A stretch of DNA of 64,000 nucleotides, taken from assembly GCA_032622095.1 (NCBI GenBank), contig CP136062.1, forward strand, positions 157,164,875-157,228,874, read 5' to 3'. The translations under genes were made by a program, and so were the position numbers. The stretch comes from Siphonodentalium dalli. Lineage: Eukaryota; Mollusca; Scaphopoda; Gadilida; Siphonodentaliidae. Below the pieces are notes generated by a model. The model was not told the DNA's origin and made no database searches. It worked only from the letters and a program-made list of their open reading frames with translations. Positions 1 to 64,000 of the stretch are shown here, in pieces (within the stretch, counting starts at the first letter, position 1; each line of letters opens with the position of its first letter).

Positions 1-13
1 AATCGTTCCCTCA

Positions 14-416
14 TTTTTGGTAAAGCACACCGATTCCCAAGGCTGGCGAATGAATAGTTCAATGATTATCCCATTGTTAGGCACACGCAACTCACAACAG
101 ACAACTCGCACGGGCGCTTCGAAGTAGCTTCAATTACCAGAGGCCACATGGGCACGAACAGCGCTCTGCTTCCCCCAAACACACTGCCATTATACGCCGT
201 TACTATTTATGCACCTCTAATATACTAAGCAGGCACATATATAGGGACGGCGTATAAGGGGAGTGCGGGTGGGGGTGCATGTCCTCTTGTAAAATTACTG
301 AAGCTACATTAAAACGACCGCGCGATTTGTTTGTTAAGAGTGGCGCGTATCGAACAATGGGATATCACTGAAATATAATTTGCCAGCCTTGGGAATTGGG
401 TGTGATTTACCAAAAA
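14..416. mobile_element. MITE with about 37-bp terminal inverted repeats
   Basis: The left end reads TTTTTGGTAAAGCACAC and continues through CCCAAGGCTGGC; the reverse complement of the right end reads TTTTTGGTAAATCACAC and also continues through CCCAAGGCTGGC. Further in, both arms contain TATCCCATTGTT, so weaker pairing reaches about 75 bases inward. The interior holds a second dyad, TATACGCCGT...ACGGCGTATA, near 193-256. No ORF of note lies inside. No target duplication is obvious. Confidence 0.6.
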
Positions 417-1207
417 TACAATATATATATATACACCAACAGGACGAATGGAGGGAGTGGCAATAGTAACACATGCACTGGTTGAATTATTTATTAACTA
501 CAGTAGAATAATTACATTTATTATAATTATTCCACAAAACTAATCCAGTTCCGAAAATATTCTCAGGACCACTAAAACAACGATGAAACTAAACGAATTA
601 ACATTTACATTTAGAACCACTAAATAGTGATATATCCAATAATCCAACAGAATCACCACTTCACTATATAGCGCTCCACCTATCCGATATATCTAACAAC
701 AAAACTTGTATCTGGAGAATCTGGAGGAACCAATGGACTACTATGGTAGTAATTTCGAAACAGTTTCTTGAAAAGGCGACACGTTTATCACATACTAATG
801 ATGTGCAGCATTACCTTTGGCAAAAAGTAGTTGGTTGTTGGTTACAGGTCCAAATTCTATTTCATCATTCTGGCAAACAGACTTCTTCGGAATTCATGAT
901 CCACTTATACAATGTATATAATAATAGTAAGACACAATCATGCGACTTCCACAATTGACTTTCCAAACACATCTGCGAGTGACTTGGTTTGTGAAAACGG
1001 GTCACACGTTAATCCTTGTCGTTTCGGACATATTTATTCACATTCAACGGCGATCACTGCATGGGTAATCACGATGATTGGTGTGGCTAACGGGTCATTG
1101 TGTTCATCTCGGCCAGCGCACGGATTGTACGTCGTGTTCAACGCACGATCAATTTCGTATTTCGAGATAATCGCATTATGTGCGGTCAATTGTGCTCTAA
1201 GTCGGTC
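417..1207. other. No recognised gene
   Basis: A short AT dinucleotide run begins the stretch. Two overlapping short open frames (743-958 and 912-1238, plus strand) resemble nothing I know and show no good splice or start context. They could be chance frames or unrecognised upstream exons of the plus-strand gene ending at 2802. Confidence 0.4.
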
Positions 1208-1288
1208 AGAGCACGCGAATAGTTCTTTACCAGAATAAATCTGGTCTCCGACTCGATTTATTCTGATAAAGAACTATTCTTGTGCTCT
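1208..1288. repeat. Short perfect-type hairpin (foldback, 81 bp)
   Basis: The left arm AGAGCACGCGAATAGTTCTT pairs with the right arm, whose reverse complement begins AGAGCACAAGAATAGTTCTT. The arms are about 34 bases and the loop about 14. It looks like a small foldback MITE or the remains of one. Confidence 0.7.
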
Positions 1289-1297
1289 AACCATTAC

Positions 1298-1697
1298 TTA
1301 ACCCTTTACCCAACAAACCGGCCAAAACCGGCCAAATAAAGCTTCAACAGCCTAAAATATCTTCGGTCTGTCTCAATAGAACCATACAAATATGGATATC
1401 ATTGTAACCGGCTCCTTGACCACATTGTGATAGTTACAGTTATGCCCTGTGCCAATGCATTCTCTTATATATGCGAGTCGACCATAGGTCGCCTCGCATA
1501 TATAAGAGAATGCATTGGCCTAAACAAAATCGTTTTTTAACACTTTTTACCATTTTTTCTTACATTCTTTAACAATTTTATAATTTTTAATGTGTTAAGC
1601 CAATGCATTCTCTTATATATGCGAGGCGACCTATGGTCGACTCGCATATATAAGATAATGCATTGGCACAGGGCCCTTCTGTTGGGTAAAGGGTTAA
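1298..1697. mobile_element. piggyBac-like MITE (TTAA ends) with nested palindromes
   Basis: Both ends show TTAA followed inward by CCCTTTACCCAACA (inverted on the right), matching the TTAA target and CCCTTT/CCYT-type ends of piggyBac-family elements. The element is 400 bp with no transposase. Inside are two further palindromes, 1452-1519 and 1604-1667. Each is built from CCAATGCATTCTCTTATATA and its complement around a GTCGAC/GGCGAC centre, and the two are inverted relative to each other. Related pieces recur near 40170 and 48100. The piggyBac assignment rests on the ends only. Confidence 0.65.
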
Positions 1698-2248
1698 TGT
1701 CCTTCCAAATCAATAAGACCAAAGACCATTCCGATGTACACTTCTTAAATGATTGGGAGACTCAAATTATTATAGTAAGGGTTAAGGTCTATAGGGTGTG
1801 ATGATAATAGAAGACAAGAAAACACTTGTCAAAGTCACGCATGAACAATTGTGTCAGCGCTTTTCACCCCGAACACGTGGAATTGTGTTAAAAACTACCG
1901 TGCACTCAAATTGAAAACGAATCGATAAACATAATATAGCGCAAAAACTATCATCTTTCACATAATAATTATATAGTTGTTCCCAAATATAAATAATTCA
2001 ATTAGTTTGCATTGCATGCTCCTGCTTGGAGTTTTATGTAATTTAGTTAGAACAGCTTTACAAATAGCAGGTCTTAGATATGCTTAGATAACCATTTCCT
2101 GTCGATTTTGGCCTAAACATTTTGAGTAATTACCAAAATAGTGTTCATTTGTCTCGTATCCCAAATATTTATCATAAATAATGGGGAATGATGAAATCAC
2201 ACTATCTAAAGAGATAAGTATGTATTTTATCGTTATACGTTATTACAG
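1698..2248. other. No gene seen; probably intron
   Basis: AT-rich sequence with no recognisable repeat. It ends in a polypyrimidine-poor but usable acceptor (TTATTACAG) immediately before the coding exon at 2249. Confidence 0.4.
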
Positions 2249-2802
2249 GGAATGGCAACAGTGTCGAGCTAACAATTGTCACAATGACTTGCACAACAAC
2301 AGCGACGACGACAACAACAACAACAACGACGGCGATGACAACAACACCAACTACTACGACCACACCGGTACCAACAGTGCCTGGGATTATGAAGCCAGAT
2401 CAGGCAAAGATGATGAAACATTGTCTGTGCAAACATATAACGACGATTCAAAAACCGACGACGACCCCAGCTCCAACAACACATGTCCCGAAATCCACTG
2501 CATCCACAACAAATATGATTCCTCCTACCACATCACCGGCACCAACAACCACAACAGTCGATCCAATTAAGGCGATGCAAAAAGCCATCGTGGATCATCT
2601 GCTGTTGGACAGGAAAACCCTCAGTAAATATCGCCGGAAGCAGTTCACAGCGCCGGACACCGAGTCATCCAACAACCTGGCTGGTTCCGTCTCTGTGATT
2701 GGCTTATTTACTGTCGTGGGACTTCCGGTTCTGATGGATGCGATCGCCGTGGCGTATTTCGTGTGGACGAAGCTGGTAGCAATCGCGTTGCCCACACGAT
2801 GA
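2249..2802 (+). CDS. Terminal exon of a mucin-like single-pass membrane protein
   Basis: From the acceptor TTACAG the open frame reads NGNSVELTIVTMTC and then a Thr-rich stalk of ACA/ACG/ACC repeats, a CLCKH motif, and Pro/Thr linkers (TTTPAPTT type). Next comes a conserved-looking basic segment, DRKTLSKYRRKQFTAPD, and a hydrophobic helix of about 23 residues (SVSVIGLFTVVGLPVLMDAI) before a short tail and TGA. From memory, the C-x-C, then K-x-LS-x-Y-x-RK...APD, then membrane-helix layout is a recurrent C-terminal module of bivalve surface proteins. The first in-frame ATG (2284) lies inside the stalk, so this is more likely a last exon than a whole gene. Upstream exons were not found. The stalk would be O-glycosylated and extracellular. 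The ligand-binding part, if any, is missing from view. Confidence 0.6.
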
Positions 2803-4064
2803 AGTCTTCCACGCAGCCGAATCCCACACATATTCCTGAATCGAGTCCTGATTCGAGTGGATGGAACTTGCATGCATGATTTTCTAAATTTCTTTAGAGT
2901 TGATTTTGAAATTCTATATTCCACCACATTGCACAAATATAAACTTGGAAACTTATTGACGTTCTGATCGGTTCTAACGGGGACCATACTAACTTTGAAC
3001 AGTCAACACATGTAATATATTTATGTGTTAATACATGTTCCCCAATATAATCTGTTTCACAGTAGGGTGGTACCAGCTCGAGCTTGCATGATCTACGCGA
3101 CTTTTGTGCGCCGATTTATCAATAATCGTTGATTTGATTGCCCTGGGAAAATTCCAGAATTGTCAGCGACGCAAATGCAAAATAGGCTGGCAAAAGTCGT
3201 CTAACCAATGTTGGGACCTCATGGACTGTGAAATAAATTATAAAAAACCAGGATAATTAAGAAATATATTATCTGCATTGTTTTTGTTCAATGTTATAAA
3301 GTTTCCCGTCATACCATCGAAATGTTACTAGGCATTGAACTGGTGGAGTATGGTCTATACCGGTGTATAGCCATAGTAGAGATTCATGACATGATCTAGT
3401 TACACAATATACTGATAATACTGAGGAGTTCAGTACAATATCACGTTCTCGGTAGTCTTTATTCGTCGAACTATGACGAAAACCTCCAATATGTGTTCCA
3501 AGATGGATGTTTTTCTTTGTCGAGGATTAAATTTTGTTTAGACAGCCATTGTTGTGTATCTGCCAGGACGGTAGCACCGTTAACATTGTAGTTACTCTTA
3601 ATAATAACTCAGTATTAATCCCATCATCATATCACATAAAGAGACTGATATGTTATCAACCATCTGGATTCTCAACAAAGTCAATGCAATATAAACGAAA
3701 TGTATTCTGTGAATGGACATCTTCACTCTGCAAAATCAAATTCTGGCATAAATTCAGTGTATTGTCGGTCGAGATTAATATGAAAATAGTTGGAAAACAA
3801 AAAAGTCCCATTTATTAAAAATGTTATTGAAAAACTTATAAGGCAATTGTCGGGTATACTTCATACTCATATAATTATTCTCAACAGATGTGAGCCCGAT
3901 AAAGTTCCCGTATTCACACGCTCATTATTGTAGTGGCCAGTTGAACACTGAGTGAACGTTCAGACGACCACGATTTAATCGTCAGTGGAAAGGTTTCCGT
4001 CGGGCGTAGTAAGCACTGTATGTATCGGTTGGATGCATTTGAAACATTCTGAGCTGATCAGGGG
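2803..4064. other. No recognised gene
   Basis: AT-rich sequence after the mucin-like exon. The short frame at 3534-3818 has no family resemblance. The 3' UTR of the preceding gene should start here, but I could not fix its end. Confidence 0.35.
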
Positions 4065-4140
4065 TTATCTGCACGATTCACAAATGGGGGCGTGTGTCCC
4101 ATCCCGGGTGCGTAATTGTTCAAACATCTCAAACAGTTTT
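4065..4140 (-). pseudogene. Remnant of a PC-esterase-like C-terminal exon (paralogue)
   Basis: On the minus strand this reads MFEQLRTRDGTHAPI followed shortly by TAA. It aligns with MFEFLDKLYTRDGVHSHI in the exon at 7182-7745, including the catalytic-type D-G-x-H. The DNA around it is also alignable to the 7230-7310 region. Only the last part of the domain survives before the stop, so it is a partial, probably dead, copy. Confidence 0.5.
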
Positions 4141-5972
4141 AATGATAACACGAAACATATCCAGAACAGTACCAGTTAAAGATACGGGCGGCGTTGGCGG
4201 TGGGTATGCTGTTAAAATATTCACCTCCGTCAAAAGCCGCCATAAACAGAAAGAATAGTAAAATATAGACAGACTTTGTTCTTATACCAATCAGAAATGT
4301 GGCATAAACAGTATGTTATTGTCAAAAGTTTTTCCTTTGTTATGCAAACAAAAGCAAAAGACGTTACACGACCTGGCTTTTGTTTAGATCCGGAAATGGT
4401 AAACATAAAGAGCGTTATTTGTCTCTGTTTTCCAGATAGGGAAACAATAAAGAGCGTTTATATCATTTCTGTGTGATTAACCAATAGAACTGAGCTGTGT
4501 TATGTAAACAGAAGCAAAACTTCTGTAACACGAGAAGGTTCTTGTTTACGTACGCCATATTGTCTTGACGACAATATACTATTTACGCGCACAAAACGAT
4601 ATATATTTTAATATTCCTTCCGTTGATGGTGATTTGAACAAATATGAATATTTCTGCAACGAACGCCACCCGTACTTTTAATACCTTGAGAGTCACGTTT
4701 ACGAGATCCTGTAAAATCCTTTTAATTCGTGGGGGTCTGTTATTCGTTGATTTTTGGTTTCGCTCAACCACGAAATCATCAACCAACGAAATAATCGACT
4801 TTTGCATTTTAATGAACAAAAAGCCCATATAATATACGATATTGAAATAAAGATCGGGCATTAAGGTCTGTTTTCTAAACCGTAAAATGTATGTATAGAA
4901 TACACAGAATACGAGATGAAATGTAATCTTTTTCAATACATTATCATTCATTCACCGAAACAAAATTGATGCGTTACATCATATAATCTCGGCTATGATA
5001 GTTTGTATAACAATGCTCAATGCATTGGTTTCTTTAAAAGGCTATATGTTTACCAGTAACTTAAGAAGCTGGTTGCTATTATGGTAATGATTTCGTGATG
5101 TGCTTTCAGCGCAGAATTAACATGGGGTCCAATTGCTCAATAGTACACACATATTTGTTGTCATGCATCTGCTATTGTAGGACCTGTTGATGCATAAAAT
5201 TATATCTGATCGACGAATTCATGTACCGATGAAAAAGCCCTTTGATGACAAACCACGAAAATTGATGTCAACGAAATCAAAGCCAATCGCAGTAATGGTT
5301 TTACCAAATACTAACACCACAGAGACACGTTTCTAGAACAGTATCAAACACAATACTGACACTGTGGATCACTTGGATGCGGGTTACACATTTATAAAAA
5401 AATCAGGCCAAATTAATTTCACGTAGACGTGGCCAGGGTTCTCACTGTCTGGCCAAATCACGTTACGTGGCGTGATATTGTAGAATGGTGTATAACAATG
5501 TTTATTAATTAGCTATAGGTTATCGGCCGCAATAATTAGAAGGCTGCCCGCATAATAAGTAACACAAATCGGCCAATAGGTGAAAAACACGGCCAATAAG
5601 TGAAAAAGTCGGCCATAAGTAGAAAGGAGACCAATAAGTGAACGTTAACGCAAATGAATCCATCGTATTTAGCTCGGTCGGTCGGTAACAAATATTGGGT
5701 CGACGGAAGAAAGATTACAGTTGCCTTCGGAGGAATTATGGAGTTTCAATGCTTTTTGGAGTAAATATACGTGGATGAGATGCATGTGTCCATATCAATA
5801 TAATTACCAGTGGAAACAGACATTACTGTGAAATCGCTACAAGTTCTTCACAGAGTTCACAAGAATAAAACTTGCTGGAATAATTGTTAATTTAATAAAA
5901 CACACAATGGTATAGCTATGTTAATATATTCATTCTGTGAAACAACAATTGCCAAAGTTGATAATTAATACA
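4141..5972. other. Gene-free stretch with two small repeats
   Basis: Two neighbouring copies of the word ATAAAGAGCGTT occur at 4405-4416 and 4448-4459, a motif that recurs across the window. At 5570-5644 a degenerate unit of about 22 bp, GGCCAATAAGTGAAAAA, repeats about four times. No coding signal was recognised. Confidence 0.5.
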
Positions 5973-6110
5973 ATACTTATTAATTGGTTGTTTCCACATT
6001 GACCGAGTTATGAGGCCTCGGTATTTCGTATTAGCCTGCGGCCTCAGGCAAATACGACATACCTCGGCCTCATAACTCGGCCAATGAGGAGACAACTGAT
6101 TAATAAGTAT
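5973..6110. repeat. Hairpin MITE (138 bp)
   Basis: ATACTTATTAATTGGTTGT at the left pairs with the right end, whose reverse complement reads ATACTTATTAATCAGTTGT. Pairing continues through GACCGAGTTATGAGGCC to a small central loop. There are several mismatches, so it is not a recent insertion. Confidence 0.7.
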
Positions 6111-7181
6111 AGGTCAATATTTCTTGTACAGATACCCAAGCGGGTTAAGACATATTTATAAAAACGGTCACACCCCAATGCAAACAAAATTGAGCCACAT
6201 TCTATACGACGATTACCTACCAATTACCATTCAATCAAAAGCTAATTGAATGGTTTGTGGTGTTACATTTTCCTGTTGAACAATAAGTCAAATGCTCGTT
6301 GACAATCGGATCACTTGCGTTAGCATTATTTATCAACGTTAATAAGCCATTTTGTCTCCGAATTTGAAAAAGTTTTTATACGTGTTTCTGGATAAAACAG
6401 ATTCTTCCTTGTGATAATAAACTATTTCGGCTGTTAATGTTATTTTTCGTCTTGTTGTCATAATGGGATCATCGTTCAGAATACAGGAGGCAATCAAAGT
6501 TCCGGTAGTGTTCGGACTCCGACGTGAAACTATTCCACATTGCATGAAGTGTGTGTGATGAAATATCACCGTCATGACATAATATTTAACCAAACCTGCA
6601 TATATTGCCTGAATTTTCGGCGTACATGCATGCGTATGTGAACAGTTTGTGGAATGTTCTCAATGGTATCATTCCAAAAGCTCATGATTAATTTGTGGAT
6701 TATACATTCCAAATAGGTTTGGATTTCGTTAAGTTTACTTCCAATCACCCCGCCCCTTCCGACAAACCAAAAAATATTCAATCGAAAGTGTTGGCCTCCA
6801 CCGATGCAGCCCACCACCTCTATGACCGCTACTTACCGTGTTTCAACTTCCCGAGTGACTGGTGCTATCATTATGGCGTATTGTTATAGAATTTCACACC
6901 TTCCGCTCCGATCTCCTTTCAGCTTACTATCCAATTAATATCAATGTATGTGTGATATTTAGCTCAATTCTGTATTTTTGGCCCCGTCGAAATACAGATT
7001 CATACAAGAAATATTGTTCATGAATTGGAGCAATTTGATTGGCCGAGGGTTGTGAACCGGTTTATAACAGATAGTAATTGTTTAACTTCGCCATCCATGT
7101 ATTAGTCATATAAATCATAGTTGTTTCAATAAATGACTGTCTGTTTGATTGTTTTACTGATACCAATAATCTATACTCTGA
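6111..7181. other. Downstream flank of the PC-esterase-like gene
   Basis: No recognisable coding unit or repeat. It lies 3' of the minus-strand exon that ends at 7182, and should contain its 3' UTR. Confidence 0.3.
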
Positions 7182-7745
7182 TCATTCACATTCCAAGTTC
7201 ACAAAGCGTTGCAGAATGATGTCTAGTTTGGCTATTATCCCCCCGATGTGGCTGTGTACCCCATCGCGAGTGTATAATTTATCTAAAAACTCAAACATGT
7301 CCATCCAGATCCACGGTGAATATTTCAGGTAAGATTTTATCTCTGAATTTCTTTACTATTTGCGGTGTCTGACTATTCCAGTATTTGCTAGAGTGTGGAT
7401 GTTTCTTTATCTTATGGGATCCCAGCCAAATGATTTTAGGCCACATGACTGATGAGCTGATCATCCGCATCACTGGTGCAGCTATTAGTTCATTTATAAC
7501 CATGCTACTGTTAAAATGGGCGTGGATTCCATACATAGCGACAGCATACACATGTGTCTGGTGCATGGCATGGAACAGCCTGTTCTGGAATAGCCCAACT
7601 GATTCTGGTGTCAGTTCGAATATTCGAAAATATTGAACAAGTAGTGTTCCATCACACACAAGTGTGTTGTTGTATTTGCTGACCTTATGAATCTCACATT
7701 CATCGTTGTTGTGAGCGTTCAGTCCTTGACATCTCGGGTCATTAT
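7182..7745 (-). pseudogene. PC-esterase-like gene, last exon (frameshifted)
   Basis: A strong acceptor (TTTCACATTCCAG) precedes the exon. The minus-strand frame reads NDPRCQGL...HKVSKYNN, then YAVAMYGIHAHFNSS and WPKIIWLGSHKIKKHP, the central part of the PC-esterase fold of NXPE/CAS1-type proteins. It runs on to KKFRDKILPEIFTVDLDGHV and stops. A shift of one base near 7302-7308 opens the other frame, MDMFEFLDKLYTRDGVHSH, which supplies the expected D-x-x-H catalytic pair and ends at TGA 7182-7184. The incoming phase (two bases) matches the phase left by the GDS exon at 13570-14004, so the two join across a 5.8-kb intron. In this family the GDS serine and the D-x-x-H pair form the hydrolase or acyltransferase site, usually luminal. 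The frameshift means either a pseudogene or a sequencing error. Confidence 0.6.
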
Positions 7746-8580
7746 CTGGAATGTGAAACAATTCTGCATGAAGTCATGATATAATGTATAACTTCCACAG
7801 TGGTTTGCAGTCAAGACAGCTAGCAACACAAAACATATTAACACACTTTAATAAACGCATCTGTTTGTAATGCTACACTATATCAATACAGATGCCTCTC
7901 TGACAGTGGCGCGCTCGCTTCCAATGTAATTGTTTAACGCGTTTTTAAAGACAAGCCTTTGTTGGTAAAGATGTACGTATATATCAATAACCAGAGGTCA
8001 ACAGAACCAAATTTGACCCCGTGCGTAATATTATTAATATGTGTTACACGAACACCTCGCATACAGGGAGACATATATTACTACTCTTCAATTACCGTTC
8101 GACATGACGTCCACACAAGCTCGGTAAAAGCCTTGTTTTTATACAGACTCGCGCCTCAAAGACACTCTCAATGGTAAGTTGTATATATGCTTTACATCAA
8201 TCGAAGCTGAATTGTTTGCTGGCCCACCCGAACCAATCGGCCACATATCACGACCCCGTACCTCTCGTATTTATTTAACATTTCAGTTTCATAAATTCGG
8301 AAGCAAATTTCCAAATTCCAAAAATAAAAAGCCATACAATGTACGTATAACATCCAACCTTGCGTAATGTAATCGGCGGTTACTCTATAGTGGAGTTCGG
8401 GAATTTAACACTGCGATACTTCACTGTAAGGTTTACTACGCCAGGAAGGCCATAAACTACGCGATGCGTCTAAAGAATAAAGACGTTTTTATATATAAAC
8501 GCATATTAGACGCATGTACCGTTTCATGTTTGTATAAGCATGTTGCTGTTATGACAAATATATGTGTATGAACATAGAAG
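7746..8580. other. Intron of the PC-esterase-like gene
   Basis: Short plus-strand frames at 7959-8177 and 8179-8367 have no recognisable family or splice support. No MITE ends were seen. Confidence 0.35.
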
Positions 8581-8589
8581 TACTTTCGG

Positions 8590-9170
8590 CAACTTTGACA
8601 TTTATGGCCGCCAGTTTGGTCGCCATCTTGGTTCCCTACTCAATTGCAAACGAATGCTTTGTTGACATATTTCGCACTCATGTAGGCATGGCTGGACACG
8701 AATATCCATGGCATAACAATAACGCACATTGACGTGAGTAAATAAAGGAATACCGACGAATAATCAATTTCTAGACGCCATTTATGCCTCGCTCTTGGTT
8801 TTGAATGACCATTTCTTGAACTAGATGTAAGGAAATACTTCGCCTCAGTGTTCCCTGCTCAACTGTCACCATGAATGGAACTGTCTTAAAAATAACGGTA
8901 GTTGATGTGTACATGAGGACATTTTGGTTATTTTTCAATTTCTAGTCGCATTTTGACCGCCATGTTAGATTTGGTTGTTTGTTGAACAATTGTAATACAA
9001 TTCTCACCCGTGTTAATTCCAAGCTAAACTGTTAGCATGGATGGAGTAACCGTGAACATAACGCCCACGGCTGTGAAGATGAAGGAATTGCGGTGCTTTT
9101 TCAATTTATGGTCGCCATTTTGGAAGCCATCTTAGATTTGGGTGAAGATTCTTCATCTCAAATGTTAGAG
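8590..9170. repeat. Degenerate tandem repeat, period about 168 bp
   Basis: Four units begin with related words: TGACATTTATGGCCGCCAG near 8595, TCAATTTCTAGACGCC at 8764, TCAATTTCTAGTCGC at 8935 and TCAATTTATGGTCGCC at 9101. Within each, a GCCATnTTrGnTTTGG block and an AACTGTnACCATGnATGGA block recur. Spacing is 171 and 166 bp for the clearest pairs. Divergence between units is high. Confidence 0.6.
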
Positions 9171-9335
9171 GAATACTAGCATGAGTAGCCCCCACACCGG
9201 TATATGAATGGGTGGAGTTTTCATAACAATAACACATCCAAAATCAGCAAAGCAGACATTACAATTAATATCATACCGGCTTTAAACATAATTGATCCAC
9301 AATGCATACGATATTCGTCAATGACTCTTCCGTGT

Positions 9336-9400
9336 GATATGTACACTGGGGGAAAACTGTTTCACCAGGATCGATTCTATCGCCCGTTTGTTCCGTCTCT
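9336..9400 (-). repeat. Dispersed repeat, inverted partner of 11836-11892
   Basis: The reverse complement contains CGATCCTGGTGAAACAGTTT followed by TCCCCCAGTG. The plus strand at 11836-11892 contains CGATTCTGGTGAAACAGTTT followed by CCCCCCAGTG. Only about 55 bases are shared, so this may be a piece of a larger unrecognised element. Confidence 0.5.
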
Positions 9401-9637
9401 ATCGGCGTTGAGATCCGACTCCATTTTGACTTTTTAACTTTTTCTAGAAAGTTTTGGGCGCCGTTTTCACACAAAAATGACGCAAAGGTAAGTTTTAAAC
9501 TATTAGTATTGATGTACAAAAGGTTTATAGCTATTCAGTAACAATATTTATGCAATTGATGTTCTGTTACGTGCATATATCCACACATTTAGACCATACA
9601 ACTCGAGCTGGTGCATTTCCCATGTAAATTCAATGTA

Positions 9638-9745
9638 TCATTCGACGCTGCAAAATTGGTCTATTCGCCTGTAAATCCAGTCGGAAATGATCAGGACGTA
9701 TACCAGGATGGTGGCAGAGTATAATGAAACCATCTCCCAAGATTC
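9638..9745 (-). CDS. Candidate short terminal exon with a membrane helix
   Basis: After a good acceptor (TTATTCTGCTGCAG) the minus strand reads ESWEMVSLYSATILVYVLII and then SDWIYRRIDQFC to a TGA. The middle is hydrophobic enough for a membrane segment followed by basic residues. No family was recognised and no matching upstream exon was found, so this is a weak call. Confidence 0.2.
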   Translation of the reverse strand, partial: ESWEMVSLYSATILVYVLIISDWIYRRIDQFCSVE

Positions 9746-10146
9746 CTGCAGCAGAATAACAATCTAAATGAGCCGTCAAAAATAGTGAAAAATGTTCCGA
9801 CTCATTTGTGACTTTCATGTTCTAGATCGATTCTATCGTTCCTTCTAAAGAGCCGGTTCTATTCGATCGACGCTTGTTTCCTCAGGCTGCCCAGCTTCAT
9901 TTTGCCAGTTATGACACACCATGACAGCAAAGGAACGGGCAACCTAAATGGCCACTAATGTTTATTGAATAGCGCGATGAGATTATGGTCCTTTTTGCAG
10001 TCTAATGTACCAGTTTTGGATATCTATGGCTTTTGAATTCATATCGTTCTAAAGATTGCCTCTAAAACTTTTGAATTTGTTTTTCTTTAGAATGTATAAT
10101 GGAATCGGTGGCGCAACGTTGAGCCTGGAGGACTCGCTGTTCTTAC

Positions 10147-10417
10147 TTGATTTATCCGTCGATCTGGTGACACAGGCCGAGGCAGCGCCCCCCAATGATG
10201 ATGTGATGGAGGTCGGCGATGAACTAATTCAGTAAACACCTTCATCACACCGACTGCAACCATGCAGCACGCCGAGCTGTGTCCCAAAGCCCATTGCAAT
10301 CCTTTTCCCGTATAAACAAGTTTATACGAGACGTCGTTTGTGGCTGCACTTTTAAAATGTTCTATATTTTGACCAATGATTCCTGGTTTGTTGCATTCAC
10401 TCTCTGGATAATTTAAA
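10147..10417 (-). CDS. Candidate internal exon, unknown gene
   Basis: The minus strand shows a good acceptor (TTTGTGTGCCCCAG), a 90-codon open frame (LNYPESECNKPGIIGQNIEH... to ...RRINQ) and a strong donor (CAA|GTAAGA). It includes GLQWALGHSSACCMVAVG. I do not recognise the family. Its phase does not fit directly between the two PC-esterase exons that flank it, so it may belong to another transcript or be spurious. Confidence 0.3.
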
Positions 10418-10898
10418 CTGGGGCACACAAAGTTAATTCGGGCATATTTGTAGCAACACTTTCCCAATCCTGGAACCCTACACATTTCGTCCCTCCCATA
10501 CACCGAATGAATTCAGAATGAAATAGTCTGCAGCCAACGGCCCAGAACTGTTTTACCTCCGGAGTATATCGCATGCTTTTGCACCCTCGGATTCAAGAAA
10601 TCGTACAACATCTAGAAATAGCTGAAAATAGACATTATTTATAGCGAATGTCCCAGAGGTTAATTGTTGAAGAAAAGACATCCAGTCTGGAAACCTGTTT
10701 GTGTCTTTTAATTGGTGTATTATTTCTCGTAAGAGGCCAGTTATCTCGTCCAATATCGCAGATATCACATATATCTCGTTAACTGGATCGCAGCAATATA
10801 CATCAATATTGGAGTCGATCGTGTCGGTAAATAATGACCTCCTGGAATGAACATCCTTCATTGGTGTGCTTTTTTGAAACTTTGGCACATGGACTTAC

Positions 10899-11060
10899 TA
10901 ATAGATGACATTCTGCCGCAGACACAAATTCAAGCGACATTGTTTCTTCGTTCAGCACGAATTCTACATCGCCCTGTCTCAGTTCCTTCCCTTGCACACC
11001 AAAAACGAACGATTCTGTATATATGGTTTCCACCCAATGACTCAACGTCATCTTCTCCCA
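10899..11060 (-). CDS. Candidate internal exon, unknown gene
   Basis: Acceptor CTTGTTATTCTAG and donor TTA|GTAAGTCC bracket exactly 54 codons (WEKMTLSHWVETIYTESFVF ... SAAECHLL). The consensus splice sites and whole-codon length make it plausible. It lies in the intron between the two PC-esterase exons, but including it would break the frame, so its gene is unclear. Confidence 0.3.
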
Positions 11061-11835
11061 CTAGAATAACAAGTTAATCATCAGGTTGTGAATCTACAAA
11101 ATGTCTAACGTGATTGTCACCCACGGCAAACTTCTTCTTGCAATAATATCATCTGATTCTCGGGAAATAGAGATATATATGTGTGTGACTATAAGCTATC
11201 TGCAAATGATGATCTTACGATTGAAATTTAACTCTATAAATGTTTGACGCAAATAGTCAAGAAACATACATAAGCTTCGGCGGATCCAAAATAAGTTTTG
11301 AAGCTCCATGTCCATTTCTATCGCATTACTCTGTCTTAAAATCAGAGTCATTTCGTGTCGATTGAACCGGCAATCGAATCGGAACCTATCAATTTGGGGT
11401 GAGAAAGAGTCGGCACCAAACATTATAGAGTCGGAACCCACGTGTTACTTTGCAATTACGCGTTTTACAGATTGTTTTTTACATTTTCAAATAGGTTGAT
11501 GTGTCAAGATTGAGCTTATATGATTAAATATAAATCGTGCTGAAACTGACGAGATCCGCTCTTGTTTCATACATACTATTTCGAAGGTTAAGATGAAGTT
11601 TTGCAAAATTATCAACACAATACGACTGATCATCACATAAAATTAACATTAATATGTGATATGGAGAGTGTTTCCATTCTGGAACATTGAAATTAATGTT
11701 TCCTGGATCTAGATCCACTGAAGTATGTGTGGAGAACTATTTTAAAACTATATACTTACCATTTTTCTGAATGATGTACATATTTTGTCATTCAAAATGG
11801 TTGAAAAATCAGTAAATGTAACAATAGGGTCGGAA

Positions 11836-11892
11836 CGGAAATAGCGATATAATCGATTCTGGTGAAACAGTTTCCCCCCAGTGATGTATATA
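11836..11892 (+). repeat. Dispersed repeat, inverted partner of 9336-9400
   Basis: It shares the core TGGTGAAACAGTTT and the following C-run with the minus strand at 9336-9400. No terminal structure was identified. Confidence 0.45.
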
Positions 11893-12687
11893 CAATGTTA
11901 CGCCAAGTTGTCCATGATTTTCCACAAAGCCGCGAACGTGGCCGCCATATTGGATTTTGGTGTCTGATGTCTATATACATGTATAGGCACACCGAATCGT
12001 GTGGAAACATAAACACTCAAGTGGGGTTCACTTGAGTCCTGTGGCAACATATATTGACCAATATATCTTGACTAACAGTATATAGTCGGTGACCAATCAA
12101 AACGCCGTATCTCCGATAATACAAGATAGACATAAACTGATTTTGAACGAACACGAGTATGTAAATCGTACGAATGTGGTATAAAATTGTCCGTGCTGTA
12201 TTCATGGTTATAATATTTGTGCTTAACATGCTTTCTGTCACAAAATGTGTAAAATAATTGACATTATCGCGTAATTAAGCAATTTGGTATCGTACAGATA
12301 AGGCTAAAAATGGCGCAACGCTCTTCAGCATTAGTATATTTAAATGAACTTGCAAATGTCGACGACGAAGAAGAATTGATGTCTTATGTACGAAGTACAT
12401 GCAATATCGCACATCACAAAGTAACCACATTGTTGTTTACTAACTGACATCAATGTGTATGTGGTGTCATTACATGCAGAGCGTTGCAGTTAGTATCATT
12501 CAATTCACCCATACCATATTGGCATTTACTCCAGAGTGGACGGTCCCATTCAGTTCTGAAGTTCAGCTGGAGTGGTCTATTAAATGCATAGGTAACCACA
12601 ACACTAAACTATGAACGGGCGGGTTCATGGTTTGACTACATATTGTATTCTGAAAATTATCCTCATACAATTATCTTACATGTGCAG
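11893..12687. other. No recognised gene
   Basis: Intronic or intergenic sequence inside the 5.8-kb interval between the PC-esterase exons. No repeat ends or convincing exons were seen. Confidence 0.3.
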
Positions 12688-12889
12688 AATTGAAGACATC
12701 GTGCATGACTGGTGTGTCCAACCACACAGAGTGTTATGCCAATTTAAATGTGACGTTCCAAACGACGTACCAGTACGGCGACAAGATTACTACGACAGTA
12801 TCAATGTTTTTCAAAAGAAATCCTTCCACAAAACCTGCATTCTCCTTTGTCAGACAGTATCCAGTTTCAACCAAAGCTACGTTCGCCTC
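12688..12889 (+). CDS. Candidate exon of a secreted or surface protein
   Basis: The acceptor ACATGTGCAG and the weak donor CTC|GTAAAC bracket a 67-codon plus-strand frame. It has NHTECYANLNVTFQTTYQYG and ...FFKRNPSTKPAFSFVRQYPV, with two N-x-T glycosylation sequons and two cysteines. It could be half of a beta-sandwich domain. No family assignment is possible by eye, and it runs opposite to the surrounding PC-esterase gene. Confidence 0.3.
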
Positions 12890-13569
12890 GTAAACGAACA
12901 TGTGTAATTTCTCTGGATCATATAGCAATCAAGGTAATAAAAGCCTCAAGCATATTACCGAAAAAGTTAACCCCGATAAAGTTGAATGAGCACTCAAAAC
13001 TCTGAACTTGAACAAGGCAGCACGGTGGATCATGGAACAACGTGTATGATGAACATCTGCATGGTATTTTGGCTTTGAAAACCTGTCTTATTAATGAGAA
13101 TATTTACTATCTCGTGTAGATTAGTCTTCCTACAATCAGTTTACTTTTGGTAAGATTATAATGTATTTATTACACACTTAGCCGTGATTTATCAAGATTT
13201 CTTAGTGAATTAAAAGTGATAATGTCACACCTGTGAATTACATCACCGGTCAGAACACGCGATTTTTGACAGTTCCGCCCTAAGTCGGAACTATTTTCAC
13301 TTTCTACGGCTCAAACATGGTTGAAGTTGAACAGAAACTAACTGCCAACGATGATGAATAAGCAGTAAATAAACCGGTAAAATGAAGAATAATCTTACCT
13401 ATGATGATCCGGACGATGTGATATTACAGTCAAATGAACTATGAACAATTTCATGTGAACAATTGATTACTCTCTATATAATCACTTAGATGTACCATGC
13501 AATTTTGTCTTATGTTCAATACATTATAATAATTATTTTGGTGATATATGAGATTTTGAAATACTCTAC
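12890..13569. other. Intron sequence, nothing recognised
   Basis: AT-rich, without MITE ends or coding frames of note. It is bounded at 13569 by the donor of the minus-strand GDS exon. Confidence 0.35.
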
Positions 13570-14004
13570 CCAAATCATATTTGAGGTCACTCGTCAGCAC
13601 CAAAAAAGAGAAGAACAATTGACGAGTTCTTGAATCACCAAGGAAAAGCATGGTTTTCCCCCGGAAATGACGACACAATTTCTCTGGGGTGAAGGTCGTT
13701 GGTTGACACCGCTTATCACGAGTTACCCATCTCGCTATCTCGCCGTGGATTTCATTCCGACGTTTCTTCCATTGTCGAAGTTCGAGAAATTGGTGGTTGC
13801 TGTATTTCCGTCGTTTCCACTTCCCGACGAAGACATCTTCGTCAAAGCACGGACAGTTTTCGGCAACAAAGCAGATGTCACTTCGTGGGGAGTTGTAATC
13901 TTCCCGCTTCCGCTCTTGCAGCACATAATCAATAATGGGTAGATCCTCTATTCTAGTGAAGTTTGGTCGTTTGGATTTTGGTTTTGGACTTTGATAATAA
14001 CTGT
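13570..14004 (-). CDS. PC-esterase-like (NXPE/CAS1-type) gene, GDS exon
   Basis: The acceptor ATTCAATTTCAG opens a 144-codon minus-strand frame ending at the donor TTTGG|GTAGAG. It contains ENCPCFDEDVFVGKWKRR, then REIARW-type basic sequence and KRCQPTTFTPEKLCRHF, followed by GKTMLFLGDSRTRQLF. The last block is the GDS motif with the following R-x-R-Q typical of the PC-esterase superfamily, whose serine is the nucleophile. The upstream W...C...F-x-x-x-x-L-C block is also characteristic. The exon starts with two bases of a split codon and leaves one, matching the exon at 7182-7745. Exons further 5' would lie above 14004 and were not found. The substrate is not predictable; relatives act on sugars or are of unknown activity. 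Confidence 0.6.
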
Positions 14005-14638
14005 CTGAAATTGAATATTAGAAAAAATCGATTAAAGCATTTCTTTACTATAAATGGATTATCCCGCCAGCTAATAAAGTATACAATTTAACGGCCCATT
14101 ATTCAACTATAGAGGGGTGTTCAGGAAATTAAACCATACGATAGACGAACGAACGAATTATAAGAACGTGTCCTACTCATTTCTGGGAAATGTTCAAATA
14201 ATTAGTTAAACAATATACGTTTATTGAGCTCATTATCACATTTACCAAAAGAAACTACTCGGCAATGACCATTTAATAAAGAAGGTATTAAAGATACATA
14301 ATCAGATTTAACGCTCCTAAATTAATATCTCGTCGGCTTCGGGGGTAAAGAATATTGTATTCAAGTCGAGGAACCCACCCATCAAAGCTCAAAGTGATCA
14401 GATTTCGATTTTTTAAATCTGTTGGTTTTTACCACATCGCATATTTGGCGGCCCAGCAACAAATCTAGTGATCTTTATCCGGGAGTTTATGTACATGCGC
14501 GGTTGCCGCCGCAAAAATTCGAAAGGCCACGCATTGTCACATTTCGCTGTGACTGTGCATGGCGATCAGTGCTATGGCAAGTTAACTTCGGAATAAAACA
14601 CGATGATAAGTAAATAGAGCAACAATAAATAGAGGATA
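14005..14638. other. No recognised gene
   Basis: A short plus-strand frame at 14422-14613 shows no family resemblance. The stretch is probably the next upstream intron of the minus-strand PC-esterase-like gene. Confidence 0.3.
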
Positions 14639-14777
14639 TACAACGAGCCCCCAGTTTATAGCGAAATTTACAAAACGAGTCCAGTAAATTAAGTCTGGAC
14701 AGAACATTTGGCGAGGTCCAGCCTTAATTTACTGGACGAGTTCTGTAAATTCCGCTATAAACTGGGGACGAGTTGTA
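14639..14777. repeat. Long hairpin MITE (139 bp)
   Basis: TACAACGAGCCCCCAGTTTA pairs with a right arm whose reverse complement reads TACAACTCGTCCCCAGTTTA. Pairing continues through GAATTTACA and CCAGTAAATTAAG to a loop of about 15 bases. Arms are about 62 bp. Confidence 0.75.
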
Positions 14778-14916
14778 GATTCTAGTTATTACATGACCAA
14801 AACCTAGACAACACATACTTAAATCAACAAATGGGACGCAAAACTAACATCGGCTTCTATAAGACATGCGATGACGTTTCGCGTAACTATGCGTTGTTTG
14901 ACCGCGTAAAGGAATT
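14778..14916. other. Spacer between two foldback elements
   Basis: Short unique sequence; nothing recognised. Confidence 0.3.
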
Positions 14917-17195
14917 AGTCCAGTGCATTTATGGTTTTACCCAGAACTAATTGCAACAGAAATTTTTTTTGCTGGAATTTGTACATATACCCTCCATAAA
15001 CAACATACTAAAAATCAGCAAAAATCGGAAAAAGGGAAATTGGTGAATTTCGTGGGGGAAAAATGGGAAAATTTGGTCAAATCATCAATTTATGGATTTT
15101 CATGGATGTATATAAAACAATCAAATTCACAAATCCTACAAATAGCATGTGTATTGTATCGACCACATTTTCCTGAATCCAGAATTGGAAACCATTCCCA
15201 GATTCCTTAAGTATTTTTCGAGTTGTGTGTCTTCAAAAACGCGAGTTTACCTGATTTCGGAGCCTTAATTTTGCAGAATGAGCCAAATGCCGCATTATGT
15301 GGTTAATTATTTAAAAAACTAGAGCAAAATTAATGACTTTTTCACTGTTTTAGTAATTTCCTCACTAGATAAAACACAATTTATGATTAATATGTGCATC
15401 TATGAATAAGGAGAATAAAATATTCTCAAACAAAATGCGTGTTCCATTGTATGGACTTAGTCAAATTTGCCTTGACACAGAACTCGTGTGATGAAATGCC
15501 ATATTTGAGGTCATGTAACTCAATAAATTAATATCCATATGCTCGGCTTTTCTCATAACATTTTGAGAATACTAGATTGAACAAATTGTGAAGGACTTTC
15601 CAAATACATTGGTGAAGAAAATTAAATTATGGTCCTATGAACTCTTAGTCTAGCCTCTTTTCCGAAAATGCTATTGTGGGGCGTTTTTGTAAATTTTTAA
15701 AGGTTTTAGGTATATTCAGAAAAATTAACGAAAGTTTATTGTGTAATATTATTTTATCTGTCCTCTTAAATCATTTTTTTTGTTGAGAAAATAGCATTTC
15801 AATGGTTATACCATGAATGTCACAGGATTTCACTCATCATTGTGGAAACTTACTCCAAATTTGAACAGCAGAAAAATGGGGTAGGGGAAAGCATATCAAC
15901 AAAAACATCAAAATCATGCATCTTGAAGCATAAAACTTTATATTAACAGCTTCTGCTTACATTTTTCTTTCCTACATAATATCATATTTCCTTTGTTTAT
16001 GTTTATTGACAGAGCTATAATATTTTTTTTCATAATTTGGCAGTGAAATGTCAAATTGGCATTTTGGGATTGTTTTTCTACAACATAGCCATAAAATTCT
16101 AAATCAACGTCCGATAGCGTATTAAGCAGTTTTATAATGCAACAGGAATGTGCACAAACTGCAAGAAAACAACATTGTGTCTGAAATGGCTGTAATTTTG
16201 TGATAAGATTGCATTTTGTGATTTTTCCTACCCCTATACCAACGTTAAGATTTGGAGTCAGTTTCCTGAAAAATGAAAGAAATCGAGTGACATACGATGG
16301 CATAACAAATGTAAGGCTAATTTTTAAACACTAAAGTGTTGTGGGAGGAAAGTTCAAATAATTTTACACATAAAAAACTCATTGTTTTTTGTGTTTATGG
16401 CCCAAAACCTTTTGTAATGGACAAAAATACCTCAAACTGGTATCTTTGGAAACAAGCTAAGACTAAGTATTCAAAGGGTCATAAGTTGATTTTCTTAAAT
16501 AATGTTCTGTTGATACTGTTACAATTTGTTCAATCCAACATACTTAAAATGTTATATAAGAAAAGCATGGCATATGGATATTAAATTATTAAGTTACATG
16601 ACCTCAAATATTGCATTTCATCACACAAGTTCAGTGTCAGAGGCAAAATTGGCGCACATTTTGTTTGAGAATATAATCTTCTTCTTAATTATAGATGCAC
16701 ATATTAATAATTTTTTGTTTTTAATCTAGTGAGGAAATTACTAAAACACTGAAAAATCCATACAGTTGGCTCTAGTTTTTTAATAATTAACCATAATATA
16801 AGGCATTTTGGATCATTCTGCGAAATTGAGGTCCCGAAAATGGGCCGAAATCAGGTAAACTCGAGTTTTTGAAGGCACACAACTCGAAAAATACTTAATG
16901 AATCTGGGATTGGTTTCAGTACTGGGTTCGGGAAATTAAGGTCGATACAATACACATGCTATTTGTAGGATTTGTGAATTTGATTGTTTTATATACATCC
17001 ATGAAAATCCATAAATTGATGATTTGACCAAATTTCCCCAAATTTATTTTACAAAATTCACCAATTTCCCTTTTTCCGATTTGTCCGATTTTTAGTATGT
17101 TGTTTGTAGAGGGTTTATGTACTTATTCCAGCAAAAAAAAATTCTGTTGCAATTAGTTCCGGGTTTGGCATTTTTTCTCATAAATGCACTGGACT
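14917..17195. mobile_element. Foldback transposon, 2.28 kb, arms of about 0.8-1 kb
   Basis: The left end AGTCCAGTGCATTTATG is matched by CATAAATGCACTGGACT at the right end. The arms stay alignable for hundreds of bases, for example CATGTGTATTGTATCGACC near 15148 and its complement near 16945, and GAGGTCATGTAACT near 15510 and its complement near 16595. Similarity fades toward about 15750 and 16380. The frames in the middle (such as 15938-16303 minus) are AT-rich and resemble no transposase, so it appears non-autonomous. Target duplication is unclear. Confidence 0.75.
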
Positions 17196-18167
17196 ATATA
17201 GTCTCAGATAAATAAAGACTCGTTCGCGTATTTAATGGCGTATATTTAATGACATAACTTTGCAGACTCTTCGTTCATTATATTTTGTTGGAAAATTTAT
17301 GGAAGCCATAGTATTTTTAGACGTAACTTATGGATTGTAAACAGACGACAAACCGGAAGTCAAAGGTTCCATATCACTATTTCCTGTTATTAAACGAACG
17401 TTTAATATCACAATTTATAGAGTGGTTTACTGAACGGAATAGGGGTAGGATCATGTACTAAATAAGGTAACTTGTGATAGTTGGTGTGCGCATACATACA
17501 TATACTCATTTACGAATCGGTAAGCATGTTTTATTCATACCAATAGACATGTTATATAACAGAATGCCAGTTACGCGTGGAAATATGTTTGTTTACATTT
17601 GTAATGGCATGCGTTTGGGGGATTGCACTAAAACGATCACTAAAGGCATCACCATATATGGAAGTTGCAAACCACACTACATCGTCGTACAAACCGTGAA
17701 TAAAAACATTATTATAGGACTCTTTTTCGGTAATTTGATATCGTGCGTGGTATCGTTGTGGGTATTTATTGGTAATATAATAATTTTGTATAACTAACTC
17801 GGCTTCTGCGTGGTGAAATTTCGTTGTTATTGTTGTTACTGTTGTTGGTACGGTACGTGGACCATCGAATCTGAATATTTATCTTTAATAATAAACTGCA
17901 TGGCAAATCATAAAATATTAAACCATTACTGTGATTCTGGTATGGCAAAAATGATGGTGTCAATAAAAAATATTACCGTTAAGTTTTCTACAGTTGTCAT
18001 TTTCGATTATGTTGCAAATTTGCAGGAATTAAGATCACCACTGGTGGCCAGATGTACGACTCTAGTGTATTTTACAAGTGTATCCACGCCATATACCAAA
18101 AAGCAATGCAAATGCGAAGTTTTGCCTGTGTATTGGGATATTGTGCATGCATCCAAGGCATTACATT
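17196..18167. other. No recognised gene
   Basis: Frames at 17474-17797 and 17810-18169 (plus) are open but lack any family signature or splice context. No repeat ends were seen. Confidence 0.35.
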
Positions 18168-18296
18168 AAGCAATTATTTCATGTGTCTTTTGGGAACAGT
18201 CAAAATTGTTGTCCCGAGGTATCATTCCTGATACCGAGGGACAACAATTTGGACTGTTCCCAAAAGACACATGAAATAATTGCTTTGTTACCCAAT
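18168..18296. repeat. Hairpin MITE, short member of the ATTGGGTAACA family
   Basis: AAGCAATTATTTCATGTGTC ... TTGTTGTCCC pairs with GGGACAACAATTTGGACTG ... ATTGCTTTGTTACCCAAT around a GGTATCATTCCTGATACC centre. It is a deleted form of the fuller copy at 21135-21335. Confidence 0.75.
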
Positions 18297-18690
18297 AAAT
18301 TTACTTGTATATAATCAGGTCATTGCTAATTTATCACACTCTTTAATAGTGTAATTGCTTATTATGAGAACTAACTGGAATATACCGCCATGTATCTGAA
18401 TGCAAAAAGCACATGTAGTCTCTGTGAATATTGAATAATATATATAATATATATAATCAGATACCGAGGGACAACAATTTTGACTGTTCCCAAAAGACAC
18501 ATGAAATAATTGCTTTGTTACCCAATAAATTTACTTGTATAAAATCAGGTCATTGCTAATTTATCACACTCTTTAATAGTGTAATTGCTTATTATGAGAA
18601 CTAACTGGAATATACCTCCATGTATCTGAATGCAAAAAGCACATGTAGTCTCTGTGAATATTGAATAATATATATAATATAATATATATC
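18231..18690. repeat. 230-bp tandem duplication
   Basis: The block starting ATACCGAGGGACAACAATTT at 18231 is repeated at 18461 with only a few differences. It includes the right half of the hairpin MITE and the following GTCATTGCTAATTTATCACA sequence. Each unit ends in an AT dinucleotide-rich tail. Confidence 0.8.
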
Positions 18691-19028
18691 AGATATAAAA
18701 TAGGTTCAGTCAAGTTATTATCTGGGTCATAATGATTCAGCTGACTGTTTGTATATTTAAAATAATGCTACTCCTTATACACATAATTATTTGCTTTAAA
18801 AATTTAAATGAGTCGAAAAAGTGTTATTAATTAAAATGGCAAGCCATAATAGAAGTTGAAAAATGCACAAAATTAATATGTGACGGTATTATAGCATATT
18901 ATATATCTATCATTTCGATTATTATTTGTTCTCTGATACACATGTTTTTGCAAAGTACATGCAATTGTACATGGACTTGATCTTTAAACGCTCTTAATGG
19001 CATGACGTTCTATGGAACTATGGATGTA
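18691..19028. other. AT-rich, nothing recognised
   Basis: Unique-looking spacer between the tandem duplication and the TA-flanked hairpin. Confidence 0.3.
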
Positions 19029-19241
19029 GAGTAATGCTCTAATTAATCGACATCTTAACCACAGCATAATTTTGGGTAACTTTTCAGGATTTAGACAGAA
19101 ATATGGCTCGTTGCCATTCATCGGAAAGCTCTCGTGGAGAGCTTTCCAATGAATGGCAACAAGCCATATTTCCGACTAAATCCTGAAAAGTTACCCAAAA
19201 TTCTGCTGTGGTTAAGAGGTCGATTAATTAGAGCGTTACTG
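19029..19241. mobile_element. Tc1/mariner-type hairpin MITE (213 bp, TA-flanked)
   Basis: TA at 19027-19028 and 19242-19243 flank an almost perfect long hairpin. Read inward from the right, the end is CAGTAACGCTCTAATTAATC; the left end is GAGTAATGCTCTAATTAATC. TA target plus CAGT end suggests Tc1/mariner mobilisation. Arms are about 104 bases with a 4-base loop and few mismatches, so insertion was fairly recent. It lies just 3' of the recombinase gene. Confidence 0.75.
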
Positions 19242-19467
19242 TAGCCTGCATACCATAATGTATGTGATGAAGAAATATGACATTGTGTAACAGTAAGTAA
19301 CATTTAATTAGCACAAAATGGTTTTAAAAAGTGACAACAACAAAGAAATAAGACAAGTATTCCTGTGGAATCTTACTATATTAGGCTTACTTGGCACAAC
19401 ACGGAATGTATCTACATGTAGTTGCTCTTGTATAACTGGAGCATTACAGTTAGACAGCGTCCATTCT

Positions 19468-20809
19468 CTAACTGTAATGATGATGATGAATGGTAACATT
19501 CGAAGTCGGCATGTTGTATGTTATACCACACATGGGAACCCTCGAACGATTAAGAATAATCTCGGACCTGGTCTCCACCCTGCTGTGTACATTTGTCTGG
19601 TTTTGTGGTGCATTTATCAAAGGTCCACTTTCTGCTGCATTGTCCGAAATAAAGTTGCGAACTTCCTGTTGAAGGTAATTTTCTTGTGAAGAAGTTAGTT
19701 GGAGAATTTCTACATTAGATAGGTCTATCTCTGGGTCGACGACCAGATTTTATGTACTTTGTGGAGCATGTATTTCTTGTGAGTCAGAGTGAACAGGCAT
19801 TCCAGATACCGCATTTGCTAGAGTAGCCGCCATCTTTTCCTTCTGTTTCTCAATAACTTCGGATGCTGCTCTCCGACTTATGTCCAGATATAGCCATCAC
19901 ATGACGAGCCTCATAGTCATTGAGTAGGGTAATTGAGGTGGCACGTAAGCAGTGATTTGTATACGTTTTTGATAACTGGGCCGCTGATGACAACTTTTTC
20001 ATCTTGTCGCCCAACGTATTCTTTCCAACTGGAGAATTGTCATACCACGGTTCACTTTCAACAATCTTTGACTTTGGCCTTTGAAAGAAAAAGTCGCATT
20101 CGTGGTTTAATTTGGAAAGATACTTGACGAATGAGTTGTATGGACACATATTATTTCCAGTTTTGTAGATTCGGCCTCCTTGACTGTCGGTATCCTGGAC
20201 ACCACCTCTGTGGTTTTTTGTAGTCATATCTTTTAGCGAAATATATTTGCAATTCTCATCGAACACAAAATCAGTCTTTTTAATGTCACGAAGATTCTCT
20301 CGACCACGATTACAGAAATAATTCATAAAATCTAGGAAAACCTTGTCTTGCAGTCCACGCGGAGTGCCAATTTTCAGAAAATCATACAGTTTATTCAGAT
20401 CTTCTTTACTCAGCGCGTCCTTGTGGGTCACCTTCGCCTTACCCTCATGTTTCAATTTGGCTAAAACTGCACGGAATATTATGTTTGAGCTGGTGAATTC
20501 AGGTGAATTTACAATGTCCAAATTGTTCAACTTCTCGAAGTGTTTTTGCAGTCCATACCGGATTGACAGCATAGATTTCTGTGTGTACAATTCTCCATCA
20601 GTCTTTCTAGCAGCCGCATAAAACGATTTGAGAATGGAATCTAATTCCGAAGCAGCGACATCAGCCGTGGGAATTTCCAAAGATTTTACGCAGCAGTACG
20701 TTTTTAGAATGTTCACGGCACTTTTGATGACATTCTTTGTGCTTAGAGAATCTCTATTCTCTAACAAGTTATTGATGTCATCCTCGGAAATATCAGAAAA
20801 TCGAGACAT
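19468..20809 (-). pseudogene. Crypton-type tyrosine recombinase, late stops
   Basis: The protein from MSRFSDISEDDINNLL is a tyrosine recombinase of the Crypton/DUF3504 type (the domain also found in ZMYM, QRICH1 and KIAA1958 proteins). It cuts and rejoins DNA through a tyrosine. An N-terminal helical part (about residues 1-120) precedes the catalytic domain. That domain has NRGREN (first Arg), TTKNHRG (Lys), HCLRAT (H-x-x-R), SGHKSESS (His) and IRSY (nucleophile Tyr), so all catalytic positions are present. The start at 20809 is preferred over the ATG at 20890 because homologous sequence begins there. TGA at 19850-19852 falls directly after the catalytic tyrosine. The same frame then runs on to TAG at 19468-19470 with one more stop (TAA, 19750-19752), consistent with a decayed C-terminal tail. 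The core could still be active if the tail is dispensable. Confidence 0.75.
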
Positions 20810-20914
20810 AATTGTGTTGTTTTTCCAAGTGTGACAATGCGGAAATCCGGTATAATTAAAAAACGAAACCGGAAATAGCCGAAACGTCACGGAATTCGTT
20901 CCGGCCAGTCAACA

Positions 20915-21134
20915 GTTCGCTCGGAGCCAGTCAACAGTTCGCTCGGAGCAAGTCAACAGTTCGCTCGGGTCGGGGCAACAGTTCACTAGTGACGTCACGA
21001 ATGCTGACCGTGATTACAAATCGGGCAACAGTTAATTCAGGGCGGGCAGCAGTTCGTTGCGGCGTTTACGAACGCGAATTTGGGGTTAACCAGTTAATTC
21101 CAAATCCCAATGATTTACGAAGTAAAACTCTACT
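20915..21134 (-). promoter_or_regulatory. Recombinase upstream region, copy 1, with CRE-like site
   Basis: Directly upstream of the recombinase gene. It has three short repeats of AGTCAACAGTTCGCTCGG and a perfect TGACGTCA palindrome at 20990-20997, the consensus of cAMP-response or CREB/ATF sites. The whole segment is duplicated at 21390-21600 with its own TGACGTCA. Promoter function is inferred from position and motif only. Confidence 0.45.
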
Positions 21135-21335
21135 ATTGGGTAACAATAAGCAATTATTTCATGTCTCTTTTGGGAACAGTCAAAATTGTTGTCCCGAGGT
21201 ATCAGGAATGACTATCGAACTGTTGCCCAAGGCCGAAGGCCGAGGGAAACATTTCGATAGTCATTCCTGATACCGAGGGACATCAATTTGGCCTGTTCCC
21301 AAAATGCACATGAAATAATTGCTTTGTTACCCAAT
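21135..21335. mobile_element. Hairpin MITE, full-length ATTGGGTAACA family member
   Basis: ATTGGGTAACAATAAGCAAT at the left pairs with ATTGCTTTGTTACCCAAT at the right. The arms continue through GGGAACAGTCAAAATTG and CAGGAATGACTATCGAA to a GGCCGAAGGCC centre. It separates the two copies of the recombinase upstream region. Deleted relatives lie at 18168-18296 and 18461-18526. Confidence 0.75.
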
Positions 21336-21389
21336 ACATTTACTTGTATATAATCAGGTCATTGCTAATTAATCACACTCTTTAATAGT

Positions 21390-21600
21390 GTTATTTCGCT
21401 CGGAGACAGTCCACAGTTCGCTCGGGTCGGGCAACAGTTCAATCGTGACGTCACGAAAGCTGACCGTGATTGCAAACCGGGCAATAGTTAATTCAGGGCG
21501 GGCAACAGTTCGTTGTGGCTTTACGAACGCGAATTTGGGGTTAATCAGTTAATTCTAAATCCCAATGATTTACGAAGTAAATCTCTACTATTGGGTAACA
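21390..21600 (-). repeat. Recombinase upstream region, copy 2
   Basis: It repeats 20915-21134: the GTTCGCTCGGG repeats, TGACGTCA at 21446-21453, GACCGTGATTGCAAA, AGTTAATTCAGGGCGGGCA, and the tail ACGAAGTAAATCTCTACTAT followed by TGGGTAAC. The two copies flank the MITE at 21135-21335. Confidence 0.7.
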
Positions 21601-21861
21601 ATGCACGATGTGGCGTGATTGTTAACTTTGACGGGATCATCATTTGCTAACATTCGGAGGTAGATTAATACTGAGATTAACGGATTATATTGCCGAGTTG
21701 CTGTTGAGGTCATTAATTTTGTCGGGGTTTATCCTGTACGTTCAACAGGGACGTATTAATTACTCGGCCGGTGGGGATTATAGTTCGTATCAATACACCA
21801 TCGGTCGGTGTTGTCTCAGTGGTGATCTGTGTGTTGTGAATACTGTTTAGCATGAACGATA

Positions 21862-21863
<2 letters not shown>
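21601..21863. other. No recognised gene
   Basis: Short unique stretch before the microsatellite; nothing identified. Confidence 0.3.
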
Positions 21864-21897
<34 letters not shown>

Positions 21898-21930
21898 CTC
21901 TCTTACCGATATATATGTGTGTGTGTGTGA
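21864..21930. repeat. Compound microsatellite (TA)n-(CT)n-(GT)n
   Basis: TA runs to about 21892, CT from 21893 to 21902, and GT from 21917 to 21928. It lies at or just inside the 5' end of the first Helitron-like unit. Confidence 0.85.
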
Positions 21931-22674
21931 GTGGGTACTTCATAGAATCGAAAATGATTGGACAGATTGTGCTCAAATTTCGTATATAAGTGTAAAATCC
22001 CACGGGGATCGTCGACATCGCATTTTGGACAAGCTCTGAGCACTGATTATCCACTCCCAATCATCAAAATCTCCGCAAACGCCACTTCGGGGGTTAAGGC
22101 GTCAACGATCTGTATATTTACAGATACGGAGTTGTTAACGACGAACGCTCTTTATTGCAATCGACATAGCTAAACGACTACCCCCATGCGTAAAATACGG
22201 ATGCGGGACGAAATGCATTTATCTCGATTAAAAAGGCAGAATTGATCTAAGAGGCGTAACTCTACATTCTGGTTCACGACGGGATTAATTGACTGTCCGC
22301 TCTTTACGGGGGTATCATAATTTCGCTTGATTAAAATGTCTGTTGTTCCTAGGAACGGGGAAGTTTAGGACGGGTACCATGAATTAACTCATTGAAAAAG
22401 AAAGAATTCGTTGTCTGTCGTTCCTAGGAAGGGGGGGGGGGATTTCATCGGGTCAATTTTTCCGCCAGAAAAAGGCACAATTAACTCATTGAAAAACAAA
22501 GAATTAAATTAAATTAAATTTAAAAAACATTAAATAAATATTAAAAAATTCAAAAAAACATAAATTAAATTAAAAAAACTTTAAATTAATATTTAAAAAA
22601 AATAAAATAATAATAATAATTAAACAAATGTCATGTTTCTGACCAACCACGCCAGTGGCGGGCTAACCTGCTAG
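21893..22674 (+). mobile_element. Helitron-like unit 1 (non-autonomous)
   Basis: The 3' end is clear: GCCAGTGGCGGGCTAACC then CTGCTAG at 22674, that is, a short GC hairpin followed by CTAG as in Helitron 3' ends. The 5' end is inferred at a TCTCTC word and is less certain. The interior (GGGTACTTCATAGAATCGAA and on) is shared with unit 3. No Rep/Hel gene is present. Confidence 0.6.
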
Positions 22675-23495
22675 TCTTCTTCTCTTCTTCTTCTATATAA
22701 TTTGAGAACTCCTTGTATTCGAGAGATAGCCCACACCCTCCGGACCTCAATGATATGATCGCGAATGAGTATTGATATACCCCACTAAACTTTGACAAAC
22801 ACCAGTAATGGTGTGTAGATCATTTACATATCTCTCCTATATATTTTGATACAATCTATCTAATTTACATATCTCTCTTATATAATTGATGTTTGGGTGT
22901 GTGTTGTACTTCATACAAATCTACGATTCTCGACCGATCGGGACGAAACTTGGTACGTGTGTGTAGTTTGACCAGGCGGTGGTCGTTGTCGTATTGGCGA
23001 GCCCGTGCGACGCCCGTGCAGCGCATGCGCAGACGAGATCTCGGAAACGGGTGGAGCTATCGACTTGAAATTTGCTATGTGAATGTATCTTGCGCCGGGT
23101 ACAAATTTTATCGGGTCGCCGAGCCCGTGCGACGCCCGTGCAGCGCATGCGCAGACGAGATCTCGACAACGGGTGGAGCTATCGACTTGAAATTTGCTAT
23201 GTGAATGTATCTTGCGCCGGGTACAAATTTTATCGGGTCGCCGAGCCCGTGCGACGCCCGTGCAGAGCATGCGCAGACGAGATCTCGGAAACGGGTGGAG
23301 CTATCGACTTGGAATTTGGCATGTGAATGTATCTTGCGCCGGGTACAAATTTTCATGCGCAGACCAGATCTCGGAAACTGGTGGAGCTACCGGGTACTAA
23401 TTTTTCTTATTGAAACACGTGGAGCTAAAAATTAAAAAAATATATATAAAAATGTCATGTTTCGGACAAGCCGCCGATGGCGGGAAACCTGCTAG
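22675..23495 (+). mobile_element. Helitron-like unit 2 (821 bp)
   Basis: It starts TCTTCT right after the CTAG of unit 1 and ends CCGCCGATGGCGG...CTGCTAG. It contains ACAAATCTACGATTCTCGAC, shared with unit 4, and the 122-bp minisatellite at 23001-23366. Confidence 0.65.
23001..23366 (+). repeat. 122-bp minisatellite, three copies
   Basis: GCCCGTGCGACGCCCGTGCA starts units at 23001, 23123 and 23245, giving an exact 122-bp period. Each contains GCGCAGACGAGATCTCG and GGTGGAGCTATCGACTTG. A partial fourth copy (CATGCGCAGACCAGATCTCG) follows at 23354. Unit 4 of the Helitron array has one copy of the same sequence, so this is an internal expansion. Confidence 0.85.
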
Positions 23496-24292
23496 TCTAC
23501 TATATATTTTGAGAACTACGTATATATGTCTATATGTGTGTGTATATATATATATGTGGGTACTTCATAGAATCGAAAACGGCTGGTCGGATCGCACTCA
23601 AATTTCGTATATAAGGGTAAAAACCACGGGGATCGTCGACGTCGCATTTTGGAGAAGCTCTGAGCACTCATTCTCCACTCCCAATCATCAAAATCACCGC
23701 AAACGACACTTCTGGGGTTAAGGCATCAACGATCTTTATATTGACCGTATTTGGAGTCGTTAACCGACTAACGCTCTTTATTGCCAACGACGTTCCTAAA
23801 CGGTTAACCATGCGTACGAAACTACGGACGCAAAACGCCAAATGCATTTATCTCGATTAAAAAGGCAGAATTAACGTGTTGTGTGATTCTTATGTCTGTC
23901 GTTCCTAGGAACAGGGAAAATTTTCAATCATACCTCTTTTAGGGACGGGTACTGCGTGTTGTGTGAAAACAAAAAATGTGTGTTGTGTGATTCTTATGTC
24001 TGTCATTCCTAGGCATTCCAGTAAATTAAAAATGCACGGGTAAAATATTGAAAAACCAAAAATTAAATTAAAAAATTAATCAAAAAAATTAATTAAAAAT
24101 TCCGGTAAATTAAAAATGCACAATTAACTCATGTTATAAATAAAAAATTAATATTAACTCATTGAAAAAAAAATTTAAATTACAAAATTTAAATTAAAAA
24201 ATTTATTAAAAAATTAATTACAAAATTAATTAAAAACATTAAAAATTGTCATGTTTTTGACGAACGCCGCCAGTGGCGGGCTAACCTGCTAG
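23496..24292 (+). mobile_element. Helitron-like unit 3 (797 bp)
   Basis: It starts TCTACTATATATTTTGAGAA after the CTAG of unit 2 and ends CCGCCAGTGGCGGGCTAACC plus TGCTAG. It shares a block of about 300 bp with unit 1. Its 3' third is A/T-only sequence made of AAATTAAAT-type words. Confidence 0.65.
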
Positions 24293-24535
24293 TCTCATAT
24301 ATATTTTGAAGACCTCTGTCTGTTTGTCTGTCTGCCTGTCTGTCTGTCCTTAATACAAATCTACGATTCTCGACCGATCGGGACGAAACTTGGTACGTGT
24401 GTGTAGTTTGACCAAGCGGTGGTCGTTGTCGTATTGGCAAGCCCGTGCGCAGACCAGATATCGGAAACGGGTGGAGCTATCGACTTGGAAATTTGGTTTT
24501 TGAATAGCCTGGACAACGTCGGGCTCATCGGCTAG
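24293..24535 (+). mobile_element. Helitron-like unit 4 (243 bp)
   Basis: It starts TCTCATATATATTTTGAAGA and ends CTGGACAACGTCGGGCTC...GGCTAG. The interior is the single-copy form of unit 2 (ACGATTCTCGACCGATCGGG). It is the shortest complete unit. Confidence 0.65.
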
Positions 24536-25034
24536 TCTATTATATATTTTGGAAGATCTGTGTGTGTGTGTGTGTCTGTTCGCGATGGACTCGAAAACGG
24601 CGGAGCCGATTTCGATGAAACTTGGTATATGTGGGTACTTTCGGTCGAGGACTGGCATGGGCGGATCAAATCGTGACCCCGACCAGACCTTGACCTTCAA
24701 AAAGATCAATTCAAGGTCAAATCAGGTCAAATGGTCGGATTTCGACGAAATTTGATACCTAGGGTTACTTTTGTCCAAGAAATGTTTTGGACGGGTCAAA
24801 TCGTGACCCCGACGTGACCTTGACCTTCAAAATGGTCAATTCAAGGTCAAATTGGATAAAACCGGATGTATTTCGACGGGTTCTTTTGTCGGGTACTTTT
24901 CTCCAGGGAGTGTTTTGGACGGGTCAAATCGTGACCCACACTTGACCTTCAAAATTGTCAATTCAAGGTTAAATCGCGAATTCGCCGAAAAGCAGAGGGG
25001 AAACAGCCCGGACGAAGTCGGGTCACCCTGCTAG
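24536..25034 (+). mobile_element. Helitron-like unit 5 (499 bp)
   Basis: It starts TCTATTATATATTTTGGAAG and ends CCCGGACGAAGTCGGGTCAC plus CCTGCTAG, a clean hairpin followed by CTAG. Internally, a unit of about 110 bp with GACCTTGACCTTCAAAA and CAATTCAAGGTCAAAT is repeated. Confidence 0.7.
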
Positions 25035-25660
25035 TCTATTATTTATTTTTGGAAGATCTGTCTGTGTGTGTGTGTGTGTCTGTCTGTCTGTCTGTTCGCG
25101 ATGGACTCGAAAATGACCCAACCGATTTCGATGAAACTTGGTATGTGGGGGTACTTTCGGCCATGGAGTGGCATGGTCCTGTTAATTTGCCCGTGCGACG
25201 TGACATTGACATCGGGTCATTTCAAGGTCAAACGGCCGAGTGTCACGATATTTCGAAGAAACTTAGTGTATGGGGGTACTTTCGGCCGGGGAGTGTCGTA
25301 AGCCTATTCGTTTGCCCTTGCGACGTGACATTCACCATGAAATCGGGTCAATTCAAGGTCAAATTGCGAATTTTGATGGGATTTCGACGAAATTTGATAT
25401 GTATGGTTACTTTTGTCCACTGAGTGTTTTGGACGGGTCGAGTCGTGACCCCGACCTGACCTTGACCTTCAAAATGATCAATTCGAGGTCAAATCGGGTA
25501 AATCCGGATGGATTTCGACGGGTACTTTTGTCGGGTACTTTTATCTGGGCAGTGTTTTGAACGGGTCAAATCGTAACCCCACCTGACCTTGGTCTTCAAA
25601 ATGGACAATTCAAGGTCAAATCGCGCAATTCACCGAAAAGCAGAGGGGAAACAGCCCGGA
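25035..25660 (+). mobile_element. Helitron-like unit 6, 3' end lost
   Basis: It starts TCTATTATTTATTTTTGGAA after the CTAG of unit 5. It follows unit 5 internally to AGCAGAGGGGAAACAGCCCG and then breaks at 25660, before the hairpin and CTAG. After the break comes another internal scrap, CAATTCAAGGTCAAATCGGG, and then the copia coding region. Confidence 0.6.
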
Positions 25661-25691
25661 CCAATTCAAGGTCAAATCGGGTAAAATTGAC

Positions 25692-26444
25692 ATGGATCAT
25701 TACATCATGGAGTTTGAGAAGAGGTATAACAAGACTCAAAAATTTCAAATGAAACTTCCACAATCAGTTCAGGCTTTTAAGCTTTTAGATGGAACTTGTT
25801 TAGAACACAAAGACCGGCAAATTGTTCTTACTGCTGTAAATTATGAGGACTCTGATTCGTTATTAAGACAAATGAGTGTGGCTTTAAGGAAATTCTTCGG
25901 AAAACAATCTATGACAGCTAATGAAAATAAAGATAGAAATATATATATCAAAGTGGAACCAGATGATTCTGAAGCGTGTGTTGCATTTCGGTATGGTGAT
26001 AGAGGACGTGGACAATATGACAGAAATAGAGGATTTTCTCGGGGTCATGGAGGTCAAGCACTGGATAGCTCTGGAGGGTTTCAACGAGGTCAAAATTTGC
26101 ATAGACCAGGCGGAAGGAATAAACGGCGGACTAATCCTATATCTTCTGATGGGAGGCCAATGAGGTGTGTAATCTGTGAAAGTATTTTGCATTTCGCCGC
26201 AGGATGTCCACATTCTTACGAGAACATGGAGAAAAGGACATCATTTTGTAATTCTGAAAATCGACAAGATGCAGAAGCTGTACTATTTACAGGAAATGTA
26301 GTGGAAGAAATGCAAGTTTTGGTCAATGAGACAATTTGTTGTGCTGTTCTGGACAGTGCTTGTAGCTCAACCGTCGCAGGAAAACTGTGGATGGAAAGTT
26401 TTCTTGATTCATTAACACCAGAGAATTTAGCAAAAGTGCAATGA
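25692..26444 (+). pseudogene. Ty1/copia-type element: gag, zinc knuckle, protease start
   Basis: The frame begins inside gag (MDHYIMEFEKRYNKTQKFQM; FKLLDGTCLEHKDRQIVLTA), so about the first hundred residues of a usual copia gag are absent. A CX2CX4HX4C knuckle (CVICESILHFAAGC) binds nucleic acid in such proteins. The protease begins with AVLDSACSSTVAGKLW, where D-S-A replaces the more common D-[ST]-G. TGA at 26442-26444 interrupts the frame, but the same frame continues to about 26736 with two more TGA codons, through VVDSDIPLLLGKPY, the conserved protease LLG region. It is a dead element, but its order is copia-like. Confidence 0.8.
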
Positions 26445-26736
26445 GAGGAGAGCTCAACTGTTTTCAGATTTGGTGGTGGAACAAGACTTGAATCAAGAAG
26501 GAAAGTAACTTTTCCGTGTGAATTAGCCGGAGTTGGAAGCATAATAACAACAGACGTTGTTGATAGTGACATTCCACTTTTGTTAGGAAAACCATATGTG
26601 AAGAAAGCAGGAATTGTTTTGGACTTGGTGAATGATCGTGCACGTATCTTTGACAAATATGTTGACTGACAATTAACATCTGCAGGACATTATTGTATTC
26701 CACTCTTTCAAACTGGTTACCATTCAGGAGACATGC

Positions 26737-28291
26737 ATGGTTGACATTTTCAAGGACACAGTTTCTTTAAATCAGATGCAGCATGTGGTCACCAAATTAC
26801 ATAAACAATTTGCTCATCCTTCTAGTGAACGTCTTAAAGTTCTTTTGAGAGATGCCAATCTGAGAGATAAGAGTTGTCTTGAAATCGTGGATAAGGTGAC
26901 TGAAAACTGTGATATATGCAAACGATATCGGAAAACTCCAAGTCGTCCAGTTGTGTGTGTACCAATTTATAAAACGTTCAATGATGTGGTTGCGATGGAT
27001 CTTAAGGAATGGGATAAAAATAAATGTATTTACTTCCTTCACATCATTGATATGGCAACTCGATTCTCTTTGGCATCAGTTATCTACAGCAAGAAACCAG
27101 AAGTTATTATAGACAATGTGATGAAAATGTGGATCGGTGGAGGTTTTGGTACTCCACAGAAAATTCTCACAGACAACGGAGGTGAATTTGCGTGTTCAAA
27201 GGTGAGACATGGCTGAAAATTTGAATATAGAAGTGATGAATACTGCTGCTAAATCGCCATGGCAGAATGGATTTTGTGAAAGAAACCATGCGGTAGTTGA
27301 TGCCAGTGTCAAGAAATTTATATCGGATCAACCTGATATGGACCTGAATACTGCTCTTATTTGGGCAATAAATGCTAAAGACTCTCTGCAGATGGTTTAT
27401 GGTTATATCCCATACCAGTTAGTGTTCGGATGCAATCCAAATCTACCTTCAGTACTTGTTGACAGACCACCAGCATTAAAAGGTTCGACACAAACTGAAA
27501 TATTTGCAAAACATTTAAATGTTTTGCACAGCGCTCGCCAAGCATTCATCGGAGCAGAAGCAACTGAAAAGATCCGAAGAGCACTCAGGCATCAGGTTCG
27601 GCCTAGTGGAGGTCGATATGAAATTGGCGACAAATTGTATTTCAAGAAGGAAAATTGTCATGAATGGAGCGGTCCTGGTAAGGTTTTAGGACAGGACGGA
27701 AAGATCGTGTTTGTTCATCACGGAAGTTTGTACATTAGAGTTACAGCATGTAGGATTGTTAAAGTTGGAAGTGAGTTCTCAACGAATGTTGGCGACAAAA
27801 CAAAAAATGATGTTAGTGTAGCTTCTGAGAAAATTCATAAAGAAATTAAAACGTTACCGGACATGATGGAATCGGATGACTCTGATGATTCTTCATTTCA
27901 AACTAATTCTGAACAGAACTTGCCATCAGAAAATGGAAATGTCCGAAATGAGATCAAGCTTCCAACATTGGGACAATCTGTTCGTTTTGTGCCAAAAGGA
28001 GATGATGAATGGTGTTATGTTGACATAGTGAGTCGTGGTGGTGAAGTTGGCGGAAAATATGCAGAATGGCTAAATGTTAAGGAACATGGAGATACCGGTA
28101 AGCCTGTAAGAACTATTGATTTTCGAAATGGAGTGGACAAGTGGGAATTATACGAAGAAAGTGAAGAATCGAGGGAAGAAAGTACTATAACTGATATGGA
28201 GGTGAACATAACACAATCTTCTAAAGATAGCGAGATTGTAGCTGCTGCAAAATGTCAGGAATTGGAAAATTGGAGTTTACGAGGAAGTTAA
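26737..28291 (+). pseudogene. Ty1/copia-type integrase, frameshifted
   Basis: The integrase first shows the zinc-binding H...H...CX2C region (KLHKQFAHPS...CDICKRYRK). The D,D-35-E core follows: MDLKEWD for the first Asp, LTDNGGEF for the second, then NGFCERNH for the Glu. A frameshift falls between the second Asp and the Glu, near 27200; the downstream frame starts at 27209. After the core come GDKLYFKKENCHEWSGPGKV, the usual small C-terminal domain, and a long acidic linker. The frame ends at TAA 28289-28291. It would insert the element's cDNA if intact. Confidence 0.8.
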
Positions 28292-29672
28292 TACTCTGGA
28301 TAGTCATTCATCTCAACCAGATGGGTTATAACTGAAAATTGTGCTGACGGACAACCGACAGTTAAAGCCAGATTAGTCGCCAGAGGGTTTGAAGAAATGG
28401 ATTCACACAGGACTGATTCTGCCACAGCAGGAAAGGATACACTTAAAATAGTCATTGGACAAGCTGCATCGTTATCATGGAAATGCAACATAATCGACAT
28501 CAAAGCTGCGTTTCTACAGGGGAACGCAATTGAAAGGGAAGTCCTGTTAAAATCTCCAAATGATTTGTACAATAATAAATTATGGAAGTTAAAGAAGTGT
28601 GTTTATGGACTTAACGATGCTTCTCGTCAGTAGTATTTCAGAGTGTGTGAAGTAATAAAATCATCAGGCTGCAAACAATCACGAAATGATCCTGCTCTTT
28701 TCTACAAGTGTTCTGACAAAGGACTAGACGGGCTTTTTCTGATGCATGTGGACGATTTCTTGTGGTGTGGTAATGAACAATTTCGAACGGGAGTGATTTC
28801 AGAGATCTTGCGAACATTTCAAATAGGAAAGGCTGCTCATGACCAATTTCGTTACATTGGATTGGACATTCATCAAAGTGATCAAAATATAATGATGAGT
28901 CAAACGCAGTATATTGGATCATTGTGTGGAATTCCAATAACTTCGGCGAGAGCTTCACAAAAGAATGAATCTCTAAGCAACAGTGAATTATCTCAATTGA
29001 GATGCGCTATCGGTCAGATAAATTGGGTCGTTAATCAAACACGACCTGACTCATCTTATGATGCATTGGAACTTAGTACATCAGTGAGATATACAAAAGT
29101 TGAACACATACTAACTGCAAATAAAGTAATCAAAAAGTTGCAGTTGGAAACTTACAACTTAGTTTTTCCACAATTTACCAAGATAGAGAACTTGAGACTC
29201 CGAGTTTACTGCGATGCGTCATTCGCAAATCTGCCTGACGGATATTCAAGTGCCGCTGGATTCATAATATTCTTGACTGACGAAAATGATTTGTCATGTC
29301 CTTTGTACTGGAAATCAACGAAAGTAAACCGAATAGTAAAAAGCACATTGGCAGCTGAGACGCTATCAATGGTGGAATCAGTAGATGCATCTTTCTTTCT
29401 TGGATGTATATTGAGTTAAATTATTCACCAGAGATGCGATAAAAACTTGATTCCAATAGACGTATTCACAGATAATAAATCCTTCCACCAAGACGGCGTC
29501 TGAGAAAAGACTTAGGATTGACATTGCTAGTTTAAAGGAGATGTTAAAACGAAATGAGATTGCCGAGATACGATGGGTGGACAGCTCTTTACAGCTATCA
29601 GACTGTCTGACAAAAAGAGGAGCTTCATCAAAGAAGCTTGCTGCTACGTTGAGCAACGGATATCGAGTTATG
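28292..29672 (+). pseudogene. Ty1/copia-type reverse transcriptase and RNase H, with stops
   Basis: In the same frame as the integrase tail, the RT reads VKARLVARGFEE, then DIKAAFLQG (first catalytic Asp region), then KCVYGLNDASRQ and TAG at 28631. It resumes to LFLMHVDDFLW (HVDD for YVDD), LRCAIGQINWVVNQTRPD and RNase H with VYCDASFANLPDGYSSAAGF and KSTLAAETLSMVE. TAA stops it at 29417-29419. A further frame covers VDSSLQLSDCLTKRGASSKK, the end of copia polyproteins. At least three stops in RT/RNase H mark it as inactive. The HVDD and protease details recall the mollusc/cnidarian copia clades (CoMol/GalEa), but the clade is a guess. Confidence 0.8.
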
Positions 29673-30051
29673 TAAACATTTCTAGTGATGATGGAATTTA
29701 TGGAGAAATGGATTTTGCTGTATATAGTGTATTGACATTGTTTTTAGAGAAAATCATATCAACAAAATATTATAGAGAGGAATGTGTTAACTTGAATCGT
29801 GTATATAACTTTAACGTCTTGGTTGAAGAGTTTTCGTTCGTTCCGGAAGTGATGTCAGTGTGTGAAAATGTTGGACAATGTGGAAGTGTTTTAAAGGTGA
29901 TGGTATTGTAATTGTATGAACCGAGGAAAGGAGAGGCGATCAGTGACAGCGCTGGCGGGATACTGGGCACGGAGGAGAGACACTTCAGGTGAGCTTTGCT
30001 ATCGTTTTTCAATAGTTACCAATAATTGTACCAATTTTGGGTAAGTTATAA
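29673..30051 (+). other. Copia 3' flank; LTR not identified
   Basis: No copy of this sequence is seen upstream of 25692, so a paired LTR cannot be shown. The open frame 29573-29911 overlaps the RNase H end and is probably chance. Confidence 0.35.
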
Positions 30052-30303
30052 GTTATTCACCATTCCATATTACAGGATATATTCGGGATTCACTCTTCAT
30101 ATTATGTTATCTTTATGATTCACCCTTCCATATATGTTATCTTCAGGTTTCACCCTTCATAATTATATGTTATCTTCATGATTCACTCTTCCATATATAG
30201 GTCGTCTTCATGATCATCCCTTCGAGTTTACTAGTTATCTTCAGGATTCACCCTATAACAGATTATAAGATATCTTACATTCCATATTAAGAGTTATCTT
30301 CGG
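30052..30303 (+). repeat. Minisatellite, unit about 30-45 bp
   Basis: Words of the type TTATCTTCATGATTCACC and CCTTCCATATA recur six to seven times with indels. It ends just before the left copy of the large direct duplication. Confidence 0.7.
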
Positions 30304-31189
30304 CAACATACGGGTACATGGATATTTAGTACCTATATGCATAATTTGAACCCGGATGCTGAGCCCAGCGGCTGAATTCTGGTCTCTGGTCTAGAGCACC
30401 CTAATAATCACGGAGTTCCAAGTCAGGACTTGGTCTCGCGAAACCACCTGTTCCCAATCTGTGATCGGCGGATTAGTGTTCAATCAACGACAATCTATGG
30501 ACAAAATCGTGCTGCGAGCTGCATCAATCTTGTTGTGTTGGTGTCGCCAAACCTGAGCACGTGAACGTGGCTAAAGCGGCTTATATCCGTATTGTATAGA
30601 GGTACATGTATGCCGTCGTCGTCAGAAAGGCATCACGGGGCAGGGGTGATGCGGATTTCTCACCCTCTATGCGAATGTCCGACGTTGCCAGTTTTACGGG
30701 TGGAGGAAAGTCTACGCAGTGTAAATTTCACTGAGAGATCACTCCGCTGTGTGCAGAAACCACCGACCCCGGAGAGCAACCGACAAACTTGCCCAGATAC
30801 ACGAATCAGATTGTCCTCACGTGTTGCTTGTCGGTATTGGATCTAGCTTCGTCAGCTCTAGACGGCATATGGCGGCACCAATATAGTCAAAATATTGTGT
30901 GTTCAGATCAAGAACCAACAATATATTGTTCAACTTTGAGTCAAAATATTACACTGAAATTACATCCAGTTCAAAACATTCCAAGCCCCCATATCTGGGT
31001 TATTGCGTTAGGTTCGTAATTTCTAACTGGTTCTAATAATGAGATATATATGTATCAATTAGAATATTGCCAACTTAAAGAGGAGATATATTCAGTTGTC
31101 ACTGGAGTTGTGGATTTAGAGGGGTGAAGACGGAAATGATAAGTTAAACACCGGACACGGAAATGATAAGTTAAACATATGTAATTTCG

Positions 31190-32345
31190 CGGACTTAAAG
31201 CCACATGGCAGTTTGCGCTCCAAAAATACGATTAATATTATTCGCTTTTGAATTTGTCCCGGTGTTATTCTATCCTAAATGGTAGCAATAAAGAGCGTTT
31301 GTCTGACTTTCGCGAAAAGTTGAAAACGAATGAAATATGGCTGTGACTTTGGCAAGTGTTTTCAGAGCATACGAAGCCGGTATATCAATAGTTCGTTTAT
31401 TGATATAAACATTTATATTCAGTTGTCTCTGGAGTTGTGGATTTAGAGGGGTGAAGACGGGCATGATAAGTTAAACACCCGACCCCAACAAAACCCCTCT
31501 GGTCACGTCCCTGCATGTTTATCTCACGTCGCCACTCCACGGGTCGCGACTATTGTGACTGTACGTTAACGGCTGAAATTGTCAAGTCCATGTCTTATAT
31601 TTAAATCATGCCGTGAACGTGTCGTTGGAACGTCGGGTTTCCTCAAAATAATCATCAAACTTGAATTTGGTGTCGCAGCCAAACTTTGGTCAAACTTTTA
31701 GCAGCTGGAAATGGTATGCATTCCTGGTTAATAGTTTGAAATTGTTCTAATACTATGATTTTGGGACATCGAATGTTTAATTTTTTGGTACCAAAATTCG
31801 ATTCTTTTCCTAATTTCGGTATATTTTTTGAACTGAAATGGTAATAAGTTGAAACATTTCGACCATTATTATAGGGAATCAGATGGGGATTTCTAACATT
31901 TAATTAGAAATAATGAGGTACCTGTTGGAAATTTTCAATTCATTGGGGCGAGGGGGTGACAGGTCGGGCTGCAATGTAATTTAGCGGACTTAAAGCCACA
32001 TGTCAATTTGCGCACCAAAATACGAATAATATTATTCGCTTTTGAGTTTTTCTCGGTATCGAATTGGTCGATAAAGATCTTAACTACATTTCTACGAGCA
32101 TTCTGTAACCCAAAATGACCATTGAAGTAATGAAAAATGCAACTATGAACAAGGTGTCTGGGTCCCAAACAAAATCCAGCCATTTGCATGATATGGAACA
32201 GAAAAGAGAGTTCCGTGTTATTCTATTCCTAAAATGGTAGCAATAAAGAGCGTTCGTCTGACTTTCGCGAAAAGTTGAAAACGGATGAAAAATGCTGTGA
32301 CTTTGGCAAGTTTTTTCAGAGCATATGCAGCCGGTATATTGGACG
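31190..32345 (+). repeat. Internal direct repeat within the left duplication
   Basis: 31190-31395 and 31975-32340 share GCGGACTTAAAGCCACATG, AATATTATTCGCTTTTGA, and GGTAGCAATAAAGAGCGTT followed by CTGACTTTCGCGAAAAGTTG. The second copy has about 130 extra bases in the middle. Confidence 0.75.
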
Positions 32346-33780
32346 CTCGAACGAGTCATGTCCGTTTAAATTTGCAATAATTTCAAAACTCAGAAATATT
32401 CTAACTGACTATCGTCGTGATTGAAGTTATTGAAAATTATTGTCAATAAAATGTAACGGTCACAACGAGGGGGGGGGGGTCTCGATAAAGATCCAGAATA
32501 CGAGGTTAAGGTGGGTGGGTTGTATCTGAGTCCAGATCGCAGATATTTCCAATGCCATCAACTGATGCCATGTATTTTTTTCCAAATCCATACTTAAAGC
32601 CAAATTATGACAAATAAACAAACTTGAAATGTTAAGGCTTAAGAAACTGGACCAAAAAGAGAGAATTAATCAAGAGCATGTGGTCCCTGTTTAATATTTA
32701 CACAATATTTGTTACGATGGGGTGGGTCCCCACTTATGACGAAAAATATTACGTTGAAAAAAGAAATTCCATCAGTTCTCACAGGTTCTCATTGTTGCTA
32801 TTGACTTTCGGTTATTTCTGTGATGCCAACTTCAGCTCATCTAATTCTTCTAGTGATTTAAATGGTATGAATATTGAATTTTTTTCCCGCATTTTCGAAT
32901 TTCCTCCATGTGGGCCGCGATGTGTTTCGATTTGATTTTGAATTTGTCATGGTTCGTAAATAGTATATGTTATAAATATCAAAGTTGTGTAACTTAAAAT
33001 ATATATGGTACTTCGTTTCACTCCCCTCCTTCATTTTGGCTGATGTACGGTATACAATACTAATTAACTTGACAAAAGTTCTTGCTTCCTGCACTCTACC
33101 CCTCTACCCCATCCTAGAACAATTTTTTTTTTCGGATCCCCGTCTGTTAACTTTACAGTATATGGTATCTACTCGGATACCAAGGGTAAACTACTTATTC
33201 CGAGGAAAAGACTTGATAAAAGCCTTTCAGCCTGTTCATGTGTTATCTGTCCTGTTCGAAAATTAAATATTGTTTACACTAAATATTGTTTACACTAATT
33301 ACCACCACCCCCCCCCAAATCACACAAGAACCTTATGCGCCACCCCTATATACATGTATGTGCCTGCTTTACATAATGGTAGTATAACTGAGTCACATGT
33401 AGAAAATGGAAAATTATGTAGTTACAAGAGAGATTGGACGACCATTTAGTGATATAACCCTGGATAGTCACCATGCATGTGAGAGAATAGCCTGCTGTGC
33501 ATGTATACACATCTGTCGCATAATTGTGTACGTATACTGGGAACCTATGGGTACTTTTAATTAAGCTTACATGACTGACATTCCATACGCGTGGTTTTCT
33601 AAAACAGTTCATATCGTTTGTCTGCCATATCCTGCTATTATCACCGTGTTTCATTAAATTTAATGGGTGGATTCTCAAAATTCCCTAGGGAAAAACTAGC
33701 TTTGGATGGGTGTCCGATATCGGAATAAAATAATGCGCCAACGATTTTCTTCCCAGGCTCATCGGATCACAATAACAAAT
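32346..33780. other. No recognised gene (left-copy-specific sequence)
   Basis: It contains a G-run at 32470-32478 and a C-run near 33308. Apart from the short 32615-32670 block, it has no counterpart in the right copy. Short frames at 32678-32935 and 32985-33266 are unrecognised. Confidence 0.35.
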
Positions 33781-34429
33781 GTTCCACTCAATTTAATCTG
33801 ACATTTCCTTATTTTGTGCCACAATTTTTCGTTTTGTCATAATATTATTGTGAGCGTTTAAGCTGTTATATTGTATATACAGTTCAGCAACAATTTATTC
33901 CCAAATGATGAATTGGTGCTTTCATAACTAGCTCCGACCTCAAATCATTTCAGAAACACAGAACCAAAGACACCAGCATCCAATGCGAATTGCGTTCCGA
34001 TAGCAAAGCTACTATCATTCCCTATTCGACCACGCCAACCGATAACATATTGCGCGAAGTAATCCATCTAGCGGCAGTACGCTATATCAAACAACACCAG
34101 GATATTTATTACAAGAAAACCATAATCAGAAATGGTAACACCCTCAAGATTATATTATTACGCATAAATATAAATTATAAAAAAAAATGTAAAATATATC
34201 AGAATTCCGTTAAAACAATTAATCCTTCAAATTATTACAAAAAACTACAGCTTATTACTGCAGGTTTCTAATTCACCACACCAGAATCCTCTAAATGCGG
34301 ATCAAAAATCGGAGTCATTGTGTTCCCGCCATAAAATCTTCAACAGTGGTCCAGCCATTGTTGATATCTAAACATTGAAAGCAATTAATGCGGTCATAAT
34401 AGTTACATACTGCAACTATCAATCCAGCG

Positions 34430-34990
34430 AATTTGATATGATTGATAGAACAAACCACTATTATCATGATCGTGTCATTATTTGTTTAACATACGTATCA
34501 ATTGACATATACGCACCCGTTCCCTCATTAAAATCAACATATTTCGACCATTTTAGGCGATATCCGCGAATTCGGGGTACTCCGCAAATAGACTTCCGCA
34601 AACAGGGACCTACTGCGAATTGTCACAACAGGCTATCTATCAGTTGGTTGAATATTATTTCCCTTTTTACTAAAGTAAATTAACAAGTAAATGTCGAACG
34701 ACGATACATATATTTGTAAACAAGCATTGCAAATAATGTTATTGGGACGAAAAATTATTGGGACGAAAAGTCGCAAGACTTGTTCCGTATTATGATGATC
34801 ATGATCATGATATGATTGATAGAACAAACAACTATTATGACGATCGTGTCGTTATTTGTTTAAAATACGTATCAATTGACATATACGCACCGTTCCCTCA
34901 TTAAAATCAACATATGTCGACCATTTTAGGCGACCTCCGCGAATTCGGGGATCTCCGCAAATAGACCTCCGCATATATATACACTCTTAT
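34430..34990 (+). repeat. Spaced direct repeat (two copies of about 185 bp)
   Basis: 34435-34620 and 34808-34975 share ATGATTGATAGAACAAAC, CGTATCAATTGACATATACG, CCTCATTAAAATCAACATAT and CCGCGAATTCGGGG. The second copy ends where the TA-flanked MITE at 34982 begins. Confidence 0.8.
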
Positions 34991-35777
34991 GACTAATGTG
35001 TAGGTTTTATACACAAAATGTGTAGTCCTGCTACACAATCATTATTCAATTTTGATCTTAAACATATTTGTGTAGTATATGTGTAGTTTCATATTCGTAC
35101 ACAAATTGTGTAACAATTTTTACACATAAATGGGTAATTTTTTACACATTTATACACAACTGTGTGTATAAAATCAACACATATCCCTTACACATTTTGT
35201 GTAGGTTCTTACACACACAGTTCGTAGACAAGAAATGCAAGTTCAGTAGTCCGACCTGTGGGTATAGTATTAAAGATATATGCAGATTTATATGTTAAAA
35301 CTTTCATGGCGCATAGTGGTATGTAGTATTTTGTTCTGTACTGTGAGTTTTTGCTTTGAATGAACAAACCAGGGTCGAGGCGTGATTGCATAATATTAGT
35401 ATTATTACAACAATCATAACAAGAGTCTAAGGGCAGTAATCACGATGAAAGTTTTAACAAATAAATCCTCATATACTATTAATACTAAACCCACAAATTG
35501 GAATTCTGAACTTACATCCTTGTCTACGATCGCTGTAGATTGTATTCCAAAAATATACTCAAACAATATGGCCGTCACGTAGCAGACTATGAAACTGAAG
35601 GCACCTCAGTGCGCATGCTCTACGTTCTTACACAATTGTGTGTAACAAAATATACACATTATGTGTAGAACGGCACTTGGTCAATGTATTTGTATGTAAA
35701 AATACACATTGCTATGTGTATTAACCGGGTTTACACATTTGATGTGTAATCGTTTCTACACATTAGTTATAAGAGTG
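34982..35777. mobile_element. TA-flanked MITE rich in TACACA/TGTGTA motifs (796 bp)
   Basis: The left end CACTCTTATGACTAATGTG and right end CACATTAGTTATAAGAGTG are inverted repeats, each followed outward by TA. The first about 240 bp and the last about 150 bp hold many TACACA/TGTGTA half-sites, often as palindromes (TACACAAAATGTGTA, TACACAATTGTGTGTA). The middle (35220-35600) lacks them. It has no transposase; the subterminal half-sites are probably transposase-binding repeats. Confidence 0.75.
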
Positions 35778-36018
35778 TATTTATTGTGTGCCTCCTATGT
35801 GGAGAAGAATATATATAAAGGTTACAATATGGTATATACATGTACATGGTTATCACAACGTCGTTAAAAACACACCAACACAGAGATGTGGTATATTATT
35901 TTAACGTAGCCATATGTGTGTGAGTTGAGAGTGTATGTTTATACAGTATTAGTTATAACATGGTATATGCGAGCGATGATCGATACCATGGCGTGTATCA
36001 ATGACAACAATATACTGG
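35778..36018. other. Short spacer, nothing recognised
   Basis: AT-rich sequence between the MITE and the LINE fragment. Confidence 0.3.
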
Positions 36019-36735
36019 CTACTCTAATATCAATTTGAGTTCCCGCGAATAAAGCGACACATGGTGAGCAAGTAAGTTGATAATAATAAGCTCCATTTGA
36101 TGCAACACTTCGTCGGGAATGGTAACGACCTCTGTTCCAAGAAGAAAAGCACATAGTGTAGGGTCACTGATTGTGTCCAGATATAGGTATGGTTCTATCC
36201 CATAGTGGTTGAGTATATGGTCGTAATAACCATTCATCATGCAGGTGATGTGATCGGAAGTACAGTAGCGCAACGCGTGAAGAAGTGCATTATCATAGCA
36301 CATACGACAAGCGTCACACACAAGGTTATTTTTGTATGTCGTTTTGTTCAAAAGCAATCCGAGATTTTTCAACTTTTCGCCATAATGAGGGTATTTCCTA
36401 AGTAATACCCATGTACTCCAGTTTGCTGATGGATTTGAGTCCGTTGTCTGGAATGTTTTAAGACTTGTGTCTCCGGAAACAGAAGCTAGCCATTCTCTCT
36501 CATAACATTCCCAAACTGATTGCTGAATCAGACGTTTCCACGAACACTTAGATGGGAAGTTACCAGTTTCCACGAAAGAGTTCAGATGAGTTCGTAGATC
36601 ATACAGCTGTAGAAGTTCAATTATTTCTGGAACAAATCCTGTAGTCAGGCGAGCAAAAAGAGTGAATTTGAAGAACTTCTGAAGAATTATTCTGAGGGGA
36701 ACCTGGCGATCTAAAATTTCCCCACCAGTGTACAC
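36019..36735 (-). pseudogene. LINE ORF2 C-terminal fragment
   Basis: The minus-strand frame reads LRTHLNSFVETGNFPSKCSW, with a C-terminal zinc-like block CDACRMCYDNALLHALRYC (CX2C...H...C). The same layout occurs in the longer frame at 56251-57342 (ITDTLHRF...FTETGIFPTQSTWKR; CSRCNQTYSNLLFHRYSEC). It is the tail of a CR1/jockey-like non-LTR reverse transcriptase, with no RT core left. It sits in sequence specific to the left duplication copy. Confidence 0.6.
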
Positions 36736-37091
36736 CCGATGGGGGTGAATAAATACAACCCGACTTTAAAGCCAGGTAAACGCACGCATGATTTACAATC
36801 AAATTGCCAGTCTGTATCGTTACTGCGAAACCATAAATATGTATTCTCGTCTCAGGTTCAAGTCTCGGGTTATACAAAAAAATGTCAGACCGGGGGGGGG
36901 GGCACTAGGTCTCAGTTGTAGACTACCTATGACACAAAACATATCGATTATATTAAAGTGTGTCCTGTCATCTACACGGCATAGTAAGTAAAGATTATCA
37001 TATGTTTCTGTTACCAGAACTTGTACGTTACCACATGATTCGAATTATGAACAGAACCGACACAGGTTTGAATGACAATAAGAAGGCAAAC

Positions 37092-37111
37092 CTTGGTTTA
37101 CGTAAACCAAG
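37092..37111. other. Perfect 20-bp palindrome
   Basis: CTTGGTTTACGTAAACCAAG is self-complementary with no loop. It could be a dimeric factor site or a cruciform seed; no context decides. Confidence 0.6.
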
Positions 37112-37265
37112 TGTCAAAAAGACGAGAATACGGACCAGTGCGGACAAATAATCCCGGCTTACTCTCTCGAAGCTAGGTACCACATCGCGACCACCGTGGT
37201 TTGGGCCTGGTCTATACCATAGTTTACGCGAAACCTGATCCAGACCAGAGGCCAGAATTCGGCCT

Positions 37266-38221
37266 CAGGGGTTCAAAAAGACACATCGAGGTATATAATA
37301 TTCCATGTGGTATTATGTTTATTACCTGTGAATTATATATGTCGCAATACTTACGTGTTGGATTAATATCCTGGTGCACAGTCATATTCGACAAAAATAC
37401 TATTCCGATTTCTGTAACTGTGACGCACACTGATAAACCAAACAGTTTGCGCCATGAAAACTCAACGCTCCAGTTTGATATTTTCATAATGATATTTTCA
37501 CGATGTCATCAGCGAATACAGAACAGGTTCACGGCAGAATTCTTAAATTATCCTCATCATCAGCATTGTCATCTGTATTGTCTAACATATGTTGAAGACA
37601 TTCTGGTCAACTATCAATATATACAGTCAAGTGTAGTTACAGACTGCACATGGGTTCATTGAATTTGATCGAAACTCCCAGTCGGTGAAGGTCGATTGCA
37701 TGCACTAATTATACCGGACAATTTAATTGCTACCGTGCTGGAAGGCATTCACCCCGAGTACACACTGTGATAAGTTCACGCTTAGTTGGCACACCTCTGT
37801 TTGTATAGCATATACGGTTTGACATAATTGAACTATGTGGTCATCAAAATATATAATTAGCATAGCGGAGATTCACACAGTATATTCCTTTATCGGTAAC
37901 TTTTGACCTGATCGATCATAGCTACTCATATGTTATCTAATAATGCAACAAATCCTCGCGCAAATACGCACGTAATCGATTTATTTTGCCAAATAGGTAA
38001 CATAATATGATTATTTAATTCTGAAATACGCAGATCATTGAGTCATATACGTAATTTCGTTTTATGGCGCGGGCCACACTCAAAACACATGTTAAAGAGC
38101 CTACACCTGAAAAGTGGTGAGTTGGCTCACTTGTGTCATTGTCCGCACTTAAAACCCAGCGGCGTGTTATCCCTTTGTCCGGACACGGCTCTTATCTGGC
38201 AGAACTCTCAAGCGTTTTGAT
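37266..38221. other. Flank of the giant element, no gene
   Basis: Unique-looking sequence between the left duplication copy and the giant element's target duplication. Short frames are unrecognised. Confidence 0.35.
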
Positions 38222-38227
38222 CGCATG
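38222..38227. other. Target site duplication, left (CGCATG)
   Basis: CGCATG directly precedes AGCAGCATG of the left arm and directly follows GCTGCT at the right (51776-51781). The duplication can be read as 9 bp (CGCATGAGC) if one AGC of the left end is counted as target. Confidence 0.75.
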
Positions 38228-38360
38228 AGCAGCATGTTTGTGACTGCAGCGTCATTTTCATGTGGGACCCCTTTCCTATAGATCTATGGCTCCATAGTAT
38301 GTCAACGCCCCCTTTCCTATGCTTTGTATATATGGCCCCATGGTATGGCAACGCCCCCCT

Positions 38361-38600
38361 TTAATTATTATATATCGCTCCTCCTTCCCACGTAATTTCT
38401 GGAACATTTTTATTGTTCTGGAAAATTCTGGAACATTTTTTTTGTTCTGGAACATTTTTATTGTTCTGGAACAATCTGGAACATTTTTTTTCTAGTAAAA
38501 TCCATAATGTATTCGTGTAATAAAATTCATATTTGTCTACGGCCTCTTTAAAATTATATAACTGTAAAGTCCCGATGTTAATTTCACACGGTACACACAT
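38361..38600 (-). other. Short ORF through the TTCTGGAA minisatellite
   Basis: A 79-codon frame, present in both arms (51403-51642 on the other strand), translates the minisatellite as NNKNVPEQKKCSR-type repeats. It is probably non-coding: its composition follows the repeat and it has no family resemblance. Confidence 0.25.
38416..38433. promoter_or_regulatory. Perfect four-unit heat-shock element, left arm
   Basis: TTCTGGAAAATTCTGGAA is TTCnnGAAnnTTCnnGAA, the four-pentamer binding site of heat-shock factor. It lies in a minisatellite of about 20 bp (TGTTCTGGAACATTTTTAT) from 38399 to 38489. A second near-perfect array at 38464-38481 has one mismatch. It also matches a simple palindrome TGTTCTGGAACA, so a different dimeric factor is possible. 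Confidence 0.55.
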
Positions 38601-39050
38601 TGGCTATCATAGCATCTATTTATTTACCACGCATAGAATATAGGCATTTAAAATTATTTATCAAATCTCCTTAAAACACTTCGGCCTCTTTAACTTTTTT
38701 TACCTTTAATAAAAACATTATTGATCTCACAGATTTATTAACTGTTATGTACCTGGTAGAAAACACATTCCACGAGGCACGCTTTCTAACAATAACAGAG
38801 CATCATGGAATATATTCTATAATGGTTTAAACGATTCCACATGTGCACTAAGAACGCGATACACTAAGTGTGTTTTCACCATGAATTTATCTGGTAATTT
38901 AAGCGTTCAAACACATTCGGGGTAACCGTAGATAATAGCCGATCTAATGTGTAATTCATTCAAACATGGGCCACATATCATTTGCACATATTGGGTAAGA
39001 AATTGTCTTTCTAAAAGGTTATGAAAAAGCCGACAAATTAAAACAATCTA

Positions 39051-39185
39051 GAATGTTCGAGAAAAAAAATGTTCCACATTGTTCCAGAACAATAAAAATG
39101 TTCCAGAATAACATCAAATTAGTGTGGCTGCAGGGCACAGAGCTCTCAAGCTAATAACACAACATATAACCATTCTGGAACATTC
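39051..39185. promoter_or_regulatory. Two perfect three-unit heat-shock elements, left arm
   Basis: GAATGTTCGAGAA at 39051-39063 and TTCTGGAACATTC at 39173-39185 are exact three-pentamer sites. Between them, two TTCCAGAA dyads occur (39080-39115). Their sequence context is not the 38.4-kb minisatellite, so the sites have arisen more than once. Confidence 0.5.
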
Positions 39186-40269
39186 TCCATACCGACGGGG
39201 ATAAAGCGGTGAAACAGATTAATGAGATTATGCATACCACTAGGTGATAAAACATTTAAGCCTGCACTAATTTGAATAAAAAACATTCAGGGGCCGGTAT
39301 CATTTGCACATATTGGTTAGGAAAAATAAAATGCCTTTCTAGCTGCCTCTGAAACAATTAATAAAAATTAAAATAATCTACAAAGTTCTCAGCACGTGGG
39401 AGACCATCTAGGTATTAAATACACATCTAACTCCAAGCAGCCAACATATGCTTACAGAGCATAACCCATGCAATTTAACTCTCACAAAAGTTATACCACG
39501 AGCGGCATGAACCCTGAATACATACTGACTCCCCATTATGTATCCCTCCTAATGGTCAACTGTTATGGTACAATTGATTAAATCATCACTAACATTAGTT
39601 AAGCTTTTTCTCTAAATACCCCTTTAATATCTGTAATCGAACTATTAGCAACCAATCAACGCCTTGCCAATAGATATTTGAACATTTCCAATAAAGTAAA
39701 TCCTACACACAATTTCTCGAAGCTTCGTAATTAAACACATGTTTAAGTCATTTAATGCCACGATAGGTCTGTCATTCAAATGCATGCTCCTAATGGCTTC
39801 TGCATCTGTGGAGACTGAGAGATAAACAAAATTAATGTTTCTGTAGAAATTAAGGTTTTCTAGTGTGTCACTACTTCAGATATGGTTCAAATAGCATACA
39901 AATCACCGCGTTTTGGTCACATACCTTAAAGGTACACGTCATTTATGCATTTAAACCTAATTCCGCGTATACATCAATCATCTCTTTATTTTCCAAATAG
40001 TTTGAATGTACCTAGTTTTAACAGAGATTTATGCAATCTACATGCTTTCATTCATATAAAATTTACCAAATGTATGTTAAACGACAACAACATTGTAACA
40101 GACTGGCCACTTACCTTCAATTTATAGGTCATATTAGCCTGTACATTTATGGGAGACAGACATACATAATATAATGCATTGGCACAGTGTTAGTGATAAT
40201 AATAAGGTGTCATTACTTCAGAAATGGTTCCAATAGCATACTATTGTACCCGTGGTCACATACCTTAAA

Positions 40270-40530
40270 GGAACACGTCACTTAAGCATTTAAACATAAC
40301 TCAGTGAATCTATCAATAAAACGCTCTTTATTTTCAAAATTTGTCTTAATTGTACTACATTTATATTTAAAATTAAGCATTTAAACCTAATTCCGTCTAT
40401 CCGTAAATAAAACACGCTCTTTATTTTCAAAATTTGTCTTAATGTCCATCGTATACTAAATTTATATTTAAAATTAAGCATTTAAACATAATTCATCGTA
40501 TCCATAAATAAAAAACGCTCTTTATTTTCA
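40270..40530 (+). repeat. Tandem repeat of about 90 bp containing ACGCTCTTTATT
   Basis: AAGCATTTAAACATAATTC, AACGCTCTTTATTTTCAAAA and TTGTCTTAATTGTAC/GTCC blocks repeat three times. A partial relative lies at 39945-40010. The same array is inverted at 49475-49725. Confidence 0.75.
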
Positions 40531-40764
40531 AAAACGTCCATAGTTTTAACAAAGAGTTTTGCAATCTACATGCTTTCATTCATATAAAATTACCCCGTGT
40601 GTGTTAGACAACAACATTATAACATATTGGCTTTCAAGTTACATATGCATGTACATTCGATGCACGAGGCAACATTGTAGGAAATGAAGGTATTGATGTG
40701 TCATTACTTCAGAAATTGTTCATACAATTGACCGTATTTTGATCACATACCTTAAAGGTACACG

Positions 40765-41031
40765 TTACTTTTGTCTATAATCACACAAAACATTACACGT
40801 AGGGTTCAACATGTCCACCGTAGTAAGCTTATTTACTTCAGAAATTGGTTCCAATAACAGCGTCTGAGAACGCCACACATGGTTGTACCGGGTGCCAATG
40901 ATGTACCCACGCATCTCAAACAATGGGATGCCTATTAATTTATTCTGACCACACGTGTCTGGACAGCGTTCCAATGAAGGAATTCTGAAAAAGCTATTGT
41001 TAGAGAAAGAAATGACGCTGTGCCAACTCAT
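40765..41031 (-). CDS. Unknown 88-residue protein, left arm copy
   Basis: An intact frame begins MSWHSVISFSNNSFF and includes ERCPDTCGQNKLIGIPLFEM and LLLEPISEVNKL. The right-arm copy is also intact and differs at two residues (S/C and H/Q). It is divergent from the PC4-like gene, 144 bp away, sharing an intergenic region with a CCAAT-type box and a dyad. It contains four cysteines. I do not recognise the family; it could be a small element-encoded protein or a partial exon. Confidence 0.4.
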   Translation of the reverse strand: MSWHSVISFSNNSFFRIPSLERCPDTCGQNKLIGIPLFEMRGYIIGTRYNHVWRSQTLLLEPISEVNKLTTVDMLNPTCNVLCDYRQK

Positions 41032-41059
41032 ACATATTGATTATATATTTCTAGTGATT

Positions 41060-41106
41060 CTGATTGGCTAATAATATATGGAGCAGCATAGCGTTCACAA
41101 CGCTAT
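41060..41106. promoter_or_regulatory. Divergent promoter region with dyad, left arm
   Basis: Between the two divergent genes are CTGATTGGCTAAT (inverted CCAAT box, about 41059-41071) and a perfect dyad ATAGCGTTCACAACGCTAT (41088-41106). The dyad has 8-bp half-sites and a 3-bp centre. It is a plausible binding site for a dimeric regulator of both genes. The same bases occur in the right arm at about 48898-48916. Confidence 0.4.
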
Positions 41107-41175
41107 CTGGTTTTCCTATGAATAATGTGATCATGTCATTTTGAGGCACTTTCTGAAACTACCTGCTACATAAAC

Positions 41176-41742
41176 ATGGACACTAAAATTTTCGCAAAAC
41201 ACTTGGGTCGTAACAGATATCTCACAATCAGTGAGTTTTTGGGTACAAAGTATGTAGATCTGAGAATTTGGGATGAAGGAAGGATTCCAACTAAACAAGG
41301 AGTTAGTCTGATAATTCAACGCTGGCTTTGTCTAACACAAAACCTTGAATTAGTGGGACAGCATATAAATTCCAAGGAGCCAATGGACCGGATTCATTTG
41401 GGGCATAATGTTTTCATGACCCTGGATCATGAACATGCAGTGGTGCACATCAAACAGTACTTTTATCCAGAAAATTGTGATGTAGCAACACCAACCAGGA
41501 AAGGTGTTACTTTAAATGGAGCAGAGCTGAAAACAATTACAGATAATGTGGAAAATGTCAATGGGCTCATTCCTGAAACAGTAAACTTCATACCCTGTTA
41601 CAACGAACACTTGAACCAGGAAGCAGCCTTAAGATGTTCTGAATGTGAACCCGGTGGATACCATAATTATACACAGGACAAGACTGATGTAATACCAGGA
41701 CATTTCTATGGAAACTCTCAAGACTTGACACAACAATACTAA
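41176..41742 (+). CDS. Double PC4/Sub1-like protein, left arm copy
   Basis: An intact single-exon frame of 188 residues. Residues 14-53 (RYLTISEFLGTKYVDLRIW, then PTKQGVSLIIQRW) match the PC4 fold: a curved beta-sheet followed by P-x-K-x-G-[IV]-S-L and a helix. Residues 73-129 repeat the pattern (IHLGHNVFMTLDHEHAVVHI, then PTRKGVTLNGAEL). The C-terminal part has Cys 141, 154 and 157, and ends LTQQY. PC4/Sub1 proteins bind single-stranded or melted DNA and act as transcription coactivators; a role as the element's ssDNA-binding protein is my inference. The gene points toward the spacer. The right copy differs by one residue, so selection or gene conversion keeps both intact. AATAAA follows 107 bases after the stop. 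Confidence 0.75.
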   Translation: MDTKIFAKHLGRNRYLTISEFLGTKYVDLRIWDEGRIPTKQGVSLIIQRWLCLTQNLELVGQHINSKEPMDRIHLGHNVFMTLDHEHAVVHIKQYFYPENCDVATPTRKGVTLNGAELKTITDNVENVNGLIPETVNFIPCYNEHLNQEAALRCSECEPGGYHNYTQDKTDVIPGHFYGNSQDLTQQY

Positions 41743-41848
41743 TATAGTGAGACTGACTTCAATGTAACCATTTTTCCTGGACATTTTTAATTCAATGTTG
41801 TGTGTGTGTGTGTGTTTAAGTATATTTCATAACAAGATAGTATATAGC

Positions 41849-41854
41849 AATAAA
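41849..41854 (+). terminator. Poly(A) signal AATAAA after the PC4-like gene
   Basis: AATAAA lies 107 bases after the stop codon, in the normal range for a 3' UTR. The right arm carries the complement at 48150-48155. Confidence 0.45.
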
Positions 41855-41871
41855 TAGCACCAGTTAAATGT

Positions 41872-42003
41872 ATCCAATGTATTGTTGTCTATCATATAAC
41901 CCATCAATTGGCACAATAGACATGATATACTTACTAATATAGATATATATATATACAAACTGTTCATACATTAGATATGAACTTCTTGAAATTGAAAATT
42001 GCA
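41872..42003. other. Left-arm-specific patch
   Basis: This segment lies between GTTAAATGTATCCAATG and GCACATCACCATCTGG and has no match in the right arm, where 47849-48128 replaces it. It contains an AT dinucleotide run at about 41938-41955. Confidence 0.7.
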
Positions 42004-42911
42004 CATCACCATCTGGAAACTAATATATGTGTATATGTAGAAGATGAGGCTATGCAGAATGAGATCCCCAGAAGATGAATTTATTGATGCTAGCCCGCTG
42101 TGATTTTTGGTTTGTGACAAGCTATGTCAATAACCAATAAAAGAAATTTAAAAGATAATTTGTAAGTCTTATATTTCAACTTTTATAGATATTTTTCGTT
42201 CTGCAGCCCACTGATAGTTGTGATCGGAGACGACCGAGTCCGCCTGAAATTGAAAAAAAAATCCATATCAGGAAGGATTTTTCAATAAGTCCTTTGATAA
42301 TCTAACTATAAGCAACTGATTTCGAGCCATGTATTGCACCCAGAATTGTTGGCGATTTCGAAAGATTATGTTTAAAAGAAACCGCAGTGAAATCACACCG
42401 AAATTGACGAAGATACGGGACATTTGTTGTTTTCAACTATTTATAGATATCACGTGACTAATATCGAAAATCCAATTTTGGCAGATCGTAGAAGAGCTAG
42501 AATAATGAGGATTACACCATCGGGCCCAGTTTCACACAGTGCGTTACCTCCATCGAAAAAGAACGTGTATACATGCATATTAAAAAATATTATATTTTCA
42601 ACCTCGGTGTGACAAACTTTTGAATAGAGAGAATGCTATTATCGATCGCCTAATTCTACACGCAGTCAAATTTCAATGAATGTGGAAAGCTGTTGTCATT
42701 GTGATGTTTATAGTATTCCGTAGTAAATGCTGGATTTAAATTGTATAGTAAATAACGATCAATAGCGGAAATGGTGAATTCTTATGCGGTGCGTGTGAAC
42801 TTGTATTTAAAAGGGCAAAGACTGTTTGTTAGTTGAATACATACATATTACGGCTCTCATTTTGAACTTGCCTAATGTCTATTAACTCACCGATTAAGGG
42901 CCAGAAAGGTT

Positions 42912-43277
42912 CTATATATGTCTTAGGTTACCTGGTATTACAATGAAATGTGTTAGAAAATATATTGCATTAAAATGTGCATTATTAGTGAACCCTTTTC
43001 GCAGAACTGCCTTTTTCACCATTGGATGAATCACGTATGAGTCATGTCTATACATCGTACTTAGCCATTCAAATCCCTTTATTCGTTGTTCGGTAAATTT
43101 ATGAGTTAAAAGTACAGGACGGCAAAACGCCGCAAAACGCCGCCCCGCCGCAAAACGCCGCCCCGCCGCAAAACGCCGCAAAACGCCGCCCCGCCGCAAA
43201 ACGCCGGAAAACGCCGCAAACGCAATGACGTCACTACCAATGGCGAGAGAGTCTCTACTTTTTTGGTTTTGGAGCAA
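42912..43277 (-). other. Uncertain 121-codon ORF across the GCC minisatellite
   Basis: The minus-strand frame starts MLQNQKSRDSLAIGSD, crosses the GC-rich repeat as RRGGVLRRFAAGRRFAAG, and ends in KAVLRKGFTNNAHFNAIYFL. In the right arm it is 115 codons because one repeat unit is missing, yet the frame is kept. No family was recognised. Preservation may simply reflect young arms. Confidence 0.3.
43118..43229. repeat. GC-rich minisatellite (AAAACGCCGCCCCGCCGC), left arm
   Basis: Units of AAAACGCCGC and CCCGCCGC alternate about ten times. It is the only strongly GC-rich, CpG-dense patch of the arm; the right arm copy (about 46645-46735) is 18 bp shorter. Confidence 0.85.
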
Positions 43278-44239
43278 AATAACATGACATGTGGTACATA
43301 CTAATTTTTTTTATTATATTATCTATTCACTGTCACTTTCATCCGCTTTGTCATCACTGTCACTGAATTTTCCATACCTAGTGTCTACAATATGTTTATA
43401 TATTGTGACTCATTACTACGATTGCAGTATGTCCACGTATGTCAGATATAACATAACCTTGATAACTTTGTTTAGAAATACCTGGTATATGAGATCATAT
43501 TGTAGCTGACAGAGACTGGAATGCGACTTGCATCTACCATCACGTGCGTTCGAATGAAGTTACATGTACGATATGAGCCATTATATGTGTCGATGAGGTG
43601 TTATATCAGTATATTCATGCAATATTCGTAAATGACAGCAACATATCTTTTCCCTACCATTATCAAGCGAGATTTTGTGGTTAGCTGACAAACATGGCAT
43701 TTCGAATATATATAGCCTATTGGACACTTACTTCAAATGCTAAAATTGCCTCTTCAAAATAGTTAAAAGCACACATTTTTATTTCGAATTTCATTGTTTA
43801 CGGTTTTTATTTCCTGTTATGAAATTGGTCCTTTTATAAACGCGTAATACGCAGTTACAAAAAGCCCTAATTGACAAACATTTTAAGCGCTATTATGACT
43901 ATATTCGACGAATAAAAAAAACGCCATTTGACATAGTACAACAACGCGAAATGACTACTTTTTTAAACGCGAATTTGAAACAAAACTAATATACAAAAGA
44001 ATTTTAAACTAAAATAATAAGTTTGGTTGATGTATAGTTTGGTTGACAGCATTTTCACACACAGAAGCGTTATGATACAGATTCACCACTCACACAGAAG
44101 CGATCTTATACGGTGTAGCGGTATGTTACAGAGTTATCGTTCTTTTCGAGGCTAAAAAAAGCGCAGGCCGGTCCCCTCCCTCTCCCCCGTTTTAAAAGGG
44201 GCGGGGTTAAGGGGGAGCGATCGAGCGTCACGAAAAAAT

Positions 44240-45627
44240 TTCACCCCATTTTACACATAACCCTTCTACATATTTACCACAATTCTACTTTTACCCTTAC
44301 CCAATATAACCCCCTCCCTTCCGAACTTTTTAGCCATCATCTTTATGCTACTTTGTGCATCATTCATGTTCTTTGCCCTATGTCCCTGTCATTTCATATA
44401 AGTTTACACCATTTTGCATGTGTTCTCCTTTTTACTACTGTATCCTTAATACACAAACCACCAAGTTCATACACATATACGTATACTTTCCATTCATTCT
44501 CTGCTTTATGTTTACTCTTTTGTCACGTTACATCCCCTATGTTTTCGACCAACTGCTTACACCTAAATTATATATATATATATATGTGTGTCCCCTTTTA
44601 CCCATCTCTTCTCCCCTCCACCCAGTTCATATGATGTAGTTATACTTTTACCCATATGGCCCTCTTTTCTCACTCCCTCTACCTGGTGCCATTTTATTTT
44701 CTATACCATTTAAGCCCCTTGCCGGCTCTTACCCATAATTACTGTCTGCAAGCATGGTAACCCCTCTCTTCCAAAGCAAAACCCCCACATTTCATATGAT
44801 TTAGGTATATACTCAATGATTATTCTTATCTCATCTACTTTAATTATGTACATGTTCCCCAACCCAGCTCTCTGCTATACACCTCTATGTATTTCACCCT
44901 ATACCCCATTTACCTTGCTCCACATAACCACCTTTCATTCTTGTTTACCTTCCCCTTTTGTACCTCTAAACACTTTGTTCTTCCCACAACAATCCCAATG
45001 TTTTCCTAGGAAAGTAATGCTTACTACTCAACGTATTCTCCAAATTATACCCTTCTGCACCCATTTACTTGCCTCTCACTCTCCCCGTCGCCTTCCCCAT
45101 TTTACACATGTATAAACCTCTGTTGAGTGGCTTTTGTTAGCCTCCTATACTCTTCGCTATACACCTATATACACTCTCCCAATGCCCCTTTACCCTTTTC
45201 CCATAAGCACCTTTCATGCTTTTAATGTCTCCCTTTTCCATTTTATACACCTCTTATTTTACCTCTGTTCTACCCACAACAATCCCAATGTTTTCCTAGG
45301 AAAGTAAGGCTTACACCTCAATGTTTTCTCCAAATTATACCCTTCTCCCCCAATTTCTTGCCTCTCGCTCTCCCCATCTCCTCCCCCTTTTTGCACCATC
45401 TACATGTATAAACCTATATTGAGTGGTTTTTCCTAGCCTCCTAAGCTCTTCACTATATGTTAATTCATATATTAAAAACCATGAACAGTGTACACTACCT
45501 AATCCATTATCATCTCCAATTAATACACGGTCATATCATCCCATCCCCATTTCCCACACTCCATTACCCCTCATACTGTGTTGTTTCCCCCATCCATTTC
45601 CTCTGCCTTATACTTTTCTTCTATGAC
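44240..45627 (+). other. Central spacer of the giant element, pyrimidine-rich
   Basis: 1388 bp of strongly C/T-rich plus strand (ACCCTTCTACATATTTACC style) with no inverted partner. Two related blocks of about 184 bp start CCCACAACAATCCCAATG at 44983 and 45273 (290 bp apart) and share GTTTTCCTAGGAAAGTAA and CCAAATTATACCCTTCT. Open frames here (44353-44639, 44816-45115) are low-complexity Ser/Pro/Leu readings and look non-coding. The spacer is bounded by CGTCACGAAAAAAT and its complement. Confidence 0.75.
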
Positions 45628-46644
45628 ATTTTTTCGTGACGCGCGATCGCTCCCCTTAACACCGCCCCTTTTAAAACGGGGGAGAGGGAGGGGGCCGGCC
45701 TGCGCTTTTTTTAGCCTCGAAAAGAACGATAACTCTGTAACATACCGCTACACCGTATAAGATCGCTTCTGTGTGAGTGGTGAAACTGTATCATAACGCT
45801 TCTGTGTGTGAAAATGCTGTCAACCAAACTATACATCAACCAAACTTATTATTTTAGTTTAAAATTCTTTTGTATATTAGTTTTGTTTAAAATTCGCGTT
45901 TAAAAAAGTAGTCATTTCACGTTGTTGTACTACGTCAAATGGCGTTTTTTTTATTCGTCAAATATAGTCATAATAGCGCTTAAAATGCTTGTCAATTAGG
46001 GCTTTTTGTAACTGCGTATTAAGCATTTATAAAAGGACCAATTTCATAACAGGAAATTAACCGTAAACAATGAAATTCGAAATAAAAATGTGTACTTTTA
46101 ACTATTTTGAAGAGGCAATTTTAGCATTTGAAGTAAGTGTCCAATAGGCTATATATATTCGAAAATGCCATGTTTGTCAGCTAACCACAAAATCTCGCTT
46201 GATAATGGTAGGGAAAAGATATGTTGCTGTCATTTACGAATATTGCATGAATATACTGATATAACACCTCATCGACACATATAATGGCTCATATCGTACA
46301 TGTAACTTCATTCGAACGCACGTGATGGTAGATGCAAGTCGCATTCCAGTCTCTGTCAGCTACAATATCATCTCATATACCAGGTATTTCTAAACAAAGT
46401 TATCAAGGTTATGTTATATCTGACATACGTGGACATACTGCAATCGTAGTAATGAGTCACAATATATAAACATATTGTAGACACTAGGTATGGAAAATTC
46501 AGTGACAGTGATGACAAAGCGGATGAAAGTGACAGTGAATAGATAATATAATAAAAAAAATTAGTATGTACCACATGTCATGTTATTTTGCTCCAAAACC
46601 AAAAAAGTAGAGACTCTCTCGCCATTGGTAGTGACGTCATTGCG

Positions 46645-46735
46645 TTTGCGGCGTTTTCCGGCGTTTTGCGGCGGGGCGGCGTTTTGCGGCGTTTTGCGGC
46701 GGGGCGGCGTTTTGCGGCGTTTTGCCGTCCTGTAC
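46645..46735. repeat. GC-rich minisatellite, right arm
   Basis: Complement of the left copy at 43118-43229, one 18-bp step shorter. The uncertain 115-codon frame 46588-46935 (plus) spans it. Confidence 0.8.
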
Positions 46736-47848
46736 TTTTAACTCATAAATTTACCGAACAACGAATAAAGGGATTTGAATGGCTAAGTACGATGTATAGA
46801 CATGACTCATACGTGATTCATCCAATGGTGAAAAAGGCAGTTCTGCGAAAAGGGTTCACTAATAATGCACATTTTAATGCAATATATTTTCTAACACATT
46901 TCATTGTAATACCAGGTAACCTAAGACATATATAGAACCTTTCTGGCCCTTAATCGGTGAGTTAATAGACATTAGGCAAGTTCAAAATGAGAGCCGTAAT
47001 ATGTATGTATTCAACTAACAAACAGTCTTTGCCCTTTTAAATACAAGTTCACACGCACCGCATAAGAATTCACCATTTCCGCTATTGATCGTTATTTACT
47101 ATACAATTTAAATCCAGCATTTACTACGGAATACTATAAACATCACAATGACAACAGCTTTCCACATTCATTGAAATTTGACTGCGTGTAGAATTAGGCG
47201 ATCGATAATAGCATTCTCTCTATTCAAAAGTTTGTCACACCGAGGTTGAAAATATAATATTTTTTAATATGCATGTATACACGTTCTTTTTCGGTGGAGG
47301 TAACGCACTGTGTGAAACTGGGCCCGATGGTGTAATCCTCATTATTCTAGCTCTTCTACGATCTGCCAAAATTGGATTTTCGATATTAGTCACGTGATAT
47401 CTATAAATAGTTGAAAACAACAAATGTCCCGTATCTTCGTCAATTTCGGTGTGATTTCACTGCGGTTTCTTTTAAACATAATCTTTCGAAATCGCCAACA
47501 ATTCTGGGTGCAATACATGGCTCGAAATCAGTTGCTTATAGTTAGATTATCAAAGGACTTATTGAAAAATCCTTCCTGATATGGATTTTTTTTTCAATTT
47601 CAGGCGGACTCGGTCGTCTCCGATCACAACTATCAGTGGGCTGCAGAACGAAAAATATCTATAAAAGTTGAAATATAAGACTTACAAATTATCTTTTAAA
47701 TTTCTTTTATTGGTTATTGACATAGCTTGTCACAAACCAAAAATCACAGCGGGCTAGCATCAATAAATTCATCTTCTGGGGATCTCATTCTGCATAGCCT
47801 CATCTTCTACATATACACATATATTAGTTTCCAGATGGTGATGTGCAC

Positions 47849-48128
47849 CCATTGGGCACCTCGATTATGCATTGTGTCGTCTGCCAATATGGGGATATAG
47901 AGAAACCAAACTAAAAAAGTAAAAGAAGCTAATTTCACCCTCTGGGGACCTCATTATGTAAATGTCCAGCACGATCTTGAGGCCTGATTAAAACAATGAT
48001 ACACTTTTCTCAAATAGTTCATTACCACCTAATCGATAGGGTAATAGGGGAAATATTCAAACCTTTTCAGTTACATAATCTTGTGGTCGAACCCATATGG
48101 TCGACTCGCATATATAAGAGAATGCATT
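47849..48128. other. Right-arm-specific patch with MITE fragment
   Basis: About 280 bp replace the left arm's 131-bp segment. Its outer end, GGTCGACTCGCATATATAAG then AGAATGCATTGG, is the same palindrome half found in the piggyBac-like element at 1298-1697. The rest (CATTGGGCACCTCGATTATG and on) is not seen elsewhere in the window. Confidence 0.7.
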
Positions 48129-48149
48129 GGATACATTTAACTGGTGCTA

Positions 48150-48155
48150 TTTATT
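48150..48155 (-). terminator. Poly(A) signal of the right PC4-like gene
   Basis: TTTATT on the plus strand, that is AATAAA for the minus-strand gene, 106 bases after its stop. Confidence 0.45.
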
Positions 48156-48261
48156 GCTATATACTATCTTGTTATGAAATATACTTAAACACACACACAC
48201 ACACAACATTGAATTAAAAATGTCCAGGAAAAATGGTTACATTGAAGTCAGTCTCACTATA

Positions 48262-48828
48262 TTAGTATTTTTGTGTCAAGTCTTGAGAGTTTCCATAGAA
48301 ATGTCCTGGTATTACATCAGTCTTGTCCTGTGTATAATTATGGTATCCACCGGGTTCACATTCAGAACATCTTAAGGCTGCTTCCTGGTTCAAGTGTTCG
48401 TTGTAACAGGGTATGAAGTTTACTGTTTCAGGAATGAGCCCATTGACATTTTCCACATTATCTGTAATTGTTTTCAGCTCTGCTCCATTTAAAGTAACAC
48501 CTTTCCTGGTTGGTGTTGCTACATCACAATTTTCTGGATAAAAGTACTGTTTGATGTGCACCACTGCATGTTCATGATCCAGGGTCATGAAAACATTATG
48601 CCCCAAATGAATCCGGTCCATTGGCTCCTTGGAATTTATATGCTGTCCCACTAATTCAAGGTTTTGTGTTAGACAAAGCCAGCGTTGAATTATCAGACTA
48701 ACTCCTTGTTTAGTTGGAATCCTTCCTTCATCCCAAATTCTCAGATCTACATACTTTGTACCCAAAAACTCACTGATTGTGAGATATCTGTTACGACCCA
48801 AGTGTTTTGCGAAAATTTTAGTGTCCAT
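48262..48828 (-). CDS. Double PC4/Sub1-like protein, right arm copy
   Basis: An intact 188-codon minus-strand gene, identical to the left copy (41176-41742) except the penultimate residue (K for Q). It has the same two PC4-like modules, with R14-Y15 and G42-V-S-L in the first and G76...K109-G-V-T-L in the second. It likewise points toward the central spacer, so the two copies are convergent across the element. Because the arms are near identical, transcripts of the two genes could not be told apart by short reads. Confidence 0.75.
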   Translation of the reverse strand: MDTKIFAKHLGRNRYLTISEFLGTKYVDLRIWDEGRIPTKQGVSLIIQRWLCLTQNLELVGQHINSKEPMDRIHLGHNVFMTLDHEHAVVHIKQYFYPENCDVATPTRKGVTLNGAELKTITDNVENVNGLIPETVNFIPCYNEHLNQEAALRCSECEPGGYHNYTQDKTDVIPGHFYGNSQDLTQKY

Positions 48829-48897
48829 GTTTATGTAGCAGGTAGTTTCAGAAAGTGCCTCAAAATGACATGATCACATTATTCATAGGAAAACCAG

Positions 48898-48945
48898 ATA
48901 GCGTTGTGAACGCTATGCTGCTCCATATATTATTAGCCAATCAGA
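48898..48945. promoter_or_regulatory. Divergent promoter region with dyad, right arm
   Basis: Complement of the left-arm region: ATAGCGTTGTGAACGCTAT at 48898-48916 and ATTAGCCAATCAG at about 48933-48945. Confidence 0.4.
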
Positions 48946-48972
48946 ATCACTAGAAATATATAATCAATATGT

Positions 48973-49239
48973 ATGAGTTGGCACTGCGTCATTTCTTTCT
49001 CTAACAATAGCTTTTTCAGAATTCCTTCATTGGAACGCTGTCCAGACACGTGTGGTCAGAATAAATTAATAGGCATCCCATTGTTTGAGATGCGTGGGTA
49101 CATCATTGGCACCCGGTACAACCAGGTGTGGCGTTCTCAGACGCTGTTATTGGAACCAATTTCTGAAGTAAATAAGCTTACTACGGTGGACATGTTGAAC
49201 CCTACGTGTAATGTTTTGTGTGATTATAGACAAAAGTAA
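48973..49239 (+). CDS. Unknown 88-residue protein, right arm copy
   Basis: An intact frame MSWHCVISFSNNSFF ... ending CNVLCDYRQK. Two amino-acid differences from the left copy at 40765-41031. Family unknown. Confidence 0.4.
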   Translation: MSWHCVISFSNNSFFRIPSLERCPDTCGQNKLIGIPLFEMRGYIIGTRYNQVWRSQTLLLEPISEVNKLTTVDMLNPTCNVLCDYRQK

Positions 49240-49474
49240 CGTGTACCTTTAAGGTATGTGATCAAAATACGGTCAATTGTATGAACAATTTCTGAAGTAA
49301 TGACACATCAATACCTTCATTTCCTACAATGTTGCCTCGTGCATCGAATGTACATGCATATGTAACTTGAAAGCCAATATGTTATAATGTTGTTGTCTAA
49401 CACACACGGGGTAATTTTATATGAATGAAAGCATGTAGATTGCAAAAATCTTTGTTAAAACTATGGACGTTTTT

Positions 49475-49725
49475 GAAAATAAAGAGCGTTTTTTATTTAT
49501 GGATACGATGAATTATGTTTAAATGCTTAATTTTAAATATAAATTTAGTATACGATGGACATTAAGACAAATTTTGAAAATAAAGAGCGTTTTTTATTTA
49601 CGGATAGACGGAATTAGGTTTAAATGCTTAATTTTAAATATAAATGTAGTACAATTAAGACAAATTTTGAAAATAAAGAGCGTTTTATTGATAGATTCAC
49701 TGAGTTATGTTTAAATGCTTAATTG
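49475..49725 (-). repeat. Inverted copy of the ACGCTCTTTATT tandem repeat
   Basis: Three units with AATAAAGAGCGTTTT, the complement of 40270-40530. Confidence 0.75.
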
Positions 49726-50817
49726 ACGTGTTCCTTTAAGGTATGTGACCACGGGTACAATAGTATGCTATTGGAACCATTTCTGAAGTAATGACACCTT
49801 ATTATTATCACTAACACTGTGCCAATGCATTATATTATGTATGTCTGTCTCCCATAAATGTACAGGCTAATATGACCTATAAATTGAAGGTAAGTGGCCA
49901 GTCTGTTACAATGTTGTTGTCGTTTAACATACATTTGGTAAATTTTATATGAATGAAAGCATGTAGATTGCATAAATCTCTGTTAAAACTAGGTACATTC
50001 AAACTATTTGGAAAATAAAGAGATGATTGATGTATACGCGGAATTAGGTTTAAATGCATAAATGACGTGTACCTTTAAGGTATGTGACCAAAACGCGGTG
50101 ATTTGTATGCTATTTGAACCATATCTGAAGTAGTGACACACTAGAAAACCTTAATTTCTACAGAAACATTAATTTTGTTTATCTCTCAGTCTCCACAGAT
50201 GCAGAAGCCATTAGGAGCATGCATTTGAATGACAGACCTATCGTGGCATTAAATGACTTAAACATGTGTTTAATTACGAAGCTTCGAGAAATTGTGTGTA
50301 GGATTTACTTTATTGGAAATGTTCAAATATCTATTGGCAAGGCGTTGATTGGTTGCTAATAGTTCGATTACAGATATTAAAGGGGTATTTAGAGAAAAAG
50401 CTTAACTAATGTTAGTGATGATTTAATCAATTGTACCATAACAGTTGACCATTAGGAGGGATACATAATGGGGAGTCAGTATGTATTCAGGGTTCATGCC
50501 GCTCGTGGTATAACTTTTGTGAGAGTTAAATTGCATGGGTTATGCTCTGTAAGCATATGTTGGCTGCTTGGAGTTAGATGTGTATTTAATACCTAGATGG
50601 TCTCCCACGTGCTGAGAACTTTGTAGATTATTTTAATTTTATTAATTGTTTCAGAGGCAGCTAGAAAGGCATTTTATTTTTCCTAACCAATATGTGCAAA
50701 TGATACCGGCCCCTGAATGTTTTTTATTCAAATTAGTGCAGGCTTAAATGTTTTATCACCTAGTGGTATGCATAATCTCATTAATCTGTTTCACCGCTTT
50801 ATCCCCGTCGGTATGGA

Positions 50818-50952
50818 GAATGTTCCAGAATGGTTATATGTTGTGTTATTAGCTTGAGAGCTCTGTGCCCTGCAGCCACACTAATTTGATGTTATTCTGG
50901 AACATTTTTATTGTTCTGGAACAATGTGGAACATTTTTTTTCTCGAACATTC
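50818..50952. promoter_or_regulatory. Two perfect three-unit heat-shock elements, right arm
   Basis: GAATGTTCCAGAA at 50818-50830 and TTCTCGAACATTC at 50940-50952 are the complements of the left sites, both unmutated. Confidence 0.5.
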
Positions 50953-51569
50953 TAGATTGTTTTAATTTGTCGGCTTTTTCATAACCTTTTAGAAAGACAA
51001 TTTCTTACCCAATATGTGCAAATGATATGTGGCCCATGTTTGAATGAATTACACATTAGATCGGCTATTATCTACGGTTACCCCGAATGTGTTTGAACGC
51101 TTAAATTACCAGATAAATTCATGGTGAAAACACACTTAGTGTATCGCGTTCTTAGTGCACATGTGGAATCGTTTAAACCATTATAGAATATATTCCATGA
51201 TGCTCTGTTATTGTTAGAAAGCGTGCCTCGTGGAATGTGTTTTCTACCAGGTACATAACAGTTAATAAATCTGTGAGATCAATAATGTTTTTATTAAAGG
51301 TAAAAAAAGTTAAAGAGGCCGAAGTGTTTTAAGGAGATTTGATAAATAATTTTAAATGCCAATATTCTATGCGTGGTAAATAAATAGATGCTATGATAGC
51401 CAATGTGTGTACCGTGTGAAATTAACATCGGGACTTTACAGTTATATAATTTTAAAGAGGCCGTAGACAAATATGAATTTTATTACACGAATACATTATG
51501 GATTTTACTAGAAAAAAAATGTTCCAGATTGTTCCAGAACAATAAAAATGTTCCAGAACAAAAAAAATG

Positions 51570-51587
51570 TTCCAGAATTTTCCAGAA
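51570..51587. promoter_or_regulatory. Perfect four-unit heat-shock element, right arm
   Basis: TTCCAGAATTTTCCAGAA, the complement of 38416-38433, also unmutated. Confidence 0.55.
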
Positions 51588-51775
51588 CAATAAAAATGTT
51601 CCAGAAATTACGTGGGAAGGAGGAGCGATATATAATAATTAAAGGGGGGCGTTGCCATACCATGGGGCCATATATACAAAGCATAGGAAAGGGGGCGTTG
51701 ACATACTATGGAGCTATAGACCTATAGGAAAGGGGTCCCACATGAAAATGACGCTGCAGTCACAAACATGCTGCT

Positions 51776-51781
51776 CGCATG
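51776..51781. other. Target site duplication, right (CGCATG)
   Basis: Directly abuts the terminal GCTGCT of the right arm; it matches 38222-38227. Confidence 0.75.
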
Positions 51782-54700
51782 AGCATTATTTTAACGCCAA
51801 CGGTTTTAAGAATGCCGTGGGCATTATGTTTTAAGAATACGCCAGGGATTAAATCGACTGAGGAACGTCATATGGTGGCTCCTCCCCCACTAATGTAAGT
51901 TGGCGTCAAGAGCGCGTGTCGGCGAGCTGCATTAAATATCGGAACACTTAATTTGTTTGAGCTAATTGAAACTCACAAATATTTGGCAATTTTGATTTTA
52001 TATTGTCAAAAAATTAAATAACATTTCTTCAAACTTTGATACAAAAACACCAATATAGATTTGGATTAAAGGGGTACTGTGCGCTATTTTCAATAAATTT
52101 CCGGTGATAACAACGATCTATTATCGATACTATATAGAAACATAAGTAATTTGAGTCGAAGATGTATTCTGTAAACGCTCAGGTTAATAGGCTATCTTAA
52201 AATTTAATAATTTAAAAGTTAATAATTTAATATAAATTGAATTTATGGCTGGAGCCATAAAATGGCGTCAATTGAAATACGAATTTCCGTGTACAAAACG
52301 TAATCAAACTACAATTGAGGGATACTGGCTAGTAAACAAACCCATTGGACACACGATCGTTTGAAACATTATGCTGATACGGGGAGAAAACTCAAGCCAC
52401 TCACTGACTAGTGACGATACAATAACTTAAATGATTATATGGGACTAGTATGCATATAATATAACTTTTATTTGACTTATTTGGTTGAAAACTGTAAAAA
52501 AATTATCGACAACGACAATTGGTATTTTTGCATTCCGGTAAATTTGCCATCCGTAACACTACTTCGTACTCAACAGACTTTCAAATAATGGAAAAATGGT
52601 TACCTTATTCTCCGACTCGGAGACTATAGAAACCAACAACAACATTTGGGGTACAGTATCCCTTTAACTGTTTAGAAAAGTCCGCAGACAGGCTAAAACA
52701 CATATAGATAACATCTAAATACGTCCCCATGTCGATCAAATAAAAACAAAACCGTTTAACATAGATTTTAACTATACATAACTTATTGAACGAGAAAGTA
52801 TTCACAAGGTTATTTTTAATACAATGGTGAAACACAGAAAAATATAACATTTCCAGTATCAAATTGAAACAGGACAGTGTATATCCATGCGTATAGATCA
52901 TGTCATGCATATCTACTCTGGCTTCGCCAAGAGATCATACTCCACCAGTTCAAAACATGGTAACTTTTTGTTGCTCTGACAGGGAAGTTTTATAATATTG
53001 AAATATGCAGGTAATATAATGCTCAGTTATACCTGTTCCGTATAGCATTGTATTGTATAGCAGGTAAAGGTCCCAACTCGAGTTTTCATGGTTTGGGGGA
53101 CTTGAATTAATCGATTTTACTATGCGTCGCTTGGAATTTCATTGATGTTGGCTCACAAAGATACACAAATCTTGCAATCTCGAGCTGGGAATTTATTGTC
53201 GAGGAACAAGTATTAACACAGAATATATTCCCTGCGTGGTTTGTTCAGTCCCATCAGAAGATAATAGAAAAGGTTCCCAGGGTTTGAACATATGGAAAAT
53301 CCGAAAATGATATATACGGGGGTAGCCAGAGTAAAGATGCATGGCATGATCTAACATGTGTGCTGAGCTTGAACATTTAGGGTGAAAATTAAAGGTACGT
53401 GAGGCGTTCGCATTAGTCTGATAAATCATTATCGACAATAGAAAATGTTGAACAATAGATTGGTTTTGTTCTTATAAAAATGTTGATTGTCGATAAGGCA
53501 TGGATAACGTGATCATGCGTTTTTGTTTTAACTTTTCTTGAAGCACGGGTCGTTTTACAATCGTTACAATCTCTTTGGTAAATTGTCAACAAAACCGAGA
53601 TTCAAGCAATATTTGATGATAAAATGACTGTCAATGTTACAGTACTGTTCACATAAGTATGCAAAATGCATGGGAAGAGTCGTTGTTGAACATCAGCGAT
53701 CCAGTTAAAACGAGGTTTTGGTGTTTGAACAAAATTGTGTGCATATTTACTCACTGCGAAAACCCCATGTTTAATGCTGGCATACGACATTCCATTATTA
53801 ACTATATTAAAAAAAAAAAAAATCGAGGCCTGAGTTTTCATGGAGTTAGACTTTTATATATATGTTAGGATTTTACAGTATTCAGGCTCATATTTCAAAT
53901 TGTTTCATGATTCCTCCCCACAATAGGTACAGTTAGGAAATTCCGAGCCACGGGGTGGGGAGCAAATGAAATTACACGACACTGCGAGCTCGGCCTGTGT
54001 AAAAGGAGTGGGATGCAGCCGGAAAATCTCAGGAGCCCTCTAGCCACGTCGCTGATGACTAATCAACTATATTTTTACGCGATTGTATGCCGTTTCGAAG
54101 AAAAGATAATACATGTTATACATTTGTGCACTGATCATTTGTTAACTTCTGTGGGTGATACTTAAAGGTATATGTAAGGTCATCGTGGTGGGGGAATATT
54201 TGGAAATCATGCATATACGATGGGAATTTGCTAACAACGGGGAATGGCCCATGTCATGTAAGAATTGTCCAATAACTGGAAATGTTATGATACCTTTCAG
54301 TTTGAAACATCATGAAGGGGGTGGATGTGCGAAATTGTCATGTTGTTCTGAGTCACGTCTAGCCACCCCCTGTGTATAAACCATATAATGGTATTTAAAA
54401 TTCAAGCTAGTACATCATGTAGGCGTCTTTCTGATAATAATTGGAAATTCAAGATACTCCATACGATTGAACACTATAATACTTCTATTCTTGCGTATTC
54501 TACACAAGACAACACTGAGAAAGAATCAGTAAACCCATTAGTCAAGCTTCTTGTGTGCTTTCGACTTCTTAATAATGAGACAGTTTTACCTGGCCTCGTG
54601 TTGTTTGACGCCAGAATATTCGAAAAATCACATTCTATAAAGAGCGTTTTTACTTCATTACCAACCAACGATGAAAATTAAATATCACATTATTTTGGAT

Positions 54701-55184
54701 GTTTCTTGTAGTGCTGTATGCATGGTAATGCATATGTATAACGACCATTATTTATCATGTTTTATTGCCTGATAAATTATTATGGGATGTTAACTTATTT
54801 GATGTCGAATTAAATGGGGCATCTTTAAATCAAGAAAGAAAAAAATAAACAAATACAATTGGATAGAAATATATTGCTCACATAGACTGGCCGAAATCCA
54901 TAGCGCAACAACAAACTTCGGAAGAAACGTCCCTCAACTGGCGAGTCCTAATTCGAATTAAATAATAATTGAAATGTGTTGCTTTTCGGCGTGACAAAAC
55001 ACAAACTGTCCGTGCTGAACTGTGGGCGTGTTACTCAGGAAATCAAGACAGAGCTGTGGGTCAGACAAAATGGATAGTTGGCTCCAATGACAATTCAATT
55101 GGCGGGTTTTAAGTCAGATAATATTCTCAGCGTCGGGAATTCTTTTAACGAATTCCCTCTGCTTCGAAAATTATCCATTACATC
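51782..55184. other. Right flank of the giant element, no recognised gene
   Basis: AT-rich. It contains an A-run at 53810-53821. The plus-strand frame 54388-54681 (NWKFKILHTIEHYNTS and on) is open for 97 codons but matches no family I know and ends over ATAAAGAGCGTTTTT (54637-54651), the recurring word. No MITE ends were seen. Confidence 0.35.
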
Positions 55185-55827
55185 ATCGGCTGAATTATGG
55201 TCTCTGTTCTAGACCACCCTAATAATCACGGTTTTCCAAGTCAGGACTTGGTCTCGCGAAACCACCTGGTCCCAAGCTGAGTCGGGCGGATTATTGTACA
55301 ATCAACGACAGTCAACGACAATCTATGGACAAAAAAGCGTGCTGCATCGAGAGTGTCGTGTTAGTGTCGCCACACCTGAGAATGTGAAAGCGGCTTATCT
55401 CCCTATTGTATAGCGGTACCTGTATGCCGTCGACAAACTTGCCCAGATATACGCATCAGATTATCCTCAGCATAATTCACTGGGCATTCTACCAACGGAA
55501 CCACCGGGGTCCTTTCCAAGAAATGTATAGTGTAACATAGTGTGCGTTCAGATCAAGAACCAACTATATATTGTTCAACTTTGAGTCAAATTATTACACT
55601 GAAATAACATTCAGTTCAAGACATTACAACCCCCACCCATACCTGGGTTATTGCGTTAGGTTCGTAATTCCTAACTGGTTCTGACAATGAGGTATATACA
55701 TGTATCAATTAGAATATTGCAAACTGAAAGATGAGATATTCAGTTGTCTCTGGTGTTGTGAGTTTAGTGGGGTGCAAATGGAAATGATACGTTCAACACA
55801 CCGACCCCAACAAAACCCCTTTAGTCA

Positions 55828-57551
55828 GAGAGAGAGAGAGAGAGATATATATATATATATGTTTATTCCTCAAAATATGGAGACAATATGATACAATGTA
55901 TATACACAAATTATCTGGTGACATATATATACAATACAATATAACTGTAGAAGGCTAATTTTAGGTAGTTAGTTTCACTCAGGTAAACCCGTCCATCAAA
56001 CGGTGACGGTGTTAAGATACCAGGAGATCAGATGACTTTAGAGTCACCATATCGAAACCGAATAAGAGTTCGCATATACTTATACATATGTTGCGGGAAA
56101 CATTCCTGCGAGACTAGATATTAACCAACTTCAGTCCGCATATAATTTGCAATTGAAGCGATGTGTAAATAGACAAATGTTAACCAAACAAATGGATATA
56201 CGTTACTTAGATATCCGATATGATCGATATAGATATTTTCATGAAAAATCTTAATCAGAGCATAGGATGAAAATAAACCGCATACATCGCTTTAAAAGAA
56301 GATATTCATCGCATAGCAGTTCAATTTGCATTGGCATACAACCGCCAAGGCAGTATGCAAGGAATATATCTGTATTCATGTTGTCAAGAAGGATAAATGT
56401 TTCAATTCCAAAATTGTCTATCAATGAATACCAAAATTCGTTTTGTACCATCTGTGTAAACTCGGATATGCACTCCGAATACCTATGAAACAAGAGATTT
56501 GAATATGTCTGGTTGCAGCGACTGCATTGAGCGCCATTATCATAGGTGGTTTTGGTCAAAATATTGGCCATGTTGATGCAGATTGGAAAATAATCTGGTT
56601 CTTCTCGAGAAAGCTGCCAAAGTTTCCACAGTGACTGGATGTTGGGTTTTACCTTGAAGAGAAATGACAAAGAATCGTCTCTCTGATCACTCTGGCTCAC
56701 CTCACGCGAGTAGTGGGCAGAGAGAAAATCTTTGACAATGCGCTTCCAAGTAGACTGAGTCGGAAAGATACCCGTTTCCGTAAATGATTGAATATAATGG
56801 TATAAGTTGAATCTATGAAGAGTATCGGTGATATCTTTCAGAAATCCTGTCAACGGCCGACCGTAGATTCGGTTCCCATGATAATTGAATAGGAATATAT
56901 CAAGAGCTGCTCTGTGATTCTGGGGTAAGTTAATCATTGTTCCAAGAAACAATAATTTTCTCCTGTGAATTTCGTACTCAATAGGGAGAAGTCCGAGTAA
57001 TGATAGGAATAATATAGTATTACTGCGTTTCAGAATGCGCTGTAAATTCTTAATACACATGCGGTAAGCGCGTTCCAGCGTCGTATACTGTGTGTGTGAC
57101 AAACCCCACCATGATTCACAATCATAGAAAGCTTTGGGAATAACGATATGCTTCAGAATCTTTAAGTTGGTTAAAGGTGAGAATTCGGTTGAAACTGGTG
57201 AGCGACAAGCTGAGAAGCATTTGCGTAGCATGTCAGTAGCCTTGTCAACTGTTGGGTTCTGTTGACCAGTCGAGCTCTGAATAATACCCAGATGAGATAC
57301 TTTTCCTCTACGTTGGCGATATGACTCGGACCGAGCTCCCATGGTCTATCCTCAGTGTGACGCTGGTTTAGGGAGGTGCCAAATATAACAACTTTGCTTT
57401 TCTCATGTGAGAACTGGAAGCGCCACTTTAAACTATATTTGTGACAAAAGTTGAGTAGTCTACGGAGACATCCAGTGGTGAATGAAAGAAGAGTTATGTC
57501 ATCTGCCGCCGTAGGGGACGAACATGAAATAGAGCTAATGTGAATGCCATG
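55828..57551 (-). mobile_element. 5'-truncated LINE insertion (CR1/jockey-like)
   Basis: The left duplication copy reads continuously where this copy is interrupted, so both edges can be placed: ACCCCTTTAGTCA before and CATGTTTGGCTCATGTCGAC after. The element is on the minus strand. Its 3' end is a (TA)n(TC)n microsatellite tail at 55828-55862, and it is truncated at the 5' side inside the RT. No clear target duplication remains, and about 10 target bases may be lost. Confidence 0.7.
56251..57545 (-). pseudogene. LINE ORF2 fragment: RT palm end, thumb, C-terminal domain
   Basis: The first part (57545 to about 57300) reads SPTAADDITLLSFTTGCLRR, then HEKSKVVIFGTS. ADD at 57498-57509 is the catalytic Asp pair of the RT. 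A one-base frameshift near 57300 leads into the frame starting at 57342, with KVSHLGIIQSSTG and ILKHIVIPKAFYDCESWWG, the thumb, then ILFLSLLGLLPIEYEIHRRK. The C-terminal part has CSRCNQTYSNLLFHRYSEC, a CX2C...H...C zinc-like block, and stops at 56251. Endonuclease and most of the RT are missing. It is related to, but clearly different from, the fragment at 36019-36735. Confidence 0.75.
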
Positions 57552-58051
57552 TTTGGCTCATGTCGACACTCCCCTGTTCGGGACTATTATAACTGTATGG
57601 TGATGGCTGAAATTGTAAAGTCCATGTCTTATATTTAAATCATGCTGTAAATGTGGTGTTTTAAAAGTTGGAACGTCGGGTTTCTTAAAAATACTCATGG
57701 TTGTTGTCGCAACCAAACTTTGGTCAAACTTTAACAGCTGAAAATGGGATGCAATCCTGATAAATTAGATGGAAGAACCTGACAAAAATAAGTTGAAATT
57801 GTTTTATTCAGTGCTTTTGGGACATCAAATATATATATATATTTTTTTTTGGTACTGGTACCAAATCTCGATTTTTTTCCAAATACTTGTAAACCAATTT
57901 GAAATGTCAAGGCTTAAGAAACTGGAGCAAGGGTCCCATTTAATTAATTTAATTCAATTTAATCGGACATGTCCTTATTTTGAACCACAATTGTTCGTTT
58001 TGTCTTAATATAATTTTGATGGTTTTTGCAGTTATATTGTATATCCAGCCC
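57552..58051 (+). other. Right duplication copy, non-coding block
   Basis: Aligns with 31540-31815, 32615-32670 and 33780-33885 of the left copy. No gene. Confidence 0.6.
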
Positions 58052-58064
58052 ACACTGAGAAAAA

Positions 58065-58392
58065 AAGGTTAGTCAATATGACTAACTTAGGTTAGTCAAC
58101 ATATTGACATGGAGATGACTAACTTAGGTTAGTCAAAATGACTACCTGGAAAAGTTAGTCACCATGACTAAGTTAGTAGTAGTCAACATGACCAGCATAT
58201 GCTTAGTCAACATGACTAACATTGAGAACTTAGTCATCATGAATATGCCAGTAGTGGTCAACATGACCAGCATATGCTTAGTCAACATGACTAACATTGA
58301 GTCACAATGACTACTATGATTTGAGTCATACTGACTAATTATATTTGAGTCAAAATGACTAAAGTAAGTTTAGTCAGCATGACTAGAACTGA
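58065..58392. repeat. Array of TTAGTCA..TGACTAA palindromes (5' side)
   Basis: About twelve AGTCAnnATGACT-type sites occur with varied spacing, for example GTTAGTCAACATATTGACAT, AGTCACCATGACTAAG and AGTCAACATGACTAAC. A block of about 75 bp (GTCAACATGACCAGCATATG) is duplicated within. Confidence 0.8.
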
Positions 58393-58559
58393 GTAAGGAT
58401 ATCCCTGGCCTGTTCCCTGCACGTGGAGTAAAATGTGTCTGAATGTCTAAAATAATGGGCCGTAATTCTTAATTTGTCTGTAATAATATGAAAAAAACTA
58501 ATTTGCGATAAATGGCGAACTTCTATACAATACATATACATGTATGCGATTTAGTGCAA

Positions 58560-60075
58560 AGGTTTTCGATTTATAACGAACGTTTGCAATTAATCAAATC
58601 AATTTGCTTGAACCGTATAAACATAAACCAGACAGGTGAACTCTAATCGCTCTATAATAGCACGGTCAGGCTAAAATAGACCGACCGATTGGTCATTCAC
58701 AGCCATAATGCATGTGTGATGAGGGGAGCAAATCTTTGTGATAAATCACAAAACGAGTTTGTGAAAAATCACAAACACCTTTGCGATACCTCGCAGACCT
58801 TTGCGATAACTCGCAAACCTTTGCAATAAATTTCAAGCATCTTTACGATAACTCTCAAACTACTTGGTGATTATACTTTACGAATGATCGTAACATGTTT
58901 GAGATATATCACAAAGGTTTGTGATTTATTGCAGATATATTGTTATGTGTTCATGTTGGCACTAATGGGCTTGAACCGTATAAACATAATAAATCAGACA
59001 TCTTAAACAGGTCTGGATGAATCACAAATCGATCTATAATAGCATGGTCGGGCTAAAATAGACTGATCGGTCTTTCATAGCCAACATACAAGGGAAGCAA
59101 ACCAATACTTAAAACAAAAATTAATTCTGATATCTTTTGAAGATTTTTTACTCAGAATATTCAAAATTAAAACAACTTTGCGATAAATCACAAAACGACT
59201 TTGCAAAAAATCACAAACACCTTTACGATAACTCCCAAACCTTGGCGATAAATCTCAAACATCTTTACGATAACTCCCAATTAACTATCGGGTACTTGGT
59301 GATTATACTTTGCGATTTATCGCAAAGATGTTTGAGGTTTATCACAATAGCCGATCAGGTTAAAATAGACCAATCATTCTTTCACAGCATGTACCTTGTA
59401 TCATGTATCTGGGATAAGGGGAGTAACTCTAAACGGTTCTATTATTATCGATCAACCTATACTTCAAAAACAAAACAAAATTAGTTCCGATTTTTTTATC
59501 AAGACAACATATAATTATTCACTGAGAACATTCAAAGTTAAAACAACTTTGCGATACATCGAAAACATATTTCTGATAAATCGCCAACTACCGTACTTGG
59601 CGATTTATCACAAAGGTTTGCGATTAATCGCAATGATTGAATTATATTATTATACATGTATGTGGGCACTAATGGGATTGAACCATATAACCATTATCAA
59701 TCAGATATCTTAAACAGGTCTGGGTGAACCACTTACCGATCTATAATAGACTAATATAAACTAAAATAAACCGATTGGTCTTTCTCAGCCAGCATGCATT
59801 CGGGATAAGGGGAGTCACTCTAAACTGTTTTATTGTTATCTCTCAACCAATACGTAAACAAAATTAATTCTGATTTCTTTTGCAAGACACCAAATAATTA
59901 TCTACTGTATACTGAGAATATTCAAAATAAACATACATGTACATGTATACAGATATTAAAACAAACAGATTCAAATTGTCAATACATTTAGAGTTCCCTC
60001 TCTTACAACAGTGGGCACTGTGTCAGGAAGAGCGATCGGTCTGTTGTAGCCCGATCAGTCTATTATAGTTAATCT
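58560..60075. repeat. Repeated modules with GCGATAA..TCGCAAA palindromes
   Basis: A module with GAACCGTATAAACATAA, CAGACATCTTAAACAGGTCT and TCTATAATAGC...GGCTAAAATAGAC recurs from about 58600, 58970, 59340 (partial), 59680 and 60030 (partial, inverted sense). Between the modules lie clusters of TTTGCGATAAATCGCAAA-type palindromes, densest at 58735-58935, 59165-59350 and 59545-59640. Short open frames here translate the repeats and are not genes. Confidence 0.7.
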
Positions 60076-60079
60076 GTGG

Positions 60080-61022
60080 TTCGCTCAGACCTTTCTTTAT
60101 ACCATAATAAATATCGCGTAAATTGTATGCAATTGTTGTGGTTCTACACTGCATTATGTGAACAAAGTCAAATTCAGTTCGAGAACCTGTTGTAAAATAT
60201 GTAAATAGCATGTGATAAGCAAAATACGCAACAATGGGGAGACCACACTAATGAACTATGGTTAATTAAAACTGGCACCATGTTGTTTTCAAAATACTGT
60301 TGTAGCGCTCACTAGTCCTCGCCACAAGATTTTGGTGTTGAATGGGTCACCAGAGTCACTCTCCCAAAAAAATTGCCACATTGTTGAGTGTTTTGCTTAT
60401 CGTACACTTCCGATGTGCTGTATCGGTATATGAACAAACACACAAACAAACCTCACACAAAGAAAGTTCACTGTATTTAATATATGATACATATTGGTAC
60501 AGCCATAGTGAATAAATTATTCTCCATTCGCAGCTACATGTATGCGCCATCGAGTCAATGTCATTGCCTGATCACCAGAGCCATATAATGTAGAATTTCG
60601 CGAATATGGTTTCCAATTATGGAAGAGGTTATTTCCCAGCAAAGCGGAAATGTCCGAATCGTTCTGAATGATAGCCACACATGTTTTGATAAGAAGATGG
60701 TGCATCTGGACATTGGAATGGTCTACATGTTCATGTACATGTACCTGTACCGGTATATATATACAGCTAAGCTCTAATTGACCCCCCCCCCCCCCTAACG
60801 ACGTTGACACCGATATTACCGCATTGTTGATGATGCTATTAACCATGATCAATCCTACCATGGCCAACAATTTTAAAAGTCAGCATTATAACCACCACAG
60901 AGTGTTTATTTCTGGCATGGCTTGACGCTGCATTGATGATGCAGTTGCGAATGTCGGCCAGTGACCAACTTCAAATGTTCATTAAACCGTAAACAAATTA
61001 TTAATTGAAATATTGTTTTATG
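60080..61022. other. Interior of the 4.6-kb insertion, no gene
   Basis: Contains a C-run at 60782-60795. Short frames are unrecognised. Confidence 0.35.
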
Positions 61023-61176
61023 TATACCCCGCTCGACAAAACAAGTGTCCATTGACATCGCGGTGTATTTGCCGTTCGGCCGCGGTGTCAGCGTTTGTAA
61101 CTGCGGTTGACCACCGCGGCCGAACGGCAAGTACACTGCGGTGTCAATGGACACTTGTTTTGTCGAGCGGGGTATA
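61023..61176. repeat. Long near-perfect hairpin (154 bp)
   Basis: TATACCCCGCTCGACAAAAC pairs with GTTTTGTCGAGCGGGGTATA. Arms of about 64 bases run to GCCGTTCGGCCGCGGT and its complement, around a loop of about 26 bases. It is followed (61180-61420) by degenerate repeats of GGCCGAACGGCAAGTACACC, so the hairpin is part of a larger GC-rich repeat region. Confidence 0.8.
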
Positions 61177-61439
61177 CTGTGACCGAACGGCAAGTACACC
61201 ATGGCCGAAAGGCAACTACAACGTGGCCGAATGGCATGTATAATCTTTTTTCAGTTTAATGAACGTACACCGCGGCAACTACACCATGGACGAATGGCAA
61301 GCATACTGCGGCCCAACTGTAGTTAGCCGGTGGAGCTGCAGTGTTGTTGCATTTCGGCCGCGGTGGCGACGCTAACCGCACTGAGGTCAAGTGGACACTT
61401 GTTTTGTCCAGCAAGGTAGTTAACACAGTGCATGGCGCT

Positions 61440-62511
61440 CAGCGGTACTATTAATAATATGGTTGAACGGCGGTATGGTATAACCGGTGTCATTAACGCC
61501 CTACAACCTTGTTAAATTGGATCCGTATCTCCGAGATTATCCGTCATTTCATAAATATTTCACAACAATATCAGAGCCGGCGTTTCGATCAAAAGAATAG
61601 TCGACTTCATAACTGGGCGATATGTCATGGCGACATGGTTCTCAAATCACGCTTCGATGAAAATTGAAGAATATGATCCATCTTCCTTTGTACCGGTACT
61701 CGTACGTTGTAGCCTTGAACACGCAACACACTTGTGACTGACTCATGACTGATCTGTGACGTCATAATTCAGACTAATTTCTACATAATTGTATGTCTCC
61801 TAATCTTGTCAGACTTGTTAGTTAATTGGATGGTTTATAATTTTGTGAAACTTAAGTATCTGTCTTTTGAAATTCACAACATTGTCGCGCATGTCATTGT
61901 CAAACTTGTTTAATCAGTCCCACTGGCACTGAAATTATTGACTTCGCCTGTTTTCGGAGGTTATAACCTCTTGTCTCTTTCATATAGAAAAATAATCCAG
62001 ACAGTGCTAACAATATTCCAGGTTATTAAGAAGCAAGTTAGGTCCAATTTCACGCACAAAAATATGTTGATAAATTTCCGAGAGGTTTACTTCCGTATTC
62101 TTAAAGACATCCAGCCAGAGAACAACGTACCTAATTGGGCACACGCTACATCGTGTAAGCTGAGGCCGAGCGCGAATCCAACATAAAATGTGTAAGCCTG
62201 CTATTAGTTTGTGTTTTCTTCATTTTTATATACTGTTAAAGGTCCAATTATTTGCTAAAACAATTTAAAACAAGAGAAGTTTGTAAAAACGAACAACGCA
62301 CATGGTTCGTTCACCGGAAGAATATTTCGATTTTTCGTACTATAAACCTCGTACCATAAGTGCAGGGGTAAAATAAGTATGCCGCTTGAATGATAACGTT
62401 ATGTAGTTTCTGGAACACTTAAATGCGATAAGGTATGAGTTATAAAACGTAGCTTATGTTCAGTAGCTATATATCTACTTATAATTATTTATTTTTTTCA
62501 TTGTCAAGTTG
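61440..62511. other. Interior of the 4.6-kb insertion, 3' part
   Basis: The open frame 61938-62186 (plus) is unrecognised. Nothing else was identified. Confidence 0.3.
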
Positions 62512-62608
62512 ACTAACTCAGAATTAGTCATGATGACTCGTGGGACGGCACGGGTTAGTCAAAATGACTCCAAATATCCATGACTAACCCAAAGGTGGTC
62601 ATATTGAC
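62512..62608. repeat. Array of TTAGTCA..TGACTAA motifs (3' side)
   Basis: TTGACTAACTCAGAATTAGT, then GTTAGTCAAAATGACTCC, CATGACTAACCC and GGTCATATTGACC. It mirrors the 5' array and lies just inside the right end of the insertion. Confidence 0.75.
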
Positions 62609-63106
62609 CCGTTATTTTTCTAAATGCAGCGATAATTTATTCCCAAATGATACCTAGCTCCGACCTCAATTCATTTCAGAAACACGGAACTGAAGATACC
62701 CACACCCAACGCGAATTACGTTCCGATTGCAAAACTACCATCATTCCCTATTTATCCGTGTCGACCATAACCATCGATAATATATTGCGCGTAGAAATAA
62801 TAGCACGAAAATCTGACTTAATCCATCTTCAAACAACATAACGATATTATAAATAAAACTCAATTGTAAAGCCAACTAAACGCTCGCATGATTTACAATC
62901 AAATTACCAATCTGCATCGTTACTGCGAAACTTGAAATCGGTATTCTCGTCTCAGGTTCAAGTCTCGGGTTATACAAAAAAATGTCAGACCGGTGGGGGG
63001 TACTATGTCTCATTTGTAGACTACCTACTACCTATGACACAAAAAATATCGATTATATTAAAGTGTGTCCTGTCCTCTACACGGCATAGTAATACAACAC
63101 AATTCA

Positions 63107-63266
63107 TATAAGGATTAACTGTCATGTGGACTGTTTTTATGGAGATGTAACCGTGAGGTAAGTGGACATAACTTGTGTAAAACCCGAAGGGTTTTACATA
63201 CAAGTTATCACTTACCTCACGGTTACATCTCCATACAAATAGTCCACATGACAGTTAATCCTTATA
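63107..63266. mobile_element. Hairpin MITE (160 bp), insertion in the right copy
   Basis: TATAAGGATTAACTGTCATG pairs with CATGACAGTTAATCCTTATA. The arms of about 78 bases are nearly perfect and meet at CCCGAAGGG. The left duplication copy lacks it, so it inserted after the duplication. Possible TA target. Confidence 0.75.
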
Positions 63267-64000
63267 TTTATATACATTTAGCGAAAAAGCCACGTTTGTA
63301 AATGTATTTAAATCGAAAAGTGTATCGTGACAAAAACAGCCCAAAATACCCAATAGCACCCTTTGCAAAAGTTAATAAGAACAATTTCTCTTCATATTGA
63401 AACCCGATGATGTATTAAGTCAATCCTGCGCGAGTCCAAATGCGCCCAAAACATTACGCGTTCGTCTTTCCAAACCCAATGACGTGTTATGAGCAGGTGT
63501 TATGATCCGTTGCGCATTCAGCGAGAAATAACTGCAACTAGCCACGTGGGCGCCGACCAATCAGAATGCTGAATTTAGTGATGACAACACTTAGTATGTA
63601 AATATATTTGGTTAAAATAAAGACAAATGCTTCCAAAAATAAATATGTTTCAGTTACCATAACTTGCACGTTACCACATGGTTCGAAGTATGAACTCGGT
63701 TTATACACAAATCTCAGATCAGGGGAGGTGGGTACTATGTCTCAGTTGTATACTTTTACATATAGCACACATAATTATCAATTATATTAAATTGTGTCAT
63801 GTGGATATATAATCACAATCTATCATCTACAAGGCATACCAATATAACACAATTCCAGACCAGATACCAGAATTCGGCCGATCGATAAAAACCTTGCATT
63901 TATCAAATAGTATGTTCCACCATTATATCACATTTTATATTTCGCTCGAAGACGCATACACATACATATCATATATATCCAATGATGTTGATGGTCCAGT
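63267..64000. other. End of the right duplication copy, no gene
   Basis: 63640-63890 aligns with about 37000-37265. The rest is AT-rich and unremarkable. Confidence 0.4.

Follow-up and report, generated by a model that had tools for sequence, protein, structure and literature searches.

A giant palindromic mobile element in a scaphopod genome is likely a non-autonomous Polinton derivative

Polintons are thought to connect transposons with viruses, and inferences on how they replicate rest mostly on the genes they carry. Inverted repeats play a panhandle role in adenovirus replication, and Galileo and foldback transposons have very long inverted repeats. Snap-back defective genomes of DNA viruses are palindromic, contain one end twice and rely on helper enzymes. 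The passages of PMC8097293 on intact vertebrate Mavericks give terminal inverted repeats (TIRs) of 46-1,447 bp, and the same source describes Maverick end motifs such as (AGT)2 or (AG)3. A doubled terminal triplet and jumping back are described for adenovirus in the relevant part of PMC4974454, and a 9-bp duplication and TIRs of 26-400 bp for Rehavkus in that of PMC6446971. We found no description of palindromic Polinton derivatives like the one reported here in the literature searched.

The window is the whole 64,000-nucleotide stretch of the Siphonodentalium dalli genome that was analysed. Positions 38228-51775 form a palindromic element of 13,548 bp that starts with AGCAGCATG and finishes with CATGCTGCT. 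Copies of the 6-bp target-site duplication (TSD) CGCATG lie on its left (38222-38227) and right (51776-51781), so that the limits of the original prediction, 38222..51781, enclosed a real element and are in fact the outer edges of these duplicates. The left arm, a giant TIR of about 6.0 kb on the plus strand (38228-44243), opens with AGCAGCATG, and the right arm, about 6.15 kb on the minus strand (about 45623-51775), closes with CATGCTGCT. Between them lies a spacer of about 1.4 kb (about 44244-45622), pyrimidine-rich on the plus strand and containing a direct duplication of about 300 bp (79% identity). Subterminal TTCTGGAACA repeats occur on the plus strand at 38397-38491 and 39062-39108, with mirror copies in the right arm. 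The outer five 1-kb bins of the two arms contain 11 substitutions in 4,865 aligned sites, and the innermost full bin 14 in 997. The near-identical arms of about 6 kb with exact ends that had been described were thus recovered, save for local islands and an 18-bp repeat-number difference near 43128. The islands, which are non-homologous, comprise a left-arm segment (41880-41999, plus strand) of a kind found in relatives and without counterpart in the right arm, and a right-arm segment (47848-48124, minus strand) that replaces the ancestral one and includes about 35 bp from a MITE end that recurs at 1444-1674. Scanning the window for Rfam families and tRNAs gave no matches.

Each arm carries a gene with a PC4 domain. 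The left copy (41176-41742, plus strand) encodes 188 amino acids with two matched PC4 stretches (Pfam PF02229, 7.5e-14), and the right copy (48262-48828, minus strand) differs from it by one amino acid. From its domain, the product is predicted to be a protein of the single-stranded-DNA-binding type; the quality of its single-sequence structure model (pLDDT 32) was too low to search for similar folds. Sister palindromes carry another arm protein (P4) or a packaging ATPase, both homologues of Polinton genes, and Polinton A1 of the same genome encodes a homologue of each cargo type (PC4 30%, P4 55%, ATPase 32%). The ATPase frame has at least 14 copies elsewhere with 98-100% identity to P0001, four of them with an in-frame stop; two were read in spacers of sister elements, and a Pox_A32 match above the cut-off was found in a spacer ORF of both L015 and L017. 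Between cargo genes, dN/dS was below 1 but moderate, at 0.40-0.51 for the ATPase and 0.40-0.62 for P4, where one pair gave a value under just one of two methods; the comparison of PC4 with A1 was saturated and yielded no value. Viral-contig scans with the PC4 protein, the PC4 alignment and the P4 alignment found no relative.

The window element is one of dozens of near-perfect giant palindromic mobile elements in the host genome. The end pattern has 105 matches (52 forward, 53 reverse) and the same pattern read backwards has none on either strand, which indicates that the matches are not due to chance. Among the 100 of the 105 matches listed are 45 inverted end pairs with spacings of 4.7-20.6 kb. 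A 6-bp target duplication flanks every one of the 22 elements for which both ends were read. In 18 it directly abuts AGCAGC/GCTGCT, and in the other four 1, 1, 1 and 4 extra GCT triplets precede it at one end, a variation in triplet number that protein-primed replication would predict. One left end shows AGCAGCGTG further inward. The flanks of C1:27.80, joined with one TSD, align gap-free over 142 bp (98.6%) with an adjacent unit of the same repeat array, which represents a related empty site. The arms of C1:121.66 are just 1.24 kb long, suggesting that a full palindrome is unnecessary for every insertion or was lost afterwards. A second palindromic family has TGATGA ends, an ATPase in each arm and 6-bp duplications in 4/4 elements read.

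These data bear on two alternatives. First, the palindrome could be an assembly or read artefact (a hairpin read, a missed adapter or an inverted duplication), since such errors can yield near-perfect inverted arms. The 45 end pairs at many places, the target duplications in 22/22 elements, the unlike flanks on the two sides and the private differences between arms leave this explanation a negligible probability, and we rejected it. Second, a DNA transposon of the foldback or Mutator type (Rehavkus-like) could have picked up viral genes and given rise to the element. Its very long inverted repeats, which contain tandem repeats, would fit such an origin, and the longer direct repeat CGCATGAGCA at the window insertion, taken alone, could mean a 9-10-bp duplication. 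However, the duplication is 6 bp in the 21 other elements, none of the 14 element frames tested has a transposase domain, and a Polinton with the same ends exists. We therefore rejected this very improbable origin because the duplication is 6 bp in 22/22 elements, not 9 bp.

That Polinton, C6:7046389-7066008, spans 19.6 kb and has AGCAGCATG ends, the TSD GATGTC and a short TIR of 414 bp. It contains homologues of Polinton TP/PolB-N, PolB (decayed), integrase (in two frames), ATPase, MCP-like and minor-capsid-like genes. In the copy read, PolB and integrase are both disrupted, with scores below the curated Pfam cut-offs (DNA_pol_B_2, 0.0018; rve, 0.0018 and 0.002), so their assignment rests on similarity to Polintons A1 and B1. 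An enzyme-coding Polinton with the same ends is therefore present in the same genome, with its enzymes decayed in this copy. The DNA it has in common with the window element is limited to the terminal 401 bp (38228-38628, plus strand; 81.6% identity to its TIR), and tblastn searches of 15.1 kb of its sequence did not find PC4 or P4. Two further end-sharing Polinton candidates (C3:53892097-53908064 and C5:224859647-224877375) are known from a match each and from their ends. A1, whose terminal triplets are AGAAGA, and B1 have ends that differ from those of the window element, and in comparisons with it they gave short dispersed-repeat matches and no long common DNA. The (AGC)2//(GCT)2 end motif of the element is a short terminal repeat of the Polinton/Maverick kind, and AGCAGC, the AGAAGA of A1 and the TGATGA of the ATPase palindromes all resemble the doubled adenovirus triplet and the (AGT)2 ends of Mavericks.

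Among the frames tested, the window element has no recognisable polymerase or integrase, and comparison with the A1 and B1 frames gave no match for capsid proteins or a packaging ATPase. The original prediction that core Polinton genes are absent thus applies to this copy; it does not extend to the sisters that carry the packaging ATPase, and the PC4 gene of the window has an A1 homologue. Its inference of an integrated mobile element with a 6-bp duplication agrees with the 22 elements and the empty site, and the proposed search for other genomic copies, their 6-bp duplications and longer relatives with integrase and polB was successful. The likeness of the ends to Polintons is confirmed by the C6 Polinton, and descent of the palindrome from a larger virus-like element is supported by Polinton ends, duplication and cargo homologues. 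The same ends, duplication and cargo genes tie the element to Polintons and argue against the distinct class that had also been considered. The family ends, TSDs, empty sites, end-sharing Polinton, Polinton-homologous cargo and arm copying are all shown by the sequences. We consider it likely that the window element is a non-autonomous palindromic Polinton (Maverick) derivative, mobilised by Polintons, with arms homogenised via replication intermediates.

Over the first 1 kb, the 22 arms of 11 elements are 99.3-100% identical within an element, and the best values between elements average 90.1%; in 10/11 elements the left and right arms group as sisters. Identical variable bases occur at both ends in 41/45 end pairs, whereas 10,000 shuffled pairings gave 5.0 on average and never more than 14. 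Arms this alike, in elements that on average differ by about 10%, have evidently been copied onto each other. About 246 bp (42000-42245, plus strand) are common to both window arms and absent from 10/10 fetched relatives; an insertion private to this element yet in both arms implies that sequence passed from arm to arm. Copying between the two arms of an element is thus shown, at the level of sequence comparison. A 140-bp part of the 246 bp is found again next to Polinton A1, where it forms a dispersed repeat.

The same Polinton-derived element could instead have had its arms kept alike after insertion by chromosomal gene conversion, for which palindromic arms make good partners. In the window, the incomplete transfer of the 246-bp insertion resembles the edge of a conversion tract. 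Identity is high along the arms, and divergence in 1-kb bins from the end inwards (0.19, 0.27, 0.64, 0.21, 0.25, 0.63, 0.35 and 0.13%) has no clear trend across 10/11 elements, C8:92.76 being omitted for its internal duplication. The PC4 codons argue otherwise: singleton changes alter the amino acid in 6/6 cases and changes found in more than one copy are silent in 3/3, small counts that come from 10/11 fetched copies (the omitted one is a right-arm copy split across two loci) and include one singleton from an element that has PC4 just once. This pattern suggests that left/right differences are uncorrected decay after insertion, and we regard gene conversion as a possible but doubtful source of the homogeneity.

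Under the preferred reading of replicative homogenisation, Polinton enzymes probably move the palindromes in trans. Replication of the element would start at its (AGC)2 ends, carried out by Polinton terminal protein and PolB, and the displaced single strand could fold into a panhandle because the 6-kb arms are complementary. In the panhandle, one arm might template the other or guide its repair, and Polinton integrase would then insert the linear copy, making the 6-bp duplication. In such a strand-displacement cycle, the PC4 protein is the obvious candidate for the factor that binds the single strand. Packaging of the element in Polinton particles is possible.

A wider reading is more tentative still: palindromy may be the reproductive strategy of a guild of Polinton satellites, whose families would each retain a selected Polinton gene or two (PC4, P4 or packaging ATPase), doubled across the arms. 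Together with gene-complete Polintons they would make up a helper-satellite or multipartite system, hairpin arm-to-arm copying acting as built-in proofreading of protein-primed replication.

The palindromes offer natural evidence over many copies, with triplet-number changes and arm copying marking protein-primed replication in an assembly. They would also be satellites of Polintons, with selected cargo retained, within a large eukaryotic genome, and palindromes of this size may affect genome stability and assembly.

Compared with known systems, the window element is closest to Polinton/Maverick (adintovirus-like) elements, with which it shares the 6-bp duplication, a doubled terminal triplet beginning with AG, and PC4, P4 and ATPase homologues in a Polinton of the host genome. 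Unlike them, it has no recognised integrase, PolB or capsid gene, its TIR is about 6 kb long, and almost all of it is palindromic. Its likeness to adenovirus is one of working rather than membership: the doubled triplet and triplet-number variation fit jumping back as outlined in that source, whereas the element is integrated in a host genome and each arm makes up about 45% of it. Foldback, Galileo and Rehavkus elements also have very long inverted repeats, but they make duplications longer than 6 bp, and the window element has Polinton cargo and no transposase domain. With snap-back defective genomes it shares a palindrome with one end doubled and, probably, dependence on helper enzymes; unlike them, it is an integrated lineage with a cargo gene that bears signs of selection.

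The window element is a palindromic, non-autonomous derivative of a Polinton (Maverick), lying at 38228-51775 (13,548 bp) between direct copies of CGCATG. Its left arm (about 38228-44243) and right arm (about 45623-51775) flank a pyrimidine-rich spacer of 1.4 kb. Binned by 1 kb, the aligned arms differ by substitution at 11 of 4,865 sites across the first five bins and at 14 of 997 sites in the innermost complete bin, and a single non-homologous island (41880-41999 versus 47848-48124) breaks them. Each arm carries a 188-aa gene with two stretches matching PC4 (Pfam PF02229, 7.5e-14), the only above-cut-off Pfam match among 14 tested frames of the element. Near both ends, TTCTGGAA motifs, which we take to resemble heat-shock elements (TTCnnGAA), are repeated (38397-38491, 39062-39108 and the mirror positions). 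Elsewhere in the window, a self-inverse, MITE-like repeat of about 230 bp (1444-1674) has ends that reappear in the right-arm island (48096-48130); the end seen there, about 35 bp long, is also found in fetched loci L043 and L047. An open frame at 19850-20890 (-) with a tyrosine-recombinase domain (Phage_integrase, 2.7e-6; DUF3504 slightly below cut-off) is presumably Crypton/DIRS-like, and 25692-29419 (+), with below-cut-off RVT_2 and rve_3 matches in two frames, is assumed to be a Copia-like retrotransposon remnant.

The element belongs to a family with paired ends. When the host genome (2.23 Gb, 9 contigs) was searched with 38222-38500, 40 matches were scored of 262 candidates, mostly inverted pairs. 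The genome contains 52 forward and 53 reverse matches to the end pattern AGCAGCRTGNTTGTRACTNNNG, and 0 in either direction to the same pattern backwards, used as a control. Of 100 listed positions, 10 stand alone and the other 90 make up 45 plus/minus pairs with spacings of 4.65-20.55 kb. The variable bases are identical at both ends in 41 of the 45 pairs; random pairing gave a mean of 5.0 agreeing and a maximum of 14 (10,000 shuffles). A Polinton TP/PolB-N frame is enclosed by three of the 45. One 20.6-kb member (C8:92760759-92781311) holds part of the arm in an additional internal copy.

Both ends were read in 22 elements (the window element, 10 relatives, the Polinton at C6:7046389 and 10 more), and a 6-bp direct repeat flanks every one. 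It abuts AGCAGC/GCTGCT directly in 18; the other four have surplus GCT triplets before it at one end (one each in C8:96.57, C1:175.43 and C1:264.26, four in C1:5.79; contig and Mb). The window insertion shows a longer repeat, CGCATGAGCA, most plausibly the 6-bp duplication extended by a chance match. The C1:27.80 element is inserted within a tandem array, and its flanks plus one duplication align without gaps to a neighbouring repeat over 142 bp (98.6%); for 9 other tested flanks, no empty-site match was found among the sequences compared.

Sequence is copied between the arms of an element. When the first kilobase was compared among 22 arms (11 elements), the two arms of one element were 99.3-100% identical, and the best cross values between elements averaged 90.1% over pairs (maximum 99.1%). 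In 10 of the 11 the left arm is sister to the right one; in the remaining element, C8:96.57, the two were not recovered as a pair. Since a 246-bp stretch is present in both window arms and in none of 10 fetched relatives, and shares 140 bp with a repeat located outside Polinton A1, it looks like a repeat insertion in one arm that was later transferred to the second. Chromosomal gene conversion, rather than replication of the element, remains a rival explanation for the homogenised arms. In a codon comparison of 10 PC4 copies from 6 elements, all three variable sites shared by more than one copy are silent and all six singletons change an amino acid, a split expected by chance 1 time in 84 (hand calculation); at one silent site the arms of C4:82.81 disagree. 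Though the numbers are small, this pattern suggests that the protein is under selection while the lineage replicates and that single arms decay neutrally after insertion.

The cargo varies. Five of the 10 fetched relatives carry the PC4 gene and five another arm gene, P4, whose product of 203-214 aa reaches the cut-off of no Pfam family. Both a PC4 and a P4 match lie inside the AGCAGC pair C2:182270925-182283441, so the modules are not mutually exclusive. In two of the 10, a spacer ORF of 545-582 aa combines an N-terminal C2H2 finger with a packaging-ATPase domain, for which Pox_A32 passes its cut-off (1e-5) and Adeno_IVa2 falls short (0.008-0.009); genome-wide the ORF has at least 14 copies at 98-100%, 4 of them with an in-frame stop. 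Where computable, dN/dS among cargo genes is 0.40-0.62.

All three cargo types have homologues in A1, a Polinton of the same genome (C1:205517597-205534070, approximate boundaries): P4 (55%, 3e-62), PC4 (30%, 1e-18) and ATPase (32%, 2e-21). A1 has a 1.2-kb TIR (96.6%), ends AGAAGAATAG and a 6-bp duplication CATATA (read by eye), and Pfam identifies in it PolB (7.2e-38) as well as a chromo-integrase (rve, 1.7e-14). The labels 'TP', 'MCP-like' and 'minor-capsid-like' for its frames are assumed from Polinton gene order; Pfam searches of the TP and MCP-like frames found no match. A genome search with PF03175 (PolB) gave 149 matches (69 scored of 1,596 candidates), many of them open frames of about 952 aa with near-equal scores and fewer of about 1312 aa, which suggests recent Polinton activity. 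A second Polinton class (C1:137913677-137927985; L043, L044, L046) has a PolB frame of about 1312-1322 aa, TIR outer ends TGTTA and a possible 5-bp duplication, GCAGA, unlike the 6-bp rule.

A Polinton with AGCAGC ends, C6:7046389-7066008, resembles a helper. It has ends AGCAGCATG, duplication GATGTC and a 414-bp TIR (99%), and over its terminal ~400 bp it matches the window element at 81.6% identity. Homologues of A1 frames, sought in 15.1 kb of its 19.6 kb, comprise TP/PolB-N (6.5e-16), PolB in two pieces (2e-22, 2e-24; Pfam DNA_pol_B_2 0.0018, below cut-off), integrase in two frames (3e-51, 5e-29; rve 0.0018-0.002, below cut-off), ATPase (49%, 5e-72) and the MCP-like (1e-14) and minor-capsid-like (3e-14) frames; PC4 and P4 were not found within those 15.1 of 19.6 kb. 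It also carries a BIR + RING, inhibitor-of-apoptosis-like ORF (L049:2710-3375 (-); BIR 8.6e-16). Its N-terminal ORF has one copy each within the AGCAGC pairs C3:53892097-53908064 and C5:224859647-224877375, and further matches close to two single AGCAGC ends on C5.

Further palindromic families are present. The ATPase search gave at least 62 further matches at 84-85% identity; among those listed, 36 fall into 18 diverging pairs whose starts are separated by 2.4-3.3 kb. One such element, C1:96597727-96604624, has ends TGATGATACC, and 6-bp duplications (TTGAAG, TCCGTC, CATAGC, AAGGAG) flank all four elements of this type that were read. Among 25 listed matches to a 198-aa frame, PC4 homologues of 45% identity, 9 diverging pairs occur at spacings of 8.8-9.3 kb, and 36 of 41 listed full-length PC4 matches at 96% or more form 18 converging pairs. 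Neighbours in other orientations within 20 kb were absent from all three listed sets; these counts apply to the matches listed, and partners of unpaired matches may lie beyond them.

The covered portion of PMC4028283 contains nothing on palindromic or non-autonomous Polinton derivatives. Among open-licence papers we found none naming non-autonomous, satellite or palindromic Polintons or Mavericks; Repbase was outside this scope, so a description elsewhere is possible. By title and abstract start, the listed Polinton matches on palindromes, panhandles and satellite or defective-interfering forms include no such element, and PC4 has 0 occurrences in the listed excerpts of Polinton and adintovirus literature.

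What the sequences show directly is the ends, the duplications, a helper-like Polinton, homologous cargo and arm-to-arm copying. We propose that the giant arms would pair the displaced strand into a panhandle, as is known from adenovirus. PC4 may serve as the ssDNA-binding factor of replication, and the Polinton integrase would insert the copies. The Polinton terminal protein and PolB would replicate the element from its doubled triplets, with jumping back, for which 3'-GTAGTA has been described in adenovirus (PMC4974454). Vertebrate Mavericks end in (AGT)2, (AG)3 or (AC)3A, make 6-bp duplications and have TIRs of 46-1,447 bp (PMC8097293).
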